The notes beneath the pieces were generated by a model. The model worked only from the letters and a program-made list of their open reading frames with translations, did no database searches and was not told the origin of the DNA. From Adineta ricciae (taxonomy: Eukaryota; Rotifera; Eurotatoria; Adinetida; Adinetidae): a stretch of DNA of 64,000 nt. Each line of letters opens with the position of its first letter. Position 1 is the first letter of the stretch. Positions 1-64,000 of the stretch are shown one piece after another. The DNA lies in NCBI GenBank assembly GCA_905250025.1, contig CAJNOJ010000189.1:1-64000 (forward strand). The letters are read 5' to 3'. Made by a program: the position numbers and the translations under genes.

Positions 1-29
1 GCGACTCAGTTCGAATCTGAGATGAACTG
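1..29 (+). tRNA. Possible tRNA 3' end, cut by window edge
   Basis: A perfect 5-bp stem (bases 5-9 with 17-21) closes a 7-base loop TTCGAAT. This matches the T-arm consensus, including the G53-C61 pair. Seven bases (22-28) that could be the 3' acceptor strand and one discriminator base follow. A run of six T at 35-40 could be a Pol III terminator. The D-arm, anticodon and 5' acceptor strand lie outside the window, so identity cannot be read and the call stays tentative. Confidence 0.35.
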
Positions 30-40
30 AAAGATTTTTT

Positions 41-882
41 GCCTAATTTTGAAATTTAATGTAAACGCATCCAGACGCAGTTAGTTTTGAGCTGCGTCTA
101 GACACCCTATTTTGTTTCACCAGGGACACGGCCAGTTATTTCGATTTAGACGCATCTGGCACGCAGTCGAAACGTGTTTAGACCCAAAAAAATTTTACAT
201 GGGAAGTGGACGACTTGAATGAAATCAACTACATATAATTGTAACGAACTATTTGCGTCATGGTACCATGCATTACTTCTTTTGAATAATAAAATTAAAT
301 TCGCCAGAACTAATGAATATGGAATCATTGTGCTTATGAAGTCGAGAAAACAAGATTGTAAGATCAAGTTATCTTTAGTAGAAAAAATAACCCTACCAAT
401 TTAAATAAGAGAACATATAATATTTGAACGAGGATAAAGAGCTTTATTGATATGATTGGAATTAGTAAATACCGAAAACTATCGATAATATCTTTTCAGC
501 AAAAACTTTCCAGGATTCTACCAATTATCTCTCAATTTCTTGATATTGTGCGATGCTACGAGAATGTCATAAAAACGGATGTTAGTAGATTTTGAATCTA
601 CTTATGAGCCGGTCTCATTTCATGCGAAAAACATCGGAATTTGATCAAATGGTATTTGTCCTCGTTTTCGATTTATTGTTAATCTATCTGATTTGATTGT
701 TCACACGTTCATGTGATTCATATCCCAATCCACAAGTCTAATTTTGTTTTTCAGAAAGATCTTACTCTCCGGACTTTTATGGAATTGTGCTTTCATAGGA
801 TAGAAGTTTGTTAAATAAATTTTTGAACTACAATCTGAAGTAAAGTGCGGAAATACGATTTGTACAAAGTTGTTTATAAGCA
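41..882. other. Intergenic; small hairpin at 73-99
   Basis: No convincing gene is seen. An 8-bp perfect inverted repeat (AGACGCAG at 73-80, CTGCGTCT at 92-99) forms a hairpin with an 11-base loop. A partly similar string recurs at about 144-165. The rest is AT-rich with only short open frames on both strands. Confidence 0.4.
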
Positions 883-1849
883 TCAATACGGTCTAATGAA
901 ATTTCTTCGCTTACAGCAGAATATTTGTTCTTTGGCTTTTTGCCGGAAACGTTTCGATGTTAATAAGAATGTATAGCAACTTCCCTGAAAATACATATGA
1001 ATAGAAATGAAACTATCTCTCTATATCTTCAATTTAACATACCACATAATAGAAATAAGTTTCTAAAGTAACAATCGTAGTAGCAAAATATTCTTTCGTT
1101 TGCCGATCTGAATCTTTCGTAACATTAGATGTGATTAATGCATACGCTTTCGCAACACCATATGGCACTAAACTAATAGCAACGAGTGCAATATGAATCA
1201 ATGTCATGCGTATCAATTGGCGATCGTAGTGTAACTCAGCAAGACGTATCGTTTGGCGAATATTACGATAAGTCAATAGTCCAAATAGTGTCATGATCCC
1301 GACAGGTATTGCGCAGATAATACCAAGTAAATAAATCGGTACGTAAACAGCAATCGCTGGGTCTTCACTCTTACAAGTTTGACTTCCAGGTGATATTCCA
1401 TAAACAAAGAAAAGATGAGTACCATAGAGAGAGAAGAAAATGACGACAATGATCGATATTCGATGTGCCCATTTAATTTGACTACAATTTCGAAGGATAT
1501 TAATCTTTGATGTGACGAAAAATTGATCAATGGTAGCCAGACATGAAAAGGCGATGGAAATAAGAGCAGGAACTGGTAGACAAAATTGTCGTACTTTACA
1601 CCAAACATCTGAACCTCCATAGATATCAACTCCATAACTGTCAGTCAAAATTCGAATGGGAAGATTAAGACAAACGTAGAAGAGATTGTCAATTGAACCC
1701 ATGAGAAAATAGAATGTACAGGGATTGATTCGATAAATTCGCACTTTAGTAAAGACTAGAATATTAATTCCATTTCCAATTATGCCGAATACAAGTAGGA
1801 AGAGACCAGTATAGAAGGTTATTTGTTGAAGATCGCGAGTTAGTGACAT
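883..1849 (-). CDS. Rhodopsin-family GPCR (peptide-receptor-like)
   Basis: Two exons, 1849-1043 and 984-883, joined in phase 0 across a 58-base GT-AG intron, give 302 residues. The ATG at 1849 begins MSLTRDLQQ; upstream in-frame sequence has no ATG. Seven hydrophobic segments are visible. TM1 carries GNGINILVF (the GN of class A), the TM2 region has the SIDNLFY stretch, and extracellular cysteines lie near CKVRQF. Exon 2 supplies the rest of TM7 and a cytoplasmic tail, SCYTFLLTSKRFRQKAKEQ. No DRY is seen after TM3; TIDQFF stands in its place, which is common in divergent rotifer receptors. The ligand is unknown; the fold resembles FMRFamide/peptide receptors. The exon 2 join is my reconstruction and fits the TM7 pattern well. 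Confidence 0.85.
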
Positions 1850-2535
1850 GATAAATGCTACTGTTCGGCGTTCTATTAAATACGTTCTAAACAAACTAGC
1901 CAAGAGGAAAGTCGCACAGAAATGAGTGAGCTTTTACAGAAATAATTTTAACCCGACCTTAATTTGATTCATTCGATAATATCTAATAACATGCGAGTCC
2001 GACATCTTCAAACATTTGTATAATTACCGGCAGTTATAATTAGAAAGAATGCACATTACAGATGATTGTATAAATAGATGCGGAAAAGATCTATAGTCAT
2101 TTCATCTATCATGCGCTTTGTTTTAATGAGTAGCAGAAATCGCTCATTAAAGTCGATAAGGATCCGAATAAATTCATAATGAGCTAAGAGAGGATATTTC
2201 CAAGTCTGAGAACGGTTTCAATTTGGTTACGCGTGAACCTGCATTGAGAAAGTAGTTTGATATATTTTGTTTATTCTAACTGTCTAGGTAATTGAATGGT
2301 CGCATAAATCTTCTTAATTACAAGAGGCACTCTTAAAGAACCTGTAATTCGTATCATTCTGACGTACTTTCAAACACATAAGTTTTTTTTCTTCTTATTG
2401 CCAATATACTTATGTAAATAATATCAAATCGGGATTACGTGTTTTTCAGGTAATGTAGTGTTTCAATTTTAAATATAAACAGAAATGTAACGTGAGTGAA
2501 TTGTTATTTATCTTGATTTTTTCCCATGTTGAGAG
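1850..2535. other. Intergenic, upstream of the GPCR
   Basis: No supported gene. It presumably holds the GPCR promoter, as that gene reads leftwards. No motif stands out. Confidence 0.4.
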
Positions 2536-2948
2536 ATGAAGTTTTTAGCAGTAAATGTTTATTGTACGATGCAATGTAATGGTTCCAAGTGTTTCGCATT
2601 CCAATTTATAACTGTCAGGCGTATAGACGATCGACTGCGAAACCCATTTTGTTGGGAAACTTCCAATATATTTTGTTTAAATACTCCAAAGTTTGAAAAG
2701 AAGAATTCAGTTTTCGATCCATCGCGCACGTGAGTTTCACAAAATATAAACCATCTTCATACATATATAACATACTGATTTTTTTCTCGTTCAGGGCACA
2801 GGAAATGTCACTCGAACGGCTTCCATTCCCAGTGTTTCAACCGCTCGGTGAGATGCTGTCTGATAGTCCAGGTCGCTATGTTGAAGAAGTGAATGGTAAT
2901 CCAGTGGCGATTTTTGTTGAATTAGGTATTCACACAATTAGCATGTGA
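2536..2948 (+). CDS. Possible small two-exon gene, unknown
   Basis: Exon 2536-2729 and exon 2795-2948 are separated by a 65-base sequence with a good donor (GTGAGT) and a T-rich acceptor (ctcgttcag). They join in frame to give 115 residues. Exon 2 reads like real coding sequence (AQEMSLERLPFPVFQPLGEM and on). Exon 1 is Cys-rich near its start but otherwise unremarkable. No domain is recognised. It could be a fragment of an older gene or a chance ORF pair; the clean splice is the only support. Confidence 0.3.
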
Positions 2949-3602
2949 GCAACTGGTATCAACCATTAGTCAGTTCTTTTGAAATTATCCAATGAACAAT
3001 GGATTTGCTCTCAATTTCATACAAATGGAGCAATTACTACACATATCTATCAATCAGAGCGTGACGCTGCTCAACAGTAGTGATCGATGAGAGAGAAAAA
3101 GTAAAAGTAAATTAGCAAAGACTAGGCTCATCTTATACTAACACAGTAATTGAATTGTCCGTACTGTCAAACGCGAAAGTTGAATTCTACTGTTCATCGA
3201 ACACACTTTCTTGTAATAGCCCAGCGATATCGATTAAATAGATTCACTACAAATTGTAAATATTTGAGCACTCAGTTCGCATTACACTCATTTGCATGTC
3301 TCCCCCAAGTGAATGATGTTGTCAGATGTGTCTGAGCTTATTAATCAATAGAGAATGTTGAAATGCATCGAAATCTGTGGTTTCCTAGGAGTTCTCGAGT
3401 GTGAGATAGAATAGTACTGAGAGAAATAACTTGCATCCATTTGCTCCCATGGAAAAAAATCACTTGTTGATGGCGGCAGATTTTATTATCGATTTCCATT
3501 AAGATCAGATATCCGAATCGACAGAGCTCGTTCAATTCTATCTGACATATCAGCTTCAGCCAACTTCGTTTACATGATCACTACATATCATGTCTTTTAT
3601 AT
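2949..3602. other. Intergenic, no supported gene
   Basis: Short open frames occur on both strands, none with a recognisable motif. The B-box gene ends at 3603 and its 3' UTR probably lies here. A further 3' exon of that gene cannot be excluded. Confidence 0.35.
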
Positions 3603-5407
3603 TTATTCAAAAATGAGACAACTAGTACCAAGATAATTACTGTGAAACAATCGCCAGTATGACGCTGTAATTCCTCCGACATCAAGTTTTTGCTTTTCAT
3701 TTGGAACATATTCGATTGTTCCAATAGTTGTCCAGTTCATACTATCATTGGAATATTGTACACTACCTGAATTTCCATGTCGTGGATCCCACGTATTTAT
3801 GTCTTTGTGCAATGGTGCAATCGTGACACCATTCACAAGTACCGGATACGAAAACGAAGCTTTGATCCATGATGTGCCATAATCTGTTGCAGCACCAGTT
3901 GTAAAATCATCATCTAATAGAGATTCACGTGTATTTTCAGCATTTAATAGTTCGTACGTTGATGACATTGACAAAGTCCAATCATTTAAATCTTTCTTAC
4001 AAACTAAATCAATATATATATATATCTCGTATGACAACAATGAATATGACAAACCGATTTTCAATGTTCTCATTTCCAGTATCGTCGGAGTTTGCATTTC
4101 TCCATTACTATTAACAAACAATCGCAATGAATAAAGTGTATCTGATTGCAATCGTAGTAAACGATATTTCGTATCTAAACCACGATAAACCTAAAAAAAG
4201 GATTTTCTATTTCGACTTTATCTTTTACAAAGAAAGATAAATTCACCTCTTGAAAATCATTATCATCTTGTCCGACTTGCAAAACATAGTCAGTTATAAC
4301 TGAATTATCATCATCATCGAATTCTTCCCATTCGATGTCGAGATGATGAACATGTGCTTTACATTTTTCTCGACGAAATTTTACCGTAGCTAAAAGAGAA
4401 ATCAAAGTATAACGCGCAAGAAATTTCGAATATTTACGCAGCGATCCAATAAATCCCAAAGTGTCGATCGTTTTTAGAATAGCTTGATTCGATATATGAA
4501 ATGCTAATGAATTACCTAGTTGAGCTTGATTACAAAACTCAACATTTTCTTTTTCGATCCTTTTCATTTGTTCAATCAGATGTATCGATTGTGTCACATT
4601 CATCGATGCATTCAGCTGTTGACCTTCTTGAAAACATCGATTTATATTCGAATTTATGCTCGATAATTCATCTTGTCGAGAACAGATTTTCTCGCGACTT
4701 GTCTTGCAAAACAATTCGATGAATTTCTGAACTAAAAACAGTAAAATTTGACATACTTTCGATTTCCTTTCCAGCTGCTTCTTCAAGATTTGTCGTCGAA
4801 TTTGAAGATATGCTTGAATTTGATCGAATTCCCGATCGATCTTCGCTTCTCCTTCCGTTTCACTGATATGAACATCTAAATACAGCTGAAATCAACTTTC
4901 ATTGTGCAGGATTATGAAATTTCTACTTCGTAAAGCTTGTTCCAATTGATCTTGTTCATCAGCAAATGCGATTTTCAGTTTTTGAATCCTTTTCAAATGC
5001 TTATTTAACAAGTCTTTCTCTTCTTTGATTAAATCAACAACTGATTTCACTTGATCACTATGCTGTTTATGAATGTCAACTGAAAGACATGCAACACAGC
5101 AGACATCCTAATGAAATGTTGTGAGAGAAGAAAAATCTGGATTCAACAAATTTACTTGGCAGGTTAAACAATACAAACACAGTGGCATATGATGAACTTT
5201 ACAATCCATCGGTTTGCTATGGTGATTTTCGTTGATGTGATGATGTTTTTTGTGAATCGGAACAATTTGATGTGACTTTTGAGATTTGAGAGTATGAGCG
5301 ATGGTGTTGTGTTCGTCACAATAATTAGCATTGTCTTGAACGCAATACCATGTCGCATCTACATCGCATTCATCACAAATTTCGTTGTGTCGTTTCGTGG
5401 ATGCCAT
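3603..5407 (-). CDS. B-box / coiled-coil / FN3 / discoidin protein
   Basis: Six exons (5407-5156, 5107-4927, 4875-4438, 4389-4247, 4190-4055, 4003-3603) join in frame to 516 residues; a 30-base mini-intron near 4756 is possible. Residues 1-85 form a B-box zinc finger with ordered Cys/His (CDECDVDATWYC, YCDEH, CKVHHMPLCLYC). A long charged coiled coil follows to about residue 290. Then comes an FN3-like beta domain (about 295-380; VHHLDIEWEEF) and a C-terminal F5/8-type C (discoidin) domain with SWIKASF, WDPRHGNSGSV and SYWRLF. This resembles TRIM-type proteins without a RING, so ubiquitin-ligase activity is not implied. The discoidin end looks slightly short. Likely cytoplasmic; the partner or ligand is unknown. 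Confidence 0.8.
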
Positions 5408-6466
5408 GTAAATGTGTTAATGTAAGTCGAAATAAGGCACAGGCAAATGAGTGTGCGAAAAGAAATGCATAAGAGTTTTATACAGTGCAAAATTTGTTTG
5501 TTCTTTCTTTCTTTCTCAATTGTGTTTGTCTCGATTCTCTCCCACGTTTTTTGTTGAATACAATATATGGCTCTTTATTAGTGGAATGAAAGAATAAATC
5601 GAAAGAAATAATGATGGTGCCGATGTACCGCATACTCAGGAGAGAAAAAACTGCACAATATGTACTTCAAAATTGACACAAAAGTTTGTGTATAGCAGTG
5701 TTTTGTGTGATAGGAATACTCAATTTAGTCGTAGATCCTCTCTTAATGATTAGAACGGTAATTCTAAAAACTACAATAGTACTTGTGAATGGTAGACATC
5801 ATGATCATTCATATTATTGAATACTAATGAGAGTAACATATGTTGTAGAGTTATTTTTGTATTGAATCAAATAGCGAAGTGAGCGACGCACCGATCGTTT
5901 GCATATATCACGATGATTAACGCCAATATCGTGCTCAATAGCGGCACAATATGCCGTTTTGCCGATATAGCAGCGTTACGATAAAAAATTGAACAACATG
6001 GGTACAGTTTTACACTTTTTGAAAACGAAAAAGTGTATGATTGTAATAAAGCTTCATGTTACGCATCACAGAGCATTATTGTACGCTGCACGCTGGCGGG
6101 TGTAGTTTTTAAGCGTACTTCAGGATAAAAGTATAGAGCTTAGAAGAAAAGATATGCTGTCGGGTTACATTATCTCGAAATGAATCACTGATCAAAAACT
6201 AGTATTTGAGCTTGAGTAGGCAGACAAAATGTGAATATTGCTCGGATAGTCGAACAAAATATACTATAAAAAAAGCAGGTGTAGCGATGATATTCTGCCT
6301 GTAAGAATATTTTTCTGAATTCTCCTCATTAATATCCGAAGAAAAATCAAAATTAAACCTTGAAATATAATTCGCAATCGCTCAAGCATATCTTTACAAT
6401 CACCTGCACCAGCACATATTTTATCAAGTGCGCCTAATAAGGATATACCTTTTCAAGAACAAGGCA
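5408..6466. other. Intergenic between divergent genes
   Basis: About 1.06 kb between the B-box gene (minus) and the kinase-like gene (plus), so it should hold both promoters. A TTTC-rich stretch lies near 5503-5516. No further gene is supported. Confidence 0.4.
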
Positions 6467-7597
6467 ATGGGGACCGATGAAATCAATTTAGCTGTTCTCA
6501 TCGCTCTCAATATTCTCATAATTCCTCTAACATGGTTTATATTACGTATTGTCATCAAACCCAAAACAGTGCAAAAACCAGACATAACAGATGAGCATTC
6601 TTCCCTGGTCATCAATGAAGAAGAGAAAGATGAAACAAATACAAAAAACATTCGTTATATTCATGAAGGTGAATCAGCCGGTGAATATTCGAAGAAATGG
6701 ACATCAACATATGATCTGGTATTCTTAATCTTGATGGTTTGTTTTTTGATAATTCTTTCAATTTTGACAAGCATCTATATTCCATCATTTTGGACAGAAT
6801 GGAAATTTTGGTTAAAGCAAATTTTCGCATTTATCTTCATTATGTTTGTTGTATTTTGTGGTGGTCTATTGTGTCGACATTATTGTCAAATAGATGAACA
6901 TGGTTATATCATCACCAATCGTTCAAGTCATTTCAAAGTGAACTATACCAAGAAGATACAACATCTCGCTGTTCATGTTATACCTTTGGTTATATCTACA
7001 CATAAAAGTGATCATTCCATATTGTACAACTTGATCTCGTTAACTTGGTCGTACTATACTGTTCTTTTAACAAACCTAATCTTAATCAAACCGTTGCGTG
7101 AACGATCAACGTTTTTAATGACGCAATTCAACTCAATTGATCGTCCTGAAGATCGTCCGCATACTTTAATGTGGGTCACACTTTGTAACAATGTACCAAC
7201 GTATGCCGTCACAATATTTTTTCGTTGGCTATTCAATATTTATGGTTTCGATATGAATGCAGTTTTTATTTTTACATTGGTGAATACAGTTGGTGATGGT
7301 TTAGCTGAACCAGTTGGAATTTATTTTGGTAAACATCGGTATAAAACTCGAGGTTGTTTCAATCGAACAAGATATGAGCGATCATTTGAAGGTTCAGCTT
7401 GTGTGTTCATCTCAGCAGTTTTCTTTACATCGATATTTTCATTTACATTTCGAAGTTATCTCCAAATATGGATTACATTACTGATTTTACCAATATCGAT
7501 GACGGTGGCTGAGGCAACTAGTCCACATACATGTGATTCAGCATTTATTCATGGTGTTGGTGGTTTGATAATCTTTTTTGTCTTACTTTTTGTATAA
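6467..7597 (+). CDS. Phytol/dolichol kinase-like membrane protein
   Basis: Single exon, 376 residues from the ATG at 6467 (MGTDEINLAV). A second in-frame ATG lies 39 bases upstream. About eight hydrophobic helices are visible. The C-terminal half carries the signature of CTP-dependent polyprenol/phytol/diacylglycerol kinases: GDGLAEPVGIYFGKHRYK (family GDG(L)A-x(4)-G-x-x-FGK), then RSFEGSACVF (the K/R-S-x-EG motif) and VAEATSPHTCDSAF near the C-terminus (family E-x-x-SP-x-x-x-D). It would act in ER or plastid-like membranes on a lipid alcohol; the substrate cannot be read. The middle segment CRHYCQIDEHGY recurs in a decayed copy at 10.2-10.8 kb. Confidence 0.75.
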   Translation: MGTDEINLAVLIALNILIIPLTWFILRIVIKPKTVQKPDITDEHSSLVINEEEKDETNTKNIRYIHEGESAGEYSKKWTSTYDLVFLILMVCFLIILSILTSIYIPSFWTEWKFWLKQIFAFIFIMFVVFCGGLLCRHYCQIDEHGYIITNRSSHFKVNYTKKIQHLAVHVIPLVISTHKSDHSILYNLISLTWSYYTVLLTNLILIKPLRERSTFLMTQFNSIDRPEDRPHTLMWVTLCNNVPTYAVTIFFRWLFNIYGFDMNAVFIFTLVNTVGDGLAEPVGIYFGKHRYKTRGCFNRTRYERSFEGSACVFISAVFFTSIFSFTFRSYLQIWITLLILPISMTVAEATSPHTCDSAFIHGVGGLIIFFVLLFV

Positions 7598-7843
7598 GAT
7601 GGAACTCAAATGTCTCTTCCAACAAGGATTGACTTGTTTTAGAAGACGATGAAATTTTTTACATGAAGTTTTTTATTCAAAGTAATAAAAACATTTGCGA
7701 AACAAATGAAATAATGTGACTGACTGACTATATTTTCTTTTTTGGGTAAGGCTTCTGGTCGTGTGTATCCACTAACTAGCTATGCGTCTATATACTACTA
7801 GTCAGACGAGATATAAGTTCCAATAACTCGTTATGTTAAAAGA

Positions 7844-9615
7844 TTATTTCATGAGCGTAAACTCATCTCCTATCAAATCATCAACATTACGACGATATAT
7901 AAAATGTAAAAGACTTCGATTCGCCACAATCTGTGTATAACCAAATTGTTGATCATGATAGACGCTCCATTTTGCACCTGTATACGTATCGTAATCTAAA
8001 TTATGTCCTGCCATTCCCATTAGTACGTGTGTAACACCATCATCAACGCATCGTTCGAGATACATTGGACATGATCGTTCATATGAATGAATATGTGCGA
8101 AAAGATTAAGATCAATACGATATTTGTAAAACATTGGTTCTAAAGAAAGATGTAGCATTTCTGTGATTTTATTACCAATATCACGGACGACTGTTGTATA
8201 CATTGGTCGATGTGAACCAATGATCAACCAAGGTGTACGTGTATGATTTACTGATCGAAGATCTTTTTCGATCCAATCATATTGTGCTGATGAAGGAAGA
8301 AAATCATGTTCAGTTGAATAATAAACAACATGAATTGGACCAATTTCAAAACTATACCAAAATAATCCATTACCATTTGATGGCGAATGAAAACGATGTA
8401 CCATTGGTACCGCACATTCACCACCTGAATCGTATCCATAATTGCCCCATTCTGGTCGAAATCCACCAGGTCCCGGTGCACCACTGGGATCTTTGTCTCC
8501 ACCTGTCAGATGATCATATTCATGATTACCAATGCCAACCATATAAGGTACACGAGAAGCAATTGGTTCGATTTGCGTCATAAATGCATCCCAAAGTGCA
8601 GCGATGCCTCTCGCATAACTAATATCACCGATATGTAAAACACATGTTACATCATCAGTTAATACTCGTGCACGAACACGATCCATTGTCGACTTCGCGC
8701 CGGGATATACGGGTGAAACACCCATATCACCAAAAGCGATTAGATTCACTTGTGTATTTATATCTGTTGGACGATTTGTAAACGATCGTATCGAAGACCA
8801 ACCATGTTCATCACTTCCGACACGATAGTAATAAATTGTTGATGGGCGAAGATCTTGTAAAAGTATTGTATGCATATAGCCAGGATCGATAAATGCTTGT
8901 GGTCCAGTTATATTCGCTGGTCCTTCACACATATCTGATGCTTGATAGGTAATCGTTGTTCCTTGTACGTTCCATTGAAGTGATGAAGGATCGAATCCAT
9001 ATTGACATTGTGGTACTACATTTGTTGAATTTGTAACAAATGAGATAAACATTTGATCAATTCTATCACCATAGGCTAAATGAATTTGCTCGGGCGCATT
9101 GTAATTCATAGGTTCAACAGTCGGAGATCTGGCGATTAGACTGTAATTACCAGAACAATGATTTTCTCGCGAATAATAACGAAATTCAAGTGGGCGACGT
9201 AAATTGATCATTTCCCAAGACATTTTTGTTTGGTTGGTTTGTATGAATTCATAATCATAATAAGCACAAGCACCTGAGAAACAATGAAATTCATAACTAA
9301 CAAATGAAAACTATCGAGCTGACCTGTGAATAGAGGAATTTCAGTAAAATAAATGCCAATATAGTCATCTGTACAATATATCAACGTTTCATTCCACGTC
9401 ACGGTAATTTCTTCGTCACTCGCATAAAGTGTTGATGAAACATATAAATCGTTAATATTTCTTCTAGATGATCGTAATGAAACACCTTTCGTTCGATTAC
9501 ATCCGTACGGACTTGGTCTATCTTCTAATGAACGATATTTATGAAAAGGTCTATGATGATCACTTCGAATAACAATGAACAATAGAACAAAAAGAATACA
9601 CCAACGATACACCAT
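7844..9615 (-). CDS. ACP7: Purple acid phosphatase (ACP7-like)
   Basis: Two exons, 9615-9324 and 9273-7844, joined in phase 1 across a 50-base intron, give 573 residues. A hydrophobic signal peptide (ILFVLLFIVI) begins the protein, so it is probably secreted or lysosomal. A fibronectin-III-like N-terminal domain (FMISFVTNST, YYYRVGSDEHGWS) precedes the metallophosphoesterase domain. All five metal blocks are present: FGDMG, GDISYA, GNHEYD, SHRPMY and HIHSYERSCP. These bind the Fe-metal centre and hydrolyse phosphomonoesters at acid pH. Length is near that of animal and plant PAPs (450-600). The start ATG directly precedes the signal peptide. Confidence 0.92.
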
Positions 9616-10244
9616 TGGATAATATGATATTCTTATGAGAAAGATATCAAAGATAATATACTGATATCACGAGGAAAAAATGCACTTCATTCGTCATTTT
9701 ATTTTATATTTACTTTCTATCTTTGCGTATTTTATGTGTATGAAAAGAAGACATAGAAATTATCAATATTCACAAATAGCTCATTTTCGAAGTTTTTTTT
9801 TCGGAGATTATAGAGAGAAAAATCACGTTAACCAACTATGGCAGTTTATTCCTTTTTTCAGTATATTAAAAAATCTTGTTTGTTCTATTTCAAAAGTCTT
9901 CTCTCTCTATTTGTCATACAGTTCGACAGATAATGAATATTGCCTTCAAAAATTAAAATCTGTAATATTTACGTGTGTTTTGATAAGTCTTCGCTTCTTC
10001 CTTTCTTTTTCAACGACTAAAATTGTACAAGTAATATGAATCAACAGACCTTAAAAAGGTCAACAACACACGTGTTTAACGAATCATAGGCCATATGGAT
10101 ACAATTAAAATCAGTTGCATAGCTCACTCATCTGTACGAATATTAGTATCATTACTTGAGCATAGTTTATCTTACGCGTCATTTTCAAACCAAAAGCAAA
10201 TCAGTCAACAGGAGATGATGAAATTTCATCGCTAAAAAGTTACT
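9616..10244. other. Intergenic, no supported gene
   Basis: A 119-codon frame at 9680-10039 (plus) is present. Its composition, rich in F, S, L and I with no motif, looks like AT-rich chance sequence. Nothing else stands out. Confidence 0.4.
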
Positions 10245-10760
10245 AACGAACTAAACAATGGAAATTCTGAGGAAACGATTCGTTATATTCGCGAAGGTAA
10301 ATCAGCTGGTGATTACCTAGAAAAATAGGCATTAATATATGACTTCGTATTACTATTGGCAATGATGTGTCTTCTTCTAATTCTAACTATTCTAACCGGT
10401 ACTTTTAGTCAAATTCTTTGGAAAGATTGGCGATTTTGGTTAAGTCAATCCACGTCATTTGTTTCAGTTGTTACGATTGTACATTGTGTTGGACTACTCT
10501 GTCGACATTATTGTCAAATAGATGAACATGGATATACCATCTCCAATCGTTCGAGTCATTTTAAAGTCAATTATACGAAAAAATTTCTATATTTCTTTTC
10601 CCTTGTATTACCTTTATTGACAACAAAAAACGAAACTCATCAATCGGAAACAGAAAATGTCTTCTACTTATATTGGGGTTATGATAACTGAGGCAACTAG
10701 TCCACACACGTGCGATTCTGCATTTATTATTGGTGTTGGCGGGTTGATTATTTTTCTAAT
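10245..10760 (+). pseudogene. Decayed tandem copy of the kinase-like gene
   Basis: This is homologous to the gene at 6467-7597, in the same orientation 3 kb away. It retains IRYIREGKSAGDY, the block CRHYCQIDEHGYTISNRSS and the terminal EATSPHTCDSAFIIGVGG. It has no N-terminal region. The conserved Trp after SAGDYLEK is a TAG stop (near 10327). About 150 codons, including the GDG catalytic block, are deleted between TTKNETHQ and the terminal SPHTCDSAF. No functional enzyme can result. Confidence 0.8.
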
Positions 10761-10765
10761 CTCAG

Positions 10766-10931
10766 GCCGACATCTTCTGATATTGAAGCCGGACATTTAT
10801 TGCGAGCGTTCAATAGAATCGAATTTAAATCACCAATCTCGATCGAGTATCCTCCCAAAGAGAAAATTTATCTGATTTTTCGCATGTTACGCGTACACTT
10901 TGCTGAAAAACAACTTCGACTAGATGTGTAA
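10766..10931 (+). CDS. Orphan 3' exon after the decayed copy
   Basis: A good acceptor (ctaatctcag) is followed by a 166-base open frame ending in TAA. It reads PTSSDIEAGHLLRAFNRIEF and on to MLRVHFAEKQLRLDV. Composition and codon use look coding, but the family is not recognised. It has no counterpart behind the intact kinase-like gene. It may be the last exon of a gene whose front was lost when the pseudogene formed, or part of a chimeric transcript. Confidence 0.35.
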
Positions 10932-11125
10932 ACTAACGAGCATATCGACTATTTTTATTTTCAATTACTTGAATGAGTTAAACGAAGGAGTCTTTATTGA
11001 TTGTCTCTAACAAAATTACAAATACAATTTTTGTTAGAAAGGTTTCGTAAGATAAAATAAAACATCGTTGTGTTTGTTTTTCAAGACAAAGCAAGTCAAC
11101 TAGAGTAATATTTCATGTTCTTATT

Positions 11126-12004
11126 TCATAATTTTCGAAATTGACCAAAATCAGCATCCGAACTGGGATTGAAATGACCGATGCTTTCCTTATCATTGGC
11201 TATATAATCAAAGTGTTCATAATGTCTTTCATCTTCAGATCCATAAGCACAACATTAAATCGTGATACAAGAAGTGCCATATGGATCAACATCTTTTAAT
11301 TGATGTATTTAATTTAAATTCGGTAATAACCATGTATCTGTCCCTTCGCGACAAATCTGTTCAAATGGCTCGTTTTGATGCGAACTTAAACTCGATGTTG
11401 GGTAAAGACGATTCGTTGATGAATGAGTTTGACCAGTATACTTGTGCGTATTCTTATTTCATTCTCTTTAACTGAAAGAATGATTAATTCTACAAGTATG
11501 AGAATTTCATAGACATCAGAATTTATATGGTTGATCGAAGTATTCAATGGCAACTTTGTCTTTAGGGCGATCATGTTTTAACGTGATATCTGTGATATTA
11601 GCTAAATTAAAAAACCAGACTAACGAATCGAATATAATGAGAAAGTGTCGAAAATCCTTCGTATTTTCTTTACCTTAAAAACAAATCTTTCCCATTGCGT
11701 ATCTTCATGATGTTTTTCGTCGAATCGATAATACGTGTTACCAGTTTGATTCCAATTGCTCTCAAATGGTTCTGACTGTCCTTGAAGAAGTTTCATTAAT
11801 CCAGCATAACTCCATAGACAATTATTAAAACAATATTTGACCGAGTTGACGTTTTTCTTATATATGGGACAATGAGGTATTTCTTGATTACCATCTGCCA
11901 GATCAAATTTTGTGAATCTGACAGGTACGATAATAGTGTGATGCTCTGCTTCGCATCCCGCAGTTTTACATTGACCTTGAAGACATAAACAATGTTGAAC
12001 TTTA
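11126..12004 (-). pseudogene. Decayed Cys-rich gene with in-frame stops
   Basis: The upstream part (about 12004-11674) reads open as a Cys/His-rich exon: HCLCLQGQCKTAGCEAEHH, then PHCPIYKKN and FNNCLWSYAG, ending WERFVFK at a GTAAAG donor. A middle piece (near 11617-11540) reads ITDITLKHDRPKDKVAIEYF. The 3' part (about 11446-11126) reads THSSTNRLYP, then EQICREGTDTWLLPN, DVDPYGTSC, and DERHYEHFDYIANDKESIGH to a final stop. That last part stays in one frame but is broken by two TAA codons. No start codon is found, and the middle does not splice in phase. The pattern suggests a zinc-binding, treble-clef-like protein now decayed. The family name is not known to me. Confidence 0.55.
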
Positions 12005-12258
12005 CGTCATTTTATTTCGATTGAAGATCACATCCTCATCCTCACCCTCAGGATGCTGTGTTGCTCAAAAGGGCGAGACGCGAAATTATAGTTGCTCCCC
12101 GAACTTGATCTATTATCATTTGGCGTTTTTCAATTTTAATAATCACATCTGTTTATTTGAACTGTTTCTTGTGATAAAGAAAAATGCTTTTAGGAAAGGA
12201 AAGAGGGGAATCAAACGTGCACTCAAGTCTTTTAAATAAAACTTTCAATGTTGTTTCT
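12005..12258. other. Intergenic, no supported gene
   Basis: Nothing convincing on either strand. A plus-strand frame at 12021-12239 is low-complexity at its start and otherwise unremarkable. Confidence 0.35.
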
Positions 12259-13017
12259 TTATAATTTTGATCCAGCGGCTTTATCCAAATACCAAATGAG
12301 ATCTTTGACTTGACCAATTGGATATTTCGTGCTTTTATCTTGTAAAACTTCTCTCACAATTGTTGATTTACTTTCACCCGTCGCGACAACAATTTTGTAT
12401 TTCGCTTGATTGATTGTAGTCAATGTTAATGTCACACGTTCCGGTGGCGGTTTTGGCGAATCCTTAATCGATGTGACTATGCCTTGGTCGACTTTCAAGC
12501 CTGGATGATCAGGAAAAAGACTTGCCGTGTGTCCATCAGGTCCCATACCAAGTAATAGAATATCGAATGACTAAAAGTAAAATTCGATTTCTTTTGTTTC
12601 AACGAAGAAGTTGAAGAACACTACTTTGTCATCTTCGGTCAATGTTTCTAATAGTTTATTTTCATAATCTTGTGCACATTGCTCGACAGACGTGGCATCC
12701 GGATCGATTTTAATAACATTTTTTTCGGTTAATGGTAATTTGCGAAATAGCTTTGCTTGATAACTTGCATACGTTGAATCGTCAGATGTAAATGGAACGA
12801 ATCGTTCGTCAACGAAAAAGAATCGAAGACGAGCCCATGGTAATTGTAACCGAGGAAGATTTGATGCTAATAAATCAATCAATGATCCACCGGATAAACC
12901 GATTGTGATCAATTGTTTCTTATTCATCAATTGTAAAACAATTTCCTCAAGTTGAAAACCGAGTTTTTCAGATAAAATTTCATTGTCGTCAATTATATTG
13001 ATATTCGTCGATGACAT
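12259..13017 (-). CDS. PGLS: 6-phosphogluconolactonase
   Basis: Two exons, 13017-12625 and 12570-12259, joined in phase 0 across a 54-base intron, give 234 residues. This is the second step of the oxidative pentose phosphate pathway, hydrolysing 6-phosphogluconolactone in the cytosol. Family blocks visible: GLSGGSLIDLL near residue 40, the FFFVDERFVP block near 67, and GMGPDGHTASLFPDH straddling the exon 2 start, which contains the catalytic-site GPDGH. Length is slightly below the human protein (258). The gene downstream of it to the left is unrelated. No oddity is seen. Confidence 0.93.
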
Positions 13018-13187
13018 TTCTTTCTAAAAATCTACAATTTATCAACAAATCTTGTTCAAACATACTTTCACAGAAATCTTCAGAAGAATTACAAGAATCA
13101 ACAAAAATATCTGTTCAAAAGTCATTTATCTAAAACATACGATGTTTTCCTGGTAAAAATGTTTATCGGTTTATTCAGTTACATAAT

Positions 13188-14213
13188 TCATTGTTTTACA
13201 TTTTCAAAAAGAATTTTTCTTAGGCTTTGATAACAACCTAGTCTCAATTTCCCGTAACCAGTATAATCAAAATCTAATAATGAAACCCGCGATTGAACTA
13301 AAGACCAAAGTCCCCACATAAGATGCGCAAGTGCAGAGAATTGATCGACTAGATGACATAATTTATCATCAATAGTTTGTTCCGGTATTCCACGTGTCTG
13401 AAAATAAGTTTTTAACCACCGTTTCTGTTCATCACGTGTCGGATATAAATTAAAATCCGCATCATCAACACCCGCATATTCCACAAAATGATTCGCAATA
13501 TCAAACAATGCGTAATTCATATGTGTGTATTCAAAATCGATGAATGATACTGTATCGGTTTTCTTGTCATAAACGATATTTTTAATTAATAAATCATTAT
13601 GACAAAAAACAAGATCTTGACCTAGTTGAGGGTTCGACACTAAATCAGGAAGAATCACTTTTTCGATTATTTTCACGTCTGATTTGATCTGAGAGATATC
13701 GGTAATTTGGTGTTCGTCAATCAATTGAATAAATTTGTGTATCAGCGTGATGACATACGGTTTTTCATTCGTTTCTTTCAAAGGCACATTGTGAAACTGT
13801 GCGAGTTTAGCGGCGATTAATTTGGAAATATGTTCATCTCGTACCTCTTGCTTCGAACACGCTTTCCCGGCTGCAAATTCATAGATAAGTCCATTCTTAA
13901 ATTGGATTAGAACACGTTGAGATAAAACATTATTCTCCGATAATTTCATCATTGCATGAATTTCTGCATTGCGATCAATGAATAATTCGGTGTGTTCCCC
14001 GAATAATTTGATGACTAATGCATCAGATTCGTCATCCGGTGTGCGAGTGTTGAAAAGACCTAAAATCGAATTGGTGATACCTTCAGTAAATGTAACTAGA
14101 CGCGTATTCGAAGCATTCCAATCCGGTCGAATAGTCGGTATAATTTCATAAATTTCATTGGAGATGTTCGATAAAGTTAAAGTTCGATTTTCCACAATTG
14201 GTTGCGTAGTCAT
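13188..14213 (-). CDS. ETNK: Ethanolamine (choline) kinase
   Basis: Single exon, 341 residues from the ATG at 14213 (MTTQPIVENR). The upstream in-frame stretch has no ATG. It phosphorylates ethanolamine with ATP, the first step of the CDP-ethanolamine route to phosphatidylethanolamine, in the cytosol. Visible features: the GITNSILGLF block that resembles the G-rich GGxTN loop, the Brenner-type catalytic motif FCHNDLLIKNIVYD, and the metal-binding stretch FIDFEYTHMNYALFDIANHF. C-terminal W-rich sequence HLMWGLWSLVQS is typical of the family. Choline specificity cannot be ruled out. It lies 170 bases 3' of the PGLS start, same strand. Confidence 0.92.
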   Translation of the reverse strand: MTTQPIVENRTLTLSNISNEIYEIIPTIRPDWNASNTRLVTFTEGITNSILGLFNTRTPDDESDALVIKLFGEHTELFIDRNAEIHAMMKLSENNVLSQRVLIQFKNGLIYEFAAGKACSKQEVRDEHISKLIAAKLAQFHNVPLKETNEKPYVITLIHKFIQLIDEHQITDISQIKSDVKIIEKVILPDLVSNPQLGQDLVFCHNDLLIKNIVYDKKTDTVSFIDFEYTHMNYALFDIANHFVEYAGVDDADFNLYPTRDEQKRWLKTYFQTRGIPEQTIDDKLCHLVDQFSALAHLMWGLWSLVQSRVSLLDFDYTGYGKLRLGCYQSLRKILFENVKQ

Positions 14214-14535
14214 CTTGAAAAAAGAAATGAATATGTCGATAACAATCAATGATATGCTTCACAAGTTTTTCTTCTCCTACTTGATATTTACGTGCAATAA
14301 ATACGAATGATATTTATGTGCTTTTATTGGATTATATTACCTTATATACTCTGTCTCCCTCTCTCTCTCATTTTTTTTTCTTATCAATATGAGAAAAAAA
14401 TATGCACATCCAGGGCAAAGTTTAAGTATAAAATTATCTTCAGTTAGAAAGAGATGCGAGATTCTACTCAGGAGTGAAACAAATAGATATTCTTGTGATA
14501 TTAGTAATGATAATATCTCTCGTTTATTGTCAAGG

Positions 14536-15384
14536 TTATTTAACAGCAAGAACAAAAATTCTGATTGGAAGAAGTTCCCGAACGATTTGCTTTAATTTTG
14601 ATCGTTGATCTTTGATCACAGTTAAACCAGCTCGATGAGCAATATCATAAAATTGTTCACCAGTTCGAACGTAATATTGGTCATCAGGATCAAATTCGGG
14701 TTCGTGTCCGTTGGCAACACAATTGTCTTTGATCACTATTAAACCATTCTTTTTTAATGTTGATTTGAGTTTTCGTAAAAGTTGAACCAGATCATCACCA
14801 TTCAGATAACCTAAGACCCCTGAAAAGAAATACTTTGTTTTAGTTTATCAAATCATTTTCTAGATTTTACATTGAGCCCAAATAACATCGTATTTTGGAA
14901 AACTCTCCAATTGCAGATTACCAATTGAACCAACGAATGCTTGACCGATTTTGTCTTTTTCGTCATTCTCTTCAAACAAAGCTCGTGTTTGTTGACAATA
15001 TTCTTCTAATAAATCATTGATGTCAATGTGATCAAAATAACGAGATAATAACGATTTTGTTACACGGCCAATTCCACAACCCAATTCGAGACAATAGGAC
15101 GAGCCCAATTTACCACTAAATTGCTAAAATATGAGAAGAAAATCAATTCGGTAAGAAAGAACAACATGGTTCCTTTATAAACGAACTTTCATTAACGCTT
15201 GTATCAATTGACTGGACTCTTGAATATCTGGATCGTGCACTTGTGTATATCCGCCTAGCATTGTATCAAATGTTTTTGGTCGTGATGAGTAATAATCTTT
15301 TGTTATTGTTTGTCTTTCTTGAACATCTTCGCGTTCACCTTCCATGCGTGCAGGAATATCCGAATTTTCTTTCTTCTTCGACAT
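14536..15384 (-). CDS. NTMT1: Alpha-N-terminal protein methyltransferase
   Basis: Three exons (15384-15187, 15123-14871, 14819-14536) join in frame to 244 residues. The enzyme methylates the alpha-amino group of proteins that start X-Pro-Lys after Met removal, using S-adenosylmethionine. Visible: YYSSRPKTFDTMLGGY near residue 35, the SAM-binding motif I CLELGCGIGRVTKSLL, the DINDLLEEYC motif, the WAQWVLGYLNGDD block (W and D line the substrate site, formed across the second splice), and the IVIKDNC strand. Length fits the human enzyme (223) with a short N-terminal extension. The start is the first ATG. Confidence 0.92.
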
Positions 15385-15859
15385 GTTTTAAAGAGAAAAT
15401 AAATTTCCAAATGTGGATGCCAGTATCTACTGTTTATTCTTTCATATTTAATGGTGACTTTTCAACCAATACGAATAAATCGTAAATGTCTCGTGAGAGG
15501 ACACACGTTAACAGAGGAAAGAAAAAGGGAATGTATTGATCAAATATTTCAATTCACTTGAAAATGTTGAAAATCAAAAAGAAAATGAAATTTTTCACAT
15601 TTAACTCACAACTTGATTTCTTTTATTTAGTTATCAAACGATAAGCATAGTTAGTGAATTATGAAACTTCGAGTAGGAATTTATTCAAGCAGTAAAATAG
15701 AAAATTAGACAGTAATGGTTGGTACATTAAGAAGTTAAACGATATTACTGAATTTGGTATGAATCAGCGATCTGAGGTTAAGTCTAAAACAATCGATGAT
15801 AGAAGAACATGCATATACATATGTGTTTACTAGAAAAAAGTAGAAAACACATTCTATAA
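15385..15859. other. Intergenic upstream of NTMT1
   Basis: Contains the first copy of a direct repeat (see next entry) and no supported gene. Confidence 0.4.
15440..15600 (+). repeat. Direct repeat, copy 1 (partner 16703-16850)
   Basis: The core GAGAGGACA-x-A-xx-TTAACAGA-x-GAAA matches the segment at about 16756-16795 at about four of five positions. Weaker similarity extends on both sides (AACCAAT, TCGTAA blocks). Copy 1 lies upstream of NTMT1 in the opposite sense. Copy 2 ends at the start codon of the IQ-motif gene. It looks like an old local duplication of a promoter or 5' region. Confidence 0.5.
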
Positions 15860-16139
15860 TATCGAGTCATTTCCATCGATACGGAATATGAGATCGGTCT
15901 ACGTTTGTGTGCTAACCAACAGTTCGAATTCGTCCAATTAGTCAAATATCTATCGAATATCAATCGAAATGACTATTTGTTTCTTCGTCTCTATGCATCT
16001 GATGATGGCTTTCGAAACAGTATGGCGGATATGTCAGACGAAGAATCGTACGTATGACCGATATTATTCAGACGAACATCAGACAATTCAAGAAAAGGTC
16101 GCCCAAATTGAAATCAATGAAGTATATATAACCGAATAG
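15860..16139 (+). pseudogene. Relic of an unidentified gene
   Basis: Open frame from 15860 without a start codon reads SIDTEYEIGLRLCANQQFEF, then NRNDYLFLRLYASDDGF, MADMSDEES, and stops at TGA near 16057. One frame over, immediately after, it continues as TYDRYYSDEHQTIQEKVAQI to a TAG at 16139. Both halves have coding-like composition, so a single-base frameshift in a former exon is the simplest reading. The family is not recognised. Confidence 0.4.
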
Positions 16140-16838
16140 CGAGGACGAAAAATAAAGAGAATTTAGCTGAGGTTCTAGACATGACAATAGAAAAAGTATG
16201 AAGTCTATATCATTGAAAAGAACTTGATTCATTTAGCATAACCCATCTTTTTTTGTCATTCAGTATTCAATTGATTGAATCTTTCGTTGTTTTGCTTTAG
16301 TTATTAAAAATCAAGACCAAACAAATGCAGTTGGCAAGTGATTATGTCGAGGCAAGAATAAAACTATTTATTCGTACAGAAATATAGAGCAATTACTGTA
16401 GAATTGCACAAATTAAAAGGTAATCGAACTTGAAACCTTACATTATTGTAATTGTTATGATTCTTTTAGACATCCATGTCGATCAGAAACATGGAAAGGT
16501 GCCTTACTAAATGTATGTTCAATGATTCATTCGTTTTTTTTTCTCAATGAAATCGTTGAAAGTCTTCTTGCTATTACTCAAATACAAAGTTCTTGAAAGT
16601 AGCAGTTTACTTATGTTTTCAATAAACCATTTCGATACAAACGAACCGAAAACGTAAATCAGTCAATCAATCACATCACATAATTCAATTCAATTCATTC
16701 TTTGGTTCTTGTGAATGGCATTTTAAAAACCAATGAAATTTTCGTAATACATCACATGAGAGGACATATCTTAACAGAAGAAACGAAAATGAAAGAGAAA
16801 ATTCTTTTCGAACATTTCGAAAATTTCAAAAACTCAAA
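16140..16838. other. Intergenic; second repeat copy at 16703-16850
   Basis: No gene supported. The right end carries the second copy of the direct repeat, directly preceding the IQ-gene start codon. This suggests promoter or 5' UTR sequence. Confidence 0.4.
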
Positions 16839-19800
16839 ATGACAAGTACAGGACAAATACCAACGCCATGGAAAAGTACAGCTGCAACTTTATTCAATCC
16901 GTATTTGAATATCAATCAAAGATCCAATACAACTCGTCAACAATCCGGTCGCACACGAACATCGACTGCAACTACTCAACAAGGACGAGTTCCACCAGAA
17001 AGTCTCGTTGGTGCTAGTCATCCCAAAGTGACTTCATCAGAATCACAAAAACGACCACGATCGAAACATTTTCCAAGTTCGAATGCTGCGGAAGAAGTGT
17101 CGATCTACGTTCAACAAATGATTCATTGTCAAAATGATCTTGAAAATGAAGAGAACCTATCGAATCGTACAATGAGTACAGCAAATGAAAGAAATTCCAA
17201 TCGAAAAAGAATTCCGCTAACGAGAGAACAGACACGAGGTGAAAATTTTCACTAACGAAAGATTCCTTTTTTTCCAATGAAAATATTTTAGTGTCATCTT
17301 ACGAATTAGACGAATTTTTCAATTCAACAAATGATCAAATGTCGCATTTTGCATCGACATTACTTTCTCACGAATCAGATTTTTACAAACATTGTCCTCA
17401 TCGGAAAGAAAGGTTCGTTTGATATTTGAAAAGAAAAAGAAAAGACAAAATTGAATCTCGATTATGAAAACAAAACTTTATATTGTCTTTAGTCCAAAAT
17501 ATAAACCAAATAGAAAACGATCAGGTTTCACATTGGCTGATATGTGTAATGTAGCTTCTAATATAGGAGATAAAATGATTCAGAGTAGAGAAAAGGTATT
17601 TTGTTTTAATCAAAATAATGTGTGACTAACGAAATCTAATAGTTTTCCTGAATTTATTCACTTTTCTTCAACCTTATTCATGTCTGAGCGATTGATTAGG
17701 TTGGTCTCGAAGCGATTCGTGGTTTTCGTTTACCGTCAGCACGATTAACCTATGAAACACATGAACATTATCCAACTGATCCGTCAATTCTTCTTGGTCA
17801 ACCTGTTAACAAGTAGATTGATCAAATTTTGAACAAAAAAATCATTACTATGAGTTAATTTTTAGTGATCGAATTCACCTGTGTGATGTGCTGGCTGATG
17901 ATAATTATTCTCGGGAAGCAATGGTTGAATTTGTTGATCAGAATGTTCTCGATGAACGGACTTCACGAGCGAGCCGAAATCATCCGAAATCAGCAACATC
18001 AACACAATCGAAGATTATTGAATTAAAAGATTGGAGAGGAAAAATTACACAAGGAAATCTTCCTGAGTGAGGAATTTCAATTTTTGATACTTTTTTTATT
18101 TAGTTTTTTTTCAATCTAGTATACGAAGTCAATCAAGACGACAACGCGCTGAATCGGTTGAATCTCCACAACGGCCATGTACGGCTGCCAGTAATTTATC
18201 TAAATCACGACCTGAATCTATTGACGAACTTCTTGATGACGATGAAAAAGAAGAAGAAATCGTTAGTTTAGCTTATTTTTTATTGGAGTTTGTTCTTTTT
18301 TCTGTTTTTTATTTCCATAGAAAATTGTCAAATCTGAAAATGCTCGTAGTGCACCGGTCGGTTCCGCATTGAAGAATCGATCGAATTCTCAACAACGACA
18401 ACGTAGTTATCCGCTCAATGTCCGAATTGACGATACAAACGCTAAGCCTAACGTTAATCAAGTAAAAACATGTCTTATTTATCCTTCTCAATTGAGTATA
18501 TTTCCTCTTTTCTTTCTAAGAACACTGACAGAGAAGAATATCCTAACGAGAATCGTAAGTAAAATAACTAACATATTCAAGTAAAACTTGTATGTTCTAG
18601 TCGATCCAATGGCTTTCAGATCTGCAAATGAAAATCGATTGGATCAAGAGAAATTCAATGAAATTATTCGTCCATCATCAGAATCCATTCTTTCCAGACG
18701 TACAACACCTGCGGGAATGTTTGCACGAGAGTCTCCACGAGAGAATCTCGCACCAGATTCCACACCTAATAGACGAAGTTATAAATTAATACGAAGTTCA
18801 ACTAGTTATGTTTATCGAACAATTCCTGAAATCAGTGAAAATCCAATTTCATTGAATGAACAGTTTTCGCAATTATCACTTCCACAGTTAGAACTTTTGG
18901 AACATTACGATCCATTAATAAGCACGAAAATTGGCGCACCGTTTATTCCTGTTCAAATGTTAGCGAGACCACGTGATGCTCAACTTTCCGCAAAGCGTTC
19001 AGCGGAAGAAATCGAACGGGATTATCCAAAGTAATCAATCATTCCTTAAGGATCAAGTTGTGAGTAGTTTTCTTTAGGAAAAATGGTCAACCTGTGTTCG
19101 AAAATCCTTCCGCACGTGCAACTAATAGCATCATCGAAATTGCTCAGACACTTCAAGCAAGTAAATCAAAACGAATACCTGTAGAACGACAAACAACATT
19201 CGAAAGACCAGATAATGAAGAACCAGTTGAAGAAAGTCTACATATCAAATCTATTGAAAATCCCAATCGATTAGCCATCGAACTGTATACACCACCAAAG
19301 CAAAATGTAGTTGCTCAAACTACCAATTTGTCGAAATTATCAACAAAACAAAATTCAAGTCTATCGGATTATCTGTCAATTTTAGACAAACAATCAACTG
19401 CCATTGAATCGTAAGAACGAATTTATGTCTTCTTTTCCAATTTATTTCTTTGACTCTTCTAGTTCGCAAATTGAAGAATCAGCGAAGTCGAACCTGAGTG
19501 TTATCAACATTCGAACACAACAAGGTGAATTGATCTTTTTTCATGTCATTAACGATAATTTTCTTTTACAGAAGTTGATCAAATTCGTCCACGAAAGAAA
19601 CCTCCACAAAAACGACTAACATTTCCCACAACGATTGTTACGAATATTAAATCAAATCCTAAATCACAGGGAAGACCCATACCAAGTGTTTTTCTTACAC
19701 AAGATCCAGTATGACTTTCTCTTTCTCTTTGATCTTCGTCAGAAATACTTTTAGGATGAATTGAATTACTCAACATCTGTTTATCGTAAAGCAAAAAATG

Positions 19801-21133
19801 ATGTGAATATCAAACGAGTATTCAAAGGATATGTTAAAGAAAATCTTTATCGAAGATTATCTGCGGATGAAAGACGAAAACGTGAAGAAGAACAACAAGC
19901 TGCTGTCAAAATTCAGCGGTGGGTAACATAAAAACGCTTGTCGGTTTAAAAAAAAACCGTCAAGATCTTTAGAGCTTATCGAGAACATCTACAACGACGA
20001 GACGAAATTGAGAATCGTCGACCTTCATCAGGTGAAAAACGCGAACGAGAAAAACTTCGTCGTCAAGTTCTATCAGCAAAACGGGCACAATATGTCGAGC
20101 AGAAATTAACCGAACAAACCAGGTTCGATTTCTTTGTTTCATATGATCATCTCTATTTATTTTTATGCATAGAATTCGAGATGCAAATGAACAATTAAAA
20201 CAGTTGGTTAGAGATACTGGACCGTCCGTTGAAGTATTCGGGTAAATGATTGTTAAGGAGAAAGAGAAAGAACAAGAGAAAGTGTTTGTTTAGACAATTT
20301 AATCAAGTCGAAGCACAATTTTCTAAGGCAACACTCAATCGAGCTGCTACATGCATTCAACGATGGTGGAAAGGTTTTCTTGTTCGGCATCGAGCGAAAT
20401 CTTTGAAAGAAGAGGTTAGTCTCGCCTTTTGAATATCTTCTTTTACTTGAAATTCGATCGTTTAGGTTGCGACATTTGGATCAACATGGTCACAATTTAT
20501 TTCGCATTATCGCGATGTCATTCGACGAATACAGGAGTTGCGTGAATCAAAAAACCGACAGTTTCATTTTACGCGTGATCAAGCGAAAGATTTTCTAACA
20601 ACGGAAAAAAGTCTGTTGTCTTCTGAGAAAATTCTGCAATGAAATTTCTTTCTTTTTCTATTTGAATAGAATTGACAACTATTTACAATTCAATGGCTTT
20701 TAATGATAAATTCGATAAAGAAGAAATTGAACATTTCTTTGAATGTTGTGATTTATCAGCCACATCAGGTGAAATTCAACAGGCGTTAACAGCCGTTCTT
20801 AAATGTAAAATAAGTTCTCATCTGACTTTTTGTTTTCAAAAAGACTTTTCTTTTCTTTAGATCATCCTCGTCGAACTGATGGATTAACGAAAGAAATGGT
20901 TTTCGACACTGTTTACTACATTTATCCACCATTAGGTACTGGATTAGAATCAACAAGACAATCAACATGGGTTCGACCAATTATTGATGGAGAGGATGAA
21001 ACAGCCATTCAAGGTAAGACAGACAATCACTTCGATTGAATTTCGTCGATTGAGAGATTTGCTTTTAGGAACACCTTTCCTGGAACCAATCGATATGAAC
21101 GTTGTTTATAAATTCTTGGGTAAACCACATTGA
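16839..21133 (+). CDS. IQ-motif protein, about 20 exons
   Basis: About 20 exons with introns of 45-75 bases; every join I checked keeps frame, giving about 1,070 residues. The first ~800 residues are Ser/Arg/Pro-rich and probably disordered (first exon 16839-17240; largest internal exons 18601-19031 and 19079-19411). The C-terminal third has two calmodulin-binding IQ motifs: AAVKIQRAYREHLQRR, split by an intron, and AATCIQRWWKGFLVRHRAK. Charged helices flank them (ADERRKREEEQQ), and a helical tail ends FKFLGKPH-like (KFLGKPH). Calmodulin or myosin-light-chain binding is inferred from the IQ motifs. Many ciliary and centrosomal proteins have this layout, but I cannot assign an orthologue. Exon 8 is only about 31 bases. 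Confidence 0.78.
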
Positions 21134-21228
21134 TTTTTTATGATCAGAGATTTTATTTTCACTTGAAGAAATTTCTGCTCCGTCTTTTTTCTATGATATA
21201 AATAAAAACAATCCTTTCAAATAAGAAT

Positions 21229-21588
21229 TCAGTATGAATAGTGTGCTTTGACTTTGACGAGTTGATTTCGATCGTTGAATTCAAAGTATTCCATTGCGAT
21301 CATGTTATTCACACTTTTATAATGAATGACCAATGAATTAACTGAGATGAAAGTACTCAAAAGCTCAAAATGTAAATCAGGAAATTTTTTCAACGCTCGA
21401 ATAAAATAATCTTCTAAATCTTTTTTATTCGAAATTGTTCCAGTTGGATCATTGTTGAATTGAATTATCAATGGTGATGTAAAACTAATCGAATCATCAT
21501 AATGACTCATTATCTTCTGAATATCATGACTATTCCATGAATTAATCCAATCATTTGTAAATTGACTTGCGAATTCTTTATCAAGCAT
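21229..21588 (-). CDS. SnoaL/NTF2-like protein
   Basis: Single exon, 119 residues, ATG at 21588. The pattern fits the SnoaL-like (NTF2 cone) fold: helix FASQFTNDWINSWNSHDIQK, then MSHYDDSISFTSP, a central helix DLEDYFIRALKKFPDLHFEL, and C-terminal strands MIAMEYFEFN and LVKVKAHYSY. Bacterial and fungal members act as small hydrolases, isomerases or binding proteins; the activity here is unknown. It lies tail-to-tail with the IQ gene, 95 bases apart. Lack of introns among intron-rich neighbours is compatible with foreign origin but also with its small size. Confidence 0.72.
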   Translation of the reverse strand: MLDKEFASQFTNDWINSWNSHDIQKIMSHYDDSISFTSPLIIQFNNDPTGTISNKKDLEDYFIRALKKFPDLHFELLSTFISVNSLVIHYKSVNNMIAMEYFEFNDRNQLVKVKAHYSY

Positions 21589-22186
21589 TTTCCGTTGAAA
21601 TCGAAGAACGATTTAACAAAATATATGTCAACCATCAATGAATTTCAAATCTTACTTTGCCTCTTTTTTTCACAAATAAACAGATGGCGTTTAATATCGA
21701 CATGTATCGAATGAAACTGATCGAGTGAAACTTTTCTAAAGATACCAAAGTGAACAATGACAAAATTCCAATAGTATTCATGTTAGGAAAAATGAAACTC
21801 AAATGTTGTGTGTTATGACAATCAATATCAGATGAAAAAAAACACTATGCAAATGAATTGACGTTTAATCAATTAAAAATAATGATATTTTGTCGAACCT
21901 TGGTCATATCTTTTGCATAAAAAATACCTATGTAGTCAAATCGATTTGACTGAGCAAATGACCTGTATTTGTCGTGTTTTTCTTTCCTTTTCGAATGACG
22001 TTATTTCGAATATGATGATGAATTAGATAGAAAGAAAATTTCGGATAAAATCTGATCATGACAGTGGTGATGATGCAGAGGAGGATGTACAGAAGAGAAA
22101 AAAAATATGTTTTCCACCTATGAAAATCGACATAAATATGCCCAGTTTGTTTTCTTTCTCATAATTAAATGATATATTCGTTTTAA
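21589..22186. other. Intergenic, divergent promoters
   Basis: About 600 AT-rich bases between the SnoaL gene (minus) and the PKC gene (plus). No gene or clear motif is seen. Confidence 0.4.
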
Positions 22187-24745
22187 ATGGTAGAAGTCAT
22201 GGCTCAAAACACTCATCCATATTTACGTGTTGAAATATTGAAATTTCAAATTAATAATTCTAAACAAGCCATCGATTTAAGTCAAGTGAAAACAGAAATT
22301 GAAATTATAGAAAAAACTCAATCTACACAAACATGTATGTCTGATCTGTATGAAACAGATTCTTCTGACTTATTTCACTTTAGCACGAATAAAAAAACCA
22401 GTTTACAATGAAACAAATCAATGCATTCGATTCGATGTTGGATTATTTATTAACATCGAACGAAAGATTACTATTCGAATCAATTACAAGGATATTCTAT
22501 ACACATTTGAAACGGATTTGAAATCTCTTAAGAAACTAGCAGACGGATTTCGACATCAAGTAAAACATTCGATTTATTTCTCTTGTGATAAATTTCTTTT
22601 CTTCGAAGTTTAATTTCACACCGAAATCTCAAGTAGAAGTGATCATTGAGTACAAAGGTTATTGAACATTTTACGAAAACAATGTTTATATTCTATATTG
22701 AAATAGATCCATCCGTTCTATCGGAATCTCGATCTCCCGTTAAAATCCATGGACAACGTTATGCTGAACGATATCAAAAAATTTATAAACATTTCGGTCA
22801 TCGATTTGTTGCGAAAATTTTCAAAACGCCAACGTTCTGTTCAATTTGTAGTGAAATTCTTTGGTACAAAACATCTGATTTGTCGACATAAACAAGAAAA
22901 TCTTCTTCTTCCTTCAGGGGTTTCACTCATAAAGGTTTTCAATGTCAACGATGTGATTGTGTCGTACACAAAGATTGCTACGATCGTTGTAACCATCCAT
23001 GTACAGGGAAGAAATATCCTGATGTAAGAAATATCCTATTGAATCGATTCAGAATCGCTGAAATTGATAATTTAGTTGGAAGTGACCAAAGCGCATCAAT
23101 TCGAACATCAAACCTTTTCTCTACAAACAATTTTCTGCGATCATGATGGAAGTTTCATTCGACCTGGTCATGCTTATCGATGCACTGGTAGATACTCAAA
23201 GAAAGTTCGAGTATTTTCAATGATAAAATTGATTTAGAATGTTCAATGGTTGTTCATCGACGTTGTCGATCGAAAGCTGGCGACTATTGTGGTTGTAAAG
23301 AGAAATCTATTGAAGCTTATGAACAGTGGAAAACAGATGTAAGTGAAGTGATTGAAAAAAAAGAGAATAAAAGTATTTTGATCATTTGTGTTTAGCATAA
23401 ATCGGATGGAGAATATAATTATCAATATAATGGAGATTTGTGTGAAATTTATTCGAAATTAACCAAATTAAATCAACCACACGAAGCACAAGAAGCGATT
23501 CAACGCGTGGCGAAAGTTTATTCACCAAATATCACTGCCGGTTTTGATTTGAATCAAATTCAACTTTTACAAATGTTAGGTCGGGGAATGACTGGATCGG
23601 TAGACGTCAAACATTTTCTTCTTTTCGTATTTAGTTTTGATTGATTTTGTAGGTATATTTGGTGAAACATAATGAATCGTTTTATGCAATGAAAACTCTT
23701 CGTAAAAATTTGGTTTTGGAAGGTCAAAATCTGAATTATATCCGGTCGGAGCGCGATATTCTCATTCGTTGTCAATCAAATCCATTTATCGTTCAGCTTT
23801 TTTATACATTTCAAAATGTTGAACGGTTATTTTTCCTTATGGAAGTTGCTCGAGCTGGAAGTCTATTCAATCTACTTGAATATCAAGCTCCGAAACCATT
23901 TCGACATGAACGAATCGTTTTCTTCACTGGCGAAGTGGCGTGTGCATTGATGTTTCTCCATTCCAAACGAATTGTACGTAAAATAAAGGGCATCAATCGA
24001 GAAAATTTCATTCCATTGTAGGTCTATCGTGATCTTAAACCAGAAAATATCTTTCTTTTTCATGATGGACACGTCAAACTTGGAGATTTCGGTTTGGCAA
24101 AGAAAGGTGTTGATGAAAATCATAAAACAAAAACATTGTGTGGAACAGCAGAATATATAGCCTATGAAATTTATAATAAAGATTCTTATGATGAAAATGT
24201 TGATTGGTGGTCATTGGGAATTCTAATTTTTGAATTGACAACGTTTCGAACGCCGTTCTATGCAAATAATAGTACAGATATTACAAAAAATGTTCTTTCA
24301 AATCAAGTGATTTATCCAGAAACAATGAGAGAAGAATTTCAACAAATTATTTCAGGTTTACTCGAACGAGATCCGAAAAAGAGATTAGGAAATCCAAATT
24401 CTCCTCATGGCCTTCTAAAAGATCAACCATTCTTTCAGTAAATTAAAACCTTATTCTCATTTACAATGATAAATATTGTTCTTCTAGGGAACCATATTCT
24501 TTGGACGCGATTAAAACACGTCGTGTTACACCTCCATGGACTCCCATTGTACGTATATATGAATCTACTTTCGTAACAATACTTTTTCCGTTGAATTTTA
24601 GTCATTAGTACCATTGAAAGCGACAAATAAAGCTCCAAAACTGTCTGAACTTGATCCTAAAGATGCAGTGCTGTTGTTATCATCGCCACCCGATGCTTTT
24701 CGTTATTTTTCATATGTTAGTCCGAATGCTACGAAGCTTTTTTAA
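22187..24745 (+). CDS. Novel-type protein kinase C (delta/theta-like)
   Basis: About 12 exons, roughly 665 residues. A PKC-delta-like C2 domain (PYLRVEILKF, IRFDVGLFINIERKITI) occupies about 1-125. Two C1 domains follow: C1A is complete (HRFVAKIFKTPTFCSICSEI, CQRCDCVVHKDC). C1B begins HQFEHQTF and has CDHD where CxxC is expected, so one zinc ligand is missing. The kinase has a glycine loop GRGMTGSVYLV, YAMKTLRK, catalytic YRDLKPEN, DFG, and activation loop KTKTLCGTAEYIAYE. The final APE is AYE. The tail keeps a turn-like TPPWTP and the hydrophobic motif FRYFSY. As a novel PKC it would be diacylglycerol-regulated and calcium-independent, acting at membranes. The kinase core looks active. Confidence 0.88.
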
Positions 24746-27055
24746 AAAAAGATTTTCATATACATACATAAATTATCTTTACTTTTCTTCTTTTGAATAC
24801 ATATCTTAAAGGTGAAAGCACCTTTATTCTTTACCGATTGATTCAAATTCATCCAGAACAACTAAAACTGTAGATCTTTCCAACGCAAGAAACACCTGGA
24901 ACGTAGGGACGCTTAATCGTTGAAAAGCCGAGCACTTTAAGCTACAAGCTTTCTTAGCAATGATTACTCTCAAATTAATTTTTTGCCCGGAAAAAACAAT
25001 GGCTTAAGAACGGGTCCATCAGAATACCGACCGCGTCGACTGTGGAAAATTTTCCGCTTTTCCAATTTGACCCTCTCAGTAGAAAGGCCATGAAAAGTTG
25101 CTATGAAAGCTGAAATATCAGCTCGTTCTGATATGTCTTTGCAAAAATAACTGAGACATCAATTTCTCAACTTTTGGAATCACAGTCTATACAATCTGAT
25201 TTTTTCAGTTGAGATCGTATTTGGCGATTTTCTCGTCCGTATTTCATCCGTTTGAGGTACGGATTGTCCCAGATGGTAAAGAATGTTTTTCTCTACCAAA
25301 TGAACTATTTTTAATATTTTTTAATGCATATTTTATAAAGAATTTGTATGAAAAAACGAAATTCGACAGAAAAAAAGTAAAGAAATTTAGTGATCAAATA
25401 GCATTGCTGTTCAGCAATGTCATAGTAAATCAATGGGTCCCAAGCGGGATTTTTAATATGTTGTAGCCCTGCTCGCGGCGCATCTTTTGGTATGTTTCTC
25501 TTTAAAAAACATCTCGACCTGCCCATAAAATTTTTCATCCCAAAAATTTAAAAAGATCCTTATATTTCTCCTCTAACGTGAAATAACCGAATTATGTGGA
25601 TAGCTTCAATTTTTCTTATCAAAAGGACAACATGAAAACCGATGCTGTGTGACACATTTCATGGGCCATTGAATGGATCGATGTTGGCTAACGTAGTAGG
25701 ATATCTGTGGGCAGGATTCAACATTTTATTGAGCCGATTCGTTTCAGCGTAGATTCCAGTTGAACCAGCACTGATTTTAAGAACAACGTCATGAGTTCTA
25801 ACGGTTCCCAATCATAAAATTTTACACCCACACCCACACCGAAGTAATGACAAATAGGATGCGTCCAACGCACACAACCAAGTTCGTCACAGAATAGTTC
25901 AATTTTCCATTCCATGCTGCTAGATTGAAACTGGCTTGGTCGCAGATTGCACATCTATAATGCTTTCCTTGAAAGCAGATATTGATTGGTAAAAATTGGA
26001 CATTTCTCAAAATACAGCAAGGCGCCTAGCCGAAAGAGTGAGTATTTAACATATTTCTGAGGAAAAAAACAGAGAAGTAATAATATCAGTGAAAAGACAA
26101 AGTGTAAAACAAAAAATCAAAGTTGATAGTGTACACGCTGTTTTCACCACAACGTGTAAAATAGCGGGTACATTGAATTTCATTATGGTACTGTACACAC
26201 TGTTTACGCAAGTCCACTAATCACTGGAAGCTGTGGTTTACAGAATTGAAATGCAAGGTGATCGTTTTTTTTTAAATTAATGCGACATGGAATATCTAAC
26301 ATTTGGATTACTCGAATCACATTAGAGAAAGACAATTTTTTATATAATGATCGGCATATTAAGCGAACTGCAAACCAAAATCATATGATCTGATCAAAGA
26401 AGAAAAACGGGACTTCATCTACTTCAGATAGTGTATGAAAGTAGTTTAAGTTTCGTCCTTCTTTCCTTGAATATGAGTCATATCAACGGAACTTACTTGA
26501 TCACATAGGGTATAAATGATCTATCTATTGTATTTAACACATGAGTGACAAAGGAAAGTCTAAAGTAACTATCAAATAATAAACATTGCAGAATAGCAGA
26601 CTGACTGAGTCAAAGTTTTTATTTTTATGTGATAAACAAAAGCAAAATGTATAAAATAAATTTTACATCAAAGATTGTAAGGGTTCTAGATATTTTACCA
26701 TTATAGTGTGTTCTTACTGTTAGGAACACTGATAAGCAGAATGGGCTTTTGAAATTTCTCTTCAAGACTGCCTAAAAAGAAGTCTGCATCTCTATCGGAC
26801 TCTTCTCATTTTTCTTAATAGATAGGAGGAAATTGACTCGAGATATATGATATATAGGAGGGCCACGAAGCTTGCCAGTCAGCGGTCTATTCCACGTGAG
26901 CAAAGGAAACATCGGGTATTGATCGAACGTCCAACCAAGTGTTCATTCATCGATAATCAACGGCGTCGAATAAGAAAGATTCCGTTGTTCCAGCGGACGA
27001 CGAGAACGGTCAATTTGAAGAAACGGAAGTGTTATTATAGAAATAGAAATATTCG
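24746..27055. other. 2.3-kb region without a supported gene
   Basis: The stretch 24830-25100 is somewhat more GC-balanced than its surroundings. Short minus-strand frames near 25720-26010 have Cys pairs (CFQGKHYRCAICDQ) but break quickly. I see no intact gene, terminal inverted repeats or LTRs. It could hold worn repeat or gene relics. The right end is presumably the F-box promoter. Confidence 0.4.
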
Positions 27056-28825
27056 ATGTTAATCAGTAGAGAAAAGTGGTGCAGTGACGTGAGACAAACC
27101 ATGTTCATGTTGATAAGATCGTTCGATGTCAATTTCAATGATTTACCTGATGAAATTCTGTTGATGATCTTTCAATTCTTGAATTATATTGATATTGTTT
27201 ATTCTTTTTACAATCTCAATGATCGATTTAATCGAATAATTCGTGATCCAGTTTTGACAAGATGTTTCAAGTTGGTGAAGAAGAGTTGCAATCATACTTA
27301 TCAGAATGGAAATTTTTCGAACATGATGCTCAATCGATTGTGCTTAGAAATTTTACCTTCAATTGGTGATCATATTCATGAATTTATTCTTGACTCATCA
27401 TCGATGCAACAGATTTTACATGCTACTTTCTATCGAAATTTGGCACATCTTTCACTTTCTGATTTGAGAAGGGAAACAATCGAATGGCTTTTCACTGGTA
27501 AGATTACTGATTGAGAAAAGAAAGATGATCGGCTTTTCTTCTATTTTAGATGAAAAACTTTGTCGTGGAGTTTTTCGAAATCAAATTCAAACACTTCGGA
27601 TAAAACTCGATGACATTGATGATGATGCAACATTCTGCTCGATTTCCTACATTTGTGAAAATATATTCACTGTTTTTCATTCGTTGTTAAGCCTTGAACT
27701 GGATGAATCGGCGCCATCAATTGACTTTCATCATGAATTATCTTTTGAGGATATTCGAGTTGACCATTTTCGCTGTTCAACTCTGTCGAAATTAAAGATC
27801 AATGTATCATCTTTTGAAGATTGTCTTCATTTGTTCGATGGTCGTTTCGATCAACTTCAAAGTGTTGATATCAATGTGTGTAGGATTCGTCGTTCAGAAT
27901 TAATTCCAAAGCAAGTTAGTTTCTAATCAATAGCATTTTGTTCGGAAAAAACATCGATTTCGTTTAGATTGATTTACCTCGGATGAAGCATTTCTTCATC
28001 AGTTGTTCTTGTTTGACGTATTATTTTGAAGAAGAAGTCCTTCCACTTCTCCATCGAATGTCTAATCTGGAAAAACTCAAAATGTGTTTTCAAATTGATC
28101 TTTCTCGAGGATTTCTCGATTTGAATTATTTCGATCGAAATATTCTTTGTTCACTTCCGAAATTAAATCAATTGAGTTTCTTTATTCATTCAAATCGACT
28201 GTTTCCGAACGAAGAAGAACTTGCAATACTTGAAACACTTGAAGAAAGATTTCATATTGATCCAGGTGTTGGAATAACTTCCTATGGAGAATATTTTTCT
28301 GAAGAAAGAACCGCTCAATATCACCTTTATTCATCTCCATCATTCAACGAATATTTTTGTGGAATCAGTAATCGCTTTCCTGGTGGAGCATTTCCTTATG
28401 TTCGTGAAGTTTCATTGTTTGATACCAAGCCATTCGAAGAAGAATTTTTTCGACGTATTGTCCAATCATTTCCACGAATGGAAACCTTATCGGTTGTCAA
28501 TTTAAAAGCAGAAAATCATGAAGAAGATAATCAGGAAGATGTTTCTGCAATCCAATATAATCATCTTGTTCGACTGGTTCTTCTTCATACTCATGATCAT
28601 TATATTGAACAGTTTCTTCTTGAGAGCAAAAGCAATTTGGTTGAAAAAGTGAGTCTCTTTGTCAAATATCAATCGCTCAAACGAATAACAGACAATTTCA
28701 CAAGAGATCAAACAAGAGTCAATTGTTTCAAAGTGAATCACTTATACTTTCCTGATTATGATCATTCAGACGATTTACACAAATATTTTCCTTATGCAAA
28801 AATAGATGAATGTATCGCCCTGTGA
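27056..28825 (+). CDS. F-box protein
   Basis: Three exons (27056-27497, 27550-27914, 27968-28825) join in frame to 554 residues. An F-box lies at about residues 22-65: NDLPDEILLMIFQFLNYIDI, then YSFYNLNDRFNRII. The remainder is a leucine-rich, repeat-like helical region (LAHLSLSDLRRETIEWL; LSKLKINVSSF; MSNLEKLKMCF; LPKLNQLSFF) that probably binds substrate. F-box proteins dock targets on SCF (Skp1-cullin) ubiquitin ligases. This architecture is strongly expanded in bdelloids, from general knowledge. The first ATG gives MLISREKWC; a second ATG at 27101 sits closer to the F-box. The substrate is unknown. Confidence 0.88.
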
Positions 28826-30143
28826 AATGTCAAACTGTTTCGAACATAGTCATAGCAGATTCGTCGGAATATTGCCAAAGATATCACTTGGCAGACAAAT
28901 GATCGGATTGATCTTTGTTGTCATCGAAAATTATCTGCTTACATTTACAATGTGAATAAAAGATTTCATATTTTCAACCGAATTTCTCCGAGGAAGAAGT
29001 CATTGAAAAAATGGAAAGACGTTTTCAACATTAAGTTCGAGTTCAGTTTGGATTCCGTATGTTATTCGTTCGAACGTCAGTTGTTCACATGAAAAATTGT
29101 CGAATGCAACATCAGGATTAGTACAAGAAAGTATCGATTTGTTTTGTAATCTCTTCTGCTTATATATCTGTTTCGTCAAAAGATTAAACATAATGAAATT
29201 ATCTTATTGAGTATCATTTTCTTGAAAGCAACTGATCAAGAATATGTCGGAAATATTTTCCTTGAAAAGTCAAATGATAATATTAAGAGAAACTGAGCAC
29301 AAGAATCCATCGAGTGTTGATTGATTCTAAACAAGTGAAGCCTGTCTGTCTATCAAACATTTGCGATGATTCCCGATGCTCGAAAGAAATTTTCTTGTCC
29401 AATAGATATGGATGCTCCTGTATGGTATCCGATGGAGCTAAAATTGATGCTAATGCTATGGGAACGGATGGAGGAGGTCCTGGCCTGATCGTCAAATCAA
29501 ATCATGGCACCGCTGGTCGACTGGTTCAAATAACACACTCAGTCCATCACACTACCAACCAAGGTATGTTCAGTTGGGCGAACGATGATAATAATACAAA
29601 AATAATGGTAAATGCAGTTCGTTATGGGCCGCTAGACTTATTTAAAGTTTGCGTGAAGATTTCTTTACTTACGAGTGAACTACATTTATATCGTGCAATT
29701 TTCTGAAACAATCGATAAAAATAAACGTGAAGATGACGAATGTTCGAGATGTGTATTTAATAGAGTTAAAAGGAGAGTTTTCCCGACGGTTAATTTTGAA
29801 TTTCGGAAAACATATTAGAGTTTCATCAAAAACTGTATATCCCCATGTATAACTACTTTGACAATTGTCAAAATATGAGAAAATAGAGAAAAAAGATTTC
29901 GTAGTCGCGAATATCCAGCCGAAAATCGGCATTTACATTCGCAAAATTTGATGATACAGATCTGAAATTGACGTGCCAAAATAAAGTCAACACTTACGCT
30001 TTCTAATTTCTTTTTATTAATTTTTCGCAAAAAAGGAAATGTCAGAAATAGAAACTCCGTCTCCTTTCACTTGTAAACAGTTCCGAGAAAGACAAGGATG
30101 TGGTTGTATCGATCAAATACACATCCTCACCGAAACATATAGT
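28826..30143. other. Intergenic with a coding-like stretch
   Basis: At 28859-29092 (plus) an open frame after an AG reads NIAKDITWQTNDRIDLCCHR and KRFHIFNRISPRKKS, ending at TGA; it looks coding but has no start and could be a gene scrap or 3' UTR. A frame at 29314-29706 is Gly/Asn-rich and not recognisable. No gene is called. Confidence 0.35.
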
Positions 30144-31183
30144 TCAAGTTTCTCTCGTATTATCAATGGTCTCCTTTTTCTGTATTAATCTTTTGCCGTT
30201 GTTTGAGTTCAGTCGTTTCAATTCGTACTTTCGCGATGAATTCTTTTTGAAAATGGCTTCACGCACTGTTTGAGCATAATATAAGATTGTTACAATGCTT
30301 AAACAACAAGCAATGGCGATGAACATAAAACCAATTCGATGTGAATACGACGGTGCGCGTCGAATGGAGAAAGCTTCTAAGATAATAAAGACTGTGTAAG
30401 GTCCGCCAAGAACAAAGATAATTGTAATTAAAATGAGAATTCGTTGAGTTAACACCATTTGACGACGTGCACGATGAATGTTATACCTGTAAGTCCCTAA
30501 AGAAACAGATTCTTTGAGTAAAAACGCCCTAAAAAGCTCATTTGTATCATACCATTATTCACTTTTTCTCGCACGGATTTTGTAATTTTATAATATATCA
30601 ACACAATCATCATAACCGGTATGACATAATTTGTTAAATTAATATAACAGATCCCTTTGCTATTTTCAATGGCAATCTGACACAAGTATTCATGTTCAAT
30701 GTAGACTTGGTTCTTTCCAAGTAGAATCGGTAGAAGTTGTACTACAGCAAATATCCATTGAAGACCAATTGCGTATGTATAAATCTTCAGAGATATCTGA
30801 TGGTAATAGATTGTTCCAATTAGACGATAACACGCTTGAATAACATAAGAATACATCAATGCACCAAATGACACGTGTGCGGCGTAACCGCGGATATGAC
30901 AAAAAAATAAACTTCGCATTTCGATGGATGTTTGGAGTTGTTTGCGTTTGATATCGCGATATAAAATATAAATTCCGATCAGGAGAGTGTCGCTTGAAAG
31001 AATAAGCAAAGCAAAGGCGGAATTCAATGTTAGAATATTCGGAAGTGTTCGTAATGAAGAAATTGATGAGATAATGTAGATAAATGTGAGAGAAAATAGA
31101 ATACCTATTCCACTAGACAGTAGAGTGATGACATTAATTGATAGAGAAAGAGAAAATGATTCGTAGAAATCAGTGGAATTCAT
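30144..31183 (-). CDS. Rhodopsin-like 7TM receptor
   Basis: Two exons, 31183-30553 and 30496-30144, joined in phase 1 across a 56-base intron, give 327 residues. Seven hydrophobic segments are visible. TM1: VITLLSSGIGILFSLTFIYI. TM2 has LPNILTLNSAFALLIL. Extracellular Cys: FFCHIRGYAAH. TM5 is NYVIPVMMIVLIYYK. The second exon gives TM6 (RILILITIIFVLGGPYTVFI, with GGP near CWxP position) and TM7 (IGFMFIAIACCLSIVTILYY), which has no NPxxY. A basic cytoplasmic tail follows. Ligand unknown. N-glycosylation site NST at the N-terminus. Class A assignment is by pattern. Confidence 0.85.
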
Positions 31184-31588
31184 TAGTGTGAGTTCTTCTT
31201 CGTTAAAAGATGTTCTGCGTGTCTTTCCATTAAATAAAGCAAAGAAGAATGGGAATGATTGACGTCATTTGATATTTTAGAAGCGACACGAAGTTTCGTG
31301 CAGTAAAATCCTTCTTGAATATCCTGTTACTTTATATATTCCTTGCATTTGGAAGAAAAAATTACTTTCTCTTTGTGCACTTTCTCACATGACACTTCGC
31401 AGCTAGCGAGTGCAAGAACATACTCAACCGCGTTTTCTGTACTATTCAAGGATCAAGCCAAATGGTTACATTTTTCTAGTTGACATGACATCTACAGAAT
31501 AAGAATGATCATATATTCAATTGGGCACGCATATTTAAGATAACGTATCTTCAAGCCAAAGAAACAAATCGTGAATTATTTTAAAACT
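31184..31588. promoter_or_regulatory. Divergent intergenic region (GPCR / deaminase)
   Basis: 405 bases separate the start of the minus-strand receptor from the ATG of the plus-strand deaminase. It probably contains both promoters. No defined element is seen. Confidence 0.35.
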
Positions 31589-32092
31589 ATGACCGAGATT
31601 TTAACAACACGTTACTCTGATCCAACATGCGAACAGATGCGGAAGTATTTGTGTCATGCGAATAAAATTGCGAAACGGGCATTACAATTTGGTCACCATC
31701 CATTTGGTTGCGTGCTTATCGCTCCAGATAATGAAACAATTTTAATGGAACAAGGAAATATCGATACGGTGAATCATGCTGAATCGACGCTTGTACGAAA
31801 TGCGTGTACGAATTTTTCGTCGGAATATCTTTGGAACTGTACACTTTATACAACGTTTGAACCGTGTGTAATGTGTGCGGGGACTTTGTATTGGGCGAAT
31901 ATTGGTCGGATTGTTTATGGTGCAACGGAAAAACGTCTACTTGAATTGACTGGTAATGATGAAAAGAATCCGACACTGGATATTCCTTGTCGTTATGTTT
32001 TTGAACATGGACAGAAAAATGTGAAAGTATGGGGTCCGTTTCCTGAACTTGAGGACGAATTAGTCGAACCTCATAAAAATTTTTGGAAATGA
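31589..32092 (+). CDS. Nucleoside/guanine deaminase (CMP/dCMP fold)
   Basis: Single exon, 167 residues from the ATG at 31589 (MTEILTTRYS). The longer frame to 31571 would need GTG. The zinc-dependent deaminase signature is complete: NHAESTLVRNA supplies His and catalytic Glu, and TTFEPCVMCAGTLYW supplies the two zinc cysteines (PCxxC). The fold and C-terminal ending VEPHKNFWK resemble microbial and plant guanine or cytosine-type nucleoside deaminases of about 155-170 residues more than the large animal guanine deaminase. It would act in purine or pyrimidine salvage in the cytosol; the base is unknown. It converges on the alpha-galactosidase with only 26 bases between stops. Confidence 0.85.
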   Translation: MTEILTTRYSDPTCEQMRKYLCHANKIAKRALQFGHHPFGCVLIAPDNETILMEQGNIDTVNHAESTLVRNACTNFSSEYLWNCTLYTTFEPCVMCAGTLYWANIGRIVYGATEKRLLELTGNDEKNPTLDIPCRYVFEHGQKNVKVWGPFPELEDELVEPHKNFWK

Positions 32093-32118
32093 ATAAAATA
32101 GAAAAAGATTTTTATTAG

Positions 32119-33898
32119 TTAATGAACTCGTGTAATTTTCAGCATCTGTACGGCATGTCGTTCGATATTAGGCGAAGTATAACTGCCTATGAACACTCCA
32201 AGATCTTGATGAGTCCATAAATCTCGAACATTTGCTCGTTGATTAGCTGGCCATCCTAAATCCATCCATTTAATAGTAATCACTTCACTAGTTGTACTAT
32301 TTCGATTAAATAACAGCACAGCTTGGGATCCATCAGATAATGGTCCAGCCCATATTTCTATAATTTGTGGAACGGTTAAACATTCAGTATTGGCAGCACT
32401 TCGAATGAGTCCATCTGTTTTATTCAATTGCCATAGATTATTGCTCATCCATTGTTGAATTTTTCGTGGGCATGATGATTTCGAAGTATTATTGAAACAT
32501 GTGGTTGTTACAATATTCGTCAATCCATCACTACCAGAATCACATTTGTCGATTGTTAAACATTGTCCATTTAATGTTGATCGAATATGATCATTATTAA
32601 CATCGTAAATCCATTTTTGTCGTTGATCATGAGTAAGGCATTTAGTAGCGAATACATTGTTGAATGTTTGTGATGATGAAACAATAATTTTTTTTCCTTG
32701 TATTCCTAATGGATCTTGATTAATAGCGATTACTTCACGATTTAAATAAATATTTAGAGTTGCTTGACTCATGTTGGTTACATCACCGCCGATCAGAAGC
32801 GGAGCTTTACTGATAGCCCAAAGAGAGAAATAGGAGATGTATTCCGTATTTGTCATACCACCATTGCCTATTCGTAGCACTACACTTAACACCGTTGTGA
32901 AAAATACTGTGGTATCTTTTAGAATCTGATATAGAAAACTTACTGTCAGGATCGTTCCAGCCACCAGGTCCAGCTTTATCAGCAAATTGATTATTCTAAA
33001 TGAAATAGAATCAATTCTTTGATAGCTTACAATTGTGTCGTACTATATCTATTGTGTGAGTCATCGATTCCCAATTATCAGAAATATCATCAGTTGTCCG
33101 CCAACTATTTCCAACATTTGCAGCCCATAGTGCTGGTGTATCAACGCCCCATTCTATTCACATATGACTTTTTCTTTTTGGACTCAGCCATGGATAGAAA
33201 ACTCACCGCAAAGTGAATAGAAGATGGGTCGACCCGTCGCGTTCAATGCGTCACGCATAACTGGATAGCGCACTTCTGGTTTCGTTCCATCAGTGTTACA
33301 GTTATCATATTTTAAATAATCAACACCCCACAGTGCATATGTATTGGCATCTTTTGTTTCATATCCTAGAGAACCAGGTCGACCCGCACACGTCTTATAA
33401 CCAGCATCTAACAAGAGATAATTATAGATAAAATTTCACGCAAAGGGAAGTGTTACCTGAATATACACCGAACTTAAGTTTACGAGAATGAACATAATCA
33501 ACCAGTGCTTTCATTCCGTTTGGAAAAGCAACTGGATCAGCTAGAATCGTTCCATTTGCATCTCGATCTACTTGCCAACAGTCATCAAGATTAACTAAAT
33601 CAACAAAAAACCTTTTCAAGAACCAAAAGTAACATCTGTTTACAAACTATATTCATAGCCGGCAGCAGCCAGACCACTACTGATGATTATATCAACCGTT
33701 TTCTGGATTCTCTTTTCAGAATAATTGCATTGAAAATTATACCAACTGTTCCAACCTAAACTCAAATCTCTAGATTGATAAAATTGGCTTTTGTATCATA
33801 TATTTACCCATTTGAGGAGTTCTTCCAAGGCCATTATTTATTCCCAAGGAAAGATTTGTCAATACAAAAAGAATTAAAAATTTCATCACTCCCGCCAT
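32119..33898 (-). CDS. GH27 alpha-galactosidase with ricin-like insert
   Basis: Seven exons (33898-33808, 33755-33648, 33594-33457, 33407-33207, 33153-33044, 32995-32944, 32879-32119) join in frame to 486 residues. A signal peptide ([14 protein letters not shown]) suggests secretion. GH27 blocks: [17 protein letters not shown], catalytic nucleophile in YLKYDNCN, acid/base in TTDDISDNW, and [18 protein letters not shown] (rebuilt across the exon 6-7 splice). The C-terminal part has an insert with [24 protein letters not shown] and [12 protein letters not shown], resembling a ricin-B-like lectin repeat, before the terminal beta domain. It hydrolyses terminal alpha-galactosides. Signature details ([17 protein letters not shown]) are closer to plant/fungal/bacterial GH27 than to animal GLA. 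Confidence 0.9.
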
Positions 33899-34112
33899 AA
33901 TGTGTCTTTTGAAAGACATATTTAGACGATAATATCCTTATCAGTTATCTTTTATCTGCCATTGAAACTGTCAGTCCTCTCCATACGTTTTTTTTCCACA
34001 TCGAAGAGAAAGAATTTATTAAAGGTTTTGTTTGAATAGAATTCAGAGTTTACACAACAACAACATCACACAATCACAAATAGAATCTTCATTTTAATAT
34101 TCTCTCTCATTC
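33899..34112. other. Short intergenic gap
   Basis: About 210 bases between two minus-strand genes. Nothing recognisable. Confidence 0.35.
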
Positions 34113-34969
34113 CTATTCTCTTTCAATACTCAACTTTGGTGTTGATAAAGACAGATTATCTGTTAACATTTCGATTTTCATTTTGTTGCATGATGCACTC
34201 AAACTTTTTGTTCCTCCTATGTTCAAAACACCATCTGTACAATTTGCTTTTATCCGATTATATTGTTTCTTTCCATACCATATTTTCGCTTGATTACACG
34301 TTGTTGTCTCATCTAAAGTCCATCCAAAATAGTTCTTGTCAAAATATCCAACTTGCAAATAGATATCCAATCGAAGAGCATCGAGCGCAAAGCAAATCGT
34401 ATAAGTGACACCTGTAGCGGATTGTGTTGATCTGAAACCACGGATTTCGAGTACACTCACATGTGTATCGTTGCCTGGTTGAAGGGTATGAAGAGGAACG
34501 TGTAAATGGCCATACCATCGATCAGTTTGAACGAGAGTGAGTGTATTAGGTGATCGATTGGTCATTGTGAAAAGAAAACGTCGATCAGCAGAATCATAAT
34601 CAATATCTAAGGGAGAAACTAAAAAGAACTGTTTCATAGTTATTAAAAGAGATAATCATTTCTTCGGTGTGAGTGTAAATGAAGATACTCATTTGACATC
34701 AGATCTAAACTATACCTGTTGGTGTTATTGGTACACTTGTGTACGTTAATGGTTTAGCTGTCATAATTGTTGTTGCTGTTTTTACTGTTGTTGCTGTTTT
34801 TGCTGTTGTTACTGTTGTTGCTGTTATTGTTTCTCTCATGAGTGGTCGTGTATTTTGCCTTTTGAGTTTGGTAACAGTTACAGAAGTGACCACCGCTACT
34901 GCGATCACGGCAATCACGATTATAAACAACAGATTCCTTACGAAATTGCATAGCAGAGAAGATAGGCAC
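34113..34969 (-). CDS. Type II membrane protein, Thr-rich stalk (start unresolved)
   Basis: Two exons are clear: 34969-34716 and 34618-34113, joined in phase 1. The first begins after an acceptor and needs an upstream exon ending in phase 2 that I could not fix. Layout: short Cys-containing N-tail, one TM helix (LLFIIVIAVIAVAVVTSVTV), then a Thr-rich stalk (ETITATTVTTAKTATTVKT) and a ~165-residue C-terminal domain with predicted beta strands (FLFTMTNRSPNTLTLVQ; WYGHLHVPLHTL; YFDKNYFGWTL) and several NxT/S sites. This fits a signal-anchored extracellular domain on a glycosylated stalk. The C-terminal family is not recognised. Confidence 0.6.
34748..34845. repeat. Trinucleotide-rich tract coding the Thr stalk
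   Basis: Imperfect GTT/GCT units (plus strand) make an approximate trinucleotide repeat. On the minus strand it encodes the Thr/Ala/Val/Lys stalk of the preceding gene. Such tracts vary in length by slippage. Confidence 0.6.
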
Positions 34970-36298
34970 CTAAAACAGACGATCCTGTTTATTGTTTATT
35001 CGAATATCAAATATAATTATATTCACTTCTTGTCTGATGAATTTGTCGTATTTCGAGCTGAATGAAGTACGTTCGGATGGGGCTATAAAAGCATTCAAAA
35101 ATTCTTTTGTGCATTTTTTGAATAAATATATTACTTTAATAATATCTATTCTGTTGCTTTTCATAAGTTAAGGTTAATATGAAGGCTCTGTTTATAAAAA
35201 TAAGAAATCAAGAAGAAGAATGTGGGAATGCTACAATGAAAAGACTTTTCTTGATATTATGAAGAAACAGATGTTCACAAAAAGAGGCTGTTTCTCATAC
35301 AAAGAATACGAACTCACAAAAACATGACAATATTTGCTTTTTTTAAGTAATATCCTTTAAACTGTTGGATAAAACAACATTTTGTTCGCATTTCCGTATT
35401 CTGTCAAAAGAGAAACTACTTTTAAAAAGAAATGAAAAAGAACTACGCAGTTTATAATGCTGACAAAAGTCCTAAAGTGTCATTGATCGTAAATGCACAT
35501 GCATGAAACAAACATAGCCCGTAAAACTTTAACCATCTACCTTGTTTATCGGTTACGCAAAAACAGTCTTCCGAAAAGTCTCACGAGCTAAAAGGAACAT
35601 ATATTGTGAACTATTATTCTGTGTAAATAGGCCGAACGATAGAAATATTTCATATCTATCAAACGGACAAGCTCATTTGAGTAGACACTTCGAGCTATTC
35701 TTCTTTGAAAACCATCAATAAATTGATTTTCATTGAACTAATCTAGTTACTCTTCGAAAATAACGTTATTTGCGTCTGATACAGCTTACTGACACATTCA
35801 TTTCTATATGTAGTTTTCTTTTTGTTACTCAAATTCTGATAGTACCGGTGAAGATGCTGTACTCTAGATCGAATTTTGTCACACTTAGTGATACTCTCAC
35901 CTTTACTTTCACCCACATCTTCTCCTGCATTCTCAAAATAATGGTAACCATTCGAATTTCGACTAAAATGTAGTTGTCGGGAAAGTGAATGAGATCCTGT
36001 CATTTCTAGTTGCAATTCATACTTAAACTTCGCAAACTTTACATTTACTTGCAAGTTGAATGTGCACTTGCTTTCCTTCACGTTACCGTGTTTATCGTTA
36101 TCCTGAAACGGATGTTCAACATTTTATGCTAAAATTTATGCGTGTTATTGTTCTAGTTTCCGAGTTCGATTTCTTATCGTATGTTGAATTTTCTTCAGGA
36201 AGAAAAATAGGAGACAATATGGCAACCAGAATATGAGATCTCGTTTCATTTGATAGAAGTACTTCTACTGGTGAGAAAAACGTCAGAAGAACTTTACT
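34970..36298. other. 1.3-kb region, no supported gene
   Basis: It should hold the missing 5' exon of the stalk protein and the promoter of the three-module gene. A minus-strand frame at 35743-36081 (112 codons) has no motif. A plus-strand CTATAAAAG at about 35083-35091 resembles a TATA box, but it has no coding start behind it. Confidence 0.35.
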
Positions 36299-39200
36299 AT
36301 GGTTAATGTTTGTCGTCAAGTAATTTCTGCGTTGAAAAGTTATTTTCAACAGTTGAATCTTTTTCGACCGACACTTAATAGCGGCGAAAATGAAAATGAG
36401 CAACAAGATCATTTCAACATTCTTGTCACTCGAGTCTACTTAGTTCTTCTCGTACTTCTTCTCATTTGTTTTGCTTCTTTTACGACATTCAGACTCAAAA
36501 GAACGATCATTGAACTTCAAAATCCCACTGAAGAACAGTTTAATGCTTTACCTGCCGATGCCAATTGTCCTTGTTCTCAAATTTCACTATATTATGGTGA
36601 ATTCGTCTCATTACAAGCGAATCTACATGAAATATGTCGCAGTGAGTTCGTATCGGAGCGATGGATAAAAGCGATTTTTTCTTATTCAAATTCGACGTAT
36701 TTCAATTTCAAAGACTTTCGTACATTCGGTAGTGCACAGTTTCAAGCACTGTCTGGCTTCTGTGATCTGTCGCGTTCTCATCTTCAACAGAATATCGATT
36801 TTTTCAAACGAACAATGTTGGTTAGTACACAAGTTCTTTCGAAGATCAATTTCCAACAAGAAATTGAGTCAACTATCGCCCGATTCAAACAAACCGTTTC
36901 TCGATCATTCGCCGCGCAATTCAAATTCATGCGGCAAATAATCACGAACAATAGACTAATCTCGGGTCTTCAGACAAACTTTTACCTTACATTCGACGCA
37001 ATTTATCCTCCTGCTATTTATGCTGTTATGTATAAACGTGCGGATAATACGAGTTGCAATTGTCTCGTAGATTCCGAATGTACTTCAAATGCCGTCATTG
37101 ACAGTATATTTGGAGCTCAAACACAGTATGAATCTGGTAACATAAAAATAATACCAGGATTAGCATCGGGTTGTTTACCAGTGAATTCAATTCTTGCATC
37201 AACACTTGAATGTTTTTATAATCAAACATGTTTAAATGAATTGATTTCATTTTTTCCGACGAATGAAAAATTCTCAGCAATGATCGTTAACAATCAAAGT
37301 CGTTTTAATCCGTTTACAGTCTTGCGATCAATCGTTGACGATTTGATGGTGGAAGATTGGATAACCAACGCTTCTTACACGAAGTTTTTCAATGCATGTG
37401 CATCTCTCTCGTGTACCTATGTGAAAGAAAAACGACAAACTTGGCAATTCGTTCTTACACAACTCATCAGTGTACTCGCAACCTTAACGATGGCACTTCG
37501 AATATTAGTTCCAATCGTTGTTAAATTTATTATGGACAAAATAAATCAAGTTGTATATCCGGAAATTCCTAGTAAATATTAATCTGATGAAATAGTCGAA
37601 TGTCTTTCATTTTTAATATTCTAGTTCGGATTCGTTTGGAAGAACTTCTAAAAACAACAAAAAAATCAATCATCGAATTGAATTTATTTAAAGATTCTTC
37701 TTGCAACGATCGACAATCTCGCTATTCACGTTATGCTACTCGTTTGTATATCATTCTAATTATCGCTTCACTTTCAATCTTAACTCTATACAACGTCACG
37801 ATCCAAATCGTTCATCATCGTACGATTTCAAATCCATCCGAACATCCATATCTCAATCTCGATCAACTAACATGCCCATGTACTTCATTATCGATACCAT
37901 ATTCTTCGTTTCTTACTATACAAGCTCAGTATCATCCGATATGTTCAAGTTATTTAACAACTTCACAATGGATCGAATTTGTTCGTCCGAAAGATTTGGA
38001 TCAACTTGTTTCGTTCGATTATGATTATAATGCTGCTACTTATTTTCAAATCTTAGCAATGTTTTGTGAACAAGTGAAAGTCATGGTTGATAACACCCTT
38101 GACGATTTTCTTCAAACACAAATTGTTGGTTCACATTTAATGCATCGAGAACTTTTTGAGAAACAAATGATTCAACTGATTAGAAATTGGAGAGAATCGA
38201 CGGCCAATCAATTCAAACGAAGTATAAATATTACTCAGCAGACTATTTCAATCAATCAAGCAATGAACCGTCTGAATATCTATTATCAATATTTATCACC
38301 TAGTAAAAAACAAGTCATCACCGAACCGAGACATTATGACAATTGTAATTGTGCTTATGCAGAATGTTACACGCCGATGAAAATAATTCACCATCGAAAT
38401 GACAGCGACTTCTTTTTTATTCCGAATTTTTTCGTGGGATGTTATCCGGTCGATGCTCTACTTAAATCGACATTGGAATGTTTTTACAATGAATCGTGTA
38501 ATAGAAAAGTTCATTCATATTTTACTTCATCGTCTAGCGGAGCCTGGACTTTTCCTGCACTTCATTCGAGGAGTAATTCAGCTGGTCAATCGATTCAATC
38601 GATTGTCAATCAATTAATGGTTGACTCGTGGTCAGAAGATATCAATTTTACTTCTTATTATAACAGTTGTGCGCCGAATTCATGCACCATTGAATACACG
38701 GGCCGTTATCACATCTTAACAATTATTACTACTGTTAGCGGATTATTCAGCGGATTATCATTTGGTTTTCAGAAGATTATCTGGTTTGGTCTGCGGATAA
38801 TCGATGAGTTTTTCAAAGCAATTTCTTTTCGAGCATTTTTACGTTATATTCGAACGCTTTTCAATCGGAGTGATGTGGAGCAAATAACGAATCGATTACA
38901 TGTTATTCTTGTGATATTAGCTCTTTACAGTCTTTACATGCATCACGTCTTTCGTTCTGATTTGACCATCGTAGATACCAAAAAACCCAAATTAGATTTT
39001 TATCGTCAATTATTTGCAGAACATGCTGGTTCTTTACATTGTCATTGTTCAGAAATATCCATCCAATATCGTTCGTTTCTAAGCATAACTCCTGATTTCT
39101 ATTCAGCGTGTTCGAGGAACATTGCGGACGAATTTTGGGCTATAATTAGCTCTATTTCACTTGTTGATTATATAGAGATCTACACCCAAAAATATGGATA

Positions 39201-39969
39201 TGTAGGTAGCGGACAATTAGCGGCCCTTGATAAATTTTGTAAACTATCGAAGGAAATCGTAGAAGAAGCTCTCAATCAATTATTAACCAGTCATTTCGTC
39301 AATAATCGATTATTGCCAGAATATTTATTAACACAGCGCATTCAATCAACTATAAGTGATGTTCAAATCGGAGTGTCGAAGACATTTGTAAATACATACG
39401 CATTAAGTCGATTGGCAGTAACGGCAAATCAGTTAATGAATACATATGGTACTAGTTGGGTGTTTGCTGAGCATCCAAAGGTTGGGTATCTGAGTACTCT
39501 TCATACTGTACCAGTTATTGTACACGGATGCAATTGTGGTCTAAATCCAAAAAAGTGCATTGATGAGCTTTTTAAACTGAAGTTTGGCTGTTATACGATT
39601 GAAGCTATGTTGCAATCAACAATCCAATGTCTCTACGAGAAAAGCTGTTTAGATAAAACAAATAGAACGAAACCACTCGAGATTTTATATAATCAGGGTC
39701 GTTTTTCACTCAATACAACGTTTGAAACACTGTTGAATGAATTAATGTTAGAAAAACTTGTCAGCAACTTATCTTATGAGAATTATTTTGAGAATTGTTC
39801 ACCCTCATTATGTACTCATTCTATTCAAAATGCAAACAATTTAATCGAAGGAATTACAATAGTCATTGCTCTCTACGGCGGGGTCGTAATCATCTGTCAC
39901 TCAATTGCGGTTATTCTCGTCAAACTACTCCCACGTCGACCTACGGCAATTACACCGACGACCGACTAA
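36299..39969 (+). CDS. Three-module two-TM Cys-rich surface protein (A)
   Basis: Exons 36299-37571 and 37625-39969 are joined by a 53-base intron (GTAAAT...TTCTAG, phase 1), giving 1205 residues. The apparent stop at 37582 and ATG at 37600 both lie in that intron. Three repeats follow one another: module 1 to 37571, module 2 to about 38836, module 3 to 39969. Each has an LNLF-type N-tail (degenerate in module 3), a TM helix (TRVYLVLLVLLLICF; TRLYIILIIASL; LHVILVILALYSLY), a CxC motif (CPCSQIS, CPCTSLS, CHCSEIS), a HxIC or C near +30, a GCxP/CFYNxxC block, and a terminal TM with a G/L-rich face. Six helices and three ectodomains result. Function unknown. I recall many single-module homologues in bdelloids. 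Confidence 0.85.
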
Positions 39970-40174
39970 TTCATTACTTTGATGTTGTTAGTAAAGATTT
40001 GTTGTTGTTGTATGCGCATTTCATATTGTTCTCGAATATAAAATAACACTGCTTGATAACTATGAAATATCTCAATGACAGATAGAACATTCTGAGAAAG
40101 AGGATAAATATATGTGAATTATGTAATAAGCAAACGACTTGAAAAGTTCAATTATATCAATTATAAGTCAAGTT
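39970..40174. other. 205-base gap between convergent module genes
   Basis: The two three-module genes converge here with both 3' ends. No gene is seen; it probably holds both polyadenylation regions. Confidence 0.5.
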
Positions 40175-43100
40175 TTATTCAGCAGTTGTGTCCAAAGCCA
40201 CTTTACCGAAACGACAGCATCGATTGTGAATTTGACGAAATACTTTCGTACCATGCCAAACGATTACTTGCAAAGCAACTGTCAGTCCACCGTAGAGACC
40301 TACCAGAATTGTAACAAGATAAATGATATCATTGCGTTGAACATAGGAATATTCACAGATTGTCGGAGCACACTCAGAAAAATAATTTGAATAATTCGAG
40401 GCATTGAACCACGTTTCGATGAAAAGATTGTCAATCATCAAACCGATTGGTGTTGTACTGGACTTATATAGAATATTCTTCGATAAATCGAGAGGTTCCG
40501 CTGGAACTGAGAAATTCATCAATGCATTGAGAGAATTTAAACATGTTCGATTATATAGGCATTCAAATGTTGATAAACGAAGGCCTAAGATCGCCGAACA
40601 TCCCGCATTCAAACCTGAAAACTCCAAATGTGTAATACGAAACAAAGATGACCTTAAATTACCTGGGATAGTAATTGCAGTAGACGAATTCAAAAAGCTC
40701 AATGCTCTTGAGCATGTTGACGTCCCTCTGGCACAAATACATGTACCATTATTATATACAACAGGAACTGTGCGAAATAAATAGTTTTCTTGTGAAGTTG
40801 AATAAACCATTTTCCAACTGGACATGAATTGATCTTGCAGCTGATTAGATTGATGTCCATTTATGATGAAATCAAGTGTACGACGAAAATTTCTCGGAGT
40901 ATGTGTGATTAAAAGTGTAACCATGGAATTGAGTTGAGCCTCAAACAAACTTTTTGGAATAGTTACGGCACTTACAAGCTTATTTGATAGAAAACTGGAT
41001 TTCGATTGGTCGACGGTGCTTTTAGTAATGTTACACAATGACGAAAGTAGACGAAATTGTGTGCTAAGGAGAAACCAATCAGGTACTGACCAAGTCGAAC
41101 CCAAATTGTATAAACCTGTGGACCAATTCGATGTAATAAATTGACTTGAACATATCTGATGCGTTACAGGTGATACGTCGAGAAATTTCTCGTACGAAAT
41201 CGAAATTTGCGAACAAGGACACATCAATGTTGATGAATACTGAGAATAAAGATATTCAAATTGAGTTTCACTTGGTGAATCAACAGTAAATGAATGAGAT
41301 TGTTGACTTAGTCCAACATAAAGTGTTATGATAATGACTGACATGAACAACAAGACAAAATAGATTCGAGTAGCTATTATATGATAGTTTTCAGGCAGTT
41401 CTTCCTCAAAGACATTTAGAGTTCGAAGTTTTTGCCAAATATAATTAACCAGCTGACCGAACGAACGCTTTTTCGATTTATCTACAAATAAAGATGATAT
41501 TTTTGCATGTTAAGTGAGTATTCGTATGTCTCACCGGTTTTGTTTTGTTGTTGCTTCCTGTTTTTATATCGACAGTACATTTGCTGAGCAAAATCGACCA
41601 AATATGGAACAATAATCTTGAGAATAGCGGTCAGTCCGCCTAACAAACCGATGACGTTCGTAACGATAAAGATGGGCTGACGTTTTTCAACAATTGTATA
41701 TTTACAAGTCGCTGGTTGACATTGAGCATAATGTGAAGCATAATTAACACTTTGTACCCAGTTTTCGATGAATAATTTTGAAATGATTATATCAAGCGTA
41801 GTATTCGGATGATATTGACTTTGTAATGAACGATCTAATGCAGTTATATTAGTTAAGTTAACTGGGACGATGTACGCTTCGTAATCATAAACACGCAAAT
41901 CGATTAACATTTGAATACACGATTGATCGTAAAAACATTGGAGTGTGGACAGAAGAGTTGAATCAATAGGGAAACAGCCGACATATAAACCCGGAATTGT
42001 ATAATTTGGTAATGATGCACCTGCGTGACAACTGTTCGCGGAACAATAATATCCTTGCGGTTTTGTACAAAGACTCGATGTGCCACATAAACATGTCGTA
42101 TTGCCATTTGTATAAACTTTCGATTGATAACGAACGTTCCATGTGCCGTTGATCTTTTGAGATCTTGGAACAACATTTGTTGCACCAGCTACGAGATATT
42201 GGTTGAGACGAATAGTGTTATACACAATATCAAACAGTGAACTGAATGACTCAGTCGTCTAGAAAATCATATAATCGTGTACGGAAGTTTCGAACTGAAT
42301 ATGGTTTACCTCTTGTTTAAATTGAGTAAATAGAGATGATGTTTGTGCATTGAAATCATCTTCTGCTAATGGTTGAGCACTAACGAAATTTGTACTATTA
42401 AATACTTCGACCGCAGTTGTTATAATTTCAGCTGCTACATAACAGAATGTTCTTAGTTGATCGAAAAATGCTTCACCAGTTATTCGATAATCACTTCCGA
42501 AAAAGGCGGGAGCATTTGGATCACTCGCGTTAACCGATTCTAAAGGCCAATATTTGAGCCAACCATCGGCTCGAACAAATGTACTTTGGCAAATCTGATG
42601 ATACCGAGGTTCGATGGCCATTATAGTCGAATAAAGCATTGAAAGTTGTTTACAGGGACATGATAATGTCGATGGATATTTCTGATAGAGTTCTTCGAAT
42701 TGCGATTGAGTGGGATTTTCTACTGTGATAGTTGTTAAATTCTGAATAAATGCTGAGTAAATGGCCAAAACGATGACGCCTATACCGAGTAAAACAATAT
42801 AAACGCGAGTTGAATAAATACCCTGACGGACATTTTCTATTTTCTTTTTAAACAAATTTAAAGTGAACAAGGCGTTTTTAACCTTCAGGTAAAGTTGATT
42901 AATATAACCTTTAACTTCTACGAAAGTTAAAGAGAAAAAATTGGATTATTTCATCACGAAAGATAAGACTCACCAGGTTTAGTTTGTTTGACTTCACCCT
43001 TTAATTCCTCGGCTTCTTCCGTCACTTTGTGCTGCTTCTTTTTCGTAATAAGTCCAATAAGAATCGGAGACGAACTGTGTATAACAACACTCAATCCGCC

Positions 43101-44339
43101 ACAGAGACTAATCAGGGTTGTTATCACATAGATTATACCAAATCTTTGCGAATAGGAATAGCTGCACGCTTTTGGTTTACAAGCTTCGAAATAACTCGGA
43201 AAATCAGCTGTACTACGGATCGATTCTATCATTAAATTATTAACTATATCACTGATCAATGTATCTGAATGATAATTCGAAACATTTTCTGTTATATTAA
43301 GTGCACTAACATTACGAAGACCACCGATTGAAGACAGAACACGTCTGAGACACGTTTCATTAAAGAAACATTCAAGTGTTGATGATAATAACGAAGTTTG
43401 TGGAATACAACCCGCTTGCATACCATTCGCTGAAACCATCGCAGGCGGATATGGCCATAGGGTTTCTTCTGGTACAATTGATCCCGCTTTTGACCAATTG
43501 AATATTCCCGATGGAAAATTACAGTCGAATGTATCCAGACAACTGCAACTATCATCTTCACTGATTGGTACAGACGAAATATTTGATTGATTGAAAGAAT
43601 ATGGATAATATGTATAATAAGTGCTGTATTTATTTGACCCTGGTGTATTTTGCACGTAGAAGTTGGTTCGAAGCGAAGAAAACACATGATTTTGAGACAA
43701 ACTCAACGATAGTAATCGATGAGTACGGTTGTAGCTAATCGTTGTTAATGATTGTAATTGTTCGACTAGCGTTACCATTTGAATATCGAAAGCAGCGCGA
43801 AATAATGCATTCGTTGAAATCATTTCCGACGAAAGAAACTCTTCAATTGCATCAACAACACTCGTATTTGTTGTACGACAAAATAATCCAAGAAATTGAA
43901 ATTGTGATGAAGCAATCAAACGAAAGTCCAGTGGATAATGATCGGTCATTGTCATGTTGAACAAAGATTGAGTCCATTCATCACGAACAAATGCACTTGA
44001 ACATACTTGATGATATTCAGGATCAAACGAGAGAAATTTCTCGTATGGAATGGAAATTTGTGAACAAGGACATGAAAGTGTTGATGGATATTTATTGGAA
44101 AGTTGCTCAAAAGTTGTTAAAGATGGGAATGGGACAATGACGACGTATGTTTGGTTACTAACTCCAGTGAAGATAAAGAGAATAAGCATAGATATTGCAA
44201 AGACAACAATGTAGAGTCGAGTGCTGAAGATCTGCTGATCTGGAGCTAAGGATTCTTTGTCTTTGTAAAGATTCAATTGAACAAGCCGATCGATAATTCG
44301 ACGCCAAAATGTGGATGAAGCTTCCTTTTCAGTACTCAT
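40175..44339 (-). CDS. Three-module two-TM Cys-rich surface protein (B)
   Basis: Four exons (44339-42974, 42917-42310, 42258-41535, 41481-40175) join in frame to 1334 residues. Module 1 is exon 1, module 2 is exons 2-3, module 3 is exon 4. Both introns at module borders are phase 1; the one inside module 2 is phase 0. Each module repeats: LNLYK/LNLFK/LNVFE N-tail, TR(L/V/I)Y-led TM helix, VENP-like stretch, STLSCPCSQISIPYEKF-type motif, YHQ(V/I)CSS, a GC(I/F/S) then STLECF(Y/F)N-T-CL block, C-P-x-x-C-(S/K/E)-Y, and a second TM with GLxGGL. N-glycosylation sites are frequent in the predicted ectodomains. It is paralogous to protein A and convergent with it. Function unknown. Confidence 0.86.
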
Positions 44340-45612
44340 GACTGATATCGATCAAAAAACAGAAGAAAACATCAATCTATGCTTTCAAACAACGTATTGA
44401 TTTAATAGAAAAGAGGATAATCATAGCAATCATCCACGATCGAAATCACAGCCATGATCTTGTCCACAAAAACAATGTCTTAGACTATCCAATTTTCAAT
44501 GACATGAAAAAAGAATGTAACTTCTAAATTCTTTTTTACCCGAACATTTCTTGCCAGTTGAAACAATGAATATATAACGATTTTAGAAAAAAGTACTGTC
44601 TTGTTTATACGGCAATGATATCTGTCGTACATAGAAAATCAAATTCAGACTAGATTAAGAGAAAACAAATCAATAATTCTCTCTTATTTCTATGTTGCGA
44701 AAATAAAGTTTATCACACGTGAAGGTACAGAGAATTGTGTACACACTTGAAAAATAAGACACATTTGTGATAATTAATCTCAAATTGAATTTAATACTTT
44801 CTCGATTTGTCACATTTTTGGATAAGGTATACACGAATTACGTTTAACAGAACACGACACCTTATTTTGACAAGTTTTTACTAAATAGATTCTTTTGAAT
44901 TGAGTTGCTCAATAGTTCTGTATAAAAAGTAGAACACAAATAAACAAGCGTTCATCGTACGAAGAAAACTTCAGGAATGCGTTAGTTTGAATGAAAGTTA
45001 CGGAGTATCGCGTTTTGCATTCCGAGAAAGTCGGTTTCGACGCTAATGATAGTCTGCATACTAAAGTTCAACTAATTGACATATAATAGAAAGATCTCGA
45101 ATGTATTTGTCTCATTTCCGCGATAGGTCAAACAATTACCTACTTTTGTCTTCATTTTTGACGTAGAGTGAGGTAATGACATACTTGAAATGAAGAACAT
45201 TCAATGCTCTCGGGATATTTTCTAATGAAAATGCTCTTTTTTAATAAAAAAAATTGAATAGCAACCATTAACAATTCCTTTCCCTATACAAACAGTTTGC
45301 TATACTTTTTCTCCATATCAAAATCAAAATAATTGTAGTTTGCGTTTGTTTTACTTTGATATACAAAGTACCACAATTTTCCTATCATTAATCGATCGGG
45401 AGTAGTGTCATTGTGAATTTTCTCGACTAAAATGACTTATAAATGGTAATTAAAACATCTTTTTTCATGTTCACTTCATAATTAACACTCTTATTTTCAA
45501 CAAAACAACTTTCTTTCAATATTATATATTCTATCTGATATAGAAGAGATTACGACAGATAAACACATAAGTGCAAAACTTTTTAAACGATAATTTGATA
45601 GTTAGAGATCGA
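44340..45612. other. 1.27-kb AT-rich region, no gene seen
   Basis: Upstream of protein B (minus) and downstream of the next GPCR (minus). Both strands are stop-rich. No repeats or motifs stand out. Confidence 0.45.
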
Positions 45613-46756
45613 TTATTGACTTAAGGATGCTGACAGAATACGTGGTTGACCTGAAAATCTTGAGCTAACTGAACTTCGTTGTGTTTGACGAGGATGAAAA
45701 AGTATTTGAAATGTTTTTGAACGAATTACCGAACTTGTCATTAATAAAATAGGGAAATGAGAACAATGATGAAGAATTTCCATTAATTCTAAGACCAATG
45801 CGATATTATTTGTCGCCATTTTCTGGTTATGTACAGCTGATAAGGCATTTAAAACCCCCGTCGGTGTTGTTAAAAATACAAAAGTGATACTTGAAAGGAA
45901 AACATATAAAATCACGCTTTGTTCTCGCCAATCTTTATGTTTACGCGTTCCTAAACGAATCCGCCGTTGATACGCTCGACGACGCAACCCGAGGATTAAC
46001 ACAATATTCGTCGAAATGATTAAAATCGGTAAAATAAAATTATTCAAACCAATACTTTCAATAAAGATCAAATCAGTTAATGAATACGAATAACCATATG
46101 ATTTATAATGTGCATTATCACATGAAAACAAAATTTGTGAGTTGAAAAGTTTGACAAAACAATACGAAACATTATAAGGTAAAAAGAGAAATGGATGATC
46201 GTAAATTACCACAAATATAATCAAAAACATCGATATTGTACATGCACGTCGACGAGTTATTAAACAACGACGATCAGTAATCCAAACTTTTAAATTACGT
46301 TCAATCCCTGAAGAAAAAAAAACAAAACAAAAAGTACAAATCGATTTCTTACGATAATTCTCGTCTCCTACCCAATGCGCATAGGAATAAATACGATAAA
46401 TTTTCACTACTCAATGTAAGAAACCACGTGATTGAACAAACGAGATATCGATGATCAATGTAAAAGTAGAGAATATGCACGACATACTCAGCGATAAGCT
46501 TCACTATATCAGCGATGGATAATGCGATAATAAAAATCCCATAAGGAGTTTTGTCCAACGATTTTGCACGGTAAAAAAGTAAACACGAACAAAGATTCAG
46601 CAAAGTGCCAATTATGGTTAAAATACAGCCGAGAACGAAAAATAATAAAACAAGATTTTCACCAACATTACCACATGACGAATTTAGCAATAATGCCGAA
46701 GCTGTTCGGTTGAATGTTAGTCGCATTGAGATGTTATTTGGAATAAGAAATGACAT
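45613..46756 (-). CDS. Rhodopsin-family GPCR
   Basis: Two exons, 46756-46372 and 46307-45613, joined in phase 1 across a 64-base intron, give 359 residues. The ATG at 46756 (MSFLIPNNIS) is chosen; farther upstream needs GTG. The N-terminus has NxS/T sites (NNIS, NRT, NSS). TM1 has IIGTLLNLCSCLLF, TM2 IALSIADIVKLIAEY, and TM3 ends in CALGIERNLKVW, which replaces DRY with IER (a common FMRFamide-type variant) and spans the splice. TM6 has VFLTTPTGVLNAL and TM7 SHFPILLMTSSVIR (P in place of NPxxY). It is a likely neuropeptide receptor; ligand not readable. Confidence 0.87.
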
Positions 46757-48186
46757 ATTTCTTGTTTTATATATTTTTTTCTTTACTCTGTCTGTCAGAA
46801 AAGGAAAAGAAAGCGGATGGTAGATAAACACACCCTAATAAATGCGTATACTTAATTAACTCGTTTAATGTCAACAGACGTTCATAAATACAACTTTGAC
46901 AATTTTTCTTCAAACATGGCTCGAGGCACATCTGTCCAACAAATCGACTTTTTCTTTTTATTCACAGAAAAATCATCAATCAATAGAAGAAAGAACAATA
47001 TGAGACTTGTGTTTTTATTAGAATATAGATTTTTATACGTGTAAAGTAGTTGATTCTGGTTCCCCGTATCATAAATCAACATTAGTGAGATTTTATAATG
47101 GTTTCAGACCATGTTTTTCTTCGATTGACAAATATTTTTTACATAATTATGTAGTTGACAGACAAATAATCATCGCAGGACAGATGAAAAAAGGGGAGAT
47201 TTGTTGACAGAATTGATGACTTCCCTTTGTTGTTAATGCTAAATACCATCTTTATTGATTTTCACAAAGGAAAACCGACTTCTTCTGACATTTCAAGTGA
47301 ATTCATAATGAACTTAATGATATACTGTATTTCGCAGTTCGTTTATTTTCCTCAACGTGGATTGAGTCAATACGTAGGCGGAAATACAAGTTCAAGTTAA
47401 AAATATATCGACTCGGAAATCCACTCTGAAGATGAATAACTATATGTGACTAATCATGGGACATAAGCGATCATATTTAATTAGACTCCGGCTAATAGTC
47501 ATGTCCAACACTAAAAATCTATGTAACAGATTGGTGGTCCTGATAATTTCTTACGCATATTTGCCTTTCCAAATGAATTTCTTCGTTTTATACGATCTAA
47601 ACCACTTAATCCCAACAACAAACTCAAATTCTTATCGAATGATCTGTCAACTATGTGAGTCTCTTGTATCAGGGGATGTGATGAAACCTCCAGCTACCGA
47701 CTATATTGTAAGCTGAATCCACTAATCGAACGAATGGTCTGATGTAAGATCAAGACTCACGTCGTGGAACCTACCTCAGGTGACTGGAAGGGATGAGATG
47801 ATAAGGGTGTTTTATTGGATGAAATCAAATAAAACACTACAGAAAACGATAACAAAAGACTGATCGAAAAGAGAAAAAGAAATACATATTATATATGTAT
47901 ATGTATAGAAATGCAAGAAAAAAAACTATGTAGAAGGTAGTGTCATGAAGTAATATCCAATGACGCTAACAAACTAATATTCATCTTTAATAAAAGTCAT
48001 CGGTATTTGATATATTTCGAAAAAAAGAGGACAATTCATCGTCAACACTTGTTCAGAAAGTACTTGTGATCTTGTTTAATCTCATTATATTATATAAAGC
48101 TTTATTAATAAAGTGTCTCATGTCGACTCATGTTCGAGTAATGACATATTTATCTAAAAATAATCTTCTGTTCACATGAAAAGTGT
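46757..48186. other. 1.4-kb region, no supported gene
   Basis: Short frames only (for example 47456-47716 plus). A TA-alternating patch lies near 47888-47908. No motifs are recognised. Confidence 0.4.
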
Positions 48187-48968
48187 CTATGTTGCTTTCT
48201 TCTTTGTTGATTCTGTAAAAGTCAATTCGTTTCTGATTGAATCGAAATAATTGATCGTCATCTGTGATGGATAATCGTTTTGAATTTGTGAAAACTTTTT
48301 ACTGAAAGAATTTTTCCACGACCAAAGTTCGACATTCCAACTGTGCTGCAATGCAGTGCGAACTGTTTCCGGGAAACTCGTTCGCCCATAATTTGAATTG
48401 CCATCTCCGCTCAACAAAACAAGAACTTGTCGTCGGGTTCTTTTACTCGGATGACTAAGAATAAGTCTGAACACTTGACTGTGTAACATATCATCGAGAA
48501 ACTCTTCCTAAAAATCCGATAGGACATTCATTTTTCGGGGAAAATTTTCAATTGACCTTATTGGAAAACGTTCGTTCACCTAATAAAACTGTGTATCCAC
48601 GATTTTCCCATTCTTTCCAAACACGTGCATTTTTCGGCGGTTCACTACCGCCAACAATACGGGTTTGAATATGTCGTGATATCTTCTTGCTCTCAATCAA
48701 ATCAGCAAGTTTATCAACGTTAAGTCGAACTATGCTGGATTGATTTCTGTTGCACCGGTCTTTTTGTTGAGAATATGCTGTGCACCGATAAAAATGTTCG
48801 AATTGTCTACAACTATATGAACATCAGTCGAAGTTGAACCGTACAATTTCTTAAATAAACTTTTTAACGATATATTAATTAGATAAATACACAAACCTGA
48901 AAATAGTAGAGAATGACGCTAATAAGGATAATTACCGCAACGACGAGAAGTTCGATCGATGAAACCAT
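48187..48968 (-). CDS. NYN-domain (PIN-like nuclease) protein, frameshifted
   Basis: Exons 48968-48897, 48849-48557 and 48507-48187 join in frame at both introns. A signal anchor (ELLVVAVIILISVILYYF) begins the protein. The NYN fold follows: HIVVDNSNIFIGAQ with the first catalytic Asp, then RIVGGSEPPKNARVWKEW, and RRQVLVLLSGDGNSNYG with the second acidic site. Inside exon 2 the frame slips: after ATEINPA the reading continues as VRLNVDKLADLIES only after a one-base shift (near 48735). As read, a TAG would end the protein early. Either a pseudogene allele, a sequence error, or an unseen splice. If intact, a membrane-anchored RNase-like protein of about 230 residues. Confidence 0.6.
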
Positions 48969-49614
48969 TGTTTGATTTTAATAAAGAAGGAATTTTTATG
49001 TGAAAGAAGGAAATGTTATTTGTCCAAAGTTCTACGAAGTTGATCTTGTTTTCGGCAAGTACATAAGTCTGTGTTTGAAAAGAAACAGAATTCTTTTTCT
49101 TATTCTTATCAAGAGAGATACGACAAAGTATGAAGACCTTGAAGTAAGTGGGAAAAAAAGTGAAAACAAACAAAATACATATTCGTCGAGTAGTACGTTT
49201 TGTTAATTCATCGTTGAAATAAATAAAAAACAATTTGTCGCAGCAAAAGGACAAACGACTTCTGATTATTGTTTCTATTATCCATTATCCATTATGTAAG
49301 TGGTAAAATGTATCGTAATCATTCACGATGGCACATGTTAATGACCAAAAATATCAATTCAATTAAAAATAAACGAATCACCACGCGTTATTTTTGTCTT
49401 TTACAAAGATTCGCGAAAGGCTGTAAGGGTATAAAGGATAGTTGAAGTTATCTTACTTCCACATATACAGTATGTTGAATTGATTTCCACTTTAATAGTT
49501 AACCTTCGAAACTAGTTTTATCGTCTATTTATCGATTCATTTCAAAATTTGATCTACGCAAGATTTAGCAATAAAATCTTCAATTTTAGATACTCGTTTT
49601 TCAAATCACGAGCA
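48969..49614. other. Intergenic, divergent promoters
   Basis: It lies between the NYN gene (minus) and the dynein light chain gene (plus). A duplicated CATTATCCATTATGT-like stutter is seen near 49280. No gene is called. Confidence 0.4.
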
Positions 49615-50091
49615 ATGGTCAAATGGGAAGTTCAGACACAATACGCAGGAATAACGAATACTATGAAGATAAACATCTTGAGTGCAATACGTACTTTAAT
49701 TGAAACGCATGGATCGTCGAAGATGTCTGAGATTGGTTGTAGTGTCAAAAATTGGCTCCAAGAAACATATGGAGGAATATGGATCGTCATAATTGGTAAA
49801 AAGTACCAGTTTTCGGCAGCTGCAGTTCATTACGATCAAATGTTCTTGCGCGTATACGAAAATGATCTAGACTGGCAAATTGATCTATTCAAAAGTCAAC
49901 CGAACGCATCAGGTAAAACTATTTGCACAATGACTGCTATACATGAAACGGTTAAATTAAGGCTAAGAAATCAATCAGTTCACACGACGACATGCAAACT
50001 TATAACCAGATACAATAAAATGCATTACAATTCAGCAACATTGACTATTTTTTTAGAAGATCATTTATTAAATAAAATCACATTCTTTTAA
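49615..50091 (+). CDS. Dynein light chain (DYNLL)-like protein
   Basis: 158 residues from the ATG at 49615 (MVKWEVQTQY). Residues ~1-95 match the dynein light chain 1/LC8 pattern: helix MKINILSAIRTLIETH, helix MSEIGCSVKNWLQETYGG, then strands IWIVIIGKKYQFSAAAVHYD and MFLRVYENDLDWQIDLFKS. It is very divergent from canonical LC8 (89 residues, near-invariant), so LC8-type peptide binding is uncertain. The C-terminal ~60 residues (SGKTICTMTAIHETVKL and on) are unusual. A GTAAAA donor at about 49914 raises the possibility that a spliced form ends differently. Confidence 0.65.
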   Translation: MVKWEVQTQYAGITNTMKINILSAIRTLIETHGSSKMSEIGCSVKNWLQETYGGIWIVIIGKKYQFSAAAVHYDQMFLRVYENDLDWQIDLFKSQPNASGKTICTMTAIHETVKLRLRNQSVHTTTCKLITRYNKMHYNSATLTIFLEDHLLNKITFF

Positions 50092-50294
50092 AAAAATGAA
50101 TTATTAAACTAAAATGACAGCGTAGACACAAGATCTGGTTTTCGCTCACAAATTTCCAGGATACTCATATGTATATCCATCGAACAAGATGAACGTCTTT
50201 TTTTATAAATATAAAAATATGTTATTGTTTGTAATTTCACAAAACATTAGTCATCGATTTCTTCCGACAATGAGTCATTATTTACATACGACAA

Positions 50295-51141
50295 ATGTTA
50301 TGTGATAAAAGCGAACAGCATTCGTGTCACGATTTTTATATCAAAATGCATTCGACAACAACGACAGATCTTTCGATTCTCCTTCAGAATTTGAGTAAAA
50401 CAAATGATACTCATAAAGAAAAGGTTGTCTTAATCAAAACTGGTGCTTTGAATCCCGTTCATCGTGCTCATATTTCCAATATGATCAAAGCCAAAGAACA
50501 TTTAGAACGTGTTTATGGTTTTCATGTTATCGGTGGTTATTTATCGCCTACTCACGATCAGTATGTTCAAGGAAAATTATCACGTGAAGATTTTCTTAGT
50601 GGATATCATCGAATTCGAATGTGCGAAGAAGCCATTAAAGAAGCGAATCAACAACATTGGCTTGGTGTTGATAAAGCAGAATGTACAGGTAAGAGAAAAT
50701 CTTTTCATTTAATCGCATTTTCCGAATGTTTTCCGTCTAGCTCCAAAATTCATTTCTTTATCAAAAGTAACACTTAGTTTGCAAATGTTCATCAATGAAG
50801 TAATTCAGTTGGAAAAACCGATTCGCGTGATCTATGTTGCTGGCCTTGATTTATTCAATCGTTGTCATGGTATGGTCGCAATGAGAGAAGCACCTTGGAA
50901 TGGTGTTGCTGTTGTGTATAGATCAGGAGAGAAGGAAAGTCTTATCCAATCGTCACATTCAATTTCAAATGAAAGATTATTTTATGTTCGAGATGATACT
51001 CCGGAAAATCAGGCAGAAGCGGTTAGTCAGATAAGTTCAACACAAATTCGACAAATGATTAAAAACGGACAATCGTGTCACAATTTAACATATCAATCAG
51101 TTCTTGATTATTTAAAAACAATTCCAAGTCCGAGATCATAA
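50295..51141 (+). CDS. NMNAT: Nicotinamide-mononucleotide adenylyltransferase-like
   Basis: Two exons, 50295-50688 and 50741-51141, joined in phase 1 across a 52-base intron, give 264 residues. A downstream ATG at 50346 is an alternative start. The nucleotidyltransferase signatures are clear: LIKTGALNPVHRAHISNM (G-x-(F/L)NPxHxxH ATP site) and SQISSTQIRQMIKNG (ISSTxxR) near the C-terminus. VYVAGLDL-like IYVAGLDLFNRCHG forms the central strand, and GGYLSPTHDQYVQGKL the substrate loop. It makes NAD from NMN (or nicotinate mononucleotide) and ATP. The C-terminal domain is compact, as in NMNAT1/3. Confidence 0.88.
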
Positions 51142-51235
51142 AGCAAGTGACAAACAACGGAAGTGGCCAAGACTTACGTTTTCACCATTTCTACATCTCT
51201 GTTTCTCTTTTGTTAATATGAACAAAACGATACGT

Positions 51236-51858
51236 TTTATTTTAGTAAAACACAATAAATCACACACATCTCACTTCATATATTATTCCATCAAATGGTT
51301 TCTAACCGTCACACGGGAATTTTCACTGGATTTACTTGATTTCGCTTTTTCCAACATATCATTTGCTCTTTCATATTCTTCCGAAAACGATCTCATCAAA
51401 TCAACAATGTATAATAACTTCCCTAAAAAACAATTATATTTTCATGACAGACATCCTTTCATTTGTCAATCGAGATCGTTCATTCACTATCACCGTTGCC
51501 ATAGTATAGACAATTTATCCATTCTATGATACCAAACTAATGAGATATTTCGAACGATCATAGAAGAAGACGAAAGGAAAAGAAAGTGAAGTTAAAGATT
51601 AACTTTGTTCGTACAAAGATTTTCAGCATGATGAAATTGATGGAGAGAGAATAGAGAAGAGTAACTATAGAGTCGATGGTTGAAGTCTGCATTTGTAAAA
51701 CACACGTATTGTAATGATTGGTTTGACTTTGTCTTCGACTGTAAATATTCTTTTGTGATGGAAAAAGATTTTCTGAATGGTTCAACGTTAAATAAAACAT
51801 TTGAAGAACAAAAAGACTTTTTTCACATGATGGAATTTGAGAAAATAAAGTTCGATTT
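51236..51858. repeat. Segmental duplication block 1, best-conserved part
   Basis: About 620 bases nearly identical to 57877-58490, with a few small indels and point changes. It covers the small coiled-coil gene and its flank up to the 3' end of MRS2. The homology then jumps into the MRS2 coding region in block 2. Beyond it, the order of neighbours is also conserved (see findings). Confidence 0.9.
51283..51502 (-). CDS. Small coiled-coil protein, copy 1
   Basis: Reading from an ATG at 51502, MATVIVNERSRLTNER leads to an intron and a second exon from 51422: KLLYIVDLMRSFSEEYERAN, then DMLEKAKSSKSSENSRVTVR to TAA at 51283. The second exon looks well conserved with copy 2 at 57918-58139. The intron is only ~34 bases. 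Here its donor position reads ATGTCT, where copy 2 has GTGTCT, so the splice may be lost in this copy. A helical protein of ~62 residues is suggested. No family is recognised. Confidence 0.4.
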
Positions 51859-51904
51859 GATAAGAAGCCTCCTTTTCTCTCTGATGAAAAGAAATTCCAT
51901 AGTT

Positions 51905-53116
51905 TCAAAACGTATCAATTTTATTTGATCGATGTAACCTTATTCTTCGATATCTCGACAAACGTGCAAAAGCACGAACAATAGCTCCACCGATCAAAAC
52001 AATCGATGTTCCTGTTATTGCATAGAATGCATAAGGATTTTGTTCGATTCCATTGGTCAAATTCATTCCAAATGTTCCTGCAATGAATGCACCCATTCCT
52101 AAGCTCATTGTAATGATATTGATACGAATTTCAAAACTGAGTAGTTCATTTCGAACAGCATCTAACATGAAACCAGTTGCACTTTCTAATGTTCGAACTG
52201 AATCTGATAGATCTGAAATTGTTCGACGAACTTCGGCCATTTGTTTTGTACATGCTTCGAGTAACAATTCTACTTGAATATGATCAGAAATATCCCGTTT
52301 GCGAGTGTCAGTCAAATACATTCCAATCATATCTTCATCCTGTGCAAGAACATCGACGATGGCTTGATGTGCAAGATCGGCATTTCGTTTGTATTTGTCA
52401 ACTTTTTCTTTGAGCAAAGCAAGTTCACGTAAACTTCCAATTGTGATTCGACTATATGCACGTTCACGAACATTCTGAAATTGGATAAGTAATTCTTGTC
52501 CTTTCAATCTTAAACCATGAGCAACAGATTCTAAATTGATTTCAGTTAATCGAAATTCAAATGGAATCGAATCAACATTGATCAACGTTTGATTAATAAA
52601 TCTTTCTTGATAAGTCTTGTGAATGTAAAGCACTATACGTTGATATGCTTGAGCAATGCGTTCCCAGTGTATATCATCTTGGAATCCTAATGGTTCTCGG
52701 GCGATTTTCTCAGCAGCTGGAACAAAGAAAATGCTTCGATCTAATTCGATCAAACTACGAAGTCGACGAAATGAAAAAATAATAAATCGATTTTGTCGAA
52801 TATCAATGATAGGAACATTAATCAAAAGATCTGTATCAATCTTCTGTAAATCCCGTGGTTCAAGACCATATTCTTGACAAATTTTGGCTCGATCGAATGG
52901 ACCTTGATAAGTATTAAGTTTTCCATCTTTTGTTAAAATGTAAATGTCACAATTTAATTTGTGTGTTATGTGTGGAATTTTGTCTAATTGAGAAAGAACG
53001 ACATCCGATGATTGATAACGAAAACAATTGTGTGCAATAGATATTTTCTGAGATGCAGTTTGAAATAAAGTTCTTTGAGTATATCGTTTGCATAGTAAAG
53101 ACAAAAACAGTCGCAT
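51905..53116 (-). CDS. MRS2: Mitochondrial magnesium channel MRS2-like
   Basis: Single exon, 403 residues from the ATG at 53116 (MRLFLSLLCKRYTQR). The basic, Ser/Leu-rich start fits a mitochondrial targeting peptide. The body has a long CorA-type helical domain (LLKEKVDKYKRNADLAHQAI). The C-terminus has two TM helices with the pore signature GMN (FIAGTFGMNLTNG) followed by PYAFYAITGTSIVLIGG. MRS2 forms a pentameric Mg2+ pore in the inner mitochondrial membrane. The GMN is intact and length matches yeast and plant relatives. It lies tail-to-tail with NMNAT, with the small coiled-coil gene between. Confidence 0.93.
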   Translation of the reverse strand: MRLFLSLLCKRYTQRTLFQTASQKISIAHNCFRYQSSDVVLSQLDKIPHITHKLNCDIYILTKDGKLNTYQGPFDRAKICQEYGLEPRDLQKIDTDLLINVPIIDIRQNRFIIFSFRRLRSLIELDRSIFFVPAAEKIAREPLGFQDDIHWERIAQAYQRIVLYIHKTYQERFINQTLINVDSIPFEFRLTEINLESVAHGLRLKGQELLIQFQNVRERAYSRITIGSLRELALLKEKVDKYKRNADLAHQAIVDVLAQDEDMIGMYLTDTRKRDISDHIQVELLLEACTKQMAEVRRTISDLSDSVRTLESATGFMLDAVRNELLSFEIRINIITMSLGMGAFIAGTFGMNLTNGIEQNPYAFYAITGTSIVLIGGAIVRAFARLSRYRRIRLHRSNKIDTF

Positions 53117-53765
53117 TATCTGTTTAATGAATATGTATGAGTAATGAAACGAATACACATTGTTTTTATTTCTATTTTTGTCGTAAAGGAAGAAAGAAAG
53201 AAAATGTTCTTAAGTATCAGTATGGCTAGACTTAGAACGAATGTATCGATAATAGTCATTGCCCGACATCTATACTCATTATAGTAAATAATTATCGATT
53301 TTATTGAATTGAATTTGCAAAGTAATATTAAAAAAATCAATAGGAAAATGACGAAGTATCAAAATCTTTCGTAGCTGACTATATGCAATTCGTGATAAAG
53401 GTGATCGTTTGGTCAATATTGAGTCATTCTATGTTTTTATCAGTGTGTGAACGCATGATCGATTGCTTGATTCTCTGTATACCAATGAAGTCATCACCAA
53501 CAGGAGTTCTTCTGCGGTTTTATATAGATTCTGAACAGACAAATGAGATTTTATTGACAGAGACTAAGATAAAGTCCAATAACAAAATATAGGTCATAAA
53601 TAAGAGAAAAACAAGATGTGTTTTCAAACGAAATCGATAGATATTGCAATTGGTAAATCTATTTTACACTAATCTTTAGTTTCCTTATATGAATTCTTTG
53701 CCTTTATATGTTACCTATGAAGAAAACTCATAATTTTACTTGATCTCTTTCTGTTCTTCTTGTAG
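53117..53765. other. Intergenic, divergent from MRS2
   Basis: Promoter region for MRS2 (minus) and probably a first exon for the plus-strand gene at 53766. An open frame at 53383-53592 could be that exon but cannot be joined with confidence. Confidence 0.35.
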
Positions 53766-54308
53766 ATCTCTACGAAAATCACGCGAACATGTCGCGTAGG
53801 TGAAAAAGTTCGTTATCTGTCTACTTTTTATCTTTTTCATTCAGACCTTATACCCGGTGGATTCAAAGCTGTTCTTTATCATGATCAACCTATTCCTGAA
53901 CTCCCTTCGACTGATTTAATTCAAAAGTGTTCGGACAGTCAAAGTTTTCGTTCGATTTTGGAACAAAATCATTTATCGGTACGGGTCTTGGCATGTACGT
54001 CTGAAATATTTCGTCAACTTCCATCCAATCTAGTTCCATCTAAACTGGACACAATATACTTCATGGAATCCTCATCGGGTGCTTCATCACTATTGACAAA
54101 TGAAAATGCAGCTCCTCAACCAATCGGCGTTCTGTCAGAAAAAGAATTGATCTTACGTGTATTATTGGATGTTGTCGACTGTTTTTATCGGCAATCGATT
54201 AATTATCGAACGGAAGGTAATAATGGTTTAGCCGATGCGTGTAGACAAGTTGTGGTTAATGTATTGGAATATATCAAAGAACACAATGAATATCTATGTC
54301 CACCTTAA
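53766..54308 (+). CDS. Uncharacterised gene X, copy 1 (5' exon missing)
   Basis: Exons 53766-53799 and 53845-54308 join in phase 1: TKITRTCRVDLIPGGFKAVL and on to SVRVLACTSEIFRQLPSNLV, LDTIYFMESS, then a helical C-terminus with ELILRVLLDVVDCFYRQS and HNEYLCPP. It has 165 residues without a start codon; a 5' exon must lie upstream or the gene is truncated. Its second exon is exactly as long (464 bases) as that of copy 2 at 59336-59799. The LDTIYFME/LETIYCIS core recalls a domain common in bdelloid TPR/ART proteins, but this is only a resemblance. Confidence 0.55.
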   Translation: MSTKITRTCRVGEKVRYLSTFYLFHSDLIPGGFKAVLYHDQPIPELPSTDLIQKCSDSQSFRSILEQNHLSVRVLACTSEIFRQLPSNLVPSKLDTIYFMESSSGASSLLTNENAAPQPIGVLSEKELILRVLLDVVDCFYRQSINYRTEGNNGLADACRQVVVNVLEYIKEHNEYLCPP

Positions 54309-55147
54309 TGAAATATGGTTTTCTCGAAAGAAAGAACATGTCAAATAGTTTTAACGAAGATGGCAGAACAGTGATTTGTTTCTCGAATGAAAAAATTAAA
54401 GGTGTTTATTTTCTAATTACTGTACGGGAACTAATCTCTTCTCTACATATCTCTCTTTCCTCATTTCTCTCGTTTTGTTGAATATCGTTTAGTAACAGAA
54501 ACTTAAATTTCTCTGTTTATGCAATAAAAGTGAAAACGAAATTTTGCTGTTAATTAATCGAACTATCATCACAAATTTTTCAACAACGAAGACTCTAATT
54601 GTCGTTATACTACTTTAGACTTAACTAATTAAAACAGTTACCGATAAATATCAGTTTTTCTGCTTACCGTTTTTACGATATGCTTTGCAATACCTTTACT
54701 TTTTATACATTTGTATGGCAAAGTGTCTGTAATCTTTGGTATTTGTAAGTAGGTAGAAAAAGAAAAATTTTTTTTATTCTGTTGTTTTTTTCCATTCTTG
54801 GGTAAAAACCGTTGCTTGAAAAATACCAACCTGAAAAAAAAACGTCATGCGTTTAATAGGGTAATTACAAATGAGGATAAAGGAAGTACAAGAAAAGTCG
54901 ATAAGAAATTATTACTTATTCGTATGTTTCATGAAAAAGGTGCTTAGTTTGATTATGATTTGGAAATTACATTTGCAATGGGAGCATAATGGAAAAAACC
55001 TCTTTTCGTCAAACGCTTAGGTTTTTTTCCCGATGTATTTCAGCAACTCATGATGCAAAGGAGAATTCCAAATTTCTTTTGATTTATATATATATAACGG
55101 AATAGAAGATGATCTTTATTTCACCTTTTACTTATTTTACTTTGAAG
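54309..55147. other. Non-coding gap between gene X and the Ser-rich exon
   Basis: No supported gene. Both strands have AT-rich runs. It may be an intron if gene X and the exon at 55148 belong together. Confidence 0.35.
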
Positions 55148-55341
55148 CTGATTATTCGGAAATGGATCATGCAAAAGAGAATGTGATCATTGCGCAGCAA
55201 ATCGCCGACAATACGTCATTTAATCACTATGTTGATAGAATGCTGGAAATGGCCAAAAACGATTGGCATTCACCTCAAACATCTACTCAAGACACAAGTG
55301 GTTATTCATCAACTCCATCGACTGATGGATGGAGGCAGTAG
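55148..55341 (+). CDS. Ser/Thr-rich terminal exon Y, copy 1
   Basis: A good acceptor (tactttgaag) precedes an open frame: SEMDHAKENVIIAQQIADNT, then NHYVDRMLEMAKNDWHSPQT, and STQDTSGYSSTPSTDGWRQ to TAG at 55341. It has no start codon. Copy 2 lies in the same place relative to gene X (60562-60747). It could be the last exon of gene X by alternative splicing, or of a separate gene. Confidence 0.4.
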
Positions 55342-56142
55342 ATAAATCTTTCGTAATGAAGCCGCCATGACTAACTGACTATGTTGTTCAATACATACTC
55401 GCAATGTATCATATTCAAACCACAATGTCATTAGTCATGAAATGACTTTGGACAAGTCACTTATGGCTACTTGTCTTGAATTATCCGTGTACAAAATATC
55501 CTGATTGTATATGATATACGTCAGATTCTGTGTTTAATAATGCTGTCTGGAGAAGTGAAAGGAGTAAGAGACTAATAAAACTCGAACTCAAGCTGATCTT
55601 CTCTTTCGAATTCTAACGACAAATATCGAAATAGTGGAATATTTTTTTATTATTTTTATTGATATCCAAGATTCTCTTCCTCTTGTAAATATAACACTTT
55701 CCCGTAAGGTCTAGTCAAGAATAATTATGTACAGAAGATGTTTCAATAAGAAAATCTTGCTAAAACGAATTATTGAAAATAAACTTACACTGGATATAAC
55801 CCATATTCTCTCATTCGAAATCGATGTTGATGTATAATGACATGAAGACATGTATGTTGGTTGAAAAGTTTCTGTCTATCGAATAAATGGAAAAATCCCG
55901 TTATCGAAGAAAAGAGAGAGAGAAAGAGAAAGAGAAAGCAATACACATACGTGAAGAATATCTATATGACTAATATATATTTGCTTGTGATTCCGACTGT
56001 TTCACATTGATTATTCTGAAACATGTTGACTCTGAATATTGTCCTGTTAACCAAGAAGAGTAAAACATATAATCGTCGACTAAGATTGGACATTTCGGTG
56101 TATCAGATTTCTGAGTTTCAACATTGAGATCGATGCTTTTCA
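55342..56142. other. Intergenic; purine-rich tract at 55912-55940
   Basis: A GA-rich microsatellite (GAGAGAGAGAAAG-type) is visible. No gene is supported. Confidence 0.45.
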
Positions 56143-57366
56143 TTATTTGATCTGTATCTGTATCTTGTCAATTGCAAATACAAAAGGCATACTTGACATG
56201 TAAGCAGTACTATTATCATCGATAGTAGGTGACGTTATGTCATCATTGTCGGTCATCACTAAAGGTGAATACCAATTCCAATGTACTTTAATATAACATG
56301 TTAAGATTTCGTACGATGAAACAAAGTATTTCCATGGTGAATCGATCATATTTTGGTAGAATTTTACAATAATTTATTTTTGTTCACCTAAAACAAAATT
56401 TGCATCTTGACCGTTAAGTTGTGTAGTTATGAATGAGATTTTATTTGTTATTTTTGAATTTTAATAAATTGCAATTTCCACCTATTCATAACAAATCACC
56501 TGTATTCGCATCAGATCGATAACGTTCAGTCAAACCAGCACCATGAAAATCTCTATTTGTCCTTTGTATTGCTAACGTTGTTTTGTTCAATGCATCTGAT
56601 ATTGACCCAAATTCATTATCAGCCACATCCGTTAATAAAAGATTATATTTCTCACTCATCGACAATGGTGATTTCGTACTATTGTACAATTCACAATTCT
56701 CAATACAGTCTTGAGCAGGACGTGATGTTGGAGCATTAATAATTCGACAAAGATTAGATGAATAAGTTATCCTCGTCTGTCCATAAAACAATACAGAACA
56801 GTATTCCTTTTCAATCAGATATTATATTAGATGCACTAAGTGGTAACATGTCTATAGTACGGGTTTAAGATCAATCGTCCATCAAACTATTCCATTTGTG
56901 GTTGAGCAAACCAAAAAGTCAGTTGTCAAGAAAAAACAAAGATTATCTTGGGAAATTGTCAAAACTACGTTAACTTGGTGATATTTTGACAAACTTAAAG
57001 TAAAATAAATGTCGCCATTAATTCCAGTATCAAAACTAAATTGAGTCAGATCTTGTGATGTTATATACTCATAAGTCCAAGATATATCCAAATAATTTTT
57101 TGGCATTGTTGGTTTAATATAATATGTATTTTGTCAACTGCCTTGATCTGTTGATCATATAACGACTCAAGATCATTAGTATCAACAAAGATTATAGTAT
57201 TGATCGATTCCAATGACTGAATACAATACAATAATATCAATATTTGACTAGCAGTTATTCTTCGCATTAACACATCTTGTGGTATAGAAAATCTGTGCGC
57301 ATTCTCATCAAACGTTGACCTTGTTACTATACGATAGGAATCAATAACGGTGCATATCTTATGCAA
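56143..57366 (-). pseudogene. Broken coding region, identity unknown
   Basis: Several minus-strand frames with coding-like text lie in series: FDENAHRFSIPQDVLMRRIT and QSLESINTIIFVDTNDL; then, one frame over, YITSQDLTQFSFDTGINGDI and YHQVNVVLTISQ; then CIENCELYNSTKSPLSMSEK; then YKVHWNWYSPLV-like text. They do not join with good splice sites (a weak TGAG acceptor could join the first two). The likely reading is a decayed gene or an unusual multi-exon gene for a secreted or surface protein. Low confidence. Confidence 0.3.
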
Positions 57367-57917
57367 TAAGAAATGTACCCTAGCTGATTCACTCTTTCAC
57401 CATCATATCGTATTATGTGAAGAAAAGGTATCAACGCATTTTCTTAGTGACGTTGTGACTGCTTTATACTATTTCATTTTGGTCTCATGCAATCGACACA
57501 GATGTATGTTTGTGAGCGGATCATTTAAGAGAAAAGATGAGAGTGATTGAATGAATGAATAAGTGTGATACCTATTGAAAAACATCAGAGAGATGAGAAT
57601 CAAAAACGATGATGTCATGAGAAACGAAAGGAAAGGTGAAAACCAAAACGAAATTACTCAAACAATATGAACTTCTTTTTGTTCTCTATTATACAGTAAA
57701 CAAAAAACCGTAGCCACTATAGTATGCCCGTCATTTCATTTATTTTTCTTCTTCTCAGGGAGCCTGATAATCGTCCTTATAACGATGGTAAGGTCAAGGT
57801 CGACTGCGGTTTCAACATTTGAATCTTCCATTTCTAAGTCCAACAATTATTTTTTACGCAATTAAAAGGAAAAGACATATTTTATCTTAGTAAATCACAC
57901 ACATCTCACTTCATATA
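57367..57917. other. Intergenic, no gene seen
   Basis: Contains the left border of duplication block 2 near 57877. Nothing else stands out. Confidence 0.4.
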
Positions 57918-58490
57918 TTATTCCATCAAATGGTTTCTAACCGTCACACGGGAATTTTCACTGGACTTACTTGATTTCGCTTTTTCCAACATATCATTTG
58001 CTCTTTCACATTCTTCCGAAAATGATCTCATCAAATCAACAATGTAGAACAACTTCCCTAAAAAAAACAATTATATTTTCATGACAGACACCCTTTCATT
58101 TGTCAATCGAGATCGTTCATTCACTATCACCGTTGCCATAGTATAGACAATTTATCCATCCTATGATACCAAACTGATGAGATATTTCGAACGATCATAG
58201 AAGAAGACGAAAGGAAAAGAAAGTGAAGTTGAAGATTAAGTTTGTTCGTACAAAAATTTTCAGCATGATGAAATTGATGGAGAGAGAATAGAGAAGAGTA
58301 ATTATAGAGTCGATGGTCGAAGTCTGCATTTGTGAAACAAGTATTGTAATGATTGGTTTGACTTTGTCTTCAACGATAAATGTTCTTTTGTGATGGAAAA
58401 AGATTTTCTGAATGGTTCAACGTTAAATAAAACATTTGAAGAACAAAAAAGGCTTTTTCACATGATGGAATTCGAGAAAATAAAGTTCGA
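57877..58490. repeat. Segmental duplication block 2, best-conserved part
   Basis: Counterpart of 51236-51858 in the same orientation, about 6.6 kb away. Most differences are single bases. After 58490 it continues as fragments of the MRS2 gene. Confidence 0.9.
57918..58139 (-). CDS. Small coiled-coil protein, copy 2
   Basis: ATG at 58139; MATVIVNERSRLTNER then a ~34-base intron with a GT donor (GTGTCT) and an acceptor ttttttttag. Exon 2 reads KLFYIVDLMRSFSEECERAN and ends LEKAKSSKSSENS-RVTVRNHLME at 57918. The intact donor makes this the better candidate for an expressed copy. Function unknown. Confidence 0.42.
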
Positions 58491-58695
58491 TTGTTCATTT
58501 CGAACATCATCTAACACGAAATCAGTTGCACTTTTCTATTTGTCAACTTTTTCTTTGAGCAAAGCAAGTTCACGTAAACTTCCAATTGTAATTCGATTAG
58601 ATGCACGTTCACGAAAATTCTGAAACTCGATTAATAATTACCTTGTCCTCTCAATCTTAAACCATGAGCAACAGATTCTAAATTGATTTAAGTTC
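58490..58695 (-). pseudogene. MRS2 relic
   Basis: Two pieces of the MRS2 coding region remain: one matching about 52144-52185 and one matching about 52390-52545. They are fused, with ~200 bases missing between them. The GMN pore and both TM segments (51905-52143) are absent. It is a non-functional remnant that proves the duplication included MRS2. Confidence 0.88.
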
Positions 58696-59335
58696 GTTAA
58701 GATATAAATATGAGATACAATCCAATTGAGGACGATGGATGGTTTCTTCTAGAATCCACAGCTGATTTGAACAGATTTTTGTCAGAAATTTTAGTATAAA
58801 GTTGTTTGTATATTCGAGATAGAAATACACGCATTTTCTTCTGAGACTTTTGACGAAAGAAAGTCTTTGACTATAGTAGATATTCAGAAATGGGTATATA
58901 TTTGGTTAAATTATAGACGTATGAGAAGTTGTATTACGACATCTATACATCAAGGAATTGCTCAAATTAGAACACTGAGGCAGTATTTTAGAAATGAATT
59001 AAAAATTCATGAATTGTTGAGAAGGAATCTCATAATTATTTGATTTGATTCTATTTGGTATAGAATGTTCCTGTTTGATGATTCACTTGTGCGATAACCC
59101 CTTTGATCACGCTGTCGCTCAGGTCTCGAAGAGGAGGATTTGTATTCTATTGGATGTTATTAATTCAGTATTTCAATAAATAATTTCACTACTGAATGAA
59201 ATAACAAAAAATCATGTTTTTTTCGTTTATATTTAGATTCGTTATTATCTTATTATCCACTGGATAAAACTCTACCAAAATGTCGTGTAAATACGTTCTA
59301 AAAATCAAGATCGAAAATACGATTTTTATCTTTAG
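58696..59335. other. Diverged spacer of block 2
   Basis: Corresponds in position to the MRS2 5' half and promoter of block 1, but with no clear similarity left by eye. A probable first exon of gene X copy 2 (LPKCR near 59270-59286) ends here. Confidence 0.35.
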
Positions 59336-59799
59336 ACTTTCTACCGAACTTTCGAACTATTGTTTGTACACAAACGAGATTTCCTCTTCTTGAATCATTT
59401 GATTTTATCGAAAAGTGCTCAACTGAAGGCGAACTTCTTGTAAAATTAGCCGAGAACACGGATTCAGTACGAATTCTTGTCTGCACTCAAGAAATGTTCC
59501 TTAATTTACCGAAAGAATCGATTCCACCTAATCTCGAAACAATTTATTGTATTTCTGACCTATCTGACATGATCGATTCGTTTGAAATCATCGAAAAAAA
59601 TGCGCAAATAACGAAATTTTCCAACGAAAATGAATTGGTGTTAAATTTACTTTTCAAAATCATCCTCGCTTATTATTCTCAATCGCAAAAGTATCAAAAA
59701 GACGCTGAACAAAGTTTAGCTAACTCGTGTATACACATTGCTCTGGAAACCATCAAACAAATCAAAACCAATCGAGACGTTTTCTGTCCATCACTTTAA
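59336..59799 (+). CDS. Uncharacterised gene X, copy 2
   Basis: After the acceptor atctttag a 464-base exon reads IVCTQTRFPLLESFDFIEKC, then SVRILVCTQEMFLNLPKESI, NLETIYCISD, and a helical C-terminus (ENELVLNLLFKIILAYYSQS; DVFCPSL). It aligns end to end with copy 1 without a length change. Upstream, the segment matching copy 1's TCRV-G|GTGAAA donor reads CRV then AATACG, so the donor appears lost. A GTAAAT three bases earlier would change phase. This copy may be silenced or start within the exon (ATG at 59494). Confidence 0.5.
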
Positions 59800-60561
59800 A
59801 CATGTATATAAACCTATTTTCTTATTTAGTTTTTTACCTATTCGAGAATAAAAATTCGACTAAAAACAATGGAGTTTGGAAATTTTACATGGCACTTGTC
59901 CAACTATAAATAAAGAAATGCAATGGAATGTTTCGTTACTGACAACTTACCTATGAAAATGGTGTCGAATCTTGTTTTATTTGTCTTTAGTTTTAGAAAG
60001 CTTTATGTGTTCTGCCAGTTTGTCTAGACGCTGCGTATATAACATGTTGGAAAAAAACGACCTACGCGTTTTTTTTTCTTTTGCTTATTACGAAAACAAA
60101 TCGTGTTTGGAAGAAAGCTATTTACATGTAAACGATAACGAAAAACATTTGTCTATCCCACATAATTCTTCATTGGAGGATGATTTGAATGTGAAAAAAA
60201 GACATTTGACATATGGGAATTTTATGCATGTCTATACTATCATTTTGTATCAAAATGTCGATGGTTTCTCATTCGATGTAAAAGAAAATAAACACAGCGA
60301 ACGTGCGTCATGATGTTTATGCGATGAGAGAAGTGCAGCAAAGACTATATTACGAAAACTGTACTTGGGATTTTCACCAATATGATTGGTTTTGTCCCTT
60401 ACTTTTCAATGAGTATTTACATATGAGCACATTCTTTAGTAGTTTGCATATGTATGGCACAGTATCAGTAAGTCATTCGTGCTATACGATTTAAGACTAA
60501 AACTTGGAATTCATCTATTTTTCCCTTTTATTCGTTTGGTTTAAACACTACGCATTCGGAA
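59800..60561. other. Gap between gene X copy 2 and exon Y copy 2
   Basis: Open frames at 59972-60313 and 60303-60494 (plus) have no motifs and no match to block 1 that I can see. No gene is called. Confidence 0.35.
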
Positions 60562-60747
60562 ATGGAAGATTTAGTTCATCGAGCAGTGTGTTCGCAGAGA
60601 GAAGGCAATCAGAGCATGTTTATGGAGAATTTAAACCAGATGCAGACTATTTTAGAACGCGACTACGGATTAGACAAACAATCGGTTGAAGACTCAAGCG
60701 TGAACTGCCAGTCGGCAAATCAAGGAAGCATTCCATCAACTAGGTAA
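60562..60747 (+). CDS. Exon Y, copy 2
   Basis: Open frame MEDLVHRAVCSQREGNQSMF, then NLNQMQTILERDYGLDKQS and a Ser/Gln-rich end. The bases before it (ATTCGGAAATGGA) match copy 1 (TATTCGGAAATGGA), but the AG acceptor of copy 1 is AC here. Protein similarity between copies is weak but follows the same pattern (M-E/D ... Q ... N ... M). May be functional from its own ATG or a relic. Confidence 0.35.
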   Translation: MEDLVHRAVCSQREGNQSMFMENLNQMQTILERDYGLDKQSVEDSSVNCQSANQGSIPSTR

Positions 60748-61741
60748 ATCAAACCTCGTAATATTGTTTCTCTATGCTAATATATAAGAAATAAAAGTGG
60801 CTGCACGTAAGAATAGGATGGTGCGAAGAAAATTTCTCAAATCCTTAAGCTTAATAGTCAATATCCGTCTAATTCGACTTGATATCAATGCAGTAAATCA
60901 TATAAACCACACTGTGATTCTGATCTTCTCGAGTAGATCTATGTACAGCTAATGTTGGCGTCGATAGAGAATAATTCTCAATGGAAACTAAGCAAAGTCA
61001 CTCGTATCGAAACTGATCCCCAAAAAGAGGGAATGATATTATCAATGATACAATACTCGTTGGTAAGATACCCCAATAGAAGGGAAAGAAAAAGAAAAGA
61101 AGAAAAACATAGTTTTATTTCATGGAGAAAGTAAATGACGACATAACAAGGAGAAAAATTGTTTTTCGCACTCCACCCTTACGTATTGATATTCGAATGA
61201 TATTAACCTTAGGTTACTCTTTGTTAAAACAGCGACTCATTCGTCTTTTACTTCCAAATGCATATTGTAAAGTTCATATTAAATGATCAAAAATGGGAGA
61301 AAATATACTCTCGACTCGAAGGATATAAATCTATCAATTAAAGCATAAACTCTTCAGCGTTTACAAAATCCAACGGTATTTGTTCTCATCTTAAGAGTGA
61401 TTTTACTCATCTGATCGAAGCGTAATGCAGGTGCATGCAAAACTTTTCGTAGTACGTCATACAATAACACTCACAGGCACTATTCTCATCCACAAGATTC
61501 AGATAACGTCAAATGGAAGAAATATTTTTATACAATAACAATGGAAAATCTCGAAACTTGCATCCATTCATCACAAAAAAATTCAAATACTACCCTTGAC
61601 AAAATATAAACAGATAAAGATGACAAGCACGAAAATACCCTTAGAATCAGCTGGTATTCGTGATCTCAGTTGTCAAGAAAAAGAGTGTATATGTATTATC
61701 TGGCAAAATGAGTTAATAGTACATTCATTTACAAATGAACA
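60748..61741. other. 1-kb region, no supported gene
   Basis: No motifs; short frames only. The right end is the 3' side of the protease-like gene. Confidence 0.4.
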
Positions 61742-62852
61742 CTATTCATCAATGGCTATTTGTTTTTCTGGAACATTTAATAAATCTGGTCCGCCATGTT
61801 CATCATCCTCACAAAGGAGAAATTTCTCAGTCTTTGAAAAACTTGGCCGTTGGTAATACAAATAATTCGCAATTTCATCGATCGTTGTATTTGCACACGG
61901 AAATACTCTGTTGCGTAACTTATCTTTGTTAATAAATATCATTGTATCATTGACTTGAATCGAACACACCGTTTTCAGAAAGTGTTGACCTAATAAACAA
62001 TATTCTCGTTTTTTTGTATTTATCATGGACGGAAAATGATCTTCGAAGTTGTTAAGAAATCTTAATGTATCTTCTAATAACGATTTGTCCGCTTCGGAAA
62101 ATAAAGTTTCGTTCAATCCCGTTAAAACTTGTATCGATTCTTTATCTAACGTAAAACGGAGATAAGGTAATTCAAATTGTAGCATTTTGAGATCGGCATG
62201 TAAATGACACAAAATTTTTCCATCTGCTCCATTGCTTTCCACCCTTCGTTTGATGTGCAAAGATGTATTCGGTAATAAACCCACCCCGTATGCAGTACTA
62301 ATTGTCCACAAAAATCCACTTGATGGAAAACATCTCATCAATTCATTCAAATCTAATTTATTGTTAACATTCATCGGTAACGGCAGAAGTGATGAGTTTG
62401 ATCCACTATCGATTAAAACGTACGGAATTTTGATCCCACCAAACGTGTTTTCCCCGCTACCCAGGTCGAACAATCCGGCGCGGAAACGGCCGGTTCCATG
62501 GTATTCCAGAGATTTCATGGAAGCAGTATTCCCGATGAGCGGATCCGGTGACCGGATTTATCGGGTTTGGACCGGAACAGACAGAAGCATGCCAAAACCG
62601 GTAGCCGGAAATGGTTACCGCTTTTCTCCATCGGATTCCTGACATTTTCCGGGCGGGTTCCACTCAGAAATGGCGACTTTCCTCAGGGATTTTGTCGGGA
62701 ATTCATGGAATCCTGCTTCAGGAATCATCGTCCTGGGTAGGAATCAGAAAACGTTCACGATTGTTGACTACAGCGAAACCATCGATATTGTTTTCCGTTA
62801 AACATCTGTTCAAACGAAGTTTATAATCAGTAGTCGACGTACCACTATTCAT
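61742..62852 (-). pseudogene. Aspartyl-protease-like gene split by an insertion
   Basis: The original ATG is at 62852 (MNSGTSTTDYKLRLNR, then NNRERFLI). The frame then enters a GC-rich insert (62740-62458) and meets stops. After it, coding resumes as GENTFGGIKIPYVLIDSGSN and continues ~235 residues to 61742. IDSGSNSSLLPLP fits the D-(S/T)-G active-site loop of retropepsin/pepsin-like proteases. A central CFPSSGFLWTISTAYGVG and a C-terminal ANYLYYQRP follow. No TM segment is obvious. A new ATG inside the insert (62518) could start a shorter protein that keeps the DSG part. Whether the fold is one-lobed or two-lobed is unclear. Confidence 0.6.
62458..62740. mobile_element. GC-rich ~283-base insertion with short inverted ends
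   Basis: The segment starts CTACCCAGG and ends CCTGGGTAG, a perfect 9-bp inverted repeat; with mismatches it extends to about 20 bp. It is clearly richer in G and C than all surrounding DNA and rich in CCGG steps. It carries no long conserved ORF, so it looks like a non-autonomous DNA element (MITE-like). A target-site duplication is not visible. The exact borders are therefore uncertain by a few bases. Confidence 0.6.
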
Positions 62853-63197
62853 TATTTGTTGAGAAGTGAAAGAACGTATATGAGAGAGAAAATCAATTCA
62901 ACTGTGATCGAGAGCTCTGTCTTTTATCCCTGCTTCTGAAAATTCATGGATAAAGAGGTCGCTGCTATACAAAACAACTCAGAGTATGCAGATTCTGGGA
63001 AAGCATCCACTCGTAGGGTGGCCAATAGACAGTAAATTGCAGTTATAAGCAGCATTTAATTATACTTTATTTATATCTGACACGGAAACAGGTTAATCTG
63101 TTTATGCGCACATGAAGAAAAAGATTGAAGTTTATGTGCATAGAAGGATGAAAGAAAGATAAATCAACCGTCTGGGTATGTAATTGTTTGTGTATTT
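62853..63197. other. Intergenic, no gene seen
   Basis: Upstream of the protease-like gene (minus) and downstream of the SLC25 gene (minus). Nothing recognisable. Confidence 0.4.
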
Positions 63198-64000
63198 TTA
63201 TTCTAATAATCGATAAACTTCTTCATAGGCAAGAAAACAAGCCGCATTAATTGGAATGGCTTTTAAAATTCCGGGAAAAAATCCTCGATAAAACTTTTTA
63301 ATTGAATGATCTTGTTCGTAAATTTGTTTAATACAATCGAAATATGACGAATATTTTCTATGTCCAGGTCGAACGTCATCGGCTTGAATTTCTAATCGAA
63401 TTTGATCTAGTGGGTAACAAATTGAATATGCACAAAGACCACCGAATGCTCCACTCAAAAGTATATCTGTTCGTAAATGTTTCTCTTGTTTTTGAAAAGG
63501 AAATATCCGATAGTGAATTTCATACAGATGCTTTTTAATATATTCATAACCACCGAAGTAAAACATTGACGTTGCCATCGAGTTAATCAATGTCGAACCA
63601 AACCCATGATAAAAACCTCTGATACCTCCATTATTCTTGTAAATATATTTGACACAATCTTTGAGATAAAAGTTAAATGTATGCGTGTGTCGACGATTTA
63701 AATTTCCATGAATTTGTGCAAAAATAAAACAAATTGGAGTTTCAATTAAAGATAAGCCAAGACCAGTCAATGCTCCACACAACATATACTGTCTTATGTC
63801 ATTTTCATTTCGAACAAAATAACGTGTTAATTGTCCGTAGAGGAAAAATTGTATTGATGTTATTAACGCTGGACTAATCAACGGTAGATTCAAATTGCCA
63901 CGGTAAAATCCATTGATAATTCCTTGTCGCTTATAAATCAATTGAAACGAATGAAAAAAATTTCGATAAACACCTGGTGAATTGATCTTTTTCTGTATTA
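63198..64000 (-). CDS. Mitochondrial solute carrier (SLC25), 5' end cut
   Basis: Reads 267 codons from the right edge to the stop at 63198; the first repeat is partly outside. Visible repeat 2: GALTGLGLSLIETPICFIFA (normal PxDxxK/R is degenerate, PICFIF), GIRGFYHGFGSTLINSMATS. Repeat 3: GAFGGLCAYSICYPLDQIRL (the full P-x-D-x-x-R motif) and KKFYRGFFPGILKAIPINAA. These loops (GFYxG, P-x-x-A) are family hallmarks. It transports a metabolite across the inner mitochondrial membrane. It resembles the carnitine/ornithine-type subset but the substrate cannot be assigned. Confidence 0.9.
   Translation of the reverse strand, partial: IQKKINSPGVYRNFFHSFQLIYKRQGIINGFYRGNLNLPLISPALITSIQFFLYGQLTRYFVRNENDIRQYMLCGALTGLGLSLIETPICFIFAQIHGNLNRRHTHTFNFYLKDCVKYIYKNNGGIRGFYHGFGSTLINSMATSMFYFGGYEYIKKHLYEIHYRIFPFQKQEKHLRTDILLSGAFGGLCAYSICYPLDQIRLEIQADDVRPGHRKYSSYFDCIKQIYEQDHSIKKFYRGFFPGILKAIPINAACFLAYEEVYRLLE

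Follow-up and report, generated by a model that had tools for sequence, protein, structure and literature searches.

Two convergent Adineta ricciae genes each encode three fused two-transmembrane cysteine-rich modules, a candidate single-chain trimer

Two neighbouring genes of the rotifer Adineta ricciae, here called A and B, each encode a protein made of three copies of a module of ~400 residues, in which a transmembrane helix (TM1), an ectodomain with 12 conserved cysteines and a second transmembrane helix (TM2) with a mid-membrane GG follow one another. They belong to a large family in which nearly every complete member also has three modules. This number suggests a trimer built into the chain, possibly a channel or a receptor of an undescribed kind. 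We consider the chances about even that the chain is a single-chain (pseudo)trimer functioning like the trimeric two-TM channels (DEG/ENaC, P2X); the comparison is one of working and claims membership of neither family.

Coordinates are positions in the window, a stretch of 64,000 nucleotides of A. ricciae contig CAJNOJ010000189.1 (forward strand). Gene A (+ strand, 36299-39969) is spliced from exons 36299-37571 and 37625-39969, with one intron, into 1205 aa. Gene B (- strand, 44339-40175) joins exons 44339-42974, 42917-42310, 42258-41535 and 41481-40175 into 1334 aa without an internal stop. All four introns have GT..AG ends and are 51-56 bases long, and 205 bases (39970-40174) separate the convergent stops. 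The parts of the two genes are as follows.

36299-37571, + strand: gene A exon 1, module A1 (TM1, Cys-rich ectodomain, TM2); open frame and hydropathy, identical in NCBI protein P0147
37572-37624, + strand: gene A intron joining A1 and A2, 53 bases, GTAAAT..TTCTAG; absent from P0147, splice sites kept in the second copy A' (60 bases)
37625-38823, + strand: module A2, first part of gene A exon 2; hydropathy and BLASTP, boundary with A3 approximate
38824-39969, + strand: module A3 and stop codon; hydropathy and BLASTP, no intron between A2 and A3
42974-44339, - strand: gene B exon 1, module B1; open frame, hydropathy and structure model, copy on contig C192 91% identical
42918-42973, - strand: gene B intron 1 joining B1 and B2, 56 bases; place and ends kept in the second copy B'
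42310-42917, - strand: module B2, first half; spliced gene model and module count
42259-42309, - strand: gene B intron 2, inside module B2, 51 bases; kept in B'
41535-42258, - strand: module B2, second half; spliced gene model and module count
41482-41534, - strand: gene B intron 3 joining B2 and B3, 53 bases; kept in B'
40175-41481, - strand: module B3 and stop codon; copy on C192 94% identical

Spliced models, hydropathy and BLASTP bear out the preliminary description of this DNA as holding two three-module genes of 1205 and 1334 residues with 205 bases between their stops. The introns it had placed at 37572-37624, 42918-42973 and 41482-41534 stand, and a further one within B2 (42259-42309) is also required. 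An NCBI protein of A. ricciae, P0147, is 100% identical to spliced gene A over 1205 aa; no NCBI record of gene B is among the matches of our protein-database searches with modules. Retention of the gene A intron would bring a stop at 37582, followed by an in-frame ATG at 37600, so that A1 could end there and a separate gene begin. This is barely conceivable; it is contradicted by P0147, which is the spliced form, and by copy A', where the ATG is out of frame and the splice sites are kept. Moreover, two other loci of the genome (L024 and L023) hold all three modules within a single open frame of 1279 and 1330 aa, and the three-module fusion is thus independent of introns.

The convergent pair is present twice in the genome. 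The second copy (A', B') lies in the same orientation order on contig C192, the block spanning G000:C192 55699-64145 there and 36299-44339 here. B and B' align without gaps over 1334 codons with a dN/dS of 0.22 (0.30, 0.13 and 0.26 for the three modules); their intron regions are 93-94% identical, with intron places and GT..AG ends kept. For A and A' (1202 codons) dN/dS is 0.33 (modules 0.27, 0.32 and 0.41), and the A' intron sits at the same position as in A with a length of 60 instead of 53 bases. Both genes are under purifying selection, and their reading frames and intron positions are kept in the C192 copies. Inside this one duplicated block the divergence of the copies differs, dS being 0.14 for B and 0.53 for A; gene conversion or differing ages of the two halves of the block are possible causes.

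Hydropathy gives six hydrophobic peaks in each protein, and each module carries two C-x-C motifs. In BLASTP within a six-sequence database all 15 pairs of modules match, with E values of about 4e-26 to 1e-59 and identities of 21-33%, so their likeness is far above chance. Twelve ectodomain cysteines are common to all six modules of A and B, and the full set is kept in 313 of the 413 rows of an alignment made from 410 modules found in database relatives. The plan proposed earlier for all six, with an LNLF-type tail and a CPC-containing ectodomain between two TMs, holds as far as the repeats are concerned, but the common core is the set of twelve ectodomain cysteines and not CPC alone, and A3 has CHC and is without the LNLF tail. 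TM2 has the consensus ITTLIGLYGGLSIILRLIIP, whose two glycines are conserved at 82% and 87%. From the basic ends and the sequons, both ends of the module are probably cytosolic and the ectodomain outside.

The fold of the module and the packing of three modules are both predicted with confidence by AlphaFold. Module B1, aligned with 67 others, gives a pLDDT of 88.9 and a pTM of 0.75; in the model a pre-TM helix precedes TM1, a strand follows at once, then come two long ectodomain helices and a strand, and a long TM2 starts directly after. The whole chain of P0154 from A. steineri (a record of 1197 aa marked as partial, although its three modules are almost complete, and 38% identical to gene A) gives a pLDDT of 86.0 and a pTM of 0.77. 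By our own estimate, a chain of three equal parts whose relative positions were undefined would reach a pTM of about 0.3-0.4; a value of 0.77 is equivalent to an error of roughly 7-8 Å between modules. The value indicates that the three modules pack in a defined way and is the main evidence for their assembly; together with the number of modules it suggests a putative threefold axis for the chain.

Searches of the A. ricciae genome with five modules gave at least 97, at least 103, at least 101, at least 105 and at least 113 matches (93-108 of 1287-1380 candidates scored). Protein-database searches with modules listed 257 different proteins as relatives; two of these searches scored the 7990 and 7989 candidates with the largest word overlap, with the best 120 of 138 listed in the first. 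Every named relative among the 257 is bdelloid (Adineta, Rotaria, Didymodactylos) and the others come from environmental sources, in agreement with the bdelloid relatives proposed in the preliminary description. Among the word-sharing candidates scored, a weak test, the family appears confined to bdelloids, animals known for desiccation tolerance and asexuality.

None of the 257 listed relatives has more than three modules and 113 have exactly that number. Among the 89 that reach 1150 aa, three modules are present in 86 and two in 3; the shorter ones, some of them partial gene models, range from one to three. P0237 (A. vaga, 1344 aa) consists of a family 2 glycosyltransferase and then two modules, and is perhaps a chimeric gene model. 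Modules were also counted in 22 genomic sequences, namely the window, the C192 piece and 20 regions picked mainly because they hold long frames; of the 24 chains in them, 19 have three. In L021 and L022 the count is four, an identical coding stretch flanking both sides of a run of N, and these are taken as assembly artefacts. L039 holds a full three-module chain plus two modules at the edge of the region, and L040 one partial module. L031 (G000:C512:45001-54680) has five consecutive modules in three open frames on one strand, either a three-module gene with two further modules behind it or a longer arrangement. The 20 best genome matches, gene B among them, form a less biased sample than the long-frame regions. 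At 18 of these loci a second module lies beside the matched one, and two of the 18, traced downstream, have exactly three modules with nothing in the remaining 0.7-0.8 kb. No second module occurs within 1.5 kb at L003 and L019, which may be single modules; the L003 frame contains the 452-aa NCBI protein P0078.

A tree of the modules of 37 three-module proteins, with a smaller tree beside it, shows common ancestry by position in the chain. In the gene A subfamily the first, second and third modules (M1, M2 and M3) each have a clade of their own with support 1.0; B is absent from these three clades, which contain relatives from A. vaga, A. steineri and Rotaria sordida. Adineta and Rotaria thus occur in each clade, so the triplication in the line of A predates the split of the two genera. 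Modules of the gene B subfamily also separate by position, into three clades shared with sequences of A. vaga and A. ricciae (0.997, 0.999 and 0.999). Of the M3 modules, 30 of 37 are in one clade (0.936), and those of the gene B subfamily adjoin its M1 (0.705, weak). A1 shows 41-45% identity with a dozen loci elsewhere in the genome, compared with 25-31% with the modules of B. An inverted duplication of one trimodular gene, offered earlier as the origin of the pair, is contradicted by the tree and by these identities and is rejected: A and B belong to different old subfamilies. The clade pattern indicates that they separated before Adineta and Rotaria did, and that they are old paralogues and neighbours by chance. 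On the sequence comparisons, the three-module plan is old and a property of the whole family rather than of the A/B pair. The three modules of P0195 (1273 aa) group most closely with one another (support 0.985; 33-39% identity); this gene seems to have undergone a further triplication, or a conversion, with three again the outcome.

Pfam gave no match to ASC (PF00858) or P2X (PF00864) for four window proteins or the family consensus; for 68 members, both were absent among the 25 of 32 families listed, the other seven being single weak matches. Sequence searches of the PDB, with a single module, with a profile and with the consensus as queries, yielded no credible match. The sole hit, Cas10 (E 0.015), was rejected, the best stretch having an i-Evalue of 0.55. 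Foldseek with the module and the three-module chain found nothing with E below 1 in the PDB and no significant match among viral models, and VIA comparison of module and trimer gave nothing significant, with scores in the range that the tool calls common; these fold-search negatives hold for the families in the lists and do not extend to families absent from them. The earlier view that no named family has this plan is supported by the Pfam, PDB-sequence and Foldseek searches, all without significant match. We are aware of no natural protein in which three two-TM subunits make up a trimer within a single chain, and a narrow phrase search, a weak test, found no paper on one. A literature search of titles and abstract openings found no published description of the three-module family, and the word rotifer does not occur in the available part of PMC9949801.

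DEG/ENaC channels (ASC, PF00858: ASIC, ENaC, FaNaC) have, like the module, two TMs around a large Cys-rich ectodomain, and share with the predicted structure a strand after TM1, a strand before TM2 and small mid-TM2 residues. Hydropathy, cysteines and the B1 model give the module the DEG/ENaC plan of two TM helices around a disulfide-rich ectodomain, with ends that are putatively cytosolic. The channel is described as a trimer of two-TM subunits (PMC10148893, available part), with a His-Gly (HG) motif before TM1 as its hallmark (available parts of PMC7308080 and PMC10148893) and conserved acidic residues after the belt, Glu451 and Asp454 in chicken ASIC1 (PMC10148893, available part). The module differs from DEG/ENaC proteins in these last two features and in standing three to a chain. 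HG before TM1 is present in just 2 of 413 module rows; the mid-TM2 belt reads G-x-[ST] in 201 of 400 modules and exactly GAS in 1 of 413 rows; an acidic residue follows the mid-TM2 motif within 12 columns in 37 of 413 rows and a basic one in 340 of 413. Alignment by hhalign to three DEG/ENaC frames of the same genome, which end at the presumed TM2, gave a probability of 0.2% with a thin target profile (Neff 1.5). Ordinary genes of both channel families exist elsewhere in the genome (90 ASC and 46 P2X places), none coinciding, by eye, with a module place. It is quite improbable, in our judgement, that the module is a true but extremely diverged DEG/ENaC superfamily member fused in threes: the TM1-strand and strand-TM2 plan of the B1 model, the G-x-[ST] in about half of the modules, the DEG/ENaC chains that top one VIA list and the abundance of ordinary DEG/ENaC genes speak for such a descent, but the missing PF00858 match, the rarity of HG, exact GAS and the acid, and the hhalign result with its thin profile speak against it. 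DEG/ENaC (PF00858) gene pieces lie beside three-module genes at G000:C208:86527-88000 and 95449-97144, seemingly in a repeated block.

P2X receptors (PF00864) are trimers with one subunit per chain, each subunit having two TMs and a disulfide-bearing ectodomain; the module resembles them in the two TMs and the disulfide ectodomain and differs in giving no Pfam match. CDC50/TMEM30 proteins (P4-ATPase subunits) have one module per chain, and their score against our module is too low for kinship. Subunit fusion is well known in tetrameric cation channels: in Nav, Cav and two-pore channels a single chain carries homologous subunits, six-TM voltage-gated domains whose positions are specialised and which are arranged with fourfold pseudo-symmetry. 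The three-module family shares the idea of fused subunits and differs in that its modules have two TMs and number three.

In the arrangement that we propose, each gene would give a single polypeptide in which three homologous membrane subunits fold as a unit, and it is probable that the three modules do form such a single-chain (pseudo)trimer. The ends of each module would lie in the cytosol, with the disulfide-rich ectodomain between TM1 and TM2; the three TM2 helices, with their small mid-membrane residues (GG), would be packed about a central axis, with the three ectodomains joined in one extracellular head. A pore along this axis and its gating are suggested by analogy: the most likely function would be that of a stimulus- or ligand-gated ion channel, or a channel-like receptor, working like DEG/ENaC and P2X. 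These functional steps are putative, and we put ion-channel activity somewhat below an even chance. Subunit number and order would be set by gene fusion, which fixes stoichiometry and leaves each position free to evolve separately. Against this reading we count the lack of sequence match to the channel families searched, the VIA, Foldseek and hhalign comparisons without a significant result, the absence of HG and the post-belt acid from most modules, the two of 20 best loci that are perhaps single modules and the five modules in a row at L031.

The chain could be a trimer without being a channel, serving as a surface receptor or as an adhesion or recognition protein, the size of the family then reflecting diversity of recognition. 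The family is indeed large and divergent, 21 of 115 relatives in one listing bear FG-GAP or NHL repeats, and no channel signature was found; nevertheless we think this rather unlikely: the conservation of the small mid-TM2 residues (82% and 87%) would then require another reason and a simple receptor has no need of a fixed number of two-TM modules. The modules might also be strung together without assembling with each other, three being the relic of a single ancestral triplication. Since the triplication is old in most subfamilies, the number could be inherited without constraint, and the five consecutive modules of L031 fit such a chain. The pTM of 0.77 over the whole of P0154 does not, nor do the rarity of reduction to one or two modules in complete genes and the apparent re-tripling or homogenisation of P0195, which still has three; we hold independent modules to be improbable. 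Even if the single-chain trimer has no channel activity, the presence of three modules in nearly all complete members of the family calls for an explanation in terms of quaternary structure. If it is indeed a trimer in one chain, more than 100 natural concatemers (113 of the 257 listed) would let one position be compared with the other two.

A broader proposal, in our view less likely than not, is that these proteins are a new ion-channel superfamily, bdelloid-only so far, in which a trimeric two-TM channel would have been made one gene by triplication, much as tetramers were in Nav and Cav channels, with three kept by pore symmetry, positions specialised and, in some lines, a TM-tethered extracellular beta-propeller as sensor.

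FG-GAP and NHL repeats usually serve binding. In one listing of 115 relatives, FG-GAP is found in 18 and NHL-type Pfam domains in 3. The order of parts was examined in four proteins (P0136, P0198, P0201 and P0217), where three modules are followed by a seventh hydrophobic segment and then by FG-GAP/NHL propeller repeats (by Pfam in three of them). The seventh segment would place the propeller outside the cell, which agrees with a cytosolic N end. For A. vaga an expansion of FG-GAP and NHL families is mentioned in the available part of PMC3846280, which makes no mention there of three modules with a propeller.

Elsewhere in the window several frames were named by eye, putatively and in order of listing: two GPCR-type receptors (1034-1903 and 45613-46407), a purple acid phosphatase (7844-9223), an alpha-galactosidase (32119-32985) and a CorA/MRS2-type transporter (51905-53158).
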